From positions 1,116,001 to 1,180,000 of the forward strand of contig NZ_BHZC01000001.1 of assembly GCF_003865135.1 (NCBI RefSeq): 64,000 nt of DNA. The letters run 5' to 3'. Each line of letters starts with the position of its first letter. Position 1 is the stretch's first letter. Positions 1 to 64,000 of the stretch are shown piece by piece. The notes beneath the pieces were generated by a model. The model made no database searches. It was given only the letters and a program-made list of their open reading frames with translations, and was not told the origin of the DNA. Origin of the DNA: Streptomyces chrestomyceticus JCM 4735 (GTDB lineage: Bacteria > Actinomycetota > Actinomycetes > Streptomycetales > Streptomycetaceae). A program made the translations under genes and the position numbers.

Positions 1-154
1 CGGGGATGTTCTTCGTGTATCCGGCGGCCTCCGCGGCGCGACCGCCGCGGTCCTTGCCGTCGTCCTTCGCCGGTCCGCCGCCGCAACCTGCCAGCAGGAC
101 CAGTCCCATCGTGGCCAGTGTCGCCCTTCGTACCATGCAGCACGCAGTTCGCAT
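1..154 (-). CDS. Lipoprotein, N-terminal fragment (runs off the window)
   Basis: Only the first ~51 codons are present. The translation shows a basic N-region, a hydrophobic stretch and a lipobox LLAGC followed by glycines and a charged linker (KDDGKDRGG). That is the layout of a lipid-anchored extracytoplasmic protein. Such proteins are often solute-binding proteins, but the functional domain lies outside the window. I chose the ATG at 154 because GGGAG sits just before it; in-frame ATGs at 163 and 136 are possible. It is divergent from the ABC exporter that begins at 424, so the two may share a control region. The substrate cannot be inferred. Confidence 0.5.
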   Translation of the reverse strand, partial: MRTACCMVRRATLATMGLVLLAGCGGGPAKDDGKDRGGRAAEAAGYTKNIP

Positions 155-423
155 GGCTCCCATGGTCGCACCCGGACAGCGCGTACAGGCCGTACGACGC
201 CGGCCTGTTGCGTGCGCCCCGCGCGGAAAACCGGTTGAACCGGAGCACGGTGGCACGCCAGTCTTCCATGGCTCCCCCGAAGCAGCGTCCTTCCTCCTGC
301 CCGCGCGCCCGTACGGCGCCCGGCACTCCCCACCACGCCACGGGGCCGATCACCGGGCCTCCGTTCGACACCCGGCCACGTTCGATCCCGATGCGTCGCC
401 ATCCGAACCGAACTTTGGACATC

Positions 424-2343
424 ATGCACATTCGCGATCTTCCTCATGCCGATCCAGGAGTCCCGGACGTCCGCTCCGGGGGCCACCTGCTCCGGTGGCT
501 CTACCGGAAGCAGCTCGGCGGCCAGACCAAGGCGCTGTGCTGGGGGCTGGTGCACACCGGCGGTGTGGCCTCCTTCCCCGTCCCGGTGGGTATCGCGGTG
601 CAGGCCGTCGTGGACCGTTCCGGTTCCCGGCTGCTGCTCGCGGGCGGACTGTTGCTGCTGCTCGGCGCCCTGGTCGCGGTCGGCGACGTGATGCTGCACC
701 GCGCCGCGATCACCAACTGGATCACGTCGGTGGCCCGCCTCCAGCAGTTGCTGGCCCGTAAGACGACGGAACTGGGGGCCACCATGACCCGGCGGGTCGC
801 CGCCGGTGAGGTCGTCGCCGTGAGCACCGGAGACCTGGAGAAGATCGGCTGGTTCGTCGAGGCCGTCTCCCGGTTCGGCGCCGCGGCGCTCACCTCCGTC
901 GGCGTCTGCGTGGCCCTGGTGGTCTACCAGCCCGTGCTGGGCGTGGTGGTGGCCGTCGGCGTACCCGTACTGGCCCTCGCCGTACTGCCGCTGCTGCCGC
1001 CCGCGACCCGCCGCGCCGACGAACAGCGCGACAAGGCGGGCCGGGCCACCGAACTGGCCTCCGACACCGTCGCGGGCCTGCGCGTCCTGCGCGGCATCGG
1101 CGGCGAGGAACTCTTCCTCGGCCGCTACCGGAGCGCGTCCCAGGACGTCCGCCGGGCCGCCGTGCGCAGTGCCCGCATGTGGTCCATGATCTCCGCCGTC
1201 CAGGTCGTCCTGCCGGGGCTGCTGCTGATCGCGGTGGTCTGGTACGGGGCCGGGCTCGCGCTCGACGGCCGGGTCGGGGTCGGCGAACTGGTCACCGTGT
1301 ACAGCGCGGTGACGTTCCTGCTCTACCCCTTGCGGCACTTCGAAGAGATCGCGATGGCCTACTCCTTCTCCAAGCCGTCCGCCAAACGCGCCGCGCGCGT
1401 CCTGGCGTTGAGCCGTCCCGCCGAAGGGCGCATCGACGCCGTGGCCGGAGCGCTCGGCGGCGACCTGTACGACCCGGTCACCGGACTGTGCGCGCCGAGC
1501 GGGCGGCTGACCGCCGTGGTGTGCGGCGACCCGGACGCGGCGGGACGGCTCGCCGACCGGCTCGGCGGCCACCCCGCCGACGCGCCGGACGGCACCCCGT
1601 CGGTCCTGCTGGGCGGCACCGCCCTGGACGATGTGCCACGCGACGCCGCCCGTACCGCCGTACTCGTCCAGGACAAGGACCCCGTCCTGCTCTCCGGGAC
1701 GCTCGGTGAGCTGCTGGACATCCCGTCCTCCGGATCCGTACGGGCCGAGGACGCGCTGGCGGCGGCGCAGTGCGGCGACGTGCTGGCCGCGCTGGCGCAG
1801 GGCTCGGCAGACGATTCCGGCGACCCGATGCGCACCCACATCACCGAGCGCGGCCGGTCCCTGTCGGGCGGGCAGCGGCAGCGGCTGGCACTGGCCAGGT
1901 CGCTGGTCACCGACCCGGAGGTGCTGGTACTGGACGAGCCCACCAGCGCCGTCGACTCGCACACCGAGGCCCGGATCGGGGACGGGCTGCGCGCGCTGCG
2001 CACCGGCCGCACGACCGTGGTCCTGACCTCCAGCCCGCTGCTGCTGGACCGCGCCGAACGGGTGGTCTTCCTCGACGCCGACCAGGTCGCGGGCGTCGGC
2101 ACGCACCGCGAACTCCTGCACTCCGTCCCGGCGTACCGGGCCGTGGTGACCCGGGAGACCGAGGAGGACGCCGGGCCGGTGGGTGCGCCGGTGGGTGGTG
2201 CTGCGGGCGTGGCGGTGGGCGCTCCGGCGGCGTCCGGCGGGGGTTTCGCCCGTAACGGCACCGGCCAGATCGACCGGCCGGACCGGACCGGCCGACCCGA
2301 CAAGACCCATCGGACCGGCCAGATCGAGGAGTCTCAATGTTGA
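424..2343 (+). CDS. ABC exporter subunit 1 (TMD-NBD half transporter, degenerate Walker A)
   Basis: A 639-residue half transporter: about six membrane segments in residues ~30-320, then an ATPase domain. The signature LSGGQ (480-484) and Walker B VLVLDEP (500-506) are canonical. The Walker A position reads CGDPDAAGR (367-375), without the GxGKS lysine, and the H-loop histidine is replaced (TSSP, ~535-538). This subunit therefore cannot form an ATP site alone; it supplies the good signature to the partner at 3761. The start is the first ATG giving a normal N-terminus; its ribosome site is weak. The last codons (ESQC, stop) come from the junction with the IS110 element. Without the insertion the frame would run 16 codons further, to TAA at 3741-3743. 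Substrate unknown. Confidence 0.85.
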   Translation: MHIRDLPHADPGVPDVRSGGHLLRWLYRKQLGGQTKALCWGLVHTGGVASFPVPVGIAVQAVVDRSGSRLLLAGGLLLLLGALVAVGDVMLHRAAITNWITSVARLQQLLARKTTELGATMTRRVAAGEVVAVSTGDLEKIGWFVEAVSRFGAAALTSVGVCVALVVYQPVLGVVVAVGVPVLALAVLPLLPPATRRADEQRDKAGRATELASDTVAGLRVLRGIGGEELFLGRYRSASQDVRRAAVRSARMWSMISAVQVVLPGLLLIAVVWYGAGLALDGRVGVGELVTVYSAVTFLLYPLRHFEEIAMAYSFSKPSAKRAARVLALSRPAEGRIDAVAGALGGDLYDPVTGLCAPSGRLTAVVCGDPDAAGRLADRLGGHPADAPDGTPSVLLGGTALDDVPRDAARTAVLVQDKDPVLLSGTLGELLDIPSSGSVRAEDALAAAQCGDVLAALAQGSADDSGDPMRTHITERGRSLSGGQRQRLALARSLVTDPEVLVLDEPTSAVDSHTEARIGDGLRALRTGRTTVVLTSSPLLLDRAERVVFLDADQVAGVGTHRELLHSVPAYRAVVTRETEEDAGPVGAPVGGAAGVAVGAPAASGGGFARNGTGQIDRPDRTGRPDKTHRTGQIEESQC

Positions 2344-2345
2344 AG

Positions 2346-3548
2346 TCAAGCCGCTTGCGTGGCCGGTGGAACGGAGGTGAAGACCCGTCCGTCACGCAGC
2401 AGCGCCCACAGCACCCCGGCTCGTCGGCGGGCCAGGGCGATGACGGCCTGAACGTGCTTGCAGCCCTCGCCGCGCTTCTTGAGGTAGAAGTCCCGGTTCG
2501 GTCCCTTGCGCATCATGCTGGTCTGCGCGGACATGTAGAACACCCTGCGCAGGCGGCGACTGTAGCGCTTGGGCCGGTGCAGGTTGCCGGTGCGCCGGCC
2601 CGAGTCACGCGGGACCGGTACGAGTCCGGCCGCCGAGGCCAGGTGGCCTGCGTCTGCGTAGGCCGACAGGTCGCCGGCCGCGACGGCGAACTCCGCCCCG
2701 AGTATCGGTCCCATGCCGGGCAGCGACTCGATGATCTCGGCCTGCGGGTGATCACGGAACGCCTCTCGGATCTGCTTGTCGATCCGCTTCAGACGATCAT
2801 CCAGGGCCAGGATCTGCGTGGCCAGCTCGGCCACGATCTGCGCGGCGACGTCCTCGCCGGGCAGGGCGGTCTGCTGGGCTTGAGCAGCCTCCAGGGCGGT
2901 TGCCGCGACGGCGTCGGCGCCGCGGACGCTCCGGTTGGCCAGCCAGGCAGTCAGTCTTGCCCGGCCGCGGCGGCGGATGGCAGCCGGGGTCTGGTAGCCC
3001 GTCAGCAGGATCAACGCGCCTTTGTGCGAGCTGTAGTCGAAGGCACGCTCCAGGGCGGGGAAGACGCCAGTCAGCACATCGCGCAGACGGTTGATCATCC
3101 GCACCCGATCGGCCACGAGGTCCGTGCGGTGGGCAGTCAGCAGGGCCAGATCGGCAGCCAGCTGGGCGGGCACGTCGATGGTGGCGAAGTCCCTGCGGTG
3201 GCGGGCGGTCTCAGCGATCACGTAGGCGTCACGGGCGTCGGTCTTGGCCTCGCCCCGGTAGGCGCCGGACATGCGGTTGACCGTGCGGCCGGGCACGTAG
3301 ACAGCCTGTTGGCCGTGCGCTGCGAGCAGGGCCAACAGCAAGGCGGAGGACGTGCCGCAGATGTCCACCGCCCAGGACACCTTGTCCGCCAGGTCCAGGA
3401 TCTCGCCGAGCGCGGTCAGGATCGCCGACTCGTCGTTGTCGATCTTCTTCGACCACAGGGTCGCGCCGGTCTCGTCGACCACCGCCGCCCAGTGGTGGCT
3501 CTTGCCTGCGTCGATACCGGCCCAGACCCGGGCCCGTCGCTCGCTCAC
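2346..3548 (-). CDS. IS110-family transposase (DEDD/Transposase_20)
   Basis: A 400-residue recombinase. The N-terminal RuvC-like DEDD domain starts with WAGIDAGKSHHW and carries GEAKTDARDAYVIAE near residue 105. The C-terminal Transposase_20 domain begins at IESLPGMGPILG and contains AAGLVPVPRDSG, where the serine is in the position expected of the IS110 nucleophile. I chose GTG at 3548 because GAGGAGGGG lies immediately upstream; the frame remains open further upstream but lacks a ribosome site. Full length, no internal stops or frameshift, so probably active. Known family role: RNA-guided recombination through a circular intermediate. Confidence 0.9.
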   Translation of the reverse strand: MSERRARVWAGIDAGKSHHWAAVVDETGATLWSKKIDNDESAILTALGEILDLADKVSWAVDICGTSSALLLALLAAHGQQAVYVPGRTVNRMSGAYRGEAKTDARDAYVIAETARHRRDFATIDVPAQLAADLALLTAHRTDLVADRVRMINRLRDVLTGVFPALERAFDYSSHKGALILLTGYQTPAAIRRRGRARLTAWLANRSVRGADAVAATALEAAQAQQTALPGEDVAAQIVAELATQILALDDRLKRIDKQIREAFRDHPQAEIIESLPGMGPILGAEFAVAAGDLSAYADAGHLASAAGLVPVPRDSGRRTGNLHRPKRYSRRLRRVFYMSAQTSMMRKGPNRDFYLKKRGEGCKHVQAVIALARRRAGVLWALLRDGRVFTSVPPATQAA

Positions 3549-3697
3549 TCGCCCCTCCTCGCGTCGCACGGCACGCCGTCGGCCCGAGGAACACCCCGCT
3601 GTCATCTCCGTAATCAGCGACCGCACGAAGCGCGCACATCTCAATCAGCAGCCGGGGCGCCCCGGAGGACCGGGCGGCCACTCCTCGGAAGCCACTG
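3549..3697 (-). ncRNA. Candidate IS110 bridge RNA region
   Basis: This is the non-coding end upstream of the transposase, where IS110-group elements encode a bispecific bridge RNA. On the minus strand it contains ATTGAGA (plus 3639-3645). That string also spans the inferred insertion core and its downstream flank (plus 2332-2338, reading CATTGAGACTCC on the minus strand). A target-guide match is expected there, but seven bases can also match by chance. The fold was not computed; RNA limits are unknown. Confidence 0.4.
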
Positions 3698-3760
3698 ATG
3701 GCAAGAACGCATAAGCCACACCCGGCCCTCCCGGGCCGCCTAACAACTTACGGAGAGCGC

Positions 3761-5542
3761 ATGATCGGCCTGGCGCCACCGGAGCACGACCCGGACGCCC
3801 CGCGGACGGCCACGACCCTGCCGGTCGGCTCGCCCGCGACCGTACGCGCCTACGTGGGCGGGCTGATCCGTCGGCACCGGCGCGCCTTCGTCCTGCTGGT
3901 GACCGTGAACGCGGTCGCCGTGGTCGCCTCCATGGTCGGCCCGTACCTGCTCGGCGGGCTGGTCGAGGACCTGGGCGCCGGGGCCCGCGACCTCCATCTG
4001 CCGGTGGTCGTCGCCCTGTTCGTCCTCGCGCTGGCCGTCCAGACCGTGTTCGTACGCCTGGTACGGCTGCGCGGCGCGATGCTCGGCGAGGAGATGCTGG
4101 CCGACCTGCGCGAGGACTTCCTCGTACGGTCCGTGGCCCTGCCGCCGGGCGTGCTGGAACGGGCCGGGACCGGCGACCTGCTGTCCCGCATCACGACGGA
4201 CATCGACCGGCTGTCCGAGGCGATGCGCGAGGCGGTGCCGCAGCTTTCCATCGGCGTGGTCTGGATCGTGCTGCTGCTCGGCGGCATGACCGTCACCGCG
4301 CCCCCGCTGGCGCTGTCCGTCCTGGTCGCCCTGCCGGTCCTGCTCGTCGGCTGCCGCTGGTACTTCAAGCGGGCCCCGCACGCCTACCGCTCCGAGGCGG
4401 CCGGGTACGCCGCGGTCTCGGCGGCGCTGACCGAGTCGGTGGACGCGGGCCGCACCATCGAGGCGCACCGGCTCGGCGAACGGCGCGTCAAACTGTCCGA
4501 ACGCCGGATCCGCGAGTGGACCCAATGGGAGCGCTACACCCTCTACCTCCGCTCGGTGCTCTTCCCGGTCGTCAACGTCACGCACGTACTGATCCTGGCC
4601 GCGGTGCTGCTGCTCGGCGGCGTGTTCGTGCTGCGCGGCTGGATCACGCCCGGCCAACTGACGACGGGCGCGCTGCTCGCGCAGATGATGAGCGAGCCCG
4701 TGTCGATGATCCTGCGCTGGTACGACGAGCTCCAGATCGCGCAGGTCTCCATCGCGCGGCTGGTGGGCGTACGGGAGATCGAACCGGACGCCGCCGACGA
4801 GCGGACGGAACCGTCGGGGCGGGAGGTACGGGCCGAGGACGTGCGGTTCGGCTACCGCACCGGTGTCGACGTCCTGCACGAGGTCTCCCTGCGGGTCCGT
4901 CCCGGGACGCGGATGGCACTGGTCGGACCGTCCGGCGCGGGCAAGTCGACCCTCGGGCGGCTGCTCGCCGGGATCTACGCGCCGCGCACCGGCGAGATCA
5001 CACTCGGCGGCGCGGAGCTGTCCCGGATGCCGGCGGAGCGGGTGCGTGCGCACGTCGCGCTGGTCAACCAGGAGCACCACGTCTTCGTGGGCTCGCTGCG
5101 CGACAACCTGCTGCTGGCCCGTACGAACGCCGAGGACACGGAACTGTGGGCCGCGCTCGGCGCGGTCGACGCGGACGACTGGGCGCGGGCCCTGAAGGCG
5201 GGCCTGGACACCGAGGTCGGCTCGGGCGGCCACACCCTGACACCGGCCCAGGCCCAGCAGATCGCCCTGGCCCGGCTGGTGCTCGCCGACCCGCACACCC
5301 TCGTCCTCGACGAGGCGACCTCACTGCTGGACCCGCGCGCGGCCCGGCACCTGGAGCGCTCGCTGGGCCGGGTCCTGGACGGCCGTACGGTCGTGGCCAT
5401 CGCGCACCGGCTGCACACCGCGCACGACGCGGACGTGATCGCGGTGGTCGAGGAGGGCCGGATCAGCGAACTCGGCAGCCACGACGACCTGGTCGCGGCG
5501 GACGGTGCGTATGCGGCGCTGTGGCGGTCCTGGCACGGGTAG
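3761..5542 (+). CDS. ABC exporter subunit 2 (TMD-NBD half transporter, degenerate signature)
   Basis: A 593-residue half transporter with a membrane domain (~residues 40-310) and ATPase domain. Walker A GPSGAGKST (389-397), Walker B LVLDEA (E518) and H-loop histidine (H549) are intact. The ABC signature is LTPAQ (493-497) instead of LSGGQ. Defects are complementary to the subunit at 424, the pattern of heterodimeric exporters with one working and one degenerate ATP site. Start chosen at ATG 3761, five bases after GGAG. An in-frame ATG at 3698 abuts the IS110 element. If the ancestral sequence is restored, that ATG would follow a GAGGAG at 2326-2331, so it is a credible original start. Confidence 0.85.
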   Translation: MIGLAPPEHDPDAPRTATTLPVGSPATVRAYVGGLIRRHRRAFVLLVTVNAVAVVASMVGPYLLGGLVEDLGAGARDLHLPVVVALFVLALAVQTVFVRLVRLRGAMLGEEMLADLREDFLVRSVALPPGVLERAGTGDLLSRITTDIDRLSEAMREAVPQLSIGVVWIVLLLGGMTVTAPPLALSVLVALPVLLVGCRWYFKRAPHAYRSEAAGYAAVSAALTESVDAGRTIEAHRLGERRVKLSERRIREWTQWERYTLYLRSVLFPVVNVTHVLILAAVLLLGGVFVLRGWITPGQLTTGALLAQMMSEPVSMILRWYDELQIAQVSIARLVGVREIEPDAADERTEPSGREVRAEDVRFGYRTGVDVLHEVSLRVRPGTRMALVGPSGAGKSTLGRLLAGIYAPRTGEITLGGAELSRMPAERVRAHVALVNQEHHVFVGSLRDNLLLARTNAEDTELWAALGAVDADDWARALKAGLDTEVGSGGHTLTPAQAQQIALARLVLADPHTLVLDEATSLLDPRAARHLERSLGRVLDGRTVVAIAHRLHTAHDADVIAVVEEGRISELGSHDDLVAADGAYAALWRSWHG

Positions 5543-5962
5543 GGGGCTGTGGGGAGAGGGTGAGGCGGAGAGGGGTGAGGCGGAGCGGCTCGGTGCGGGG
5601 CGCGAGGCGAGCAGGCCCCGGGGTCCGGTGGCGGCTGTCGGGGCCCGGGGGCCGGCGGCGGCTGTCGGGGCCGAGAGCCGCCGGTGGCGCTGCGGGTCGG
5701 GTCGACGGTGGTCACACCGACCCGGAAATGCCGTGGAGGCCGGACAGCGTCGGGCTCCGCCTCCGGCCTTCGAAGATGATCGAGTGGCCCATGGCGGCCC
5801 CGCCCGCCGCCGGGCCCGGGGAAACGGCTCCCCGGGTGACGAGCAGGTCCGCGCGGGTACGGTCCCGGCCGGTGAGCGGGGCCGCCCCCGGCCCGCAGAG
5901 CGATCCCGGCTTCGGTGAGCCGGTGGGAGGTAAGAGCCGTCAGACACATACGGCTGTCTCCC

Positions 5963-6050
5963 TTCACCGGTACGGTCAGGCCATCGGTGGGAGCGGGAGG
6001 CCGGCGCCTTCACCGGCACGGTCCGGCCCTCGGCGGGAGCGGGAGGCCGG
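5963..6050. repeat. Imperfect direct repeat, two 42-bp copies, period 46 bp
   Basis: Copies lie at 5963-6004 and 6009-6050, each beginning TTCACCGG and ending GGGAGGCCGG. They differ at four of 42 positions, all towards C in the second copy. Confidence 0.85.
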
Positions 6051-6296
6051 GGGCCGCCACTACCGCGGTGAGCACCGCGGCGGGCAGAGCCATCTCGTTC
6101 CTCCCTGTTCCTCGTCATGGCGGTCGTCCGGGACATCGCAGCCCGAGCCGTCGCCGTGCTACCCCGCCCGGGAGCGACAGCGAAGCGGCGCAACGGGCCT
6201 GGCCTGGCGGAAGGGCCGACGATCAAGAACCGGACGCGCCACCGGCGGGGCCGTCGGGCCGTCGGGCTTTCCGGCTGCCGACCCGCCGGGCGCCGG

Positions 6297-6352
6297 GCCG
6301 CCAGGCCGCCAGGCCGCCAGGCCGCCAGGCCGCCAGGCCGCCAGGCCGCCAG
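6297..6352. repeat. 8-bp tandem repeat, seven copies
   Basis: Seven perfect head-to-tail copies of GCCGCCAG. The unit is not a multiple of three and no gene spans it. Copy number is likely to vary by replication slippage. Confidence 0.9.
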
Positions 6353-6438
6353 GAGGATCTGACACCACCTGCCGTGCCGTCCGCCCACCCCGTCCGTCTG
6401 TCCTCGACACCGTCCGGTCCGCGCGGCCCCGCCGCCCG

Positions 6439-7230
6439 TCAGATGTAGCCCAGCGCCCCCAGCGCTCCGATGCCGCCCAGCAGCATGAACGCGGGCATCA
6501 GCACCTTCAGCTCCACCCAGCTTCCGGCGCGGAACCGCATGCCCTTCGGCGGGCCGAGCGGGTACCAGCGCTTGCGGCCGATCGGTATGGGCCACAGGAT
6601 CGGGCAGCCGGAGACGGTCAGCGCGTCGCCGATGTCGTGGACCAGCGCGCCGAGCACGATCGGCAGGCCCAGCCACAGGTACTCCTGGCCGGGCTCGGTG
6701 AACAGCCAGCCCGCCCCGTTGCCCGGCTGGTCCAGAACTCCGGCGAGGATCCAGGCCGACGCGGCGCCCAGCAGCCACACCAGGACGTCGCTGGAGACCC
6801 GGGCCGCCCGCCACAGCAGCCCTTCGATGGCCAGCACCATGTGGACGAAGAGGATGCCGAGCACCGCCCAGCGGCCGCCCTGGACCGCCAGGAGGGACAT
6901 CCCGGCGCCGACCAGGACCGCCCACACCCACGTATGGGTGAGGGTGCGGTGGCCGCCGTTGCGGTTCGAGTCGCCGCGCATCTTCGTGGCCTTGTAGACC
7001 GCGTGCGAGATGGTGTCGACGACGCCGCACACCGTTCGGGAGAGCGGTCCGAAGGCACGGGATATCGTGGCCGACTTGTGGTCCAGGTCGGGGGCGAGTG
7101 CCGCGCCGGCGCTGATCAGTGCGCCGACGACGAGCACCGGCCAGGGCATCGGATATCCTGCGGCCGCCGTCGCCGCACCCACCCCCAGCCAGGCCGCGGC
7201 GCCGGACAGCGAGTGCGCCGGTCCCATCAT
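6439..7230 (-). CDS. Membrane-bound metal-dependent hydrolase, DUF457/YdjM family
   Basis: 263 residues with several hydrophobic segments. Conserved histidine/aspartate clusters typical of the family are visible: GPAHS at the N-terminus, APDLDH near residue 47, GGHRTLTH near residue 92 and VHDIGD near residue 213. These would form a metal site at the membrane. The cellular substrate of this family is not established. The start at 7230 has a second ATG codon immediately after it; either may be used. Convergent with the repeat-rich spacer and divergent from the helicase at 7377, with ~146 bp between starts. Confidence 0.8.
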   Translation of the reverse strand: MMGPAHSLSGAAAWLGVGAATAAAGYPMPWPVLVVGALISAGAALAPDLDHKSATISRAFGPLSRTVCGVVDTISHAVYKATKMRGDSNRNGGHRTLTHTWVWAVLVGAGMSLLAVQGGRWAVLGILFVHMVLAIEGLLWRAARVSSDVLVWLLGAASAWILAGVLDQPGNGAGWLFTEPGQEYLWLGLPIVLGALVHDIGDALTVSGCPILWPIPIGRKRWYPLGPPKGMRFRAGSWVELKVLMPAFMLLGGIGALGALGYI

Positions 7231-7376
7231 GGTCGTTCCCCATCCCGGATCGATCTGGACGTCTTGCTCGGATCCCGGATCTCTGACGCCGGGTCGGCGA
7301 CACAGCGTAGCGTCAGATGATCTAGGTCTGACCCGCCGGTTGTCCGATCCGGACCACGGGAAGGCAGTATGGGGGC

Positions 7377-9890
7377 GTGACCCTCATCGATCATCTCCCG
7401 AACGACGCCGACCCCGATGCCCTCTTCGAAGCCTTTTCGAGCTGGGCCGAACAGCAGGGCATCGCGCTCTACCCTGCCCAGGAGGAGGCGCTGATCGAAG
7501 TGGTCTCGGGGGCGAACGTCGTGGTGTCCACCCCCACCGGCTCGGGGAAGAGCCTGGTCGCGGCGGGCGCCCACTTCAGCGCGCTGGCCCGGGACGAGGT
7601 GACCTTCTACACCGCGCCGATCAAGGCACTGGTGTCGGAGAAGTTCTTCGACCTGTGCAAGCTCTTCGGCACCGAGAACGTCGGGATGCTCACCGGCGAC
7701 GCCTCCGTCAACGCGGACGCGCCGGTCATCTGCTGCACCGCCGAGGTGCTCGCCTCCATAGCGCTGCGGGACGGCAAGGACGCCGACATCGGCCAGGTCG
7801 TCATGGACGAGTTCCACTTCTACGCCGAGCCGGACCGCGGCTGGGCCTGGCAGATCCCGCTGCTGGAACTGCCGCAGGCGCAGTTCGTGCTGATGTCGGC
7901 GACGCTCGGTGACATGTCGCGGTTCGAGGAGGACCTGACCCGGCGCACCGGCAGGCCGACGGCGGTCGTGCGCTCCGCGACCCGGCCGGTGCCGCTGTCG
8001 TACGAATACCGGACGACCCCGATGACGGAGACCCTGACCGAGCTGCTGGAGACCCGGCAGGCCCCCGTCTACATCGTGCACTTCACGCAGGCGGCGGCCG
8101 TGGAGCGGGCGCAGGCGCTGATGAGCATCAACATGTGTACCCGCGCCGAGAAGGACGAGATCGCGGCGCTCATCGGCAACTTCCGCTTCACGACCAAGTT
8201 CGGACGCAATCTGTCCCGTTATGTCCGGCATGGTATCGGTGTGCACCATGCCGGCATGCTGCCCAAGTACCGCCGCCTGGTCGAGAAGCTCGCCCAGGCG
8301 GGCCTGCTGAAGGTCATCTGCGGTACGGACACCCTCGGCGTCGGCGTCAACGTCCCCATCCGTACCGTGCTGTTCACCGCGCTGACCAAGTACGACGGCA
8401 CGCGCGTGCGGACCCTGCGGGCCCGGGAGTTCCACCAGATCGCGGGCCGCGCGGGACGGGCCGGTTTCGACACCGCCGGTTTCGTCGTCGCCCAGGCGCC
8501 CGAGCACGTCGTGGAGAACGAGAAGGCGCTCGCCAAGGCCGGCGACGACCCCAAGAAGCGCCGCAAGGTCGTCCGCAAGAAGGCGCCGGAGGGCTTCGTC
8601 AACTGGGGTCAGAACACCTTCGAGAAGCTGATCGCCTCCGAGCCGGAGCCGCTGACCTCCCGTTTCCGGGTCACCCACGCGATGCTGCTGTCCGTGATCG
8701 CACGGCCCGGCAACGCCTTCGAGGCGATGCGCAAGCTGCTGGAGGACAACCACGAGCCGCGCCGCAACCAGCTTCGGCACATCCGCCGTGCCATCGCCAT
8801 CTACCGCTCGCTGCTGGACGGCGGCATCGTCGAGCGCCTCGCCGAGCCGGACGCGGAGGGGCGGATCGTCCGCCTGACCGTCGACCTCCAGCAGGACTTC
8901 GCGCTCAACCAGCCGCTGTCCACCTTCGCGCTGGCGGCGTTCGACCTGCTGGACCCGGAGTCGCCCTCCTACGCGCTGGACATGGTCTCGGTCGTGGAGT
9001 CCACCCTGGACGATCCTCGGCAGATCCTCGCGGCCCAGCAGAACAAGGCCAAGGGCGAGGCGGTGGCCCAGATGAAGGCCGACGGCGTCGAGTACGAGGA
9101 CCGCATGGAGCGCCTCATGGACGTCGAGTACCCCAAGCCGCTGGAGGAGCTGCTCTCGCACGCGTACAACCTCTACCGCAAGAGCCACCCGTGGGTCGGC
9201 GACCACCCGCTGTCGCCGAAGTCGGTCATCCGCGACATGTACGAGCGGGCGATGACCTTCACCGAGTTCACCTCGTTCTACGAGCTCGCCCGCACCGAGG
9301 GCATCGTGCTGCGTTACCTGGCGAGCGCGTACAAGGCGCTCGACCACACCGTGCCGGACGACCTGAAGTCCGAGGACTTCGAGGACATCATCGCCTGGCT
9401 GGGCGAGATGGTCCGCCAGGTGGACTCCAGCCTGCTGGACGAGTGGGAGCAGTTGGCCAACCCGGAGGAGGAGACGGCCGAGGAGGCCGCCGAGCGGGCG
9501 GACCAGGTCAAGCCGGTCACCGCGAACGCGCGGGCGTTCCGGGTGCTGGTGCGCAACGCCCTCTTCCGGCGGGTCGAGCTGGCGGCGCTGGACAAGGTCG
9601 AGGAGCTCGGCGAGATGGACGCGGAGTCCGGCTGGGACGCGGACGCCTGGGGCGAGGCGATGGACGCGTACTGGGACGAGTACTACGAGCTGGGCACCGG
9701 TCCGGATGCGCGCGGGCCCAAGCTGTTGCAGATTCAGGAGGAACCCGAGCACGGGCTGTGGAAGGTGCGGCAGACTTTCGCCGACCCCAACGGCGATCAC
9801 GACTGGGGCATCTCCGCCGAGGTGGACCTGACGGCCTCCGACGAGGAGGGGCGCGCGGTCGTGCGCGTCACCGCCGTGGGCCAGTTGTGA
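7377..9890 (+). CDS. DEAD/DEAH-box (Ski2-like) helicase with DUF3516 C-terminus
   Basis: 837 residues. Motif I STPTGSGKS (51-59), motif II DEFH (144-147) and motif III SAT (~residue 173) are intact. The second RecA domain contains the motif VI region QIAGRAGRAGFD. The C-terminal ~400 residues match the DUF3516 extension found on actinobacterial helicases; an acidic, glutamate-rich stretch lies near residues 700-720. It probably acts on RNA, but the target is unknown. The start is GTG 7377. Followed 73 bp later by tesB on the same strand. Confidence 0.88.
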   Translation: MTLIDHLPNDADPDALFEAFSSWAEQQGIALYPAQEEALIEVVSGANVVVSTPTGSGKSLVAAGAHFSALARDEVTFYTAPIKALVSEKFFDLCKLFGTENVGMLTGDASVNADAPVICCTAEVLASIALRDGKDADIGQVVMDEFHFYAEPDRGWAWQIPLLELPQAQFVLMSATLGDMSRFEEDLTRRTGRPTAVVRSATRPVPLSYEYRTTPMTETLTELLETRQAPVYIVHFTQAAAVERAQALMSINMCTRAEKDEIAALIGNFRFTTKFGRNLSRYVRHGIGVHHAGMLPKYRRLVEKLAQAGLLKVICGTDTLGVGVNVPIRTVLFTALTKYDGTRVRTLRAREFHQIAGRAGRAGFDTAGFVVAQAPEHVVENEKALAKAGDDPKKRRKVVRKKAPEGFVNWGQNTFEKLIASEPEPLTSRFRVTHAMLLSVIARPGNAFEAMRKLLEDNHEPRRNQLRHIRRAIAIYRSLLDGGIVERLAEPDAEGRIVRLTVDLQQDFALNQPLSTFALAAFDLLDPESPSYALDMVSVVESTLDDPRQILAAQQNKAKGEAVAQMKADGVEYEDRMERLMDVEYPKPLEELLSHAYNLYRKSHPWVGDHPLSPKSVIRDMYERAMTFTEFTSFYELARTEGIVLRYLASAYKALDHTVPDDLKSEDFEDIIAWLGEMVRQVDSSLLDEWEQLANPEEETAEEAAERADQVKPVTANARAFRVLVRNALFRRVELAALDKVEELGEMDAESGWDADAWGEAMDAYWDEYYELGTGPDARGPKLLQIQEEPEHGLWKVRQTFADPNGDHDWGISAEVDLTASDEEGRAVVRVTAVGQL

Positions 9891-9963
9891 CCGGTCGGTG
9901 CGCCCCGCACGGGGCGCACCGCTCAGCAAGGGCGTCGAGACACCCGACGGAGGACGTACGGCC

Positions 9964-10875
9964 ATGACCAATCCCGCCGAGCGCCTGGTGGATCTGCTGG
10001 ATCTGGAGCAGATCGAGGTGAACATCTTCCGCGGCCGCAGCCCGCAGGAAAGCCTCCAGCGCGTCTTCGGCGGGCAGGTGGCCGGACAGGCGCTGGTCGC
10101 GGCCGGGCGGACCACCGAGGGCGACCGGCCCGTGCACTCGCTGCACGCGTACTTCCTGCGCCCGGGGCGTCCGGGCGTGCCGATCGTGTACCAGGTGGAG
10201 CGGGTACGGGACGGCCGCTCCTTCACCACGCGCCGGGTGGTCGCCGTCCAGCAGGGACGTACGATCTTCAACCTGACCGCCTCCTTCCATCAGCCCGAAC
10301 CGGGCTTCGAACATCAACTGCCGATGCGCCGTGTGGTGCCCGCCCCCGAGGAGCTGCCGACCGTCGCGGACGAGGTGCGCGAGCACCTGGGCGGGCTGCC
10401 CGAGGCGCTGGAGCGGATGGCCCGGCGGCAGCCCTTCGACATCCGCTACGTCGACCGGCTCCGCTGGAAGCCGGAGGAGATCGAGGGCGCGGAGCCGCGC
10501 AGCGCGGTCTGGATGCGCGCGGTCGGACCGCTGGGCGAGGACCCGCTGATCCACACCTGCGCGCTGACCTACGCCAGTGACATGACCCTGCTGGACGCCG
10601 TCCGTATCCCGATCGAACCGCTCTGGGGCCCGCGCGGTTTCGACATGGCCTCCCTCGACCACGCGATGTGGTTCCACCGCCCCTTCCGCGCGGACGAGTG
10701 GTTCCTCTACGACCAGGAGTCCCCCATCGCCACCGGCGGCCGCGGCCTGGCCCGCGGCCGCATCTACGACCGCGCGGGCAACCTCCTCGTCTCCGTCGTC
10801 CAAGAAGGTCTCCTGCGCCCCCACAGCAAGGACCGCAGCCTGGAGCAGCCGTACGCGGAGGGGACGGGAGCGTAG
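9964..10875 (+). CDS. tesB: Acyl-CoA thioesterase II (TesB family)
   Basis: 303 residues, the usual length for a double-hotdog TesB thioesterase, which hydrolyses medium- and long-chain acyl-CoA to free fatty acid and CoA. Family features visible include FRGRSPQESLQRVFGGQVAGQ at the N-terminal hotdog start (shown only in part), HSLHAYFLRPG and, in the second hotdog, SLDHAMWFHRPFRADEW. The last of these includes the catalytic-region residues. Start ATG 9964 follows GGAGG at a normal distance. Possibly cotranscribed with the helicase upstream. Confidence 0.92.
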   Translation: MTNPAERLVDLLDLEQIEVNIFRGRSPQESLQRVFGGQVAGQALVAAGRTTEGDRPVHSLHAYFLRPGRPGVPIVYQVERVRDGRSFTTRRVVAVQQGRTIFNLTASFHQPEPGFEHQLPMRRVVPAPEELPTVADEVREHLGGLPEALERMARRQPFDIRYVDRLRWKPEEIEGAEPRSAVWMRAVGPLGEDPLIHTCALTYASDMTLLDAVRIPIEPLWGPRGFDMASLDHAMWFHRPFRADEWFLYDQESPIATGGRGLARGRIYDRAGNLLVSVVQEGLLRPHSKDRSLEQPYAEGTGA

Positions 10876-10918
10876 ACGGTTCCGGTCGTCTTTCGCGGGT
10901 CGTCCCGGCTCCCGCAGG

Positions 10919-11974
10919 TCAGGAATCGCGAGGGGTCGGCCTCGGGGTGTACGCCAGGACGGGTGGGCGGGGCGGTGGCAGCGCGGGGGCGGGAACGGTG
11001 GCAGTAACGGAGGCCGAGACGGTCGCAGGGGCCGCAGAACCCGTGGGGCTTGTGGGAGCTGTGGGGCTTGCAGGGATACGGAAGGGGGCGTCTCCCGGTC
11101 CGGCCGGTGAGGTGTCGCCCGGTCGGGTGGGGTGGCGCAGGCGGTCGGCCGCCGGCTGCTGGTGACGGGCACGGTCGAGGGAGCGGGAGAGGTTGACGCG
11201 GTACCAGAGCACCTCGTCGAACTCTTCCGCCGTCGTCGCCCGCTCGACCGCCTCCCTGGCCGCCGGACTCGCCCCCGGCAGGGCCAAGGTCGGGCGCAGG
11301 CGCCGTAGCACGGAACGTTCCAGTGGATCCTCGACGACCGAGGCCAGTTCCTCCGGTGGCAGGACCGCCGCGATCACCGCCGCCGACTCCCAGCCGTCCG
11401 CCGCCTCGCCCATCAGCCGGGCGACCCGGCGGCTGCGCCACTTCCGGCCGCGCCAGTCCTGTCCGCCGTCGAGCATGACCCGGAGCACCGCGGGGAGGTC
11501 GCCCCGCAGCAGCTCCGGCTCGCGGTCGGCGCATTCCGTCAGCTCCGTCGCGAGGTAGAGCCAGACCACGGCGCCGTAGCGGTTCACGTAGAAGCGGACC
11601 GGGGCGAAACAGCCCGCGCGGGCCAGCCGGAGGAAGCGGCCCGCGCCGATGCCCAGGAGCTCGGCGGCCTCGGCCGCGCCGACCGTCCGAAGGCGCTCAC
11701 GCAGCGTGTCGGGGAAGCCCTCTTGGGCGCGCAGCCGCCGCACCTCTTCCACCGGCACCCGGCGCCGCCTCCACGGACCGCCCGGGCCCGGCCGCGCCTC
11801 GGGATCCGGTGGCAGGGTCAGGATCTCTCCGAGCTGGGCCGCCAAATCGAACTCGCCACCCCGCAAACCCAGTTCGCGGGCCGCCCGCCCCGGCGTGAGC
11901 AGCTCGCCCGCGATGGGCGGCTCCTCCGCCGTGAGCGTCGCCGACGCTTGCCGTCCGTCGCACATCACCGTCAT
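10919..11974 (-). CDS. DUF6397-type conserved Streptomyces protein
   Basis: 351 residues. A folded N-terminal two thirds contains two helix-turn-helix-like segments: TPGRAARELGLRGGEFDLA near residue 25, and AEAAELLGIGAGRFLRLARAG near residue 105. A low-complexity Pro/Ala/Thr tail follows. The repeated 'domain then helix-turn-helix' look suggests a nucleic-acid or regulatory role, but function is not established. Start ATG 11974 is preceded by GGGGAG; longer in-frame starts (11992, 12079) lack this. Confidence 0.65.
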   Translation of the reverse strand: MTVMCDGRQASATLTAEEPPIAGELLTPGRAARELGLRGGEFDLAAQLGEILTLPPDPEARPGPGGPWRRRRVPVEEVRRLRAQEGFPDTLRERLRTVGAAEAAELLGIGAGRFLRLARAGCFAPVRFYVNRYGAVVWLYLATELTECADREPELLRGDLPAVLRVMLDGGQDWRGRKWRSRRVARLMGEAADGWESAAVIAAVLPPEELASVVEDPLERSVLRRLRPTLALPGASPAAREAVERATTAEEFDEVLWYRVNLSRSLDRARHQQPAADRLRHPTRPGDTSPAGPGDAPFRIPASPTAPTSPTGSAAPATVSASVTATVPAPALPPPRPPVLAYTPRPTPRDS

Positions 11975-12088
11975 GTCGCACTCCCCCGTCATCGTCCACG
12001 TCGCGGGATCCACTGCGGATCCCCGCCGGTTCGTTACCGACAGTGACGACGATAGCGGCGGGGTACGACAGCCGGTCAACCCCCGGCT

Positions 12089-12496
12089 TCAGCGCTGTGG
12101 AAAACTTTCCGGCTGCCGGGCCGCAACCCCCAGGTGTTCCCCCACACGGTTGACCAACAGCGCCATTTCGTAGGCGATTTGCCCCATGTCGGCCTCGGAC
12201 CCCGCCAGCACGCACAGACAGCTACCGTCCCCCGCCGCCGTCACGAACAGCACGCCGTCGTCGAACTCGACCATCGTCTGCCGCACCCGCCCGGCCTCGA
12301 AGTGCCGCCCGGAGCCCTTGGCGAGGCTGTGCAGCCCCGACGCGACCGCCGCCAGATGCTCGGCGTCCTCCCGCGCCAGCCGCTCGCTCGCGCTCGTGAC
12401 GAGTCCGTCGTTGGACAGGACCAGGGCGTGCCGCACCTGGTCGATCCGTTCGGTCAGGTCGTCCAGCAGCCAGTCGAGTCCGCTGCTCAGTGCCAT
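12089..12496 (-). CDS. Roadblock/LC7-domain protein
   Basis: 135 residues, a single roadblock domain: LDWLLDDLTERIDQVRHALVLSNDG at the N-terminus (shown here partly), then the alpha/beta core with MVEFDDGVLFVTAAGDGSCL. In Streptomyces these proteins belong to 'conservons' (sensor kinase, roadblock, DUF742, Ras-like GTPase) and are thought to control the partner GTPase. Here a GTPase of that type lies at 13115-13795 but is separated by an unrelated gene on the other strand. No kinase or DUF742 gene is present. Start ATG 12496 is followed directly by the domain. Confidence 0.85.
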   Translation of the reverse strand: MALSSGLDWLLDDLTERIDQVRHALVLSNDGLVTSASERLAREDAEHLAAVASGLHSLAKGSGRHFEAGRVRQTMVEFDDGVLFVTAAGDGSCLCVLAGSEADMGQIAYEMALLVNRVGEHLGVAARQPESFPQR

Positions 12497-12637
12497 ACCG
12501 CTTCCTCCCCGTGTCCCCGTGGGCAACTGCCGTGCAAGCCTGGACCACCCGTGCCGTCCGGGCAAGCGACCGGGCCGGGCCGGCGCGCTCGGTGCGGCCG
12601 TGCGGCCCGTTCGCGCCGTATGGCGCAGGATGGCGGT

Positions 12638-13066
12638 ATGGCACGCAAAATGAGCAAGGACGAGTGGCAGAGCTTCCTGTCCGAGGGCACCCGCACCGGC
12701 AAGCTGTCGACCGTACGGGCCGACGGCAGCCCGCACATCGCGCCCGTATGGTTCCTGCTGGACGGCGACGACCTCGTCTTCAACACCGGCGCCGACACGG
12801 TCAAGGGGCGCAACCTCGCCCGGGACGGCCGGATCGCGCTCTGTGTGGACGACGACCGCCCGCCGTTCAGCTTCGCGATCGTGGAGGGAGTGGCCGAGAC
12901 CAGCGACGAACTCCCCGAAGTACGCGCCTGGGCCACCCGTATCGCGGCCCGCTACATGGGCGAGGACCGGGCCGAGGAGTACGGGGCACGCAACGGCGTG
13001 CCCGGGGAACTGCTCGTACGGGTCCGGATCAGCAAGGTCGTCGCGGTCGCCGACCTCGCCGACTGA
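12638..13066 (+). CDS. PPOX-class flavin/F420-dependent oxidoreductase
   Basis: 142 residues with the split-barrel pyridoxamine-phosphate-oxidase fold: LSTVRADGSPHIAPVWFLLD, then FNTGADTVKGRNLARDGRIAL. Actinobacterial members of this length use FMN or F420 and act on varied small molecules; the substrate is unknown. A CAGGA lies upstream of ATG 12638. It sits on the plus strand between the roadblock and GTPase genes, which run the other way. Confidence 0.8.
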   Translation: MARKMSKDEWQSFLSEGTRTGKLSTVRADGSPHIAPVWFLLDGDDLVFNTGADTVKGRNLARDGRIALCVDDDRPPFSFAIVEGVAETSDELPEVRAWATRIAARYMGEDRAEEYGARNGVPGELLVRVRISKVVAVADLAD

Positions 13067-13114
13067 TGACACCGGGCCGCGCTCCGCCAGGGCATCCCCT
13101 CCGTGGGCGCGCGC

Positions 13115-13795
13115 TCATCCCACCGAGTCGAGCAGCCGGGCGGTGTACACCCGCCCGGCGTGCTCGACCAGCCGTATCAGCACTTCCTTTCCCGAGTCGC
13201 GATCCCGCGCGTCGCACAGCACCACCGGGGTGCCCCGGTCCAGGTCGAGTGCCCGCGCCACTTCGCCTGCCCCGTAAGCGCGCGCTTCGGCGAAGCAGTT
13301 GACGGCCACCAGGAAGGGAATCCCGCGATTCTCGAAGTAGTCCACGGCGGGGAAGCAGTCCTCCAGTCTGCGGGTGTCGGCCAGCACGACAGCGCCCAGC
13401 GCGCCCCGCGCCAGGTCGTCCCACAGGAACCAGAACCGGTCCTGCCCCGGCGTACCGAAGAGGTACAGCGACAGTCCGGCCCGGATGGTGATGCGGCCGA
13501 AGTCCATCGCCACGGTGGTCGTGGTCTTGCGCACCACGTCCCGGGCGTCGTCCAGCGCCGCGCCCGCCTCGCTGAGCTGTTCCTCCGTACGCAGCGGCCG
13601 GATCTCGCTCACGGCGCCGACCAGTGTCGTCTTGCCGACCCCGAACCCGCCCGCCACCAGGATCTTCAGAGCCATCGGACTGTCGTCCGCAGTGTCGTCC
13701 GGGATGTCGTCCACGCTGTCGTCCGGGGTGTCCGCGGCCCCGGCGGCAGGCGCTACGGGTGCGTCCTGGGGTTCGTCGTGCGCCTCGAAAACCAT
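13115..13795 (-). CDS. Ras-like GTP-binding protein of conservon type
   Basis: 226 residues. After an acidic N-terminal tail of ~40 residues (DDSVDDIPDDTADD), the GTPase domain has P-loop GGFGVGKTTL, a switch threonine run RKTTTTVAMDFG, G3 region FGTPGQDRF, and VAVNCF as the G4-like motif. This is the ATP/GTP-binding partner of roadblock proteins in Streptomyces conservons. The acidic tail is unusual. The start at 13795 has AAGGAG 13 bases upstream; ATG 13675 at the domain edge is an alternative without a ribosome site. Confidence 0.82.
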   Translation of the reverse strand: MVFEAHDEPQDAPVAPAAGAADTPDDSVDDIPDDTADDSPMALKILVAGGFGVGKTTLVGAVSEIRPLRTEEQLSEAGAALDDARDVVRKTTTTVAMDFGRITIRAGLSLYLFGTPGQDRFWFLWDDLARGALGAVVLADTRRLEDCFPAVDYFENRGIPFLVAVNCFAEARAYGAGEVARALDLDRGTPVVLCDARDRDSGKEVLIRLVEHAGRVYTARLLDSVG

Positions 13796-13955
13796 GGCGA
13801 GGACCGTACTCCTTTCGCTACACAGCGTGGCACGGAGTTGACAAGTTCGTACGCTTCGGAAGAAAGCCCCGGCCGCGGTCCGGCCGGGTGCCACCAGCGG
13901 GGAGCCCGCGCCGCAGACCGGCCGACGCGCCGGCGGGACGCGAGAAAGAAGGCTG

Positions 13956-14201
13956 ATGATGTCCACCCATGAGGCCACCGGTACCGGCACGGACATCGCG
14001 GCCGTTCCCGCCGCGGGCGACAACGAGGCCGGTCCCTGGCACAACGTCTGCCGCATCTGCCATCCGCGGGAGTCGCCCGTACGGCCGCTGGTCGCCATCT
14101 GCGGTGAGCCGCTGCTCGGCATCCGGGCCGCCCGCGACGCGCCGCGGTGCGAACTGTGCGACTACCTCACGCCGCTGCACGAGCGGGGCCACCGGACCTG
14201 A
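13956..14201 (+). CDS. Small putative zinc-binding protein
   Basis: 81 residues. Two cysteine pairs (CRIC near residue 32 and CELC near 66) plus a cysteine and histidine in between suggest a small zinc ribbon. Not recognised beyond that. Two ATG codons in tandem begin the gene, with AAGAAGG upstream. It is divergent from the GTPase gene; a TTGACA at 13838-13843 could be a -35 element, with no clear -10. Confidence 0.55.
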   Translation: MMSTHEATGTGTDIAAVPAAGDNEAGPWHNVCRICHPRESPVRPLVAICGEPLLGIRAARDAPRCELCDYLTPLHERGHRT

Positions 14202-14282
14202 GGGGCAGGGGGCTGGAGCCGCACGGCCGGAGCAGCAGCGGTTCCGGTCCGCCGATCACGCGAACAGGCGCACCGGCGCCTG

Positions 14283-14308
14283 CTAGTTTGGTTAGCAAAC
14301 CTAACTAG
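14283..14308. promoter_or_regulatory. Operator-like 26-bp palindrome upstream of O-methyltransferase
   Basis: The two 13-base halves, CTAGTTTGGTTAG and CAAACCTAACTAG, match as inverted repeats at 11 of 13 positions. This AT-richer site sits only 17 bases before the start codon at 14326. It would overlap the promoter or early transcript and suits a MarR- or TetR-type repressor. No such regulator gene is next to it. Confidence 0.55.
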
Positions 14309-14325
14309 GTAGGCGAAGGGACCAC

Positions 14326-14994
14326 ATGTCTCAGCAGCAGTGGAACACGGTCGACGACTACTTCGACTCCTTGCTCGCCCCGGACGACGAAGCGCTGCAC
14401 GCCGCGTTGCGCGACAGCGAAGCCGCCGGCCTCCCCCACATCAGCGTCACCGCCACCCAGGGCAAACTGCTCCACCTCCTGGCCCGGACGCAAGGCGCCC
14501 GGCGCATCCTGGAGATCGGGACGCTCGGCGGCTACAGCACCATCTGGCTCGGCCGCGCGCTGCCCGCCGACGGCCGTCTGATATCCCTGGAGGCGAATCC
14601 CACGCACGCCGCGGTCGCCCGCGCGAACCTCGCGCGCGCCGGGCTCGCGGAGCGCACCGAAATCCGTGTCGCCCCGGCGCTCGACAGCCTCGCGCAGCTC
14701 GTCGCCGAGCGTGCCGAACCGTTCGACCTGGTCTTCATCGACGCGGACAAGCCGAACAACCCGCACTACCTGGAGCGGGCCCTCGAACTCACCCGCCCCG
14801 GCAGCCTGATCATCGGTGACAATGTCGTACGGGGCGGAGAGGTCGCCGATGCCGACAGTACGGACCCCTCGATCCGCGGCATCCGCCGGTTCCTGGAACT
14901 GATCGCGGAGAACCCGAGGCTGACCGCCACCGCGGTACAGACCGTGGGCAGCAAGGGGTACGACGGGTTCTCCCTGGCCCGGGTGAACGGCTGA
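14326..14994 (+). CDS. SAM-dependent O-methyltransferase (Methyltransf_3 / CCoAOMT-like)
   Basis: 222 residues, typical for the family. SAM motif I is LEIGTLGGYSTIWLG (~residues 62-76), the acidic ribose contact LISLEANP follows, and the metal/substrate region FDLVFIDADKPNN (~137-149) carries the family's aspartates. It transfers a methyl group from SAM to a hydroxyl, often a catechol, on a small molecule; substrate not determinable. Preceded by the palindrome at 14283-14308, so expression is probably repressor-controlled. Confidence 0.88.
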   Translation: MSQQQWNTVDDYFDSLLAPDDEALHAALRDSEAAGLPHISVTATQGKLLHLLARTQGARRILEIGTLGGYSTIWLGRALPADGRLISLEANPTHAAVARANLARAGLAERTEIRVAPALDSLAQLVAERAEPFDLVFIDADKPNNPHYLERALELTRPGSLIIGDNVVRGGEVADADSTDPSIRGIRRFLELIAENPRLTATAVQTVGSKGYDGFSLARVNG

Positions 14995-15077
14995 TTAACT
15001 CCGCTGCGACCACCTGACGATGCCCACCGTACGTACCGCGCGCCATGACGCGCCCGGCACACCGCGGCACACCGCGC

Positions 15078-16256
15078 TCACCGAAGGCTGATCCTGTTCC
15101 CGGCGGAGACTTCGGCGCCGACCACGCCCGAACCGGCGTAGCGGACATTGTTCCCCGTGGCCGTTCCGCCGGAACAGGAGGTGAACAGTATCGCGGTGCC
15201 GTCGCCGCCCTGGCTGTATTTCACGACGTTTCCGGTGACCACACCTTCGTGGACGTACTGCAGCGCTATACCGTTCGCACTCGCCCAGTCACGGATGATG
15301 TTCCCCGTGACGACGACGTTCTCCATCGGCGTGTCCGCCATTCCGTACACGCCGATGGTGGCGTAACGCGGCCCCTGGCCCGGCTGTTGCTCCAGCCCTG
15401 TGTGCGTCAGGACATTGTGCGCGATGATGATGTCCTCGGTCTGCGACCAGTACCACGACCGGTACTGCGCGGAGGGGTCCACCTGCACTTGAATTCCGCT
15501 GTTGCAGTCCTCGATGATGTTGTTCGCGATGACCGCATGGCGCCAGTTGTGCGCGCGTACGGCATAGTTCTTGGCGTTGACGATCCTGTTGTTCACCACC
15601 CGCAGACCGTCGTGGAACCGGCCGGGGAAGGTGGCCGTGTGCGTGCCCACCAAGGCTCCGTACCCGTCGGCCGTGCAGCCGTCCACGACGATGCCGCTGC
15701 TGTGCGTACCGTCCGGCGCCTCCTGGACCTCGATCGCCTCGGAGAAGAACCGGGTCGGTGTGGTGGCCTTGAAGCGCCGGAAGACGCAGTTGCGCGCCGT
15801 ACCGTTGCGGATGCCGTGGAACTCGATCGCGTGCCAGTCCGGAATGTTCTCGACCACCAGATCCGCGTACAGGATGTTTTCCGCGGAGCAGAAGGCGAAC
15901 ATGTCCAGCGGCCGCGGATTGCCCGCGCCGCCGTCCCACAGACCGCCGTGGATACTGATGTTGGACGCGCCGTTGTAACCGTCGTGGGAGAAACCACCGC
16001 CCCAGAGCGTGTCGATGGTGGAGGTGTCGCTGCGGAAAATGTGGGCACCGTGGGCGATCACGGTCAGGTTTCCCGAATCCGGCACCACCGTTCCCGTGCT
16101 GTGCATCCGGTAACGCCCGGGGGGAATCACCAGCGTTCCGCCGCCGGCGTCACAGATGGTGGTCACCGCGTGCTGCAGGAGAGCCGCCGCGTCGATGAGG
16201 CCGTGCGGATCGGCGCCGAAATGGTCGACGAAATTCCACTTCCCCGTGTCCGTCAT
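15078..16256 (-). CDS. Right-handed parallel beta-helix protein (pectate-lyase-3-like)
   Basis: 392 residues. The N-terminus NFVDHFGADPHGLIDAAALL resembles the start of Pectate_lyase_3/GH28-type helices, followed by GGGTLVIPPGRY. The rest is a series of beta-helix coils with NNRIVNAKN, ANNIIEDCNSG, AHNVLTHTG, TGNIIRDWA and TGNNVRYAG. Such folds bind or cleave polysaccharides, but no catalytic set can be assigned. There is no signal peptide, so it is cytoplasmic or exported by a non-Sec route. Start ATG 16256 has only a weak ribosome site. Confidence 0.75.
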   Translation of the reverse strand: MTDTGKWNFVDHFGADPHGLIDAAALLQHAVTTICDAGGGTLVIPPGRYRMHSTGTVVPDSGNLTVIAHGAHIFRSDTSTIDTLWGGGFSHDGYNGASNISIHGGLWDGGAGNPRPLDMFAFCSAENILYADLVVENIPDWHAIEFHGIRNGTARNCVFRRFKATTPTRFFSEAIEVQEAPDGTHSSGIVVDGCTADGYGALVGTHTATFPGRFHDGLRVVNNRIVNAKNYAVRAHNWRHAVIANNIIEDCNSGIQVQVDPSAQYRSWYWSQTEDIIIAHNVLTHTGLEQQPGQGPRYATIGVYGMADTPMENVVVTGNIIRDWASANGIALQYVHEGVVTGNVVKYSQGGDGTAILFTSCSGGTATGNNVRYAGSGVVGAEVSAGNRISLR

Positions 16257-16364
16257 GCCTGCATGATTACGCCGGGCGGCCGGGAACGTAAGACATCGAA
16301 GGGCAACAGTTGCGGCACCGGCCACCGCGGCCACCGGGCGATCAGTGGCACCTAGAGTTGCCGT

Positions 16365-16997
16365 ATGGACGACGACGCCACCAAGGCTCCCGAGGACACC
16401 GTTCAGGCGCACGACGTACGGGAGTTCTTCGGTTCCCGGGCGCACGACTGGGACGCGCGGTTCCCCGACGACGGTCCCGCCTACCAGGCCGGTGTCGCGG
16501 CGCTGGAGCTGCGCACGGGAGACCGCGTGCTGGACGCGGGCTGCGGTACGGGGCGGGCGCTGCCTGCCCTGCGGGCCGCCGTGGGGGCGGACGGTACGGT
16601 GCTGGGCGCCGACCTGACTCCCGAGATGCTCGCGGCGGCCGTACGGGCCGGACGCGCGCGCCTGGCGCCCCTGCTGCCCGCCGACGTGCAGCGGCTCCCG
16701 CTGCCGGATGCCGCGCTCGACGCGGTCTTCGCCGCCGGACTGCTGTCCCATCTGGCCGACCCCGGGACGGGGCTCGCGGAACTCGCCAGGGTCGTACGGC
16801 CCGGAGGCCGGCTCGCCCTGTTCCACCCGGTCGGGCGGGCCGCGCTGGCCGCGCGGAAGGGCCGTCCGCTCACGCCCGGCGACGTACGGGCCGAGCCCAA
16901 CCTGCGGCCGCTGCTGACGCGTGCCGGCTGGGACCTGGTGCGGTACGTGGACGAGGACGCCCGCTACCTGGCGCTGGCGGTGCGTCAGGGAGCCTGA
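16365..16997 (+). CDS. Class I SAM-dependent methyltransferase
   Basis: 210 residues with the UbiE/Methyltransf_11 layout: motif I VLDAGCGTGRALPAL (~residues 54-68), acidic VLGADLTPEM, then LPLPDAALDAVFAAGLLSHLADP and VVRPGGRLALFHP. Substrate unknown. Its 3' end overlaps the convergent gene at 16985 by 13 bp. Confidence 0.85.
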   Translation: MDDDATKAPEDTVQAHDVREFFGSRAHDWDARFPDDGPAYQAGVAALELRTGDRVLDAGCGTGRALPALRAAVGADGTVLGADLTPEMLAAAVRAGRARLAPLLPADVQRLPLPDAALDAVFAAGLLSHLADPGTGLAELARVVRPGGRLALFHPVGRAALAARKGRPLTPGDVRAEPNLRPLLTRAGWDLVRYVDEDARYLALAVRQGA

Positions 16998-17749
16998 GAC
17001 GCAGCCAGGGCCCTGGGCCAGGCGTCCGGGGCGCGGTAGTGGTTCTGGTGGCCGGCCGTGAGGACGGCGCGCAGCGGGGCCAGGTGCTCGGTGGCGGCCG
17101 GCAGGTCCAACTGGTCCAGGAGGGCGAGGGCGGCACCGGGTTCGAGATCACCGTACAGGTCGTGGTAGCTGCCGAGGAGGCCGCGGAACAGCGCGGGGTG
17201 GAGCTGCGGGACCGTCGCGGCGGCCCGGTACGCGGTGTGCTTCACCGGCCAGGGCACGGGGCCCGAGACGCCGAGGACCCGGGTGGCGCGACGGAGCAGG
17301 GCGTCCCGTGCCGTACGGTCCGGCGCGCCCTCCACGGCGTCGCCCAGCACCTCGGCGAACGCCTCCTCCGCGGTGGCCCGGTCCTCGAACCAGTCCACCC
17401 AGAGGGAATAGACGAGGGCTTCGGGCTCTTCCGGCGCTTCCAGCCACCGGCGGCAGGCGTCCCAGAACAGGTCCGCCCGCAACGGGTGCCGCTCGTCGCG
17501 TACGGCGAAGCGGAGTTCGCAGGTGACCCAGTAATCGTCCAGCAGGTCCAGGAGGCCGAACCCGAGCCGCAGGCGGGCGGGCGCGTCCAGGCGGCTGTCG
17601 GACAGCGCCTCGTCCGCCCACGCGTGCGCCACCTGTTTCGGTGTCAGCACCTCGCCCGGCGACCGCCGGTCGCGCCACGCGTCCGCCGTCCGGGTGACAC
17701 CGTGCTCGGCCAGCCACTGTCGGGCGTACTCGCGGTCTTTCTCGGTCAC
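16985..17749 (-). CDS. Conserved hypothetical protein
   Basis: 254 residues, mostly helical by composition, rich in Trp, Leu and Ala, with no motif I can name. Third-position G/C bias and the absence of shifts support coding. The segments RSPGEVLTPKQVAHAWADEAL and PVPWPVKHTAYRAAATVPQL are the most distinctive parts (partly quoted). Convergent with the methyltransferase, overlapping by 13 bp. Confidence 0.6.
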   Translation of the reverse strand: MTEKDREYARQWLAEHGVTRTADAWRDRRSPGEVLTPKQVAHAWADEALSDSRLDAPARLRLGFGLLDLLDDYWVTCELRFAVRDERHPLRADLFWDACRRWLEAPEEPEALVYSLWVDWFEDRATAEEAFAEVLGDAVEGAPDRTARDALLRRATRVLGVSGPVPWPVKHTAYRAAATVPQLHPALFRGLLGSYHDLYGDLEPGAALALLDQLDLPAATEHLAPLRAVLTAGHQNHYRAPDAWPRALAASQAP

Positions 17750-17816
17750 CGCTCAAGTATGACGCCGGAACGAACAGAGACGATCACGGTGAAGACCTTT
17801 CCGGCCGTCGGGCGTC

Positions 17817-18692
17817 TCAGTGCGGTACGGGGCAGCCTCCCGAGGGCCGGCCCTGGGGGAAGGTGCCGAGGTCGGCGATGGTGAAGCCGTTCGGATACCC
17901 CTTGATCTCCGGGTTCTGGCGGGCGTAGTGCGGGCGCCGGCGCGGCGGCAGCAGCCGTACGGACTTGGCGCGCAGCCGCAGCGCGCCGCGCACCGCGGCG
18001 CGGACGGCCGGCCTGGGACGCTCGTAGCGGAAGGCGTTCAGCAGGGCGTCGTCCAGCAGCGCCATGCTCGCGCCGCGCACCACCGGGGCCAGCGGGCCGT
18101 ACCAGCCCGCCATCAGGCCGAGCGTGGCGTCCGAGACCCGGCGCCCGCCTTCGTCCCAGCCGAAATGCGCGTGCTCGTAATCGTCCAGGCAGCGTTCGAA
18201 CTCCTGGAAGTCCCGCGGGATGCCGTTGATGCCCATATGGCGCCCGAGGGTGCGGTAGTAGACGGCCGAGGCGTGCTTTTCGTGCTCGCTCATCCGCCGC
18301 CAGCCGAACTGGTCGAGCCAGCGCTTGGGAACCACCACGAAGGTGCACAGCACGTACCGCATGTCGTCGTTGCTGATGTCGTAACCGCGGTGCATCTGGT
18401 TGATGCGGCGGATCGCGGTCCGGCCGTCCTCGCTGTCGAAGCCGTGCTCCATCACCGCGTCCAGGAGGAGCGCGGTGTCGTCGTAGCGCTTCTGCGTACG
18501 GTCCGTCAGCTCGGCGGTTTCGGCCAGCAGCCGGCCGATGCTGGGAACGGCGTAGGTGCGGTAGAGCGCAAGCTCCAGGGCGCGCGCGACGTCCCACGGG
18601 AATTCGTACGTCGTGGTGATGCGGTGGATACGCAGAAAGTCCCGTTCCGGGTCCAGCCGCTGAATCTCCTTGAGCCAGTCGTACCGCCGCAC
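17817..18692 (-). CDS. Oxygenase MpaB-family protein (DUF2236)
   Basis: About 291 residues. Family features: RRYDWLKEIQRLDPERDF at the start, HRITTTYEFPWDVARALELALYRTYAVP, KRYDDTALLLDAV and MHRGYDISNDDMRYVLCTFVV (the last partly quoted). These include the histidine and arginine residues that bind haem-type iron in latex-clearing-protein/MpaB relatives. It would oxidise a hydrophobic substrate; which one is unknown. Start chosen as GTG 18692, behind AAAGGGCGGG. A longer version from ATG 18746 overlaps the divergent gene and adds a Cys-containing leader. Confidence 0.8.
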   Translation of the reverse strand: MRRYDWLKEIQRLDPERDFLRIHRITTTYEFPWDVARALELALYRTYAVPSIGRLLAETAELTDRTQKRYDDTALLLDAVMEHGFDSEDGRTAIRRINQMHRGYDISNDDMRYVLCTFVVVPKRWLDQFGWRRMSEHEKHASAVYYRTLGRHMGINGIPRDFQEFERCLDDYEHAHFGWDEGGRRVSDATLGLMAGWYGPLAPVVRGASMALLDDALLNAFRYERPRPAVRAAVRGALRLRAKSVRLLPPRRRPHYARQNPEIKGYPNGFTIADLGTFPQGRPSGGCPVPH

Positions 18693-18784
18693 CGAGTACC
18701 CGCCCTTTCGTCGTCGGAGTTCCCATCGTAAGCATGACGGGCACACTGGAACGACCGGAACGGGAACCGGGAATGGGGGACACG

Positions 18785-19123
18785 ATGACCGGATTCTTGC
18801 GTGAAATCTCCGAATTGTTCCGCGACCTACGGGACTTCTTCACCCGTCTCCGCACTGCGCCGCACCGGCGGGGCAGCGAGGAGCCCCGGGCCCCCGGGAC
18901 GAAGCGACGGCACAACATCTTCGAGGCCGCGGCGGCCCATGTGGCGGCGTGCGCCGAGGACGACGACGAGCGCAGCGCCGAGACGGCGGAATGGGTCTCC
19001 CCCGAGGCGCTCGCCTTCGGCATCAACGAGCTGGCCTGCCGGGCGGTGATCGCGCTCGCCCGGGAGCGCAGGGAGTCACCGCAGACGGTGGCCCGTGATC
19101 TGCTCAATCTGCCGGTGGCTTGA
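18785..19123 (+). CDS. Small conserved hypothetical protein
   Basis: 112 residues: an amphipathic N-terminal helix (GFLREISELFRDLRDFFTRL), a charged linker, then a helical C-terminal part ending ARDLLNLPVA. Function unknown. I chose ATG 18785 because GGGGGA precedes it; in-frame ATGs at 18773 and 18734 would lengthen it slightly. Divergent from the MpaB-type gene. Confidence 0.55.
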   Translation: MTGFLREISELFRDLRDFFTRLRTAPHRRGSEEPRAPGTKRRHNIFEAAAAHVAACAEDDDERSAETAEWVSPEALAFGINELACRAVIALARERRESPQTVARDLLNLPVA

Positions 19124-19382
19124 GGGGCCGGGGCCGAGCTGCGGAGGGCCGCTCTGCGGGCGCCGGTGGCGTGGACCGGAACACCCGGGGCCCGGAACAC
19201 GGGCCGGAAACGTCCGGGGCGGTGGTGTACGACTGGTGACAATCCGCTGCCCGGCCAACTAGGGTGCGCCGACGACTGATCGGAACGATCGGGCCGGTTC
19301 CGGTCCGGCGCGGGCGGGCCCGGGGACCGGGCCGGAGGCGGCGGGCCGGGCGGGTCGGAGCGCATCGGATGGGGAGGCCCGG

Positions 19383-20210
19383 GTGTCGACCGAGAACGCC
19401 GGTACGTCCACGGCCGGAAACGCCGGCGGAGCCACACCCGAGAGCGCCGACGAGGACCAGTTGCTCGTCCTGACGGCCCTGTTGCTGACGCCCGCGCAGT
19501 TCCCGAGCGTGCTCGGCGACGACTATCCGGAGGTGTGCGCCGGGCTCGGCCTCGCGCCGTACGAGCAGGGGTACGGCCTGGTCCTCGGGCAGGACGGGAC
19601 GGGTGCCCGCTGGACCGTGGTGACGGACGACGTCTCGCTCGTCGCGTGCGCCGTCGCGGCCTGGGACTGCGGGATGGAGTACGACCTCTCCCCCGGCGAG
19701 GACAGCATGGTCGAAGCGCTGCCCGGCTGGCCGATCGCACTCGCCGTCGCGGCGCCGGGGGTGCCCGCGCCGCACGACCCGGAACCGGAGGAGGGCGGTC
19801 CGGCCGTACTCAGGCCGCCGGACGCCGCACAGTGGGGCCCCGCGCAACGCCGGATGGGCGCGGACGAGATCGCGCTCCAGTGGGCGGCGTGGCGGGAACA
19901 GGTCGAGGGCGAGGTCACGTTCGTCGATCCGGGGGCCCGGCCGCACACCGGGGTGCAGCGGGCGCTGGCCGAGGCGCGGGGTTATGTGGCCGATCCGCCA
20001 CCGCCGGGGCGCGTCCGCTCGTCGTTCGCCGCCGACGAGGCCCGTACGCTCCGCGTGGACGGGCCGGGCTGGAGCATGGTGGCCCGCACCGACGACATCG
20101 CGTTCGTCCTCCTGGACGAGCAGCCCGGCGAGATACTGCCGGTGGGACGTGGGCCCGAGCTGCCGGGACTGCTGCAGGCGCTGGAAGCGCTGGCGGTCCG
20201 GCCGGCTTGA
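19383..20210 (+). CDS. Conserved hypothetical protein, acidic
   Basis: 275 residues, acidic, no signal peptide or membrane segment. The N-terminal ~25 residues are low complexity; the body contains PSVLGDDYPEVCAGLGLAPYEQG and a C-terminal domain with DGPGWSMVARTDDIAFVLLDEQ (partly quoted). It resembles Streptomyces proteins of unknown function encoded singly. GTG start at 19383. No neighbours on the same strand within 250 bp. Confidence 0.6.
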   Translation: MSTENAGTSTAGNAGGATPESADEDQLLVLTALLLTPAQFPSVLGDDYPEVCAGLGLAPYEQGYGLVLGQDGTGARWTVVTDDVSLVACAVAAWDCGMEYDLSPGEDSMVEALPGWPIALAVAAPGVPAPHDPEPEEGGPAVLRPPDAAQWGPAQRRMGADEIALQWAAWREQVEGEVTFVDPGARPHTGVQRALAEARGYVADPPPPGRVRSSFAADEARTLRVDGPGWSMVARTDDIAFVLLDEQPGEILPVGRGPELPGLLQALEALAVRPA

Positions 20211-20229
20211 CGGTTCGGCCGGCGCGGGG

Positions 20230-20360
20230 GTTCGACCGGCTAGCTGTATATACCCCGCCTTGAGGGTCCGCTCGGCTCGGCGCTCCGACCGGCTTCAGAG
20301 CCCCGGTCGGCTCGAGGATTCGGCCGGCTTGAGGCTCCGTTCGGCTTGTCGGTCCGGCCG
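20230..20360. repeat. Degenerate tandem repeat, ~17-18-bp period
   Basis: CGGCT recurs at 20237, 20273, 20290, 20308, 20325 and 20342, i.e. spacings of 36, 17, 18, 17 and 17. It is embedded in a loose unit resembling TCCGGCCGGCTTGAG. It lies between two convergent genes and contains no credible reading frame. Confidence 0.7.
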
Positions 20361-20488
20361 GCCACCGGTCCGTTCTGATCCGTGGCGGCGCCCCACCCGT
20401 GAGCCGTCCGCCCACGGGTCCGCTGACGGGGACGTCGTCGCGGCCCGGCCGGCTCACACCGCCGGACGTCCGGGCACCGGCCACCCGG

Positions 20489-20671
20489 TCAGCGCCCTAT
20501 CTCCTTGCGGGTCACACGGCGCAGCCTGCGCCGCTGCGAGGGATCCAGCGTCAGATACGCCACGGCCGGCACACCGACCATGACCAGCACCGCCGCCCAG
20601 AACGGCAGCAGCCACAGCAGGATCACTCCCGCCGCCACGCCGCCGATGGCGACCTTTGCGTTCGTGGACAT
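20489..20671 (-). CDS. Small membrane protein
   Basis: 60 residues: short polar N-terminus, two adjacent hydrophobic segments (VAIGGVAAGVILLWLLPFW and AVLVMVGVPAVAYL) and a basic tail RRRLRRVTRKEIGR. A typical small integral-membrane protein of unknown role. GAAGG precedes the ATG. Confidence 0.6.
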   Translation of the reverse strand: MSTNAKVAIGGVAAGVILLWLLPFWAAVLVMVGVPAVAYLTLDPSQRRRLRRVTRKEIGR

Positions 20672-20860
20672 CCTTCACGTCCCTTCCGCGGCGGTTGCCG
20701 CGCTCGCTGTACCCCATTGAACGCCTTTTCGGCCCCACGGGTTCCCTCCGCGCCGACAGCCTGCCGGGCCACCGCGGGAGGCGGTCGGCACCACCCCCGG
20801 TCGTGCTGTACCCTCGGGCGCTCCGGTCGCCAGTAGTCAAACTTGAGGAGCTTGCTGCAC

Positions 20861-23800
20861 GTGGCACTTCTTCCCCCGGCCTCTCCCCCTGCTCTTCCTC
20901 CGGCACCCTCCGCACCACCGTCCGCCCTCGCGCGCTGTGCGGCGGTCTTCCTGCCCGCCGACCCGGCCCGTACGGGGCGGGTCGCTTTCTGGCGTGCGGA
21001 CGGCACGGCAGGCGACGAAGGGGCCGGGTGGCCGACGCAGTCACTGACCGTCGCCTGGGACACGGGCGGGAACGGGCACGGTGACAGCATCCAGCTCATC
21101 GACGTCCCGGCCGTCGTGCTGCCCGTCGCCGACGCCCTCCCCGTCCTGACCCGCGCCCGTACGTCCCGTACGTCCGACCCGGCCGCGGCCTTCTGGGGCA
21201 CCGCCGCCGTACTGGCGCTGCAACTCGTCGCCCGCGGCCGCCTGCTGCCCGGAGTGAGCCGTTCCGGTCACGACGCGTGGCGGGTGGGCCCGCTCGACCC
21301 CGCCGATGTCGAGCGGCTGCGCGGACTGGCGGCTGCCCTGCCGCCGCAGGCGCACGCCGTCCCGCTCTCCAGCACCGTCGGCCCCGGCTCCGGCCCCGTA
21401 CTGCTGCCGGATCCGGAGCGCCTGGTACGCGACTTCCTGGACGCGGTGGCGGACACCCTGCCCCGTTCCCCCGCCGCCGCCCTGGTCACCGGCGGTCCGG
21501 CGTTCGCCGCACCCGAACCGCAGCACATCCCCGAACAGCGCGACTGGGCCGCCGATGTGGCGGCCGGGCACGACGCCGGTGTACGGCTCTCTCTGCGTGT
21601 CGAGATCGCCGGGCTGCCTGGATCGGACACGGGCCGGGCAGGGGCCGCCGGCACCGGCCGCGCCGGCTTCACCGCCGTTCTCCAACTGCACGACCCCACC
21701 GACCCGGCGCTGGTCGCCGACGCCGCCGAAGTGTGGGCGGGCGACTCCCCCACCGGGCAAGCGTTCGGCCCGCGGGCCCGGATGGACACCCTGCTCACGC
21801 TGCGCCGCGCCGCCGCTGCCTGGGCGCCGCTCACGCCCCTGCTGTCCGCCGCTGTGCCGGACGCGGTGGACCTCGCGGACGAGGAGATCGCCGAGCTGCT
21901 CGGCCCGGCCTCACGTGCGCTGGCCGCCGCCGGCGTGCAGGTGCACTGGCCACGGGACCTGGTACGCGGGCTCACCACCCGGGCCGTGGTGGGGCCGTCC
22001 GACCAGGACGGTGCGCCGCAGCCCACGCAAGCGGGCCGGGACGACGACGCTCCCGGTCAGGACCGCGCCGCGTCCGGCATGCCGTCCTTCCTCTCGGCCG
22101 ACGCGCTGCTCTCGTTCGGCTGGCGCTTCGCCGTCGGGGACCAGGAGATCAGCAGGGCGGAGCTGGACCGGCTGGCCGAGGCGGGGCGACCGCTCGTACG
22201 GCTGCGTGACCAGTGGGTGCTCGTCGACCCCGAGGCGCTGCGGGCGGCCCGCGACCGCCAGGACCGCAAGGTGACGCCCATCGACGCGCTCGGTGCGGCG
22301 CTCACCGGCACCGCGGAGTCCGGGGACGGCGAACGGGTGGAAGTGCAGGCGTCCGGCTGGCTGGCCCGCCTCCGCGACCGGCTCACCGCCCCGGACACCG
22401 CCGTACCGGGTACGTCCGTATCAGGTACGTCCGTACCGGAAGCCGCAACTCCAGACCTCACCGCTCCAGACACCCCCACCACCCCGGACACCGACTTCGC
22501 CCCACCCATAGCCCAGCCCCCCGCCCTGACCGCCACCCTCCGCGACTACCAACTGCGCGGCCTCGACTGGCTGCACCGCATGACCTCCCTCGGTCTCGGC
22601 GGCTGTCTCGCCGACGACATGGGCCTGGGCAAGACCGTCACCCTCATCGCCCTGCATCTGCATCGGCAGAGCGACCCCGCCTCCGCCGGGCCCACGCTCG
22701 TCGTCTGCCCGGCGTCCCTGATGGGCAACTGGCAGCGCGAGATCGAGAAGTTCGCGCCCGGCACTCCGGTGCGCCGCTTCCACGCGGACCGGCGCAGTCT
22801 CGCCGGCCTGGAGGACGGCGCGTTCGTGCTCACCACGTACGGCACGATGCGGCTGGACGCGGCGAAGCTCGCGACGACCCGCTGGGGGCTGGTCGTCGCC
22901 GACGAGGCGCAGCACGTGAAGAATCCGTTCTCGGCGACGGCCAAGGCGCTGCGCCGCCTTCCCTCGGGCGCCCGGGTGGCGCTCACCGGCACGCCGGTCG
23001 AGAACAACCTGTCCGAACTGTGGGCCGTACTGGACTGGACCACGCCGGGTCTGCTGGGCCCGCTGGGCCGCTTCCGTGAGCGTTACGCCATGGCCGTCGA
23101 GGGCGGCACCGACCCGGCTGCCGCCGAGCGGCTAGCCCGGCTCGTGCGCCCCTTCATGCTGCGCCGCCGCAAGTCCGACCCGGGCATCGCGCCCGAGTTG
23201 CCGCCGAAGACGGAGACCGACCGGGCGGTGGCGCTGACCAGGGAACAAGCCGCTCTGTACGAGGCGGTGGTGCGCGAAGGGCTCGCCGAGGTCGCGGCGG
23301 CCGACGGCCTCGCGCGGCGCGGCCTGGTCGTCAAGCTGCTGACCTCGCTCAAGCAGGTCTGCAACCACCCGGCGCAGTTCCTCAAGGAGGAGCGGCCGCT
23401 GATCGCGGGCCGCTCCGGGAAGCTGGAGCTGCTGGACGAGCTGCTGGAGACGATTCTCGCCGAGGACGCGGGGGTGCTGGTGTTCACGCAGTACGTGCGG
23501 ATGGCGCGGCTGCTCGAAACGCACTTGGCGGGGCGCGGCGTGCCCACGCAACTGCTGCACGGCGGCACGCCGGTCGCGCGGCGCGAGGAGATGGTGCGCC
23601 GCTTCCAGGACGGCGCCGTGCCGGTGTTCCTGCTGTCGTTGAAGGCGGCGGGCACGGGGCTGAACCTGACCAGGGCCGCGCATGTCGTGCACTACGACCG
23701 CTGGTGGAATCCGGCGGTCGAGGCGCAGGCCACCGACCGCGCGTACCGCATCGGCCAGACCCGGCCGGTGCAGGTCCACCGGATGATCACCGAGGGCACG

Positions 23801-23941
23801 GTCGAGGACCGGATCGCCGGTCTGCTCGCGCGCAAACAGCGGCTGGCGGACGCGGTGCTCGGTTCCGGCGAGGCCGCGCTGACCGAACTCACCGACGCCG
23901 AGCTGGCGGACCTGGTGGCGCTGCGAGGGAGCGAGCGATGA
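20861..23941 (+). CDS. SNF2-family DNA helicase/ATPase
   Basis: About 1026 residues. The N-terminal half is the SNF2-associated region of bacterial Rad54/HepA-like proteins. The motor follows: motif I DDMGLGKTVT (~residue 585), motif II DEAQHVKN (~680), motif III TGTPVENN, motif V AAGTGLNLT and motif VI DRAYRIGQ (~960). These ATPases move along double-stranded DNA or displace bound protein. I chose GTG 20861, ten bases after GAGGAG; TTG 20852 is an alternative. The stop overlaps the ATG of the SWIM gene (ATGA), so both are translationally coupled. Confidence 0.88.
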   Translation: MALLPPASPPALPPAPSAPPSALARCAAVFLPADPARTGRVAFWRADGTAGDEGAGWPTQSLTVAWDTGGNGHGDSIQLIDVPAVVLPVADALPVLTRARTSRTSDPAAAFWGTAAVLALQLVARGRLLPGVSRSGHDAWRVGPLDPADVERLRGLAAALPPQAHAVPLSSTVGPGSGPVLLPDPERLVRDFLDAVADTLPRSPAAALVTGGPAFAAPEPQHIPEQRDWAADVAAGHDAGVRLSLRVEIAGLPGSDTGRAGAAGTGRAGFTAVLQLHDPTDPALVADAAEVWAGDSPTGQAFGPRARMDTLLTLRRAAAAWAPLTPLLSAAVPDAVDLADEEIAELLGPASRALAAAGVQVHWPRDLVRGLTTRAVVGPSDQDGAPQPTQAGRDDDAPGQDRAASGMPSFLSADALLSFGWRFAVGDQEISRAELDRLAEAGRPLVRLRDQWVLVDPEALRAARDRQDRKVTPIDALGAALTGTAESGDGERVEVQASGWLARLRDRLTAPDTAVPGTSVSGTSVPEAATPDLTAPDTPTTPDTDFAPPIAQPPALTATLRDYQLRGLDWLHRMTSLGLGGCLADDMGLGKTVTLIALHLHRQSDPASAGPTLVVCPASLMGNWQREIEKFAPGTPVRRFHADRRSLAGLEDGAFVLTTYGTMRLDAAKLATTRWGLVVADEAQHVKNPFSATAKALRRLPSGARVALTGTPVENNLSELWAVLDWTTPGLLGPLGRFRERYAMAVEGGTDPAAAERLARLVRPFMLRRRKSDPGIAPELPPKTETDRAVALTREQAALYEAVVREGLAEVAAADGLARRGLVVKLLTSLKQVCNHPAQFLKEERPLIAGRSGKLELLDELLETILAEDAGVLVFTQYVRMARLLETHLAGRGVPTQLLHGGTPVARREEMVRRFQDGAVPVFLLSLKAAGTGLNLTRAAHVVHYDRWWNPAVEAQATDRAYRIGQTRPVQVHRMITEGTVEDRIAGLLARKQRLADAVLGSGEAALTELTDAELADLVALRGSER

Positions 23942-25296
23942 GGAACCTGTACGAGGACGCCGGGGAAGCTCGCCCGGAACCTTCCGGGGACACGCGCCTG
24001 CCGGGGCCGGGCAGGGAGCGTACCTTCGCCGCCCTGCCCCCGGCGCACGGCCGTGGCTTCGCGCGGACCTGGTGGGGCCTGGCCTGGTTGCAGGCACTGG
24101 CGGACAGCGCGTTGGACAGCCAGCAGGTCAAGCAGGGGCGCCGGCACGCGCGGGCGGGGGCGGTGGGTGCGGTTTCCGTGCGGCCGGGCCGGATCACGGC
24201 GGTCGTCAAGGACCGTGCCGGTACGCCGTGCCGTTGCGACGTGCTGCTCCAGGAGTTGAGCGAGGCGGACTGGGACCGCTTCCTGGACCTGGTCGCGGAC
24301 CGTGCCGGGCACATCGCGGCGCTGCTGGACCACGACATGCCGCCGCACCTGGTGGAGGACGCGGCCGCCGCCGGCATCGAACTGCTCCCGGGCATCGGTG
24401 ACCTGGAGGCGGAGTGCGACTGCGGGGCGTGGGACCACTGTTCCCACACTGCCGCGCTCTGCCACCAGACGGCCCGCCTGCTGGACGAGGACCCCTTCGT
24501 GCTGCTGCTGATGCGCGGACGGAGCGAGCAGGAACTGTTGGAGGACCTTCAGGCCCGCACCGCCATGCGCGCGCGGGAAGTCACTGAGCAACTCGCGTCC
24601 AGTGCGGGTGCGGTGGAACCGGCGGCGGAGGGCATACCGGCGGCGGAGGCGTACGCCGCGCGCGACATCCTGCCGCCGCTGCCCGCACCCCCGCCCGCCG
24701 TGGACGAGCCGGGCGCCGCTCCGGTCCTCGGAGGAGGGACGGACCCGGCGCCCGGAGTGGACGTATCAGCGCTGGAGTTCCTGGCGGGTGACACGGCGGC
24801 GCGCGCCCAGCGGCTGCTGGCCGACGCGCTGGCCCCCGGCCATGCCGATGCGCCACCGCACGCAGCGCTGACCCTCGCGCAGGACGCCGTACGTCTGGCA
24901 GCGCGCGAACCCGACGCCCGGATCGTCGCGCGACTGGCGTCCGGCTCCGGGCGTACGGCCAGAGCGCTCTCCCTGGCCGTACGGGCGTGGGAGTACGGCG
25001 GTGTACCGGCGCTCGCCGTACTGGAGGAGGAGTGGACACCGGAACCGGCGGCCCTGGCCCGCGCGACGGCGCAGCTTGCCGACGCCTGGGAGGCGGACGA
25101 ACCGCCACCACAGCTCCGCCAGGACCGCAACCGCTGGACCGTGGCCGGCGGCGGCGCCCAGCTCCGAATTGGGCGTGACGGGCGGTGGTGGCCGTACGTG
25201 AAGGAGCGCGGGCAGTGGGCACCCGCAGGCCCTGCGGCCGAGGATCCCGCGGCCGCTCTCGCCGCGGTGCGCGGTGGCGGGGAGGAGGCCGGGTAG
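23938..25296 (+). CDS. SWIM zinc-finger protein paired with SNF2 helicase
   Basis: 452 residues. The SWIM motif CxCx(n)CxH is visible as C160, C162, C168 and H170. A tryptophan-rich N-terminal segment (RTWWGLAWLQAL) and a long Ala/Pro-rich C-terminal half surround it. SWIM domains bind DNA or protein and commonly accompany SNF2 ATPases; here the genes overlap by four bases. It probably directs or regulates the helicase. Apart from SWIM no catalytic motif is seen. Confidence 0.82.
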   Translation: MRNLYEDAGEARPEPSGDTRLPGPGRERTFAALPPAHGRGFARTWWGLAWLQALADSALDSQQVKQGRRHARAGAVGAVSVRPGRITAVVKDRAGTPCRCDVLLQELSEADWDRFLDLVADRAGHIAALLDHDMPPHLVEDAAAAGIELLPGIGDLEAECDCGAWDHCSHTAALCHQTARLLDEDPFVLLLMRGRSEQELLEDLQARTAMRAREVTEQLASSAGAVEPAAEGIPAAEAYAARDILPPLPAPPPAVDEPGAAPVLGGGTDPAPGVDVSALEFLAGDTAARAQRLLADALAPGHADAPPHAALTLAQDAVRLAAREPDARIVARLASGSGRTARALSLAVRAWEYGGVPALAVLEEEWTPEPAALARATAQLADAWEADEPPPQLRQDRNRWTVAGGGAQLRIGRDGRWWPYVKERGQWAPAGPAAEDPAAALAAVRGGGEEAG

Positions 25297-25427
25297 CCGA
25301 CGGGGCGGCGCATGAGCCGCCACGTGTGCCGTGCGGGCTGACTGCCCGTGCGGCACGGCGCTACCCTGCTCGGCGTCAGAGGCCGGTGCGCGGACCGCCG
25401 GCCCGGCGGTGCGGGATCGGAGGGACC

Positions 25428-25814
25428 ATGCCTGCGGTGAGCCCCCTGGACGTTCTCGAACAGCGGTGCGCCGCGGTCACGGCGCAGGACGCGGACGCCT
25501 TCGCGGACCTGTTCGCGCCGGACGGCGTGATCGAGCTGCCGTTCGCGGGCCCGGACGTCCCCGACCGCATCGAGGGCCGGGAGGCGATCCGTGTGTTCGC
25601 CCGGGCGGCGATGTCCGCCCTGCGCGTCGACGTGCTCCGGACGCTGGCCGTCCACCGCACCGAGGACCCGGAGGTCGTCGTCGCGGAGACGCTCGCCAAG
25701 GGCGTGGGGCGCGGCGACGCGTTCGAGGGCCGCTCGGTGCAGCTCTTCCGCATCCGGGACGGCAGAATCCTGCTGTTCCGCGACTACACCGGGCCGTTGC
25801 GCAAGCCTTCCTGA
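25428..25814 (+). CDS. SnoaL/NTF2-like protein
   Basis: 128 residues with the NTF2-like cone fold pattern: LEQRCAAVTAQDADAFADLF, APDGVIELPFAG, RIEGREAIRVFARAA and the closing VQLFRIRDGRILLFRDYTGP. Members are small hydrolases, isomerases or binding proteins; no catalytic pair can be assigned. Start ATG 25428 follows GGAGGG. Confidence 0.75.
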   Translation: MPAVSPLDVLEQRCAAVTAQDADAFADLFAPDGVIELPFAGPDVPDRIEGREAIRVFARAAMSALRVDVLRTLAVHRTEDPEVVVAETLAKGVGRGDAFEGRSVQLFRIRDGRILLFRDYTGPLRKPS

Positions 25815-25840
25815 CCCTCGCCCGTGGCCGGCCCGTGTAC

Positions 25841-26074
25841 CTACACGCCCCAGATACGGGCGATGAAGAAGGCAGCCACAAGGACGACCACGACGGCGAG
25901 CGCCAGCACCGGTCCCTTGGACCAGCCGCGGGTCGGGTTGTGGGTCTCCAGGGGCCCGGCGTCCGGGGTGCTGCCCTCGGCGGGCGGTGTCTCGCCCGGC
26001 GGGACCCCGCCGCCCGGCTCCAGTCCGGCGGTGCGCTCCGGTACCGGGTCCGGGTTCTTCGGTGCATCGTTCAT
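25841..26074 (-). CDS. DUF6480-family small membrane protein
   Basis: 77 residues: proline-rich soluble N-terminus containing GLEPGGGVPPGETPPAEGST, then HNPTRGW and one C-terminal membrane helix (VLALAVVVVLVAAFFIA). This matches the Streptomyces DUF6480 family, whose role is unknown. Confidence 0.75.
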   Translation of the reverse strand: MNDAPKNPDPVPERTAGLEPGGGVPPGETPPAEGSTPDAGPLETHNPTRGWSKGPVLALAVVVVLVAAFFIARIWGV

Positions 26075-26265
26075 GCTGCCCGGGTGCCCGGGTACGGCCG
26101 GTTGTCACCCGCTGATCCAAAATGGGGTGCGTACGGCCCGGAGTACCCGGCTCCCTCGGCACGAACAGAGGCGCTCGGGACCAGTACGAAACGGAGCGAA
26201 TGCTTCAGCGGTCAATCATTCGTATGTGGTCGCGGCGCGCCGCCGCGCGTGGTTCGCTGACGTGA

Positions 26266-29439
<3,174 letters not shown>

Positions 29440-29459
29440 ATTTCACGTTTCATCGGGTA

Positions 29460-29493
29460 TTGACAGCTCTCGTCCGCAGCGGTCTGAACCAAT
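29460..29493 (+). promoter_or_regulatory. Putative promoter of the YceI gene
   Basis: TTGACA at 29460-29465 is a consensus -35, with a weak TCTGAA 17 bases on. An imperfect inverted repeat GGTCTGAACC (29481-29490) overlaps the -10. It loosely resembles a DasR-type site (11 of 16 positions by eye), which is weak evidence. Confidence 0.35.
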
Positions 29494-29548
29494 GACAGGA
29501 TGGAGATGCACCTTTTTGACACAACTGACCGAGAGGCCCCGTCCTGCC

Positions 29549-30427
29549 ATGGCGCTCGCCATCCTCACCCGCCTTCGTGACCGCTCCGCCCGCAGTGCCC
29601 CCGCACCGGCCCCGATCCCGCGCGGTGCCGGTGCACTGGACCTCAGCGTCCACGACCCCGTGGGGCTGCCGATGGCGCGGGCCGGGGTGTCGGTGCGCGA
29701 CACCGAGGGCACCGAGGTCACGCGCGGCCAGACGGACCCCAACGGCATGTTCACCGCGACGCTGGCCCCCGCCGCGTACCACGTGGTGGTCACCTGCGAC
29801 GGCTTCCGCCCGGAGCGGTTCGACAGTCTGGTGACCGAGGGGACGCGGACCGCGCCGCGGACGCTGCAACTGGAGCCGGCCCCGGTGCCGCCGATGCCCA
29901 CGCCGGGGCAGTGGCGGCTGGACCCCGACCACTCGTCCATCCGCTTCACCGCCCGGCACATCGGACTGGCCGAGATCCACGGCCGGTTCAACCACTTCGA
30001 GGGCGGCCTGTGGATCGCGCCGGACATGCGGGACTCGCGGGTGGAGGTGACGATCGACGCGGCGAGCATCGACTCGGGGGTGAAGATGCGCGACGACCAC
30101 CTGCGCTCGGCGGAGTTCCTGGACGTGGCGCGCTACCCGTACCTGCAGTTCGCCGGGGAACGGTTCGTGCACAAGGGCGGGGCCCGCTGGGCCGTGCAGG
30201 GGGTGCTGCACCTGCACGGCGTCAGCCGGTCGGTGCAGTTGGACACCCGGTACCTGGGCCTCGGCACCGGCATGGGCGGCGAGACGCGTACGGCGTGCAC
30301 CGCGGTGACCGAGCTGCACCGGGAGGACTTCACGCTCGACTGGCGCAAGATGCTCGCCCGGGGCATCGCGGCCATCGGCGCGACGATCCGCGTGGAGATG
30401 GACATCCAGGCCGTCCCGGCGGAGTGA
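29549..30427 (+). CDS. YceI-family protein with N-terminal carboxypeptidase-regulatory-like domain
   Basis: 292 residues. Residues ~25-115 form a small beta-sandwich (LDLSVHDPVGLPMARAGVSV, QTDPNGMFTATLAPAAYHV), and ~125-290 are YceI: WRLDPDHSSIRFTARHIG, DAASIDSGVKMRDDHLRSAEFLD, RYPYLQFAGE. YceI lipocalin-like barrels bind isoprenoid-type lipids. The fusion of both domains is common in actinobacteria. No signal peptide. ATG 29549 was preferred to GTG/ATG codons upstream because the domain begins soon after. Confidence 0.82.
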   Translation: MALAILTRLRDRSARSAPAPAPIPRGAGALDLSVHDPVGLPMARAGVSVRDTEGTEVTRGQTDPNGMFTATLAPAAYHVVVTCDGFRPERFDSLVTEGTRTAPRTLQLEPAPVPPMPTPGQWRLDPDHSSIRFTARHIGLAEIHGRFNHFEGGLWIAPDMRDSRVEVTIDAASIDSGVKMRDDHLRSAEFLDVARYPYLQFAGERFVHKGGARWAVQGVLHLHGVSRSVQLDTRYLGLGTGMGGETRTACTAVTELHREDFTLDWRKMLARGIAAIGATIRVEMDIQAVPAE

Positions 30428-30478
30428 CCCGGGCGCTGGGCAGGCGTCCTGTCAGTGCCGGGTGAGAAGCTGGGCGTC

Positions 30479-31402
30479 ATGAGCACCACTGCCGCGCCCC
30501 CGTTCGCCGCCGCCCTCGCCGCAGGCCCGCTCGTCCTGGACGGCGGACTGTCCAACCAACTGGAGTCCGCCGGGCACGACCTCGGCGACGCGCTGTGGTC
30601 GGCGCGGCTGCTCGCCGAGGAACCGGACGCCGTGGTCGCGGCGCACCGCGCGTACTACGAGGCGGGCGCCCAGGTGGCGATCACGTCCAGCTATCAGGCG
30701 ACCTTCGAGGGGTTCGCCGCGCGGGGCATCGGCGCGACGGAGGCCGCCGGGCTGCTGCGGCGCAGTGTGGAGCTGGCGCGCGAGGCGGCGCGGCAGGCGA
30801 CGGCGGGCGGCGTGGCGGGGCCGCTGTACGTCGCCGCGTCGGCCGGTCCGTACGGCGCGATGCTGGCGGACGGCTCCGAATACCGGGGCGCCTACGGGCT
30901 GTCGGTGGCCGAGCTCGAACGGTTCCACCGTCCGCGGCTGGAGGTGCTGGCCGCGGCCGGTCCCGACGTGCTGGCGCTGGAGACCGTGCCGGACGCGGAC
31001 GAGGCGCGGGCCCTGCTGCGGGCGGTACGGGGCCTCGGCGTGCCGGCCTGGCTGTCGTTCAGCGCGGCCGGGGACCGCACGCGGGCCGGGCAGCCGCTGG
31101 CGGACGCCTTCGCGCTCGCGGCGGACGTCCCCGAGGTGGTGGCGGTGGGCGTGAACTGCTGCACCCCCGAGGACGCCGACCGGGCGGTGGCGGTGGCGGC
31201 CCGCGCGGCCGGCAAGCCGGTGGTCGTCTACCCGAACAGCGGCGAGAGCTGGGACGCCCGGGCCCGTGCCTGGTGCGGTACGCCCGCCTTCAGCGCGGAC
31301 CGGGTCGCGGCCTGGACCGCCGCGGGGGCCCGGCTCGTCGGCGGCTGCTGCCGGGTGGGACCGGAGGGGGTGGCGGCGCTGGCGCGGCAGCTCACCGGCT
31401 GA
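30479..31402 (+). CDS. mmuM: Homocysteine S-methyltransferase
   Basis: 307 residues, a TIM-barrel enzyme that makes methionine from homocysteine and S-methylmethionine or SAM. The zinc cysteines are present: GVNCCTP near residue 227 and GGCCRVGP near residue 290. The N-terminal LDGGLSNQLES and ITSSYQATFEGF are family motifs. Located 51 bp after the YceI gene; it may share its transcript. Confidence 0.9.
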   Translation: MSTTAAPPFAAALAAGPLVLDGGLSNQLESAGHDLGDALWSARLLAEEPDAVVAAHRAYYEAGAQVAITSSYQATFEGFAARGIGATEAAGLLRRSVELAREAARQATAGGVAGPLYVAASAGPYGAMLADGSEYRGAYGLSVAELERFHRPRLEVLAAAGPDVLALETVPDADEARALLRAVRGLGVPAWLSFSAAGDRTRAGQPLADAFALAADVPEVVAVGVNCCTPEDADRAVAVAARAAGKPVVVYPNSGESWDARARAWCGTPAFSADRVAAWTAAGARLVGGCCRVGPEGVAALARQLTG

Positions 31403-31553
31403 AAGCAGGTGTCCGGGCCCGGCCCCGGAAGCGGACACACGCTCGAACTCCCCGCCGTGCACGGCGCCGCGGGCGGCCCGGAACCGTACAGAACGGGACC
31501 GGTCGTTACCCGGTCGCAACACCGCCGACGGCGACATCGACCCTGGCCGGTGG

Positions 31554-31603
31554 CAGGATGCAGCCAACTCACCTCCGACCGGTGAGTGTGGGGCCGCATC
31601 CTG
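31554..31603 (+). promoter_or_regulatory. Nested-hairpin leader upstream of amino-acid ABC importer
   Basis: An outer perfect stem CAGGATGC (31554-31561)/GCATCCTG (31596-31603) encloses an inner perfect stem ACTCACC (31567-31573)/GGTGAGT (31581-31587). The structure ends four bases before the GGAGG of the substrate-binding-protein gene. It could be an RNA control element or a pair of operators; no known riboswitch class is recognised. Confidence 0.5.
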
Positions 31604-31616
31604 ATCCGGAGGACCA

Positions 31617-32432
31617 GTGTCCGTTCGCTCCTCGATGTCCGCCACGGCCGCCCTCGTCGCGGCCGCCGCCCTCCTCGCCACGGGCTGCACCAGCACCAAG
31701 TCGGGCGGGGCGGCCGGCGAGAAGTCGGCCTCGGGCGTCCAGCTCGTCTCCCCCGGCACGCTCAAGACCTGCACCCATCTGCCGTACGCGCCCTTCCAGG
31801 TGAAGAAGGAGGGCAAGATCGTCGGGTTCGACGTGGACCTGGTCGATCTGGTCGCCAAGGCGCTGAACGTGCCGCAGGAGATCGTCAACACGCCCTTCGA
31901 AGGCATCGAAACCGGCCAGGACTTCACTATCCGCAAGTGCGACCTGGCCGCGGCGGGTATGACCATCACCGCCAAGCGCGACAAGGTCATGGACTTCTCC
32001 GACCCGTACTTCGACGCCACCCAGGCGCTCATCACCAAGAAGGGCGGCACCTACAAGAAGATCGAGGACCTCAAGGGGAAGAAGCTCGGCTACCAGAAGG
32101 CCACCACCGGCGCCGAGTACGCCAAGAAGCACGGCGCGGGCGTCGAGCTGGTCGAGTTCGAGGACCTGGGGCTGCTGCTCACCGCCGTGAAGTCCGGGCA
32201 GGTGGACGCGGGGATCAACGACAACGGGGTGCTGTTCGACTACGTCAAGCAGAACCCGGACACGGCGGTGACGGCGGAGTTCGACACCGGCGAGCACTAC
32301 GGGATCGGTGTGCGCACCGGAAACGACGCGCTGCGCAAGAAGATCAACGAGGTGCTGAAGAAGGCCCGGTCCGACGGCAGTTACGAGCGGATCTACAAGA
32401 AGTGGTTCGGCACCGCGCCCAAGCAGGGCTGA
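31617..32432 (+). CDS. Polar amino-acid ABC importer, substrate-binding lipoprotein (family 3)
   Basis: 271 residues. Signal peptide with lipobox LLATGC, then an SBP family 3 domain with CTHLPYAPFQV, GFDVDLVDLVAKAL, AAAGMTITAKRDKVMDFSDPYF and AGINDNGVLFDYV. These proteins capture glutamine, glutamate, cystine or similar polar amino acids outside the membrane. GTG 31617 lies five bases after GGAGG. First gene of an operon with the permease at 32463 and ATPase at 33245, preceded by a structured leader. Confidence 0.9.
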   Translation: MSVRSSMSATAALVAAAALLATGCTSTKSGGAAGEKSASGVQLVSPGTLKTCTHLPYAPFQVKKEGKIVGFDVDLVDLVAKALNVPQEIVNTPFEGIETGQDFTIRKCDLAAAGMTITAKRDKVMDFSDPYFDATQALITKKGGTYKKIEDLKGKKLGYQKATTGAEYAKKHGAGVELVEFEDLGLLLTAVKSGQVDAGINDNGVLFDYVKQNPDTAVTAEFDTGEHYGIGVRTGNDALRKKINEVLKKARSDGSYERIYKKWFGTAPKQG

Positions 32433-32462
32433 TACCGCGGCCAGCGTGAGGAGCCGACACCG

Positions 32463-33248
32463 ATGCCCCTGTCCCGACGCCGGAGGGCCCGCCTCCTGCG
32501 CGGCGGCCAGTACGCCGTCCTGGCCGCCGCCGTGCTCGTCCTCGCCCTGGTCGCCGACTGGGGGACGCTGCGCCACGCGTTCTTCGACGTGGCGGTCGCC
32601 AAGGCGCTGTTCCCCGACATCATCACCACCGCGCTGGTCAACACCGTCCTGTACACCCTGCTCGGCTTCGGTTTCGGGCTGGGGCTCGGGCTGGTGCTGG
32701 CGCTGATGCGGCTGTCGCAGGTGCCGCCGTACCGCTGGCTCGCCGTCACCTACATCGAGTTCTTCCGCGGGGTGCCCGCGCTGCTGGTCTTCATCGCGCT
32801 CGGCTTCGGCGTGCCGCTGGCCTTCGAGGTCGCGCTGGACATGAACATCACCGTGATGCTCTCGCTGGGCCTGGTCGGCGCCGCGTACATGGCGGAGACC
32901 ATCCGGGCCGGCATCCAGGCCGTACCGAAGGGGCAGACCGAGGCGGCGCGTTCGCTGGGGATGTCGTCGGGCCGCGCGATGCGCTCGATCGTGATACCGC
33001 AGGCGTTCCGGATCGTCCTGCCGCCGCTGACCAACGAGCTGATCCTGCTCACCAAGGACTCCTCGCTGGTTTATCTGCTCGGCCTGTCCCTCGGCCAGTT
33101 CGAGCTGGCGAACTTCGGGCGGGACGCCCTCAACGAGCACAAGAGCCTGACGCCGATCCTCGTGGCCGGCCTGCTCTATCTCGTCATCACCCTCCCCCTG
33201 GGCCAACTGGTCCGGCGGCTGGAGGCCCGTACGGCGAAGGCGAGGTGA
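32463..33248 (+). CDS. Polar amino-acid ABC importer, permease
   Basis: 261 residues with the HisM/ArtQ-type fold: one N-terminal helix, then a membrane core beginning [21 protein letters not shown] and the EAA loop [22 protein letters not shown] (partly quoted) that docks to the ATPase. Only one permease gene exists, so a homodimer is likely. Starts 30 bp after the binding protein with GAGGAG upstream; its end overlaps the ATPase start (GTGA). Confidence 0.92.
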
Positions 33249-34081
33249 CGGCGGTGCGCACCGACGGCGGGCCGGCGACGGCAGGACGGGCGATCCAGGT
33301 CGAGGGGCTGCACAAGTCCTTCGGCGCACTGGAGGTGCTCAAGGGCATCGACTTCTCGGTGGAGCGGGGCGAGGTGGTGTGCGTGATCGGCCCTTCGGGG
33401 TCGGGCAAGTCGACGCTGCTGCGCTGTGTGAACCTGCTGGAGGAGCCGACCGCGGGCCGGGTCACCGTGGCCGGCACCGAGGTCACCGACCCGGACGTGG
33501 ACATCGACCGGGTCCGGCGCCGGATCGGGATGGTCTTCCAGTCCTTCAACCTCTTCCCGCACCTGACCGTGCTGGAGAATCTGACCATCGCCCAGCGGCG
33601 GGTGCTGCGCCGCGACCGGGCCGCGGCGGAACGGACCGCGCGCGCCAATCTCGCGCGGGTCGGTTTGAGCGACAAGGAGACCGCGTATCCGGCGCAGTTG
33701 TCGGGCGGCCAGCAGCAGCGGGTGGCCATCGCCCGCGCGCTGTCCATGGAGCCGGAGCTGATGCTCTTCGACGAGCCGACCTCCGCGCTCGACCCGGAGC
33801 TGGTGGGCGACGTGCTGGCGGTGATGCGCTCCCTCGCCCAGGACGGTATGACGATGCTCGTCGTCACCCACGAGATGAGCTTCGCGCGGGAGGTCGCCGA
33901 CCGGGTGGTGTTCATGGACGGCGGGGTCATCGTCGAGGAGGGGCCGCCGGAGCGGGTGGTGGCCGATCCGCAGCACGAGCGGACCCGGACGTTCCTGGCC
34001 CGGGTGCTCGATCCGGCGGCCGCCGGGCTCAGCGAGGTGTCGGAGGCCGGTGCGCAGGGGCCGGAGGAGGAGCGGGCTTAG
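33245..34081 (+). CDS. Polar amino-acid ABC importer, ATPase (GlnQ-like)
   Basis: 278 residues. Walker [11 protein letters not shown]-loop [12 protein letters not shown], signature LSGGQQQR, Walker [13 protein letters not shown] and switch HE in [12 protein letters not shown] are all canonical. It powers the permease at 32463. The GTG start overlaps the permease stop by four bases. The C-terminal ~20 residues are an acidic, alanine-rich tail. Confidence 0.92.
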
Positions 34082-34190
34082 ATCCTGTCATGACCGAGCG
34101 GGCGGCAGGCGGCGCCTGGTACGTTGCGCGCCCGGTACCCGGCGGGCATCGTCGCGGGCCCGCCGCCCGCTCCCCACCTGGAGGCACCGC

Positions 34191-35156
34191 TTGTTCGTCG
34201 ACCTGCCCCTCGACCAGTTGCGCAGCTACCGTCCGCCGCTGCCCGAACCCGACGGTTTCGACGCGTTCTGGCGGCGCACGCTGGACGAGGCCGGTACGTA
34301 CGACCTCGACGCGCGCTTCGAGGAGACCGACGCGGGCCTGTCGCTGCTGCACACGTACGACATGGAGTTCTCCGGCTTCGGCGGGCACCGCATCCGGGGC
34401 TGGTTCCTGCTGCCCCGGGAGGCGAGCGGTCCGCTGCCCTGCGTCGTGCAGTATCTCGGGTACGGCAGCGGCCGGCTGCATCCGCAGGACTGGCTGCTGT
34501 GGCCGGTGTCGGGCTACGCCACGCTGGTCATGGACACCCGGGGGCAGAGCGGCCCCAACCGGCCCGGCGACACCCCCGACCCGGTCGGCTCCCCCCATCC
34601 GGGTGTGCCCGGCAAGATGACGCAGGGGCTGCTCGACCCGGACGAGTACTACTACCGCCGGGTCTACACCGACGGCGTACGGGCCGTGGCGGCAGCGCGC
34701 GGTCACGCGGCGGTGGACGCCGGGCGGGTGGTGGTGGCGGGCGGCAGCCAGGGCGGCGCCATCGCGCTGGCCGTCGCCGGACTGGTGCCCGGGCTCGCGG
34801 GCGCGCTGATCGACGTACCGTTCCTGACGCACGTCCGGCGCGCCGTCGAGATCACCGACGAAGGCCCGTACGGCGAACTCTCCCGCTACCTCGCGGGCGC
34901 CCGGACCGAGGTGGAAGCCGCCCTGCACACCCTCGACCACTTCGACGGCCTGAACTTCGCGGCCCGCGCGACCGCCCCCGCGCTCTTCGGTACCGCGCTG
35001 CGCGACCCGATCACGCCCGCCTCCACCGGCTTCGCCGCGTACCACCACTACGCGGGCGCCAAGGAGCTGCGGCTGTGGCGGTTCAACGGGCACGAGAGCG
35101 GCGGCGGGCACCAGCGGACGGAGGAGATCCGCTTCTTGCGCAAGCTGTTCGGCTGA
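34191..35156 (+). CDS. Acetylxylan esterase / cephalosporin-C deacetylase family hydrolase (AXE1)
   Basis: 321 residues, alpha/beta hydrolase of carbohydrate-esterase family 7 type. Nucleophile S186 sits in GGSQGG, with the acid in RDPITP and the histidine in the C-terminal GHESGGGH. Substrate-face motifs RGQSGPN and YYYRRVYTDGVRA are typical. It deacetylates xylooligosaccharides or other acetyl esters in the cytoplasm, as there is no signal peptide. The TTG start at 34191 is well placed six bases after GGAGG. It is next to, and convergent with, xylA, consistent with xylan breakdown. Confidence 0.88.
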   Translation: MFVDLPLDQLRSYRPPLPEPDGFDAFWRRTLDEAGTYDLDARFEETDAGLSLLHTYDMEFSGFGGHRIRGWFLLPREASGPLPCVVQYLGYGSGRLHPQDWLLWPVSGYATLVMDTRGQSGPNRPGDTPDPVGSPHPGVPGKMTQGLLDPDEYYYRRVYTDGVRAVAAARGHAAVDAGRVVVAGGSQGGAIALAVAGLVPGLAGALIDVPFLTHVRRAVEITDEGPYGELSRYLAGARTEVEAALHTLDHFDGLNFAARATAPALFGTALRDPITPASTGFAAYHHYAGAKELRLWRFNGHESGGGHQRTEEIRFLRKLFG

Positions 35157-35186
35157 CCCCCCCCCCGCTGTTCCCTTGAGGGCGGG

Positions 35187-36350
35187 TCAGCGCGCCCGCA
35201 GCAGGTGGTCCATGGCGAGCTGGTCGAGTTGTTCGAACGCCATGCCGCGCGCGGCGGCCGCCTCCACGTCGAAGGACTCGTAGGCCGTACGCTCCGCGAG
35301 CAGGCCGGCGAGTCCGTCCTGGGCGGTGGGCCGGGCCAGCTCGTCCAGTCGGGAGGCGCGCAGTGCCTCCTGGACGGCCGGGTCGGCGCGGAAGGCCGCC
35401 GCGCGCTCCTTGAGGATCAGGTAGGTGCGCATGCAGCCGGCCGCCGAGGCCCACACCCCGTCCAGGTCTTCGGTGCGCGGCGGCTTGAAGTCGAAGTGCC
35501 TGGGCCCGTCGTAGCCCGCCGTCTCCAGCAGGTCCACCAGCCAGAAGGCGGCGCGCAGGTCCCCGGCGCCGAAGCGCAGGTCCTGGTCGTACTTGACGCC
35601 GGACTGCCCGTTCAGGTCGATGTGGAAGAGCTTGCCGGCCCACAGGGCCTGGGCGATGCCGTGCGGGACGTTGAGGCCGGCCATCTGCTCGTGCCCGACC
35701 TCCGGGTTGACGCCGTACAGCTCGGGCCGCTCCAGCCGTTCGATGAAGGCGAGGGCGTGGCCGACGGTGGGCAGCAGGATGTCGCCCCGCGGCTCGTTGG
35801 GCTTCGGTTCGATGGCGAACCGCAGGTCGTAGCCCTGCTCGACGACGTACTGGCCGAGCAGGTCGAACGCCTCCCGCATCCGGTCCAGCGCCGCGCGCAC
35901 GTCCTTGGCCGCGCCGGACTCCGCGCCCTCGCGCCCGCCCCACGCCACATACGTACGGGCGCCCAGCTCGGCCGCGAGGTCGATGTTCCGCAGGGTCTTG
36001 CGCAGGGCGTAGCGCCGGACGTCGCGGTCGTTGGCGGTGAACGCGCCGTCCTTGAACACGGGGTGGGTGAAGAGATTGGTCGTGGCCATCGGCACGGTCA
36101 GGCCGGTGGCGTCCAGCGCCTGGCGGAAGCGCTTGACCGCCGCCTCGCGCGCGACGTCGCCGGAGCCGAAGGGGATCAGGTCGTCGTCGTGGAAGGTGAT
36201 GCCGTACGCGCCCAGTTCCGCCAGCCGGTGGACGGACTCGACCGGGTCGAGGGGGCGGCGGGTGGCGTCCCCGAAGGGATCGCGGCCCTGCCAGCCGACC
36301 GTCCACAGACCGAAACTGAACTTGTCCTCGGGCACGGGCTGACAGCTCAT
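35187..36350 (-). CDS. xylA: Xylose isomerase
   Basis: 387 residues, the classic Streptomyces enzyme converting D-xylose to D-xylulose (and glucose to fructose) with two divalent metals. Catalytic H54 and D57 lie in ITFHDDDL; metal and substrate residues are in [11 protein letters not shown] and [14 protein letters not shown] lies five bases before ATG 36350. It is divergent from xylB with 150 bp between starts, where a shared xylose-responsive promoter would be; no operator is obvious. Confidence 0.97.
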
Positions 36351-36500
36351 CGCGGCTCCTCGGCCCCTCGTCATGCCACTGCGTACATCAGGCCGGGGCC
36401 AAACTAATATGCGGCAGCACGCCGGGGAAGCCCCGGGGCGGGCGAGGCGCCCGGTGTCGTCCGGCGGGGCGTTCCCCGCGGTGCGGAGAGGGAGAACGCG

Positions 36501-37964
36501 ATGGGTACACAGGCAGCGGGACCGCTCGTCGTCGGCGTGGACAGCTCCACCCAGTCCACGAAGGCGCTCGTGGTGGACGCCGCGACCGGCGAGGTCGTGG
36601 CCCGCGGCCAGGCTCCGCACGTGGTCACCGGCGGTACGGCCGCCGACGGAGCGGACCTCGGCGGCACGGGCAAGGAGAGCGACCCCGAACAGTGGTGGCG
36701 CGCGCTCGGCGAGGCGCTGGACCAGTGCGGTGACGCCGCTCGGGAGGCGGCGGCCGTGTCCGTCGGTGGCCAGCAGCACGGCCTGGTCACCCTCGACGCG
36801 GCGGGGCGGCCGGTGCGTCCGGCGCTGCTCTGGAACGACGTACGGTCGGCGCCCCAGCACCGGCGCCTGCTGGCGGAGCACGGCGGGCCGGCGGCGTGGG
36901 CGCGGCGGGTGGGCAGCGTGCCGCTGCCGGCGTTCACCGTGACGAAGTGGGCCTGGCTGCGCGAGCACGAGCCGGCGGCGGCCGACGCGACGGCCGCGGT
37001 GCGGCTGCCGCACGACTATCTCACCGAGCGCCTCAGCGGCGAGGCGGTCACCGACCGCGGCGACGCCTCCGGGACCGGCTGGTGGTCGCCGGCCGACGAG
37101 GCGTACGACGAGGAGATCCTCGGACACATCGGCCTGGACCCGAAGGCGCTGCCGAGGGTCGCGCTGCCGGGCGAGGCGGCGGGCACCGTACGGGCCGGTG
37201 AACTGCCGCTGCCGCAGGGCGCGCTGGTCGCCGCGGGCACCGGCGACAACATGGCGGCGGCGCTGGGGCTCGGGCTGCGCCCCGGGCAGCCCGTACTGAG
37301 CCTGGGGACGTCGGGCACGGTCTACGCGGTGTCCACCCGGCGTCCGGCCGGCGATCCGACGGGGACGGTGGCCGGGTTCGCCGACGCGCGCGGCGACTGG
37401 CTTCCCCTGGCCTGCACCCTGAACTGCACGCTGGCCGTGGACCGGGTCGCGGCCCTGCTCGGCCTGGGCCGGGAGGACGTCGAGCCCGGCGGGTCGGCGG
37501 TGATGCTGCCCTTCCTCGACGGTGAGCGCACGCCCGACCTGCCGCAGGCGTCCGGGCTGCTGCACGGCCTGCGGCACGACACGACACGCGGTCAACTGCT
37601 CCAGGCGGCGTACGACGGTGCGGTGTTCGCGCTGCTCCAGGCGCTGGACCGGATCGTGGACGAGGACGTATCGGCCGACGCGCCGCTGCTGCTGATCGGC
37701 GGCGGCGCGCGCGGGAACGCGTGGCGGGACACCGTACGCCGCCTCTCGGGGCGGCCGGTGGTGGTGCCGGAGGCCCGCGAGCTGGTCGCCCTGGGTGCGG
37801 CGGCGCAGGCGGCGGGGCTGCTGCTGGGCGAGGACCCGGCGGCGGTGGCACGGCGGTGGGGGACGGCGCGCGGCGCCGAGTATCCGGCGGTGCCGTGCGA
37901 CACGGCGGCGCGGGAGCGGCTGGCGGAGACGCTGGCGGCGGGCGGGCCGCTGCTGGGGGCCTGA
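36501..37964 (+). CDS. xylB: Xylulokinase (FGGY family)
   Basis: 487 residues. It phosphorylates D-xylulose to xylulose-5-phosphate for the pentose-phosphate pathway. The ATPase fold starts at [27 protein letters not shown] holds the catalytic neighbourhood, with GDASGTGWW and [19 protein letters not shown] as further family motifs. N- and C-termini are close to minimal, with no long disordered tail of the kind that targets enzymes into family 2 encapsulins. The gene runs divergently from xylA and points towards two encapsulin genes. Confidence 0.95.
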
Positions 37965-38071
37965 CCGGGGCATATTCCTCCGGGGCAAACGGCGGCCGGA
38001 ACTCCGCATCCGGTCAGCGGATTCGGACGGCGCCGTACCGCGAGCCCGGATCTTGTGATGGGGTGCCGGGC

Positions 38072-38374
38072 ATGAGCATCTTTGTTCGTGCCCGGTTCGA
38101 CGTCAGCGACCGCCGGCAGGACGGCACCGAGCGGAGTGCCACCGCTCTCCACGAGGCGGCCGGTCCGGAGCCGTGCGGCCCGACCTCTCGCTGGTTCACC
38201 CTCCCGGAGCCCGGCGCCTACCTGGTGCTGGAGGAGTACGCCGACCCGGCGGTGCCCCCGGCACCCCCGGAGCACGCCGCCGGGCTGCTGACGAGCCTGG
38301 GCCGGTGTGCCGACATGGCGTTCGCCGAGATGTACGGGCCGCTCGGGGGCGGCCGGACGGACGTCGCCGGCTGA
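38072..38374 (+). CDS. Small hypothetical protein between xylB and encapsulin genes
   Basis: 100 residues, no membrane segment. Begins [17 protein letters not shown] and ends [18 protein letters not shown]; a middle segment [17 protein letters not shown] suggests a compact alpha/beta or dimeric ferredoxin-like fold. Not recognised. It lies 107 bp after xylB on the same strand and 401 bp before the first encapsulin gene. Confidence 0.5.
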
Positions 38375-38775
38375 GGTCCCGGCCGTCCGCGGATCGGGCT
38401 GCCCGAGGGGCCGTCCCGGTCCCGCATGCCGCGCCACGCGCCGGTCCCCGACGCCCCGCCTGCCGGTCCCGCACGGCCGCCACGGACCGGTTTACCGCCG
38501 GAGAATGAACCGCTCCGTCACCTCGTCGGCTTTCCGCCGGCACCGCGCCTTCCGCTTGCCGGTCCGACGGAATCACCCCGGCACACTTTCCACCGACGGA
38601 TTCCACTAAACCTGTCCAGCTCCATTATTTTTCATGCCACTCTTTTGAGTGATTGCCCGGATTAAAACAACACGTCTATGTTCAGTGCGGCGAGCGGCTC
38701 GGACCTCGCCTCACGGAACGGCCGTGGCTCCGGCCGCCGTCCGATGGTCAACTTCCCAAGATTGGTGGCGAAGCC
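38375..38775. other. Intergenic region carrying the probable encapsulin promoter
   Basis: The first 230 bases are GC-rich and featureless. Positions ~38605-38690 are distinctly AT-richer than the surroundings and contain an inverted repeat CACTC-TTTT-GAGTG at 38638-38651. This is a likely promoter/operator zone for the two shell genes. No -35/-10 pair is convincing. Confidence 0.4.
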
Positions 38776-40185
38776 GTGACGGTTACCGACGAGACAATTC
38801 CCGGCCCCGGGGGCGAGACACAGAATTCCAGCCTGACGACGGGCGCGGCACGCAACCTGGCCACCACCACCAAGACCGTCCCGCAGATGCAGGGCATCAC
38901 CTCGCGCTGGCTGCTGCGGCTGCTGCCCTGGGTGCAGGTCTCGGGCGGCACGTACCGCGTCAACCGGCGGCTGACCTACACCGTCGGCGACGGACGCGTG
39001 GACTTCGCCGTCTCCGGCACCGAAGTATCGATCATCCCCGACGAACTGCGCGAACTGCCCGCGCTGCGCGACTTCACCGACAGCGAGGTGCTCGGCGCGC
39101 TCGGCGAGCGCTTCGTCCAGCAGGAGTACGCGCCCGGCGACGTGATCGCCGCGGCGGGCACGCCGGCCGACCGCCTGGTGCTCGTCGCACACGGCCGGGT
39201 CGACCGGATCGGCGCCGGAAAGTACGGCGACGAAACGGTTCTGGGGGCCCTGGCCGGGGGCGACCACCTCGGCGACGACCTGCTCACCGACCCCGCCGCG
39301 TCCTGGCCGTACACCTATCGCGCGGTGACCCGGGTGACCGTCATGGCGCTGCCCCGGGAGGCCGCGCAGGAGGTCACGGACCGCTCCCCGCAGCTTCGCG
39401 AACACCTCGCGGCGGCCGGGACGGACACCGCGCCGCCGCGCAACGCCAGCGGCGAGTCGGCCATCGAGGTCGCCTCGGGCCACCACGGCGAACCCCGGGT
39501 GCCCGGCACCTTCGCCGACTACGAACTCACGCCGCGCGAGTACGAGCTGAGCGTCGCCCAGACGGTGCTGCGGGCCCACACCCGGGTCGGCGACCTGTAC
39601 AGCGACCCGATGAACCAGGTCGAGGAACAGTTGCGGCTGACCATCCAGGCGCTGCGCGAGCGCCAGGAGCACGAGATGGTCAACAACCGTGAGTTCGGCC
39701 TGCTGCACAACGCCGACCTCACCCAGCGCGTCCGTACCCGCAGCGGTCCGCCCACCCCCGACGACCTGGACGAACTGCTCGCGACGGTCTGGAAGGACCC
39801 GTCCTTCCTGCTCGCCCACCCCAAGGCCATCTCCGCCTTCGGCCGGCAGTGCAGCGCCCGCGGACTGTACCCGACGGCGGTCGACTTCATGGGGCACTCA
39901 CTGCCCTCCTGGCGCGGCGTGCCCATCTTCCCGTGCAACAAGATTCCGGTCACCGCCGACGGCACCAGTTCCTTTCTGGTGATGCGTACCGGCGAGGAGA
40001 AGCAGGGTGTCGTCGGCCTGCACCAGACGGGAATTCCCGACGAATACGAACCGGGTCTCTCGGTCCGCTTCATGGGCGTCAGCGACCAGGCGATCGCCAA
40101 CTACCTGGTGAGCACCTACTACTCCGCCGCGATCCTCGTGCCGGACGCGCTGGGAATTCTGGAAGACGTACAGACCGGCCAATGA
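38776..40185 (+). CDS. Family 2B encapsulin nanocompartment shell protein (copy 1)
   Basis: 469 residues. Order: short disordered N-arm; conserved [16 protein letters not shown] (~residues 25-40); a cyclic-nucleotide-binding-like domain (~90-215, with [20 protein letters not shown]); then the HK97-type shell domain (~235-469) with [18 protein letters not shown] and [10 protein letters not shown]. Such proteins assemble into icosahedral shells that enclose an enzyme. The nucleotide-binding cassette reads [10 protein letters not shown], lacking the usual glutamate. GTG 38776 was chosen by comparison with copy 2; its ribosome site is poor and upstream in-frame starts exist. Followed 84 bp later by copy 2. 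Confidence 0.9.
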
Positions 40186-40269
40186 ACCACCGCATTTCAG
40201 CCATGGCAGACCATTGAAGAACCGTTTGCCGAGAAATGACGCACGACGCCGAACGAGCGACAGGAACAG

Positions 40270-41700
40270 GTGAAACCCCCCATGACCACACCGGCGGACC
40301 CGACGTCCGGACCCGGCGCCACCCCGGACACCGAGCAGGCGCGCACCAGCCTGGCGACAGCCGCGGCACGCAATCTGGCCACCACGACCAAGACCGTGCC
40401 GCAGATGCAGGGGATCTCCTCCCGCTGGCTGCTGCGCGTGCTGCCCTGGACCCAGGTCTCCGGCGGTACGTACCGCGTCAACCGGCGGCTGACCCACACC
40501 CTCGGGGACGGCCGGGTCGAGTTCACCAGCACCGGTTCGGACGTCCGGGTCATCCCCGCGGAGCTGCGGGAGCTGCCGCCGCTGCGCGACTTCGACGACC
40601 CGGCGGTGCTGGAGGCGCTGGCCGGCCGGTTCGTCCAGGAGGAGCACGCGCCCGGCGACGTACTGGCCGAGCGGGGCGCGCCGGCCGACCGGGTCGTGCT
40701 GATCGCGCACGGCAAGCTGAACCGGATCGGCGCCGGCAAGTACGGTGACGAAACGGTCCTCGGCGTGCTCGCGGACGGCGACCACCTGGGCGAGGCGGCG
40801 CTGCTGTCGCCCGACGCGACCTGGGAGCACTCCGTACGGGCCGTGACCCGGGTGACCGTACTGACGCTGCCCCGCGCCGAGTACGAACAGCTCGCGGACC
40901 GCTCCCCCGCGCTGCGCGAACACCTGGAACGTTTCCGCACGGCCCAGGTCCCGCCGCAGAACAAGCACGGCGAGGCGGCCATCGACGTCATCTCGGGCCA
41001 TGTCGGCGAGCCCGCGCTGCCGGGCACCTTCGTCGACTACGAGCTGGCGCCCCGGGAGTACGAGCTGAGCGTCGCGCAGACCGTACTGAAGATCCACACC
41101 CGGGTCGCCGACCTCTACAACGACCCGATGAACCAGCTCGACCAGCAGCTTCGGCTGACCATCGAGGCGCTGCGCGAGCGCCAGGAGCACGAGATGGTCA
41201 ACAACCGCGAGTTCGGCCTGCTGCACAACGCCGACCTCAAGCAGCGCATCCACACCCGCAGCGGCCCGCCCACCCCCGACGACCTCGACGAGCTGATCTC
41301 GCGGCGCCGCAAGACCCAGTACCTGCTGGCGCACCCGCGCACCATCGCGGCGATCGGCCGGGAGTGGAACGCCCGCGGCATCTACCCGACCGGCGCGGAG
41401 ATCGGCGGCACGGCCGTCCGGGCCTGGCGCGGCATCCCGCTGCTGCCGTGCAACAAGATCCCGATCAACCCCGACCAGACCAGCTCGGTCATCGCCATGC
41501 GGGTGGGCGAGGAGAACCAGGGCGTGGTGGGGCTGCACCAGACGGGCATTCCCGACGAGTACCAGCCCGGCCTGTCGGTCCGTTTCATGGGCATCAACGA
41601 GCAGGCGGTCATCAACTACCTGGTCAGCGCCTACTATTCGGCGGCCGTCCTGGTGCCGGACGCGCTGGGCATCCTGGAGGACGTCGAGATCGGGCACTAG
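40270..41700 (+). CDS. Family 2B encapsulin nanocompartment shell protein (copy 2)
   Basis: 476 residues, colinear with copy 1 and very similar along the whole length. The same order is seen: N-arm, [17 protein letters not shown], cyclic-nucleotide-binding-like domain (~100-225) and shell domain (~235-476), ending DALGILEDV. The cassette here is [11 protein letters not shown], keeping the glutamate but with no arginine where CRP has its phosphate contact. Two adjacent shell genes suggest a mixed, two-component shell. GTG 40270 follows AGGA; ATG 40282 is equally possible. A hairpin 56 bp downstream probably ends the transcript. Confidence 0.9.
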
Positions 41701-42254
41701 GCAGCGCCTCGGTCCGGCGGAAGCCACGCCTCCCGTCGGCACCGGCCCCCGCCCCGGGCCGGCCGGACCGCAGCTCCGGCCGGCCACCGCCCGCTGTTCC
41801 CGCGCCCGTGGTCCATGGCGCCGGGGCAGCGGGCGGAGTGCGGGTGCCGGGGCGGGAACCATGCCGTACGGCGGGCCGTTGACCGTGTGCCGGCAGTGGC
41901 TGTGGGGTCTGCGGGGCACTGAGCCGCGTCTTCCGCCGTTCCGGGGCGGCTGCTTCACGCCAGGCCGGGCGACGCCGGGTGCGTACCGCTACGCGGACAC
42001 GGCCTGGCCGGAACCGGCATCCGGCAGCCGTTCGACGCCGCCCTCGCGCACGGCCCGACGGGCCCCGTCGGGGCGCTCACCACCCTCGCGGCGACCGTAC
42101 GGAACCGGGCTGGCCCCGGCACCCGAATCCGGCCGCTTCGCGCAATTCCGGCCGTGAGAGGGCCATTTGAGGGGTGGCCCGACCTTTTCGGTCGAAAGAA
42201 CAGGTTCTCCGGGAACCGCCCCGAAGGGCGGATCACGCCTTACGCTCCCTGGTC
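41701..42254. other. Intergenic region after the encapsulin pair
   Basis: Apart from the hairpin at 41757-41785 I see no gene, repeat or RNA signature. Frames in this stretch lack start sites and coding bias. The last ~100 bases should hold the promoter of the secreted protein at 42255. Confidence 0.5.
41757..41785 (+). terminator. Hairpin terminator after the encapsulin genes
   Basis: Perfect 11-bp arms GGCCGGCCGGA/TCCGGCCGGCC around a seven-base loop. There is no T-tract, as is usual in Streptomyces. Confidence 0.55.
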
Positions 42255-42797
42255 ATGCGCAGAACAATGAGCAGCTTCAGCAGGGCCGGTTTCGCCGCCC
42301 TCCTCGCCCTCGTCGTCTCCCTCCTCGGCCTGGCCGGCGCCTCCCCGGCGTCCGCCGCCGACACCCCCGCGCTCGCCTTCACCGTGGACAAGACGCAGGC
42401 CACCCCCGGCTCGGACGTCACCGTGACCATGACGTTCACCAACACCGGCACCGCCGACGTGCGGTTCGTGTGGCAGTCGTTCCAGCCCACGTGGGAGACC
42501 TCCTCCGCGAGCGGGCTGAAGTACACCTGGAAGACCTGTACTGCCGACCCCGGCGTGACCTGCACCGCCGGCCAGGGCGCCACGTACGCCGTGCCGATCG
42601 CCCCCGGTGCCACCCGTAAGGTCACCATGACCTACACCATCGGCGCCGACTCCTCCTGCGGCTACCCGGACGTCGCCTTCTACTCGTACATCTACACCGA
42701 GTTCGCCGGCGGCCAGCCCGCCAAGGACGGCACCTACTTCACCCCCGCCACCCGCGTGATCTGCCCGACCACTCCCCCGGCGGGCGCGCAGGCCTGA
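42255..42797 (+). CDS. Secreted protein with immunoglobulin-like domain
   Basis: 180 residues. Sec signal peptide with cleavage after SPASA. The mature part resembles a CARDB/NEW3-type beta-sandwich: LAFTVDKTQATPGSDVTVTM, TNTGTADVRF, APGATRKVTMTYTIG. Four cysteines (in KTCTADPGVTC, SSCGYP and RVICP) could form two disulfides. Probably an extracellular binding or structural protein; no partner is evident. ATG 42255 gives a standard signal peptide. Confidence 0.7.
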   Translation: MRRTMSSFSRAGFAALLALVVSLLGLAGASPASAADTPALAFTVDKTQATPGSDVTVTMTFTNTGTADVRFVWQSFQPTWETSSASGLKYTWKTCTADPGVTCTAGQGATYAVPIAPGATRKVTMTYTIGADSSCGYPDVAFYSYIYTEFAGGQPAKDGTYFTPATRVICPTTPPAGAQA

Positions 42798-43158
42798 CCC
42801 GGGCCGCACCACCCGCGCGTTCCGCACGGCAGGACCGCCTTCCCCCACCGGCACCGCACCGGCGCGGCCCCCCGCACGCGTGATCCGTCCCCGTCAGCTT
42901 CCCGCTCCGCCGGTCCAGGGCCGTGGCCACGCCCCTGGAGCGGTGGAGCGGTTCCGGCGTCCGGGGGACGGAGGTGACACGCGGGGTCCCGGTGGCGGAG
43001 GCGACATGCGGGCCCCGAGTGGCGGAGGCGGCCCCATAGCCCCGGGTGGCGGAGGCGACACGACGGCCGTACGGCGGTTGTACGGTTTTCCGACACCTCC
43101 GGGCCATAGTGGGCTCCTCGTACCCGTGAGACCGTTACCGCGACGTCTGGGGGGGATC
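42798..43158. other. Intergenic region upstream of phosphodiester glycosidase
   Basis: Contains the 27-bp repeats and, nearest the gene, the GC-rich leader with a run of seven G as ribosome site (~43149-43155). No other structure seen. Confidence 0.4.
42966..43060. repeat. 27-bp tandem repeat, about four degenerate copies
   Basis: The core GGCGGAGGCGACA recurs in registers beginning 42966, 42993, 43020 and 43047. The 27-bp period equals nine codons and is in frame with the downstream glycosidase, where it would read as glycine-rich. It lies before that gene's signal peptide, so it is more likely untranslated leader. Confidence 0.65.
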
Positions 43159-44394
43159 GTGAAGAATCGATTCGTTCGTGCACGGGCGGTGCTGACGGCG
43201 CTCACGGCCTGGGGCGTACTGGCCGGGAGCGGAGTGGCCTCCGGGGCCACCGCGCAGGACGGCGCCCCGCAGCCGGGGCACGCGGCCCGCGTCGCGCCGG
43301 GCGTGACGTACCGCGCCTTCGACCTCGCGGTGGGGCGCGGCACCGCGCACGCCCACCTTCTGACGGTGGATCTGACCGACCGGCGGGTCGCGGTGGACCT
43401 GCTGTACCCCGGCGTGGTCGGCGCGCGGGCCCCGGTCTCCCGGCTGGCCGACGCGCGGTCCGCGGTGGCCGCCGTCAACGCGGACTTCTTCAACATCACC
43501 GAGACCCAGCACCCCGGCGTGGAGGCGACCGGCGCCCCCGTGGGCCCGGCCATCGCCTCGGGGCGGCACCTGAAAGCGGCGGTGCCCGACGGCCAGCGCT
43601 TCGGCCCCGCCCTGCCGCCCGGTACGAACACCAAGGACGTCATCGGCGTGGGCTTCGACCGCCGCGCGCGGCTGGACCGGCTGTCCCTGCGCGGCGCCGT
43701 CCTGACCCCGGCGGGCGCGCTCCCCCTGAAGGGCCTGAACCAGTACGCGCTGCCGGTGAACGGCATCGGCGCGTTCACGTCCCGGTGGGGCCCCACCTCG
43801 CGGGTCCGGGCGACGTGCGGCACGGACACCGACCGGGCCGCGCCGTGCAGCACGGAGACGTACGAGCTCACGGTCCGGCAGGGCCGGGTGACGGAAGCGA
43901 CGCAGGTGCCCGGCCGGGGCGGCATCCCCCGCGGGACGACGACGCTGGTCGGCCGGGAGGAGGGCGCCCGGCAACTGCGCAAGCTGCACGTCGGCGACCG
44001 GGTCCGGGTCGGCCACGCCCTGACCGGCAGGCGGCCCGCACCGCTGCGCTTCGCCGTCGGCGGCTTCCCGATCGTCCGTGGCGACGAGCCGCTGGCCGGC
44101 CTGGACACCGTCACCCCCGCCGTACGGACCGCCGCCGGCGTCGGCGCGAACGGGCGCCGACTGTTGCTGCTGGCCCTGGACGGCGCGCCGGGACGGGCCG
44201 GGATGACCGTACGCGAACTGGCCGACCTGATGGTCCAGTTGGGCGCCCGGGACGCGGTCAACCTGGACGGCGGCGGGTCCTCCACGCTCGTCACGCGCGA
44301 GCCGGGCAGCCCCGGGTCGACCGTGCGCAACCACCCGTCAGCAGGCGCGGAACGGCCGGTCCCGAACGGCATCGGCGTGTTCGCGCGAGGGTGA
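43159..44394 (+). CDS. Secreted phosphodiester glycosidase (NAGPA domain)
   Basis: 411 residues. An N-terminal signal peptide (LTALTAWGVLAGSGVASGATA) is followed by a NAGPA domain: AAVNADFFNITETQHPGVEATG and the C-terminal LMVQLGARDAVNLDGGGSSTLV (both partly quoted). These enzymes remove sugars linked through a phosphodiester, for example from cell-wall glycopolymers or phosphoglycans. GTG 43159 was chosen as it starts the signal peptide and follows a G-rich ribosome site; the frame is open upstream to 42880. Confidence 0.82.
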   Translation: MKNRFVRARAVLTALTAWGVLAGSGVASGATAQDGAPQPGHAARVAPGVTYRAFDLAVGRGTAHAHLLTVDLTDRRVAVDLLYPGVVGARAPVSRLADARSAVAAVNADFFNITETQHPGVEATGAPVGPAIASGRHLKAAVPDGQRFGPALPPGTNTKDVIGVGFDRRARLDRLSLRGAVLTPAGALPLKGLNQYALPVNGIGAFTSRWGPTSRVRATCGTDTDRAAPCSTETYELTVRQGRVTEATQVPGRGGIPRGTTTLVGREEGARQLRKLHVGDRVRVGHALTGRRPAPLRFAVGGFPIVRGDEPLAGLDTVTPAVRTAAGVGANGRRLLLLALDGAPGRAGMTVRELADLMVQLGARDAVNLDGGGSSTLVTREPGSPGSTVRNHPSAGAERPVPNGIGVFARG

Positions 44395-44500
44395 GGGCCG
44401 GTGGGTCCGGGTCGCACGGCGGCGACCGGCCGGGGCTGCGACACAGGCTATTCAGCGGAACGGCAGCGTTGCGCCCTCCTGCCCGCCATCGGTGCGGTGA

Positions 44501-45679
<1,179 letters not shown>

Positions 45680-45743
45680 GCGGAACAGGCAAGAGGGCCA
45701 CGCGAGACGTCTGCGGCCGAGCGTCACGCTTCTGCGAACGTGC

Positions 45744-45938
45744 TCAGGGGCGGACGCTGCTGACCACGTCCGCCGCGCCGGACAGCCCGTTCTGGATGTC
45801 GGGCGCCAGGTTGCTGCCCGCCAGATAGAAGCCGAGCAGCATACAGACGAGGGCGTGCGTGAATTTCAGCCGTCCGCTGCGCAGGAAGACGACGGTCAGT
45901 ACGACGAGCAGTACGACGACCGAGATCGAGACAGCCAC
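45744..45938 (-). CDS. Small membrane protein
   Basis: 64 residues: an N-terminal membrane helix (VSISVVVLLVVLTVVFL), a short basic loop RSGRLKF, a second hydrophobic stretch (HALVCMLLGFYLAGS) and a polar tail. Resembles small membrane proteins found singly in Streptomyces genomes and elements. Role unknown. ATG 45938 follows GAGG. Confidence 0.6.
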   Translation of the reverse strand: MAVSISVVVLLVVLTVVFLRSGRLKFTHALVCMLLGFYLAGSNLAPDIQNGLSGAADVVSSVRP

Positions 45939-46167
45939 GACATAACCTCCTCACCCCGCCGCCCGAACGGACGACAACGGCCGCCAGTGTGGCCCATTCC
46001 GCCCCTTTTCCCGTGTCTTCGCGGGTGCGCCATACAGGTGATCACTACGGGTCACCGGAAGGCGTGCCGGAATCCCCGGTCCGGGGCCGGGCGGGACAGC
46101 CGTGCGGGACCTTGGTCCGGGACCTTCGGCGGGCCGAACCGGCTTGCGCACCGCCTATATTCGTGGG

Positions 46168-46938
46168 ATGAGCACATCGCCGGGGCGGCGCGCCCTTCGC
46201 CGCTGGATACCGAACCAGCACGGCGCCTGGGCCATGCTCGTCGTGCCCTTTCTGGCGGGGGCGTTTCTGGGCGGGTTCGACGGGTGGCACGCCCTTCTGC
46301 TGCCCGCGTGGCTGTTGGCCTATTGCGCGGCGTTCCACGCCCAGCAGTTCGTCCGGCTGCGCCGTCTGTCCCGTAATCCGCGGGCGCCGCGCCGCCATCT
46401 CGCGCCGCTCACCGGATTCGGCGCGGCATTCGCCGTATGCGCCGTACCGCTCGCGGTGGCGCATTCCTGGCTGCTGATCGCGGCCTTGTGCGCGGCGCCG
46501 TTCTTCGCGGTGAACCTCGGCTGTGCGTACCGCAACAGGGAACGCGCCACGGTCAACGGAATCGCGGCCGTGGTGCCCGCCTGCGGAATGCTGCTCGTCT
46601 CGTACCGGCTGGGCAGCGGCACCGTCGATTCCGGCGCCTGGCAGGCCGCCGCGGCCTGTCTGCTGTATTTCACCGGGACCGTGCTCTACGTGAAAACGAT
46701 GATCCGTGAGCGCGGGAGCGAGACCTTCCGGGTGGCGTCGGCCGTCTATCACGGACTCGCGGTCCTGGCCGCCGTCTCGCTGGACCAGTGGCTGGCGGTG
46801 CCCTTCGTGCTGTTCTTCGTACGGGCGATGGCGCTGCCCGCGCGCCGGGTGCGGATCGCGGTGGTCGGTGCCGTGGAGGTGCTGTGCTCGGTGCTGCTGC
46901 TGGCCTTCATCGTGTGCGGCGGACTGCTTCCCGGCTGA
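46168..46938 (+). CDS. YwiC-like integral membrane protein
   Basis: 256 residues with about eight hydrophobic segments. The N-terminal WIPNQHGAWAMLVVPFLAG is the YwiC family signature; a polar loop FVRLRRLSRNPRAPRRH follows helix two. Function in the family is unknown, though the QHGAW motif resembles prenyltransferase-like membrane folds. Convergent with the ABC ATPase gene at 46992. Confidence 0.75.
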   Translation: MSTSPGRRALRRWIPNQHGAWAMLVVPFLAGAFLGGFDGWHALLLPAWLLAYCAAFHAQQFVRLRRLSRNPRAPRRHLAPLTGFGAAFAVCAVPLAVAHSWLLIAALCAAPFFAVNLGCAYRNRERATVNGIAAVVPACGMLLVSYRLGSGTVDSGAWQAAAACLLYFTGTVLYVKTMIRERGSETFRVASAVYHGLAVLAAVSLDQWLAVPFVLFFVRAMALPARRVRIAVVGAVEVLCSVLLLAFIVCGGLLPG

Positions 46939-46991
46939 GGGCGTACGGGCCGGGCTCCCCGCCGAGGCCCTACGGTCCGGGCTGCTCCGTC

Positions 46992-47783
46992 CTACCGGGC
47001 CGGCGCCTCCCCTCCCGTCACGCCGGTCTTCGCCTGCTTGATCTGGGCGTAGACGTGGGCGCGCAGCTCGGCGAAGCGCGGGGCGGAGCGGGTGGTGATC
47101 TGGTCACGGGCGGCCGGCAGGTCGATCGGGAGGTCCTCCTGGACGACGGTGGGCGCCGAGGACAGGACGATCACCCGCCGTCCCAGGTACACCGCCTCGT
47201 CGATGTCATGGGTGACCAGCAGCGTCGTCACTCCCAGCCGCTGCCACAGGGTGAGCAGCAGATCCTCCAGCTCCGCCCGGGTCTGCGCGTCGACGGCGGC
47301 GAACGGTTCGTCCATCAGGAGGACCTGCGGCTCGTACGCGATGGCGCGGGCGATGGCGACGCGCTGCTGCATGCCGCCGGAGAGCTGCCACGGGTGGGCC
47401 GCCGCGGCGCCCGCGAGGCCGACGGCGGACAGCGCCTCCTCGACCAGTTCGCGGCGGCGTGGCGCGGGCACCTTCTTCTCGCGCAGCGGGAGTTCGACGT
47501 TCTTGCGTACGGTCATCCAGGGGAAGAGGCTGCGCCCGTACTCCTGGAAGACGACGGCCATGCCGGGCGGCGGGCCGGTGACGCGGCGGCCCGCGACCCG
47601 CACCTCGCCGGTGGTCGGTGTCAGCAGCCCGGCGAGGCATTTGAGCAGGGTCGTCTTGCCGCAGCCGGACGGCCCCACGACACACACCAGGTCGCCGTCG
47701 GCCACCCGGAAGTCGATCTTCCGTAGCGCCTCGACGCCGCCGCGCCCCTCGTAGACCTTGCCCAGCCCGGTGATCTCAAGCAT
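46992..47783 (-). CDS. ABC importer ATPase, SsuB/TauB type
   Basis: 263 residues. Walker A GPSGCGKTT, Q-loop FQEYGRSLFPWMT, signature LSGGMQQR, Walker B LLMDEPFAAVD and switch VTHDIDEAV are canonical. Belongs to the nitrate/sulfonate/taurine class. Last gene of a four-gene minus-strand operon; its start overlaps the end of the permease at 47776 by eight bases. Confidence 0.9.
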   Translation of the reverse strand: MLEITGLGKVYEGRGGVEALRKIDFRVADGDLVCVVGPSGCGKTTLLKCLAGLLTPTTGEVRVAGRRVTGPPPGMAVVFQEYGRSLFPWMTVRKNVELPLREKKVPAPRRRELVEEALSAVGLAGAAAAHPWQLSGGMQQRVAIARAIAYEPQVLLMDEPFAAVDAQTRAELEDLLLTLWQRLGVTTLLVTHDIDEAVYLGRRVIVLSSAPTVVQEDLPIDLPAARDQITTRSAPRFAELRAHVYAQIKQAKTGVTGGEAPAR

Positions 47784-48612
47784 GCCGCCCCCGCTCCTCG
47801 CCGCGTGCCAAGTGCCACGCCAGTATGCGGCGTTCGACGGCCCGGAAGGCGACCGAGAGGCCGAATCCCAGCAGTCCGAGGACGACGATGCCGCTCCACA
47901 TCTCCGGTATGGCGAAGCCGCGCTGGAAGAGGACGACGGTGTGGCCGAGGCCGGAGGTGCTGGCGAACATCTCCCCGATGACCATGAGGATGATGCCGAT
48001 CGACAGGGCCTGCCGCAGGCCCGCCATGATCTGCGGGCTCGCGGCGGGCAGTACGAGATGGCGCAGCCGGGCGGCTCCGCGCAGCCCGAAGCAGCGGCCG
48101 GTGTCGTCCAGCACCTCGTCCACGGCGCGGACGCCCTCGACGGTGTTGAGCAGCACGGGCCACACACAGCCGGAGACGATGACCAGGACCTTCATCGCGG
48201 TGTCCAGTCCCGCGAGCAGCATGATGAGCGGGACGAGGACGGGTGGCGGTACGGCGCGGAAGAACTCCAGTACGGGTTCGGCGGCGGCCCGCAGGGTGCG
48301 CGAGGAGCCTATGGCGACGCCGAGGCCGATGCCCAGCAGGCCCGCGAGGGCGTAGCCGGTGAGCAGCCGGCCCACGCTGGGCAGGACGTCCTCGGTGATC
48401 CGCGCCGAGAACCACACCTCCGCGAAGGCGGTGGCGACCCGGCCGGGTGTCGGCAGGTAGAAGGTGGGGTTGGCGGAGCTGTAGGCCCACCAGCCGAGGA
48501 TCAGCAGGACCGGCAGGCCCAGGACGCGCAGCAGGCGCAGGCCCGCGCGCCGCAGCGGGCCGGCAGGACGCTTGCGTGCCGTGCCGCCCCACCCTTTACG
48601 TGCCGTGCTCAT
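47776..48612 (-). CDS. ABC importer permease 1, SsuC/TauC type
   Basis: 278 residues, about six membrane helices, with an N-terminal basic cytoplasmic tail (ARKGWGGTARKRPAGPLRRAG). The ATPase-docking loop is DDTGRCFGLRGAARLRHLVLPAASPQI (partly quoted). Forms the channel with the adjacent permease at 48609. ATGA overlap with the upstream gene. Confidence 0.88.
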   Translation of the reverse strand: MSTARKGWGGTARKRPAGPLRRAGLRLLRVLGLPVLLILGWWAYSSANPTFYLPTPGRVATAFAEVWFSARITEDVLPSVGRLLTGYALAGLLGIGLGVAIGSSRTLRAAAEPVLEFFRAVPPPVLVPLIMLLAGLDTAMKVLVIVSGCVWPVLLNTVEGVRAVDEVLDDTGRCFGLRGAARLRHLVLPAASPQIMAGLRQALSIGIILMVIGEMFASTSGLGHTVVLFQRGFAIPEMWSGIVVLGLLGFGLSVAFRAVERRILAWHLARGEERGRHA

Positions 48613-49385
48613 CGCGCCGCCTCGCCCCGTACGGACGGGTGCCAGGCGAGCACCCGGCGCTCGACGGCCCGTACCGCCGTGTTGACAGTGATCCCGACCA
48701 GCCCGGTCAGCACGATCAGCGCGTAGACCTCGGTGACCGCGCCGCCGGACTGGGCGAGCTGGATGCGCAGCCCCAGCCCGGGGCTGCCGATGACCAGTTC
48801 GGCGGTCACCGCGAGGATGAAGGCCACCGCGGCGGCCAGGCGCACGCCGGTCAGCACGTACGGCAGGGCCGTCGGCCATACGAGGTGGCGCAGGTGGGCC
48901 CAGCGGCCGAAGCGGTAGCTGCGGGCGGTCTCGCGGGCGACCGGGTCCACGTCGGCGACGCCGTACAGCACCTGGATGAGCACCTGCCAGAAGGCGGCGT
49001 AGACGACGAGGAGGAGGGTGGAGCCGGTCTCGGCGCCGAAGAGGAGGGTGGCCAGCGGGATCAGGGCCACGGACGGGATGGGCCGCAGGAACTCGATGGT
49101 CGAGGCGGTGGCGGCGCGCAGCCCGGGTACGGCGTCGATGAGGACGCCGAGGGCGACGGCCAGGCAGCAGGCGATGGCGAGGCCCAGCGCCCAGGAGCGC
49201 AGGGTCTCGCCGAGAGCGGTCCACAGGGTCGCGTCGCCCAGTTCGGTGGCGAGGCGGCGCAGGATGGCGGTGGCGGGCGGCAGGTGGCGGGGGTCGACGA
49301 GGCCGAGCCGGGGCACCGCCTCGGCGACGGCGAAGAGGCAGGCCAGGCCCAGGAGGCCGAGGCCGGCGGCGCGCGGCGCGCTCAT
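48609..49385 (-). CDS. ABC importer permease 2, SsuC/TauC type
   Basis: 258 residues, six membrane helices; docking loop VARETARSYRFGRWAHLRHLVWPTALPY (partly quoted). Two different permease genes side by side imply a heterodimeric channel, less common than the usual homodimer in this class. Overlaps the next gene by four bases (ATGA). Confidence 0.88.
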   Translation of the reverse strand: MSAPRAAGLGLLGLACLFAVAEAVPRLGLVDPRHLPPATAILRRLATELGDATLWTALGETLRSWALGLAIACCLAVALGVLIDAVPGLRAATASTIEFLRPIPSVALIPLATLLFGAETGSTLLLVVYAAFWQVLIQVLYGVADVDPVARETARSYRFGRWAHLRHLVWPTALPYVLTGVRLAAAVAFILAVTAELVIGSPGLGLRIQLAQSGGAVTEVYALIVLTGLVGITVNTAVRAVERRVLAWHPSVRGEAAR

Positions 49386-49432
49386 CGGCGCCCCGGCGCG
49401 CGCCCCCGCCCCGGCGCGCGCCCCTCGGCGGG

Positions 49433-50395
49433 TCACGGCAGCAGCGCGCCGACGTCGGCGGGCCGTGTGAGGACCCCGTCCTTGCGGGCGAAGTCGGCGA
49501 TGGCCTGCACGGACGGGCGGTTGATCTCGGTCGGCCACTTCGGCAGCACGATCCGGCGGATCACCGCGGGCGGGATCTTGGTGTACTTGCCGAGTTCCTC
49601 GCGTACCGCCTCGGGGTGGGTACGGGCGTGCGCCAGCGCCTGATTGATGGCGGCGGTGAAACGCTTGACCAGGTCCGGTTTCTCGCGGAGCAGTTTCTCG
49701 CTGGTGAAGTACATGGCGACGGTGAGGTCGTCGGTGGCCTCGGCGAAGGGCCAGCACACCTCGTGGGCACCCTGGTCGATGGCCTGCGTCTGGAAGGGCT
49801 CCACGGTCCAGATGGCGTCCACCCGCCCGGCGGCGAGGGCGGCGGGCATGTCGGGGAGCGGGATCTCGGTGAACTCCAGCTTCTCGGGGTCGCCGCCGGC
49901 CCGGCGCACGGCGGCGCGGATCGTGGTGTCGCCGATGTTCTTCAACTGGTTGACGGCGATCTTGTGACCGGGCAGGTCCTTGGCCGACTTGATCGCGCTG
50001 CCCTTGGGCACGAGGACGGCGCTGTAGTCCTTGCCGGGCCCGGCCTGCCCGGTGGAGGCCACCCCGTTGGCCACGGCCTTCAGGGGCAGTCCCTGTTCAC
50101 GGGCGGTGAGCAGGGTGGTGGTGTTGCTGAAGCCGAAGTCGAACTGGCCGCTGACGACGCCGGAGGAGCTGTACGCGCCGCCCTGGACCGTCGTGATCTT
50201 CGCGTCGATGCCCTGCTTGGCGAAGAAGCCGAGCGACCGCGCGAGGTGGACCGGTGCGGTGTCGACGATGGAGAGCGCGCCGATCTCGATGCTGTCCCGG
50301 CCGTCGCCGCCCGGCCCGGACCCGTCGTTCCCGCACGCTGTGAGGGTGAGGAGAAGTGCTGCTGCTGCCGCCGCGGCGGCCCGTAAGCGATACAC
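49433..50395 (-). CDS. ABC importer substrate-binding lipoprotein, NMT1/SsuA-like
   Basis: 320 residues. Signal peptide with lipobox LTLTAC, then the family fold: IGALSIVDTAPVHLARSLGFF, KQGIDAKITTVQGG, DFGFSNTTTLLTA and RVDAIWTVEPFQTQAID. Ligands of the class include sulfonates, taurine, nitrate and thiamine precursors; this one is undetermined. GTG 50395 was chosen because it begins the signal peptide directly, though the ribosome site is weak. First gene of the operon, 47 bp before permease 2. Confidence 0.85.
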   Translation of the reverse strand: MYRLRAAAAAAAALLLTLTACGNDGSGPGGDGRDSIEIGALSIVDTAPVHLARSLGFFAKQGIDAKITTVQGGAYSSSGVVSGQFDFGFSNTTTLLTAREQGLPLKAVANGVASTGQAGPGKDYSAVLVPKGSAIKSAKDLPGHKIAVNQLKNIGDTTIRAAVRRAGGDPEKLEFTEIPLPDMPAALAAGRVDAIWTVEPFQTQAIDQGAHEVCWPFAEATDDLTVAMYFTSEKLLREKPDLVKRFTAAINQALAHARTHPEAVREELGKYTKIPPAVIRRIVLPKWPTEINRPSVQAIADFARKDGVLTRPADVGALLP

Positions 50396-50631
50396 GCGGG
50401 AACCGTAGGGGCGGGCGGTGCCGTCGTCAACGGTGCAGGGCCGACGGGACGGAAGGGAGCCGGCGGGGGCGGCACAGCGGAGACACGGAATACGGATCAC
50501 GCCGGCGCGCGGGCGCGACGCCCGCCGGTGGTGCGATGTGTCACGTATCACGTCACGCACCGCAACGGAACACAGGTGGTTCGCGTCTTAGCGGCCGACA
50601 TCCGCCGGACCGCTGCACAGAAAGCCCTTAG

Positions 50632-51843
50632 ATGCCCCCTGCCCCCGTCCCGCACCACCGTCGCACGCCACGCCGTGCGCGGGCCGTGCTGGCCCTGGTG
50701 CCGCTGCTCGGCATCGGTGCGCTGACCGCCTGCGGAGGCCCCGCGGCGTCCGCGTCGAAAGGCGCTCCGGTACGGGTGTCGCTGAGCGCGGCGAACGGCG
50801 TGAAGACGGTGCAGGCCGGGGACAAACTGCAGGTCAGCGCGGAGGGCGGCCGTCTGGTCAAGGTCGTCGTGACCGACCCGAAGGGCCGCCGGCTGCCCGG
50901 CGGGCTGGGCGACGGCGGCCGGGTGTGGACCTCTCACGAGCCGACCGTCCCGGACACCAGGTACTCGGTCGCGGCCGAGGCCCGCAACGCGCAGGGCGGC
51001 ACGAACACGGTCAAGGAGTCGCTGACCACCGCCCAGGCCGACCAACTGAACAAGCTCGTGCTGAACCCCGGCTCGCAGGGCGCCACCGTCGGCGTGGCGC
51101 AGCCCGTCTCGGTCACCTTCGACTTCCCGGTGACCGACAAGGCCGCCGTGGAGAAGCACCTGAAGGTCACCACCGACAACGGCACGGCCGGCGCGTGGGG
51201 CTGGGTCAAGGACTTCTCCGGCAAGGACCGGGTGGACTGGCGGCCGAAGGAGTACTGGCGGCCGGGCACCAAGGTCGGGCTGCGCGCCGATCTGAACGGC
51301 GTGGACTCCGGCGGCGGCCGCTACTTCGCCAAGGACTACGACCTGAACTTCACCATCGGCGACCGCCACGTGATCACGGTCGACCTGGACAGCAAGCAAC
51401 TGACGTTCACCGAGAACGGAAAGGAGGTGAAGGACATCCCCTTCTCCGCCGGCAAGCCGGATCCGCGGCACTCCACCTGGACAGGCATCTTCCCGCTGAT
51501 GGCGAAGGAGGGCACGATCATCATGGACTCCGGGACCGCGGGACCGGGCGACGCGGACGGAAGGACGGTCCGTGACGCCATGAAGCTCACCAGCTCCGGC
51601 ACCTACGCGCACGCGGCGCCGTGGAACGCCGGCAAGGTGGGCCGGGTGAACGACAGTTCCGGCTGCATCGGCCTGACCGACGCCGACGCCGACTGGCTTT
51701 ACTCCAAGGTCCGCGTCGGTGACCCGTTCGAGGTCATCGGTTCCTCCGAACGGGGGAAGGCGGCCGAGAACAACGGACTCGGGGACTGGATGGTCGACTG
51801 GCCCCAGTGGCAGAAGAAGAGCGCCCTTCCATCGAGCAGCTAA
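50632..51843 (+). CDS. L,D-transpeptidase lipoprotein with Ig-like domains
   Basis: 403 residues. Lipobox LTAC after the signal peptide, two Ig-like (Big_10) domains (~residues 45-245), then a YkuD domain with HAAPWNAGKVGRVNDSSGC, the nucleophile being C345. It forms 3-3 cross-links in peptidoglycan outside the membrane, as in mycobacterial Ldt enzymes. The usual SHGC motif reads SSGC here. Start ATG 50632. Followed 26 bp later by lysX, a likely operon. Confidence 0.9.
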   Translation: MPPAPVPHHRRTPRRARAVLALVPLLGIGALTACGGPAASASKGAPVRVSLSAANGVKTVQAGDKLQVSAEGGRLVKVVVTDPKGRRLPGGLGDGGRVWTSHEPTVPDTRYSVAAEARNAQGGTNTVKESLTTAQADQLNKLVLNPGSQGATVGVAQPVSVTFDFPVTDKAAVEKHLKVTTDNGTAGAWGWVKDFSGKDRVDWRPKEYWRPGTKVGLRADLNGVDSGGGRYFAKDYDLNFTIGDRHVITVDLDSKQLTFTENGKEVKDIPFSAGKPDPRHSTWTGIFPLMAKEGTIIMDSGTAGPGDADGRTVRDAMKLTSSGTYAHAAPWNAGKVGRVNDSSGCIGLTDADADWLYSKVRVGDPFEVIGSSERGKAAENNGLGDWMVDWPQWQKKSALPSSS

Positions 51844-51869
51844 CCCCTTACAGAGCCTAGTGTGACGGA

Positions 51870-52868
51870 ATGAGCACCGTGCAGGACCAGGACCAAATAA
51901 CGGCGTGGGCGCGTTTTCGCCGCCGCGTGCCCAACGGCTTCGCCATCTTCTTCAGCCTTCTGGGGCTGTTCTGCGCCGTCACGGCGCTGATCGGGCCGCT
52001 GCGACGCGCCCTGAAACCGGTCATCCAATGGCTGGACACCCTGACCATCGTGGTCGAACCGAACCTCGCGTACGCGGTCTTCCTCTCCTTGCTGGCCGCG
52101 GCGCTGACCGCGCGCAAACGCGTCGCCCTGTGGTTCGCCGTCGTCTACATGGTGCTGGTGACCCTGACCGACGCGGCCCTCGTGATCGACGGCTACCGGG
52201 AGTACTACTTCTCCCTGGTGCTGTGCACGGCCGCGCTGGTCCTGCTGCTGGTCGCGCACCGCGAGTTCTACGCGATCACCCGCCGCGGCGCGTTCTGGCG
52301 CGCCGCCGGGGTGCTGGTCGCGGGCCTGGTGGTCTCGATCCTCGTCGGCTGGGGCCTGGTGTCGCTGTTCCCGGGCAGCCTGGAGCGCGGCGCCGACAGC
52401 CGGCTGCTGTGGGCGGCCGACCGGGTCTGCGGCGGTCTGCTGAGCAACCACCAGTTCCACGGCCACCCGCCGCACTGGATCATCTTCCTGCTCGGTCTGT
52501 TCGGCGCGCTGGCGCTGCTGAACGCGGCCCGGGTGCTCTTCCGGTCGCAGCGCATGGAGGCCGCGCTCCACGGTGACGAGGAGACCCGTATCCGGGCGCT
52601 GCTGGCCCGTTACGGGGCCGGGACTCGCTCGGCTACTTCGCCACCCGCCGGGACAAGGCCGTGGTCTTCTCCCCCAGCGGCAAGGCCGCCGTCACCTACC
52701 GGGTGGAGGCCGGCGTCTGCCTGGCCAGTGGTGACCCGGTCGGTGACCGCGAGGCGTGGGGCCCGGCCATCGAGGAGTGGCTCAAGGTCGCCGGCCGCTA
52801 CGGCTGGCAGCCCGCCGTCATGGGCGCCAGCGAGGACGGCGCCAAGGCGTTCGCGCGCAGCGGTCTGA
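51870..52868 (+). CDS. lysX: LysX, N-terminal membrane part (frame broken near 52620)
   Basis: Up to residue ~250 this encodes the membrane domain of bifunctional lysylphosphatidylglycerol synthase/lysyl-tRNA synthetase: several helices ([54 protein letters not shown]) and then RALLARYGA. The expected continuation ([15 protein letters not shown]) is present in another frame directly downstream. After 52620 this frame reads Pro/Ser-rich non-homologous sequence and stops at 52868. A single C missing from GGGGCCGGGA (52614-52623) would repair it. Begins 26 bp after the L,D-transpeptidase. Confidence 0.8.
52611..52625 (+). other. Apparent one-base deletion in lysX
   Basis: The frame switches between codons for YGA and RDSLGYF within TACGGGGCCGGGACT. 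Restoring GGGGCCCGGGA makes one continuous frame of about 1100 codons. This may be a sequencing error or a true mutation. Confidence 0.75.
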
Positions 52869-55186
52869 GCGCGCTGCAGCTCGGCGACGAGGCGATCCTG
52901 CACGTCAAGGACTTCGACCTGGACGGCCGTGAGATGCGGGTGACCCGCCAGGCCGTCAACCGGGTCGAGCGCACCGGCGCCACCTTCCGGGTCCGCCGGC
53001 ACTCCGAGCTGTCCGACGCGGAGATGCAGGAGGTCATCCACCGGGCGGACGCCTGGCGCGACACCGAGACCGAGCGCGGCTTCTCGATGGCGCTGGACCG
53101 GCTCGGCGACCCCGAGGACGGCGACTGCCTGCTGGCCGAGGCGTTCGACGGCGACGGCAACATGATGGCCCTGCTGTCGTTCGTGCCGTGGGGCAAGGAC
53201 GGCATCTCGCTGGACGTGATGCGCCGCGACCGCAGCGCGCCCAACGGCGTGATGGAGTACATGGTCGCCCAGTTGTGCGCGCACGCCGGGCAGATCGGTG
53301 TGCGCCGGATCTCGCTGAACTTCGCGGTCTTCCGGTCCGCCTTCGAGGAGGGCGCCCGGATCGGCGCCGGTCCGGTGCTGAAGGTGTGGCGCAAGCTGCT
53401 GCTGTTCTTCTCCAAGTGGTGGCAGCTTGAGGCGCTGTACCGCTCCAACGCCAAGTACGCCCCCGAGTGGTACCCGCGTTTCCTGTGCTACGCGGACACC
53501 GGCGCCCTGGCCCGTATCGGCATGGCGTCCGGCATCGCCGAGGGCTTCGTGGCCGTACCGAGCCTGGGCAAGCTGTGGGGCAAGGGCCACAAGAAGCGGG
53601 TGCTGACCCCGGCGACCACCGCCCACCTGCCGTCGCTGGACGAGCTGGGCCTGGTCGAGCAGCCGCCGGCGACCGAGGAGGAGCTGCGCGAGCGGGAGCT
53701 GGCGGCGCTGCCGGAGCAGGTCCGCATCCGTCACCGCAAGCTGGAGCGGCTGCGTACGGAGGGCACCGACCCGTACCCGGTCGGTGTGCAGCGCACCCAC
53801 ACCCTGGGCAACGTCCGCGACGAGCACCCGGACCTGGAGGCCGGTACGCACACCGGCAAGGTCGTGCGGATCGCCGGCCGGGTGCTGCTCACCCGCGACC
53901 ACGGCGGTGTGCTGTTCGCCGTGCTGCGCGACTGGTCGGGCGACCTCCAGATCGCGCTGACCCGCGAGGGCACCGGCGCCGAGGAGCTGGCGCGGTTCGC
54001 CGCCGACATCGACCTGGGCGACCACATCGAGGCCGAGGGCGAGGTCGGCGCGAGCGACCGCGGTGAGCTGACGGTCTTCGTCACCCACTGGCGGCTCACG
54101 GCGAAGTGTCTGCGTCCGCTGCCCGACAAGCGGCGCGGTCTGACCGACCCGGAGGCCAAGGTCCGCCAGCGCTACGTGGACCTGGTCGTCTCGCCGGACT
54201 CGCGGGACAACCTGCGGGCCCGCAGCACCGCGGTGCAGGCGCTGCGCCAGGGTCTGATCGAGCGCGGCTACCTCGAAGTCGAGACGCCGATGCTCCAGCA
54301 GATCCACGGTGGCGCCAACGCGCGTCCCTTCCAGACCCACATCAACGCCTACGACCTCGACCTGTACCTGCGCATCGCGCCCGAGCTGTACCTGAAGCGG
54401 CTGTGCGTGGGTGGTATGGAGAAGGTCTTCGAGATGGGACGCACGTTCCGTAACGAGGGCATTTCGTACAAGCACAACCCCGAGTTCACGATGCTGGAGG
54501 CGTACCAGGCGTTCGCCGACTACGACGTGATGCTCGACCTGACCCGCGAGCTGATCCAGGGCGCCGCGGTCTCCGCCTTCGGCAGCGCCACCGCCCGCAA
54601 GGCGGACGCGAACGGCAAGCTCGTCGAGCACGACATCTCGGGCATCTGGCCGGTCAAGACGGTGTACGGCGCGATCTCCGAGGCGCTCGGCGAAGAGGTC
54701 GACGCGGACACGAACCCGGATGTGCTGCGCCGTCTGTGCCAGCGGTCCGGGGTGCCGGTGAAGCCGGAGATGGGCCGCGGTGACGTCGTCCTGGAGATGT
54801 ACGAGCGGCTGGTCGAGGAGAAGACCACGCTGCCCACCTTCTACAAGGACTTCCCCACCGACGTCTCGCCGCTGACCCGCCAGCACCGCAAGGACCCGCG
54901 GCTCGCCGAGCGCTGGGACCTGGTCGCCTTCGGCACGGAGCTGGGCACCGCCTACTCCGAGCTGACCGACCCGGTCGAGCAGCGGCGCCGGCTGACCGCC
55001 CAGTCGCTGCTGGCGGCGGGCGGCGACCCGGAGGCGATGGAGCTGGACGAGGACTTCCTCCAGGCCCTCGAATACGCCATGCCGCCGACCGGCGGTCTGG
55101 GGATCGGCGTGGACCGGCTGGTCATGTTCCTCACCGGCCTGTCGATCCGCGAGACGCTGCCGTTCCCGCTGGTACGGCGCCGGTAG
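52661..55186 (+). CDS. lysX: LysX, C-terminal synthetase part (continues the broken frame)
   Basis: From 52622 the frame carries the rest of LysX: the DUF2156 lysyl-transfer domain ([16 protein letters not shown] onward), an OB-fold anticodon-type domain ([20 protein letters not shown]), and a class II lysyl-tRNA synthetase core. Motif 2 is [20 protein letters not shown] and motif 3 [19 protein letters not shown] 52661 is only the first start codon in this frame, not a credible native start. The intact protein would charge lysine and transfer it to phosphatidylglycerol, lowering membrane negative charge and giving cationic-peptide resistance. Confidence 0.85.
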
Positions 55187-55199
55187 GCACCTGACACGG

Positions 55200-55230
55200 A
55201 AGGGCCGCCCCCAGCCTGGGGGCGGCCCTT
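55200..55230. terminator. Bidirectional hairpin terminator
   Basis: A 31-bp perfect palindrome with arms AAGGGCCGCCCCCAG/CTGGGGGCGGCCCTT, 13 bp after the lysX stop and 14 bp before the end of the convergent dehydrogenase gene, so it can serve both. Confidence 0.85.
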
Positions 55231-55244
55231 CGTCGTACGGCCGG

Positions 55245-56294
55245 TCAGCCTCCCAGCACCGCCGGGTTGGCGCAGTGCGCGAGCGGCTCGCCGCGCAGGA
55301 AGCGGGCGGCCTCGGCGGCGACGATACGGGCCGCCTTGTGCGCGACCTGGCGGCTGCCGCCCGCGATGTGCGGGGTCAGCACGACGCCGGGCGCGGCCAG
55401 CAGGCGGGAGCCCGCCGGGACCGGCTCCTCGGGGAAGACGTCGAAGCCGGCGCCCCTGAGCTGCCCGGACTCCAGCGCGTCGCAGACCGCGTCGTAGTCC
55501 ACGAGGGCGCCGCGGGCGCAGTTGACCAGGACGGAGCCGTGCGGCATGGCGGCGAGCTGCGCGCGGCCGATCATGCCGCGGGTCTCGTCGGTGAGGCGGG
55601 CGTGCAGGGAGACGATGCGCGAGCGGTTCAGCAGGTCGTCCAGGCCGACCTGTTCGGCGATACCGGCCAGTGCCTCGGGGGCGGCGTACGGGTCGTGGAC
55701 GAGGACGTGCGCGCCCATGGCGGCCAGCACCTTGGCGACCCGGCTGCCGATCGCCCCGTACCCGACCAGACCGACGGTGGTGCCCTCGATCTCGATGCCG
55801 CACTTGTCGTAGTCGTAATAGTCGCCGCGCCACACGCCTTGGCGCAGGTCGGTGTGGGTGTCGCCGACGCCGCGGGCGGCGGCGAGGAGCAGGGTGAGGG
55901 TGTGCTCGGCGGTGGCGGTGGCGTTGCGTCCGGGGGCGTAGCAGACGGCGACGCCGTGCCGGCTGGCGGCGTCCAGGTTGGCGTTGACCGGCCCGCCGCG
56001 GCCGACGCAGAACAGTTCCAGGTCGGGGCAGTGGGCGAGGATGCGCTCGGTGAGGGCGGCGTGTTCGGTGACGCAGATCCGGACGCCCTGGAGCGCCTCG
56101 ATGAGCTGGTCCTCCGTACCGGACGCCTCGTCGACCTCGGCGACCTTGCCGAGCGGGGTGTGCGGCCAGGGCAGTCGCAGCTCCCGGATCTGTCCGGCGG
56201 TCACCGTGCCGCCGGTGGCCTCGGTGACCGCCTCGGTCAGCAGGCTCGGGAGGATGAAGTGGTTGCCGGCGGCGAGGACGGTGGGGCTGCTCAT
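55245..56294 (-). CDS. D-isomer-specific 2-hydroxyacid dehydrogenase
   Basis: 349 residues. NAD-binding GYGAIGSR, catalytic arginine in NCARGALVD, glutamate in FPEEPVP and histidine in LTPHIAGGS. It interconverts a 2-keto acid and 2-hydroxy acid. Last gene of the sugar/polyol operon, 48 bp after the phosphatase, so its substrate may be a product of that pathway such as a sugar-derived hydroxy acid. ATG 56294 follows AGGAGA. Confidence 0.88.
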   Translation of the reverse strand: MSSPTVLAAGNHFILPSLLTEAVTEATGGTVTAGQIRELRLPWPHTPLGKVAEVDEASGTEDQLIEALQGVRICVTEHAALTERILAHCPDLELFCVGRGGPVNANLDAASRHGVAVCYAPGRNATATAEHTLTLLLAAARGVGDTHTDLRQGVWRGDYYDYDKCGIEIEGTTVGLVGYGAIGSRVAKVLAAMGAHVLVHDPYAAPEALAGIAEQVGLDDLLNRSRIVSLHARLTDETRGMIGRAQLAAMPHGSVLVNCARGALVDYDAVCDALESGQLRGAGFDVFPEEPVPAGSRLLAAPGVVLTPHIAGGSRQVAHKAARIVAAEAARFLRGEPLAHCANPAVLGG

Positions 56295-56342
56295 GGGGTC
56301 TTTCTCCTGGGTGGACTGGGGTGTACGGCGGCGGTGCACGGG

Positions 56343-56975
56343 TCAGCGCAGGGGCGTGGAGAGCGGTGCGGGCGTGGCGGGGGCGTTGAGGCGCAGCAGC
56401 GCGGCCTGGCCGTCCCGGAGGCGCAGTTCGGTCAGCGCGCCGTTGAGGAGCTGCGGGAAGACGCGCCGGTAGTCGGCGAGCGGGATGCCCAGCAGGTGGC
56501 ACAGCAGGACGCGGACGAGGGTGGAGTGGGCGACGATCAGGACCCGGCCGTCCGGGTGGGCGCGGGCGATGTCGGCGAGGCAGTCGGCGGCGCGCAGGGC
56601 GGCGGCGCGGGGGTCCTCGCCCCCGGGCAGGTGGTGGCCGACCGGGTCGGCGAGGAACGCCGCCAGCTCGTCCGGGAAGCGCCGGCGCATCTCTGCCTTG
56701 GTCAGGCCCTCGCCGCGGCCGAAGTCCACCTCGTAGAGGCGTTCGTCGACGTGCGGGGAGAGACCGCAGGCCGCGGCGGCGGGCGCGGCGGTGCGCCGGG
56801 CGCGGGACAGCGGGGAGCACCAGACGGCGTCCAGGCGGGCGGTGGCGGCCCAGTCGGCGAGGGCCGCCGCCTGTTCCTCCCCGCGTCCGGTCAGGGCGAC
56901 GTCGGTGAGTCCGGCGTAGCGGTTCTCGGCGTGCCATTCGGTCTCGCCGTGGCGTACGAGGATGAAGTCGGTCAC
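56343..56975 (-). CDS. Histidine phosphatase family protein
   Basis: 210 residues. Phosphoglycerate-mutase-like: RHGETEWHAENRY at the start with the phosphorylated histidine, and VAHSTLVRVLL with the second histidine. Probably dephosphorylates a small phosphosugar or phospho-acid in the pathway of the two neighbouring kinases. GTG 56975 overlaps the upstream kinase stop by four bases. Confidence 0.85.
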   Translation of the reverse strand: MTDFILVRHGETEWHAENRYAGLTDVALTGRGEEQAAALADWAATARLDAVWCSPLSRARRTAAPAAAACGLSPHVDERLYEVDFGRGEGLTKAEMRRRFPDELAAFLADPVGHHLPGGEDPRAAALRAADCLADIARAHPDGRVLIVAHSTLVRVLLCHLLGIPLADYRRVFPQLLNGALTELRLRDGQAALLRLNAPATPAPLSTPLR

Positions 56976-58477
56976 GGTGCGGCCCTCCTGCGGGCGTGGT
57001 CGGCCACGGTCTGGTCGAGCCAGCCACGGCGGGTCAGTTCGTCGAGGAAGCGGAGGTAGGCGGGGAGCAGGCGGGCGGTGCGGGCCGGGTCGGGGGTGAC
57101 GGGCGTGCCGGCGCGGACCATGGCGGCGGCGGCCTCCTGGAGGGTGACGCCGCCGGAGGTGGCGGCGAGCACGGCCATGCCGAGGGCGCCTTCGGCCTGT
57201 TCGGGCAGGTGGACGGGGCGGCCGAGCAGGTCGGCGCGGAGCTGCGACCAGTAGGCGTTGCGGGCGCCGCCGCCGGTGAAGGTGAGCGGCCCGTCGACGG
57301 GGGCGCCGAGGTGGTCGAGGTAGTCGAAGCAGAGGCGCTCGACGCAGGCGACGCCGAGCAGGCAGGCGTGGAACTCCTGGGCGCGGGTGGGGACGTCGCC
57401 GAGGGTGAACGGTTCGGCGTCCGGCGCGCGGAAGGGGAAGCGTTCGCCGCCCGCCGACACGAGGGGGTAGGTGACCGCGTCCCAGTCCCGGCCGTCGCGT
57501 ACGGCCTGTGCGGTGAGCGCGTCGAGGTCGTCGCCGTTCTCGGGGGTGAAGTGCCGGGCGAGGACGCCCGCGCCGGAGCTGGAGGCGCCGCCGGGCAGCC
57601 AGTTCCCGTCCGGTCCGCGGTGGCAGTAGACGACGCCGTGCGGGTCGCGGATCAGGTGCGGGCTGGTGCCCTTGAGGACGAGGGTGGTGCCGAGCACGGA
57701 GTTCCAGGCGCCGGGGGCGAGGGCGCCGGCGCCGATCTGGGCGGCGCAGCCGTCGGTCGTCCCGGCGACGACGGTGGTGCCCTCGGGGATGCCGGTGGCC
57801 GCGGCGGCCGCCGCGCAGACCGTGCCGAGGACGGTTCCGGGCCGTACGACCTGCGGCAGGACGCGCTCGGGCACGCCGAGCCGGGTGAGTTCGGCGGACG
57901 GCCAGCGCTCCTCCGTGAGGTGGTAGCCGGTCTTGAGGGCGTGACTGGCGTCGGAGGGGACCTGGTGGCCGGTGAGCCGCCAGGTGATCAGGTCGGGCTG
58001 GTGCAGCAGCCGGGCCCGCTCGCCGAGGCCGGGGTCCTGGCGCAGCAGCCAGAGCAGTTTGGGCAGGGCCCAGGAGGGCTGCATGGTGCGGTAGCCGAGG
58101 TCCTGCCACACCGCTCCCCCGGCCTCGTTGACGGCCTCCGCCTGGTCGGCGGCGCGTCCGTCGTCGTACATGAGGCCGGGGGTGAGCGGGGTGCCGTCGG
58201 CGTCGGCGAGGAGGACCGTACCGGAGGTGGCGTCGAGCGCCAGGCCGCGCACCCGGGCCGGGTCGGTCCCGGCGAGGGCCGCGCGGCAGGCGGCGGACAG
58301 GGCGCTCCACCACTGCTCGGGGTCCTGCTCGTGGCGTCTGCCGTCCCGGTGGCTCGTCAGGGGCCGGGAGGCGGCGGCGAGCAGTTGTCCGGTCCCGTCG
58401 ACGGCGACGCAGCGGGCGCTCTGCGTACCGAGGTCGAGGCCGAGCCAGACGGCGTCGGCGGTCAGGGCGTCAGACAC
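56972..58477 (-). CDS. FGGY-family sugar/polyol kinase 1
   Basis: 501 residues. FGGY fold: GLDLGTQSARCVAVD at the N-terminus, GTTDGCAAQIGAGA in the middle, and FTGGGARNAYWSQLRADLLG with the ATP-binding Gly run (partly quoted). Related to xylulokinase/ribulokinase; the exact sugar is unknown. GTG 58477 has GAGGAG upstream. Overlaps both neighbours, so it is part of a tightly coupled operon. Confidence 0.87.
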   Translation of the reverse strand: MSDALTADAVWLGLDLGTQSARCVAVDGTGQLLAAASRPLTSHRDGRRHEQDPEQWWSALSAACRAALAGTDPARVRGLALDATSGTVLLADADGTPLTPGLMYDDGRAADQAEAVNEAGGAVWQDLGYRTMQPSWALPKLLWLLRQDPGLGERARLLHQPDLITWRLTGHQVPSDASHALKTGYHLTEERWPSAELTRLGVPERVLPQVVRPGTVLGTVCAAAAAATGIPEGTTVVAGTTDGCAAQIGAGALAPGAWNSVLGTTLVLKGTSPHLIRDPHGVVYCHRGPDGNWLPGGASSSGAGVLARHFTPENGDDLDALTAQAVRDGRDWDAVTYPLVSAGGERFPFRAPDAEPFTLGDVPTRAQEFHACLLGVACVERLCFDYLDHLGAPVDGPLTFTGGGARNAYWSQLRADLLGRPVHLPEQAEGALGMAVLAATSGGVTLQEAAAAMVRAGTPVTPDPARTARLLPAYLRFLDELTRRGWLDQTVADHARRRAAP

Positions 58478-60065
58478 GGTGGGGGGCTCCTCGGTCGGGG
58501 TGTCCGGGTGGTGCGGGTATCGGGTGCGGCGGGGCCGGTGGCCGGCCGGGGGCTTCGGGGACGCACTGCCGGCCGGCTCCGGGGCGCCAGCCCGCCTCGC
58601 GGGCGAGGTCGCGCCAGTGCAGGAAGTCCTCGTACAGCTCGGCGTACCGGGCGGTGCGCTCCGGGTCGGGCTCCCAGCTCGACCGCATCCGTACGTACTT
58701 GGTGGCGGCGCTGTGCATGCTGGACTCGGCTCCGGACAGCACCAGGCCGGTGAGGAAGGCGCCCTTGGCGCCGAGTTCGGTGTCGCCGGAGCGGGCGGTC
58801 GGTACGCCCGTCGCGTCCGCGATGAGCGCGCACCAGGCGTCGCTGTTGGCGCCGCCGCCGCACAGGCGCAGTTCGGTGACGTGGGTGCGGGAGGCGGTCA
58901 GCGAGTCGCGGAGGACGAGCGAGAGGCCGTCGAAGACCGCGCGGGCCAGGTCGGCGCGGGTGTGTTCCAGGGACAGGCCCCAGAATCCGCCGCGGGCGTG
59001 CCCGTCGAGGAACGGGGCCCGCTCGCCCGCCGGGGAGAGGTACGGCAGGAACATCAGGCCGTTCGCGACCGGCTCGGACTCGAAGGCCAGCCGGGACAGT
59101 TCCGGCGGTCCGGACAGGTGCAGCGTGCGGGCGGCCCAGCCGAGCACCTCGGCGCCGTTGAGGGTCGGGAAGGCGCGCAGGACGCGTTCCCGGCCTCGGT
59201 AGGCGATGGTGATGCCGGACGGTTCGCCGGTGGTGTCCACGGTCGTACGGACGATCTCGGTGCACAGGGTGGTGCCGAGGATGCTGCACGCCTGGCCGGG
59301 GTTGACCACGCCGACGCCGCGCGCGGTGGCGGCGATGTCGTACGGCGCCATGACGACCGGGAGGCCGGCCGGCAGCCCGAGTTGGCCGGCCGCCTCGGAG
59401 GTCATCTCGGCGATCCGCTCGTGCTCGCCGAGCACCCTGGGCAGCAGCCGCTCGTACGCCGCCAGGCCGAAGAGGTCGATCAGGTACGGGTCGTACGCGC
59501 CGGTGGCGTGGTCGAGGAAGGGCGCCGAGGCGTCCGACTCGTCGACGGCGGTGACGCCGGTCAGCCGCAGGAAGAGCCAGCCGGCGGCGGTGAGCGAGGC
59601 GTGCGAGCGGGCCAGCCGGTCCGGGTCGTGCGCGGCCAGCCATGCGAAGATCGCGTTGGGCATGCCGGCGCAGGTCAGCGAGCCGTTGCGGCGGAAGGCG
59701 GCCTCCAGGACGCCGTCCCGCTGCCACTGGCCGACGAGGTCGCCGGCCCGGCCGTCGGACCACAGGATCGCGGGACCGGTGGGACGGCCGCGCTCGTCGA
59801 CGAGCCAGGCGCCGTCGCCCTGGGCGGTGAAGGAGACCAGCCATACGGGGTCGGCCGGGCCAGGGCGGCCGGCGAGTTCGGACAGGGCGTTGCGGACGGT
59901 GAAGACGACGGCGTTCCAGACGGCGTCCATGTCCTGCTCGGCCCGGCCCGGGTGGGGGCGGAGCACTTCGGTGGCGAGGCGGGAGACCGCGATCTCGCGG
60001 CCCCGGTCGTCGAAGACCACGGACTTGATCATCGTGGTGCCGACGTCGACGGTCAGTACGGACAT
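58470..60065 (-). CDS. FGGY-family sugar/polyol kinase 2
   Basis: 531 residues. FGGY fold: LTVDVGTTMIKSVVFDD, SFTAQGDGAWLVD, ILGTTLCTEIV, LCGGGANSDAWCALIADATG. Only distantly similar to kinase 1, so it probably phosphorylates a different sugar or polyol. The last ~35 residues are a proline-rich disordered tail not seen on kinase 1. Overlaps kinase 1 by eight bases and starts 13 bp after the permease. Confidence 0.87.
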   Translation of the reverse strand: MSVLTVDVGTTMIKSVVFDDRGREIAVSRLATEVLRPHPGRAEQDMDAVWNAVVFTVRNALSELAGRPGPADPVWLVSFTAQGDGAWLVDERGRPTGPAILWSDGRAGDLVGQWQRDGVLEAAFRRNGSLTCAGMPNAIFAWLAAHDPDRLARSHASLTAAGWLFLRLTGVTAVDESDASAPFLDHATGAYDPYLIDLFGLAAYERLLPRVLGEHERIAEMTSEAAGQLGLPAGLPVVMAPYDIAATARGVGVVNPGQACSILGTTLCTEIVRTTVDTTGEPSGITIAYRGRERVLRAFPTLNGAEVLGWAARTLHLSGPPELSRLAFESEPVANGLMFLPYLSPAGERAPFLDGHARGGFWGLSLEHTRADLARAVFDGLSLVLRDSLTASRTHVTELRLCGGGANSDAWCALIADATGVPTARSGDTELGAKGAFLTGLVLSGAESSMHSAATKYVRMRSSWEPDPERTARYAELYEDFLHWRDLAREAGWRPGAGRQCVPEAPGRPPAPPHPIPAPPGHPDRGAPHRV

Positions 60066-60078
60066 CAGATGCGTCCTC

Positions 60079-61413
60079 TCACGCCGGTGCGGAGGCGGAC
60101 GGCGCGGCGGGCGCGGTGGCGGTGGCGGCCGTCCGGTCCGGCGCCGTGCCCGGCTCGTCCGGCAGCTTCAGGAAGACGGTGAGCACGGTACTGACCGCGT
60201 ACATCCCCGCGAAGATCCAGACCACCCCTTCGACGCCGAGCGGTCCGGCGAAGACCGCGACGACGGCCGGTCCGACGAAGGTGCTGGCGCCCGCGCCCAG
60301 GTTGAGCGCCGCCAGTGCCTGGCCCTTGTGGCGCGGCTCCAGCGAGGGCATCAGTGCCGAAATCGGGACGTATCCCGCCAGCGTAGCGCCGTAGAACGCG
60401 GCGACCGCGAGGGCCAGGCCGAAGTTGGCGCCCGCCGCCTGCGGTACGTAGAACAGCAGCAGGGTGCTGACGGTGCAGCCCGCGCCGCCGCACCAGGCGA
60501 TGGTCCGGCGCCAGCCGAACCGGTCGCCGATCATCCCGCACAGCAGATTCGCGACGATGTTGGTCGCGAACATCGCGCTGAGCAGGTGCAGCCACTGGGT
60601 GAGGCTGAAGCCGACGGTCCGGGTGAAGTGCACCGGCAGGATGACGAAGAACCCGAACTGCGAGGCCGTGTTGACGGTCCGTACGAGCGCGCCGGTGCCG
60701 ACCCGGGGGTTGCGCCACAGGATCGTGACGCTGCCGATCAGGGTGGCCAGCGGGCCGTCGCCCTCGGAGCGCGGCCTGGGACCGCCGCGGTCGTCGCGGA
60801 CCGGCAGCAGCGCGATCAGACCGCCGGCGGCGACCAGCACGAGGGCGGCCCACAGGGTGGCGTACGCGCCGATGTGCGGGATCAGACCACTGGCGACCAG
60901 CGAACCGAGGGTGGGCAGGCCGCCGGTGAAGGCGAACCAGAACCAGCCCATGGCGGTGCTGAGCCGCGCCCGCGGCGCGACCCCGGCGATCCAGACGAGG
61001 AACCCGTACGCGAACAGCGGATAGCCCAGGCCGCGCAGGCCGTAGCCCAGCATCATCAGGGGGTAGCTGCCCAGCGGGACGGCCACGGCGAGGAAGACGG
61101 CCTGGAAGGCGCCCCAGACGGCCAGGCCCGTCCACATGACGCGGCGCGGCCCCCACAGTTCGGACAGCACGCCGGAGAGCCAGGCGGCGACGCCCGCCGC
61201 GATGCCGTAGACGGTGAACAGCAGCGCCACCCGGGGCTCCGGTATCCCCTGGTCGATCAGGTACGGCGAGAGGTAGCCGGACTCGACACCGTCGCCGATC
61301 ATGAACAGCAGCAGACCCAGGTAGCCCCAGGCCAGGGTCGGCGGGAGGCCCAGGCGGACGGCCGCCCGGGTGATCGGCGGACGCGGGAGAGGGTTCGGGA
61401 GAGGGTTCTTCAT
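60079..61413 (-). CDS. MFS polyol permease, RbtT/DalT/CsbX-like
   Basis: 444 residues, about 12 membrane helices. The start GYLGLLLFMIGDGVESGYLSPYL (partly quoted) and GLRGLGYPLFAYGFLVW match the ribitol/arabitol permease subfamily. First gene of the minus-strand catabolic operon. ATG 61413 is preceded by GGGGAG; the frame is open further upstream but through the intergenic region. A low-complexity Ala/Thr/Pro tail ends the protein. Confidence 0.85.
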   Translation of the reverse strand: MKNPLPNPLPRPPITRAAVRLGLPPTLAWGYLGLLLFMIGDGVESGYLSPYLIDQGIPEPRVALLFTVYGIAAGVAAWLSGVLSELWGPRRVMWTGLAVWGAFQAVFLAVAVPLGSYPLMMLGYGLRGLGYPLFAYGFLVWIAGVAPRARLSTAMGWFWFAFTGGLPTLGSLVASGLIPHIGAYATLWAALVLVAAGGLIALLPVRDDRGGPRPRSEGDGPLATLIGSVTILWRNPRVGTGALVRTVNTASQFGFFVILPVHFTRTVGFSLTQWLHLLSAMFATNIVANLLCGMIGDRFGWRRTIAWCGGAGCTVSTLLLFYVPQAAGANFGLALAVAAFYGATLAGYVPISALMPSLEPRHKGQALAALNLGAGASTFVGPAVVAVFAGPLGVEGVVWIFAGMYAVSTVLTVFLKLPDEPGTAPDRTAATATAPAAPSASAPA

Positions 61414-61729
61414 CGAATCTCCCCTTTCTACGGCGGCAGGCGGTGGCAGGGGGCCTGCGAAGCGGACGAGCCGATGCAACAGTCCGGCCGAAACCAGCGT
61501 CAATGGTGGCCGGAAATCTTCGCACCGGGCCGGTGGCCTGCCGTGTTGTGTCCTGCCGGAGCCGCCGGTGCGGGCCGTGCCCACCGCGCGCGCCACGTTA
61601 AATCCGTGCGAACATAACGCGGCGAATTCACACGGCGTACGGTGTGCGCCGTGCGCCACGGCCCCGTGCGCCACGGCACCCGTACGTCCGTCCCGTCCGG
61701 CCGTCCCGTACGGCCAGGAAGTGAGCACC
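61414..61729. other. Divergent promoter region of the polyol operon and its regulator
   Basis: 316 bp between the permease and deoR-type gene starts. It should hold both promoters and the operator. A TCACACGGCGTACGGTGTGC-type inverted repeat near 61628-61649 (CACACGGCGTACGGTGTG) is the best operator candidate. No -35/-10 pair is clear. Confidence 0.45.
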
Positions 61730-62509
61730 ATGGACCGGCTCGAAGCCCAGGAGGAGCGGCGCCGCCGCCTGCGGGAGACCGTCATCGCCCGCGGCTTCGT
61801 CCGCACCGCGGACCTGGCCGAGGAGTACGGCATCAGCCTGATGACCGCCCATCGCGACCTGGACGCCCTCCAGGCGCAGGGCTGGCTGCGCAAGGTGCGC
61901 GGCGGGGCGACCGGCCTGCCGTCGGCGCAGTTCCACGGGAGCGTGGCCGACCGGATGGCGGTGATGGCACCGGCCAAGCAGGCCCTGGCGCGGGCCGCGG
62001 CGACCCTGCTCGTGCCCGGCCAGACCGTCATGCTCGACGACAGCACCACCTGCCTCCTGCTGGCGCACCGGTTCGCGGAGCACACGCCGCTGACCGTCGT
62101 CACCAACTCGCTGCCGGCCGTCACCACACTCGCCAAGGAGCCCGGCATCTCGCTGATCACGCTGGGCGGCGCCTACTTCCCGGCGTACGACGCGTTCATG
62201 GGCCCGCACACGGCGGACTCGGTACGGGCCTTCCGCGCCGATGTGCTGTTCCTGTCGACCACCGCCGTCACCAACGGCCGCTGCTACCACACCTCGCCGG
62301 AGACGGTGCAGGTCAAGCGGGCGATGATGGAGAGCGCGGCGCGGCGGGTGCTGGTCGCCGACCACACCAAGTTCACCAAGGGCGGCCTGTACGCGCTGGC
62401 GCCGCTGACCGACTTCGACCTGCTGATCGTGGACGACGGGCTGCCCGCGGCCGAGATCCGGGCCGTACGGGCCGGGGGCACCGAGGTGATGGTGGTACCG
62501 CGGCCCTGA
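61730..62509 (+). CDS. DeoR-family transcriptional regulator
   Basis: 259 residues. N-terminal winged helix (RTADLAEEYGISLMTAHRDLDAL, partly quoted) and C-terminal DeoRC sugar-phosphate sensor with LDDSTTCLLLAHRF, NSLPAVTTLA and VADHTKFTKGGL. Such repressors release DNA on binding a phosphorylated sugar, here presumably a product of the divergent kinases. ATG 61730 chosen; GTG 61721 in frame is possible. Confidence 0.9.
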   Translation: MDRLEAQEERRRRLRETVIARGFVRTADLAEEYGISLMTAHRDLDALQAQGWLRKVRGGATGLPSAQFHGSVADRMAVMAPAKQALARAAATLLVPGQTVMLDDSTTCLLLAHRFAEHTPLTVVTNSLPAVTTLAKEPGISLITLGGAYFPAYDAFMGPHTADSVRAFRADVLFLSTTAVTNGRCYHTSPETVQVKRAMMESAARRVLVADHTKFTKGGLYALAPLTDFDLLIVDDGLPAAEIRAVRAGGTEVMVVPRP

Positions 62510-62554
62510 GGGCACGGGTGAGCGGCGCCCGGACCGGCGGGTACCGCCTCCGGG

Positions 62555-64000
62555 TCAGCACGTGCGGTCGAGCACGTCGGCGGCCTCGCGTACGGACACC
62601 GCCCACGGCCGGTCCGGCCCCACGGTCGGCTCCAGGGCGTCCAGGAGGCGGACACCGGCCTCGGCGGCGGGGCGCCGGGTGCCTACGTGGACGGCCTGGC
62701 GCAGGGCGACGGCGAGCGAACCGTGCAGCAGGCGCAGCGTCCTGGCCTGCCGGAGCGCGGTGAACGCGGCCTGGGTGCCGAACGGGACGATGTCCTGGTT
62801 GTGCCAGTTGGTGGGGACGCTCTGCATGGCGGCGGGGGTGGCGGCCCGGCGCATCGCGACGACCAGGGAGGTCGCGGCGAGCTGGATGCCCTGGACGCCG
62901 TGGTCGCGTCCGGGGTCCTCGGCGAGCATCGGGTTGAGGCCGCCGTTGCGGCGCGGGTCGATCAGCAGGTCGAGCTGGCGTTCGGCGAGGTTGGCGAGCT
63001 GGGCGGCGGTGATGGACATCAGGTCGGCGGCGAAGGCGACCTGCTGGCCGAAGAAGTTGCCGCCGTGGGCGACCACGTCGCGCTCGGGGAAGAAGAGCGG
63101 ATTGTCGCTGATGCCGTTGAGGTCGTCGGTGACGACCTGGCGGGCGTGGCGCAGGCTGGTCGCCGCGGCACCGAGGATGTGCGGCGCGCAGCGCAGCGTG
63201 TAGGGCTCCTGGAGGGCGCGGGTGCCGCTCGGCTCGTGGCCGACGAGTTGTTTGCGCAGGTCGTCGGCGCGTTCGGCGGTGTCCTCGTGGCCCAGTGCCT
63301 CGAAGATCTCGGGGGCCGTGAAGTCGGGGCGGCAGCCGAGGACGCCGGCGAGCAGGGCGGTCAGCGCGGTGCCGGCGGCCACCGAGCGGTGCAGTTGGGC
63401 GAGCGCCAGGCCGGCGCCGGCCGCGGTCACGGAGGTGCCGTTGACCAGGCCGAGCGCGTCCCGGCCGGTCAGTTCCACGGGCCGCAGCCCGGCTTCGGCG
63501 AGGGCCCGGGCGGCGGGCATCCGGGTGGTGCCGAGGTAGGCGTCGCCGCGTCCCTGGAGGGACCGGATGGCGTGCGCCAGGGGCGCGAGGTCGCCGCTGG
63601 CGCCGACCGATCCGTACTCGGGCATCACCGGCGCGAAGGACGTGCCGAGCATCGCCACGAGGGCGTCCACGGCGGGGGGCGCCACGCCGGAGTGGCCTCT
63701 GGCCAGGCTCCACAGGCGGGTGAGCAGGGTGGCTCTGGCGACCGGCGGTTCCAGGTCGGGGCCCTGGCCGACTTCGAGGTGGGTGAGCACGTTCTCGCAC
63801 TGGTCCGCGCCCTCGTCCTGGCCCGCGTAGACCACGAGGGGGCCGAAGCCGGTGGTGGTGCCGTAGATCTCGCGGCCCTTGTCGAGGCAGGTGCCGAGGT
63901 AGTCGTGGCAGCGGGCGACGGCCGCGCGGGAGGCGTCATCGAGCCGTACGGTGACGGGTCCGGCGGCGGATTCGAGTGTCTCGGGGGTCAGGACCGAGGG
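62555..64000 (-). CDS. MIO-type aromatic amino-acid ammonia-lyase (5' end outside the window)
   Basis: 482 in-frame codons are present. The MIO-forming ASG sits in YGSVGASGDLAPLAH, the substrate tyrosine loop is IYGTTTGFGPLV, and LVNGTSVTAAGAGLAL is conserved. The HAL/PAL/TAL family eliminates ammonia from histidine, phenylalanine or tyrosine. TTTGFGPLV instead of the NTGFG of histidine lyases suggests an aromatic lyase or aminomutase. Ends EAADVLDRTC. Convergent with the DeoR gene. Confidence 0.85.
   Translation of the reverse strand, partial: PSVLTPETLESAAGPVTVRLDDASRAAVARCHDYLGTCLDKGREIYGTTTGFGPLVVYAGQDEGADQCENVLTHLEVGQGPDLEPPVARATLLTRLWSLARGHSGVAPPAVDALVAMLGTSFAPVMPEYGSVGASGDLAPLAHAIRSLQGRGDAYLGTTRMPAARALAEAGLRPVELTGRDALGLVNGTSVTAAGAGLALAQLHRSVAAGTALTALLAGVLGCRPDFTAPEIFEALGHEDTAERADDLRKQLVGHEPSGTRALQEPYTLRCAPHILGAAATSLRHARQVVTDDLNGISDNPLFFPERDVVAHGGNFFGQQVAFAADLMSITAAQLANLAERQLDLLIDPRRNGGLNPMLAEDPGRDHGVQGIQLAATSLVVAMRRAATPAAMQSVPTNWHNQDIVPFGTQAAFTALRQARTLRLLHGSLAVALRQAVHVGTRRPAAEAGVRLLDALEPTVGPDRPWAVSVREAADVLDRTC

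Follow-up and report, generated by a model that had tools for sequence, protein, structure and literature searches.

The tandem shell genes of this window (the whole stretch of 64,000 nucleotides that was analysed) are tentatively read here, with somewhat less than even confidence, as encoding one mixed Enc1/Enc2 shell that has xylB as an inherited neighbour and a terpene cyclase as cargo loaded in trans. Enc1 and Enc2 would co-assemble, like their Streptomyces lydicus relatives, into a single family 2B encapsulin shell of mixed composition, and the pair would sit in an old Streptomyces cluster made up of xylA/xylB/xylR, an amidase gene, NAGPA and SMP. Under such an arrangement the position of xylB beside the shell would be a legacy of gene order and no sign of a dedicated cargo, and the true cargo would enter in trans, the best candidate being a distant geosmin-synthase-like two-domain terpene cyclase that carries PTGLGTSAAR.

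The shell pair and its neighbours

The features on which the argument draws are listed below; some of the open reading frame calls are rough picks from the G+C frame.

34050..35156, plus strand, acetyl-xylan esterase, start uncertain (PF05448, 333.4 bits)
35187..36350, minus strand, xylA, xylose isomerase of 387 aa, divergent from xylB (TIGR02631, 724 bits, cut-off 447)
36501..37964, plus strand, xylB, xylulokinase (TIGR01312, 440.6 bits, cut-off 380.25)
38072..38374, plus strand, small protein of 100 aa encoded in the xylB-Enc1 gap (PF03992-related)
38776..40185, plus strand, Enc1, predicted family 2B shell protein (NF041163, 754.7 bits; motifs TVWK and a second of 10 residues)
40282..41700, start approximate, plus strand, Enc2, predicted family 2B shell protein (NF041163, 785.0 bits; motifs RRRK and a second of 10 residues)
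43159..44394, plus strand, NAGPA-family phosphodiester glycosidase, by eye with a signal-peptide-like start (PF09992, 111.2 bits)
45744..45938, minus strand, SMP, 64-aa membrane-like protein (a relative is without Pfam match)

Enc1 and Enc2 lie next to each other on the same strand, Enc1 first, and judging from their profile matches are almost certainly family 2B encapsulin shell proteins. In both, the HK97-type shell domain scores above the family cut-off, for NF041163 (family 2B shell; cut-off 400 bits) as well as PF19307 (441.9 bits in Enc1, 463.7 in Enc2). The PF19307 match is preceded in each by an inserted cyclic-nucleotide-binding-like domain (PF00027; 46.0 bits in Enc1, 56.7 in Enc2; residues 157-244 in translation P0004, residues 125-211 in P0002). 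Together with a segment of 15 residues common to the two proteins, these matches bear out the first-pass annotation, which had described paired shell genes with a conserved segment and with nucleotide-binding-like and HK97-type domains. The proteins are 69% identical over 458 aa. By reading of the sequence, the best start of Enc1 is the GTG at 38776 and that of Enc2 the ATG at 40282, with an alternative GTG at 40270.

The best solved relatives are 9BJE for Enc1 (834.9 bits) and 9BIX for Enc2 (870.9 bits), both from S. lydicus, and the two published diagnostic motif differences (14 residues in Enc1, 14 in Enc2) are both present. The account of the S. lydicus pair in PMC12407261 includes its co-assembly and icosahedral shells, and by analogy with these relatives Enc1 and Enc2 would be expected to co-assemble into an icosahedral shell, in line with the earlier proposal of a two-component family 2B shell. 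Of the 197 shell matches, 195 passed a filter that required a length of 440 aa or more and excluded internal stops; the distinct sequences numbered 186 including the window's two, and in a tree of 106 of them the Enc1 and the Enc2 proteins of the 19 closest loci (type A) each form one starred clade. A promoter and terminator scan of 37900-42300 was uninformative: it gave no promoter-like site and, on the minus strand only, three terminator-like sites where 1.6 would be expected.

The xylB gene, at whose start (36501) the first-pass feature begins, lies 0.8 kb upstream of Enc1. Among the accessory genes commonly enriched in systems of the xylulose-kinase (XK) type, those for acetyl-xylan esterase and xylose isomerase are present in the window, and a tblastn search of the window for xylR (a ROK-type regulator taken as xylR) gave no match at 1e-5; xylR occurs in 10 of the 19 closest loci. 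The first-pass annotation had mentioned neither xylA and the esterase nor the absence of xylR. The small protein at 38072 has no direct Pfam match at 0.001, and 28 of the 35 sequences listed as its relatives, itself included, bear a precomputed PF03992 assignment (antibiotic biosynthesis monooxygenase). It was rejected as a cargo because it is present in only 3 of the 19 closest loci.

xylB as a probable inherited neighbour

The adjacency of xylB and the shell probably reflects inherited gene order and not a dedicated cargo, since the cluster of xylA/xylB/xylR, amidase, NAGPA and SMP also exists without the pair. At seven shell-less Streptomyces loci, selected because their xylB-NAGPA pairs were the closest, xylB, xylR and NAGPA lie in one cluster; xylR, SMP and PLC are held by all seven and the amidase gene by six. 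SMP is present in every one of these loci, in all 19 of type A and in 10 of the 12 of type B, a class defined by NAGPA beside the shells, so that its NAGPA count, and the zero in the remaining 48, are true by choice. In type A, the pair has xylB or xylR on one side and the next cluster gene on the other; in type B it is flanked by NAGPA and SMP. Not every genome has the shell-less cluster, because xylB and NAGPA are separated by more than 40 kb, or lie on separate contigs, in 37 of the 55 non-tandem genomes with both genes. The genome listings comprised NAGPA matches of at least 350 bits, xylB matches without the 25 lowest and Enc1 matches without the 24 lowest; tandem pairs occur in at least 20 of 150 genomes, a count that misses pairs with a weaker second shell (compare L145, L146 and L147).

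The first-pass annotation had proposed that the shell houses XylB. This inference is weakened by the sequence comparison, because pairs persist without XylB, xylB clusters without shells (the seven loci above), and XylB has neither tail nor motif. With regard to gene order, the adjacency was kept in all 19 type A loci (distance 221-2210 bp), but the Streptoverticillium-type genomes keep related pairs and have no XylB, none of the eight having a match above the XylB cut-off (best 318-335 bits against 380.25). The refuting condition named in the first-pass annotation, a lack of xylB conservation beside the pair in relatives, thus holds by half. The seven comparison genomes all exceeded that cut-off (431-452 bits), and a further pair genome, G060, had no xylB match at E<=1e-120. 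NAGPA and SMP, each beside 19 of 19 type A pairs, are as constant there as xylB. The window's XylB ends without an added tail, as the earlier reading had remarked, and shows no loading motif. Neither feature was seen in the 41 XylB rows with an identity of 70% or more, of which 34 have a shell beside them (some of the 41 represent the same genome twice, and one 31% identical row, L111, was excluded).

It is accordingly judged unlikely that XylB is the true cargo in the rimosus/lydicus clade, loaded by its folded surface, for instance via the inner loop in which the two shell proteins differ, with other clades having lost or changed the use. The full conservation in type A is nonetheless compatible with a real XylB-shell partnership, as are G055, G069 and G096, where xylA, xylB and xylR are also near the pair with no close NAGPA. 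The same partnership is favoured by the near-invariance of the Enc1 inner-loop motif AVDF.GHSLP among type A loci and by the XK systems always being two-shelled, as stated in PMC8346489 and PMC12407261. NAGPA, which at first seemed more constant than xylB, was itself rejected as the true shell partner: the same genes adjoin it without shells, the pairs of G055, G069 and G096 have none close by, and its start resembles a signal peptide.

Another explanation, that the pair serves xylulose-5-phosphate metabolism generally, with XylB making the compound in type A and a phosphoketolase using it in sister pairs, is highly improbable. Of 11 sister-clade pair loci, 5 do have a phosphoketolase gene (one scanned product matches PF03894, PF09364 and PF09363) at a distance of 29-126 bp from a shell, and two loci with other flanks have one 72-76 bp away from a single shell. 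At L154, however, and less closely at L153, the gene keeps those flanking neighbours although there is no shell, which points to inherited order. Phosphoketolase was dropped as a linking enzyme on account of these two loci.

A terpene cyclase as candidate cargo

If xylB is an inherited neighbour, the preferred reading takes the cargo from elsewhere in the genome. The candidate cyclase is encoded at about 6.813-6.815 Mb of the window's own chromosome sequence (G000:C1), 576 kb (~0.58 Mb) from the nearest shell, and its end carries a putative published family 2B loading motif; the role of this GLGTS-type motif in loading is put forward as a proposal in the published work. That the enzyme is the physiological cargo of the Enc1/Enc2 pair is possible, though open to real doubt. 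The survey of 2B shells and cyclases covered the 20 identified pair genomes, all of which, the window's included, have a two-domain cyclase with a GLGTS-type motif or variant; in 19 the motif is close to the C-terminus, and G035 has it between the domains only. No other 2B shell accompanies the pair in eight of the 20, and none of these eight is type A. The seven type A genomes hold three to five 2B shells each, and the candidate could go to another shell because the window's genome has three single ones besides the pair.

No motif-bearing (GPTGLGT-like) cyclase is encoded at the Enc1/Enc2 locus. In G089 a motif-bearing two-domain cyclase does lie between Enc1 and Enc2, but it may be another enzyme, because it is 46% identical to the window genome's cyclase and a second cyclase is encoded elsewhere in G089, far from the pair. 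Against NF041168, the NCBI profile for a family-2-encapsulin-cargo cyclase, the candidate scores 1181.8 bits in a match that spans the full length, just below the cut-off of 1200; the other motif-bearing cyclase of the window's genome is beside the single shell at 0.746 Mb and passes NF041167 (444.2 against 400). A DNA search of this genome for the motif gave two matches and a backwards control pattern also two, so the match count is not above chance, and the two matter only because both fall in terpene cyclases. Motif-bearing geosmin-synthase-like cyclases are expected to be widespread across Streptomyces generally, and for this reason the motif does not single out the pair; one of three genomes with no 2B shell above the cut-off, G102, nevertheless encodes a cyclase that bears the inter-domain motif. 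The wider proposition, that Streptomyces two-component shells are trans-loaded by geosmin-synthase-like cyclases with GLGTSAAR tags and that the published xylulose-kinase cargo class is a gene-order artefact, seems rather unlikely.

The pair could conceivably hold some other, unrecognised cargo or form a developmental protein assembly like EshA, an alternative given limited but appreciable weight. EshA is a putative family 2B relative, and the putative status of that membership counts against the EshA-like version. Its gene lies in the 2-MIB operon, and an mBio 2019 paper (PMC6428758) describes its function as unclear and 2-MIB synthesis as independent of eshA. In favour of either version, the native cargo of XK-type pairs is not known according to the authors' statement in PMC12407261, but other family 2B shells have adjacent putative cargo enzymes with shared motifs (PMC8346489).

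Significance and comparison with known systems

The XK-type two-component shell is already published, and the trans-cargo idea is the new part. The contents of such encapsulins are a question posed in the text of Dutcher et al. (2025, PMC12407261). Should the kinase be an inherited neighbour only, cargo labels that were assigned in this family from gene neighbourhood need checking against shell-less loci, and cargo searches should scan the whole genome for the tag. Should the geosmin-synthase-like cyclase be what the shell holds, compartmentalisation would extend beyond 2-MIB to a widespread soil-odour pathway.

The S. lydicus Sl-Enc1/Sl-Enc2 system, described as a two-component family 2B encapsulin (PDB 9BJE and 9BIX) in Dutcher et al. 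(2025, PMC12407261), resembles the window in tandem order, best structure matches and diagnostic motif differences. The S. lydicus locus (L047) also has xylB near the pair, and its Enc1 and the window's share 78% identity; the window differs in being without xylR and in having the small PF03992-related open reading frame in the gap. The nucleotide-binding-like domains may gate the shell through a ligand, as the first-pass annotation suggested; earlier work found no cyclic nucleotide binding, as recounted in PMC12407261. EshA of Streptomyces is similar to the window's shells as a cyclic-nucleotide-binding-like protein but belongs to a different locus, going by the operon description in PMC6428758. 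The terpene-cyclase family 2B systems (NF041167, NF041168) share the shell family, whereas no cyclase gene stands beside the window's pair. XK-type operons, of which 124 systems were reported, all in Streptomyces (Andreas and Giessen 2021, PMC8346489), match the window in having two shells with xylB, acetyl-xylan esterase and xylA nearby and differ from it in xylR, which the window lacks; the sequence comparison presented here questions the XK-type cargo label itself.

Shell genes and their locus

In a profile search, Enc1 and Enc2, the two tandem shell proteins of the window, pass the NCBI family 2B shell model NF041163 by a wide margin, and both carry the cyclic-nucleotide-binding-like domain. 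Their closest PDB entries, 9BJE for Enc1 and 9BIX for Enc2, are Sl-Enc1 and Sl-Enc2 of Streptomyces lydicus (data statement, PMC12407261). The tandem genes are real and well identified: homology makes each a family 2B shell, of a previously published kind, and we infer mixed assembly of the two from the S. lydicus relative. The genome, a single contig of 9.38 Mb, encodes three more 2B shells above the cut-off, each of them single, at 0.746, 6.236 and 8.727 Mb.

Features of the locus (window coordinates, strand)
34050-35156, +, acetyl-xylan esterase
35187-36350, -, xylA
36501-37964, +, xylB
38072-38374, +, 100-aa ORF related to PF03992 proteins, occupying the xylB-Enc1 gap
38776-40185, +, Enc1
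about 40282-41700, +, Enc2
42174-42797, +, secreted-looking 207-aa protein
43159-44394, +, phosphodiester glycosidase of the NAGPA family
56972-58477 and 58470-60065, -, two FGGY-type carbohydrate kinases (best model XylB, 191.2 and 234.9 bits)

Both FGGY-type kinases lie some 15 kb beyond the shells and score under the XylB family cut-off (TIGR01312, 380.25 bits).

Gene neighbourhood and relationships among pairs

A single scan of the genome collection, retaining the best 80 of 223 relatives, yielded 79 loci, divided into type A (19 loci, all Streptomyces, Enc1 76-98% identical), type B (12 further Streptomyces loci, chosen for NAGPA adjoining the shells) and the remaining 48. Neighbours were counted by tblastn, some loci being truncated by contig ends. 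Among these best 80 of 223 relatives, xylB was present in 19/19 type A, 4/12 type B and 1/48 remaining loci, the last a kinase of 31% identity; NAGPA in 19/19 type A loci, its 12/12 and 0/48 in the other sets following from selection; and SMP, a 64-aa membrane-like protein, in 19/19 and 10/12. Type A loci had the amidase in 16/19 and xylR, a ROK-type regulator placed in the gap that the 100-aa ORF occupies here, in 10/19; neither the window nor the three loci nearest to it has the amidase. The type A pair follows xylB or xylR and precedes the amidase, where those exist, and the type B pair lies in the NAGPA-SMP interval. Three further genomes (G055, G069 and G096) have it between PLC and SMP, with xylA, xylB and xylR near and a close NAGPA absent. 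By gene order, there has been a shift inside the cluster, either of the pair or of its flanks.

The cluster also occurs without shells. Seven Streptomyces loci, selected as the closest xylB-NAGPA pairs without known tandem shells, show the order xylA(-)/xylB-xylR-amidase...NAGPA-SMP(-)-PLC(-), with xylR, SMP and PLC each in 7/7, amidase and xylA each in 6/7, and xylR and the amidase 271-1627 bp apart (six measured). Among the matches listed for a 150-genome draw from the genus, 55 non-tandem genomes have both xylB and NAGPA; no more than 40 kb separates the two genes in 18 of these, and the other 37 have them at a greater distance or on separate contigs.

A quick maximum-likelihood tree of 106 shell rows places type A Enc1 in one starred clade and type A Enc2 in another. 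Second genes fall on the Enc2 side in type B (12/12) and in G055, G069 and G096 (3/3); first genes fall on the Enc1 side in 9/11 and 3/3, respectively. The exceptions, L067 and L077, group with Enc2 in the body of the protein and retain the Enc1 motif TVWK, which looks like gene conversion inside the pair. Type B Enc1 forms a clade apart from type A Enc1 within a larger starred set whose forks are unsupported, so the pairs of the different types are likely, though not proven, orthologues. TVWK-like versus RR.R-like motifs tell the first gene from the second in almost every tandem locus, the exceptions being L110 and L057, which has three shells. A single shell with an Enc2-type motif was found at the cluster of Streptomyces philanthi bv. 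triangulum (7.3 Mb); Enc1 seems to have been lost there, in agreement with its published inability to assemble alone (PMC12407261).

XylB and phosphoketolase as neighbours

The first-pass annotation had proposed a two-component shell housing or regulating XylB, and had noted that XylB has no targeting tail. The pair is kept at the cluster in S. griseocarneus, S. hiroshimensis, S. olivoreticuli, S. sp. ISL-11, S. olivoverticillatus, S. triculaminicus, S. mashuensis and S. cinnamoneus (named by loci), and no protein of these eight genomes reaches the XylB cut-off (best score 318-335 bits). By score alone, that best kinase is apparently shared with xylB-bearing genomes, where it reaches 303-318 bits; three type A genomes and four of type B with xylB nearby, taken for comparison, pass at 431-452 bits. 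At E<=1e-120, xylB had no match in G018 and G035, apparently two of the eight (100% and 99% complete), or in G060, a further pair genome.

The comparison of XylB ends covered 41 rows with identity of 70% or more (34 adjoining shells, 7 not; some genomes counted twice). Past the conserved core lie 49-50 residues beside shells, excepting L134 (60 residues) and L091 and L120 (not measurable), and 49-54 without shells; XylB starts about 12-13 residues ahead of the core, where clear. The proposed loading signals, GPTGLGT-like motifs described in 2-MIB-synthase-like and geosmin-synthase-like cyclases (PMC8346489), occur in 0/41 rows. The comparison bears out the missing tail. Because of the neighbourhood, xylB-presence and XylB-end comparisons, we read xylB as a bystander that would stay beside the pair through inherited gene order; homology supports the two-component shell, and these comparisons speak against XylB as its content.

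Phosphoketolase would connect to XylB via xylulose 5-phosphate. In 5 of 11 sister-clade pairs (some truncated by contig ends) it is the tail-to-tail neighbour of the shells, and in two other loci it adjoins a single shell. We set it aside as a linking enzyme, since L154 and, less closely, L153 carry it amid the same flanking genes with the shell absent. Its position therefore looks like inherited order, perhaps not in the two single-shell loci (L143:8709-12610 and L144), where an Enc2-type shell is tail to tail with phosphoketolase amid flanks that differ from those around the sister-clade pairs. The window's genome has phosphoketolase genes at 1336460 and 9216211 of its contig, the former grouping with shell-adjacent ones from other genomes.

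A candidate cargo encoded elsewhere

Searched for the loading motif, the window's genome yielded two matches, not above the backwards control, and both fall in terpene cyclases. The first cyclase adjoins the single shell at 0.746 Mb and passes NF041167, one of the existing NCBI models for family 2 cargo cyclases. The second, at 6.813-6.815 Mb and 576 kb from the nearest shell, has two domains and the motif at its C-terminus; it matches cargo model NF041168 over the full length at 1181.8 bits, just below the cut-off of 1200. The label geosmin-synthase-like is ours, based on this two-domain build and on the description in PMC8346489.

Among the matches listed for the 150-genome draw, the two-domain cyclase occurs in 20/20 tandem genomes, and the examined copy carries a GLGTS-type motif in all 20 (near the C-terminus in 19), accepting variants such as GPRGLGTSAAR (G138), GPAGLGTAAAR (G073) and TPTGLGTSGTR (G018); an inter-domain copy is not in every one. 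The pair is the sole 2B shell in 8/20, and there the cyclase is megabases off or on another contig; one of the eight, G089, has a second motif-bearing two-domain cyclase between Enc1 and Enc2. Since the eight include no type A genome, the argument reaches the window's own clade by extension. The distance from a cyclase copy to a single shell is 294 bp in S. violens and 2.7 kb in G048, so the cyclase has its own shells elsewhere. Of three genomes examined without a shell over the cut-off, all fragmented assemblies, two showed no two-domain cyclase, and the third has a cyclase with the inter-domain motif and without the terminal one. At G036:C2:833342-834277, about 0.9 kb away from a match to a terpene cyclase, a partial 2B shell match is interrupted by a stop codon and is probably a decayed copy. 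As a testable proposal, a two-domain cyclase encoded far from the pair would enter the Enc1/Enc2 shell in trans.

Comparison with published systems

In the open-licence literature searched, no paper joined encapsulin with phosphoketolase, the 2021 survey (PMC8346489) alone joined it with geosmin synthase, and none, by title or abstract opening, treated distant-cargo loading into such pairs. PMC12407261 describes 503 two-component operons in five types, always with two shells in the xylulose-kinase (XK) operons, and diagnostic motifs; Enc1 and Enc2 form mixed shells, and Enc1 alone does not assemble. It also reports that earlier work did not find the inserted domain to bind cyclic nucleotides and that the native cargo of XK systems was not determined. 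PMC8346489 places XK systems (n=124) exclusively in Streptomyces, with kinases lacking consistent disordered stretches. With these papers in print, the main observation of the first-pass annotation and the missing tail were already known.
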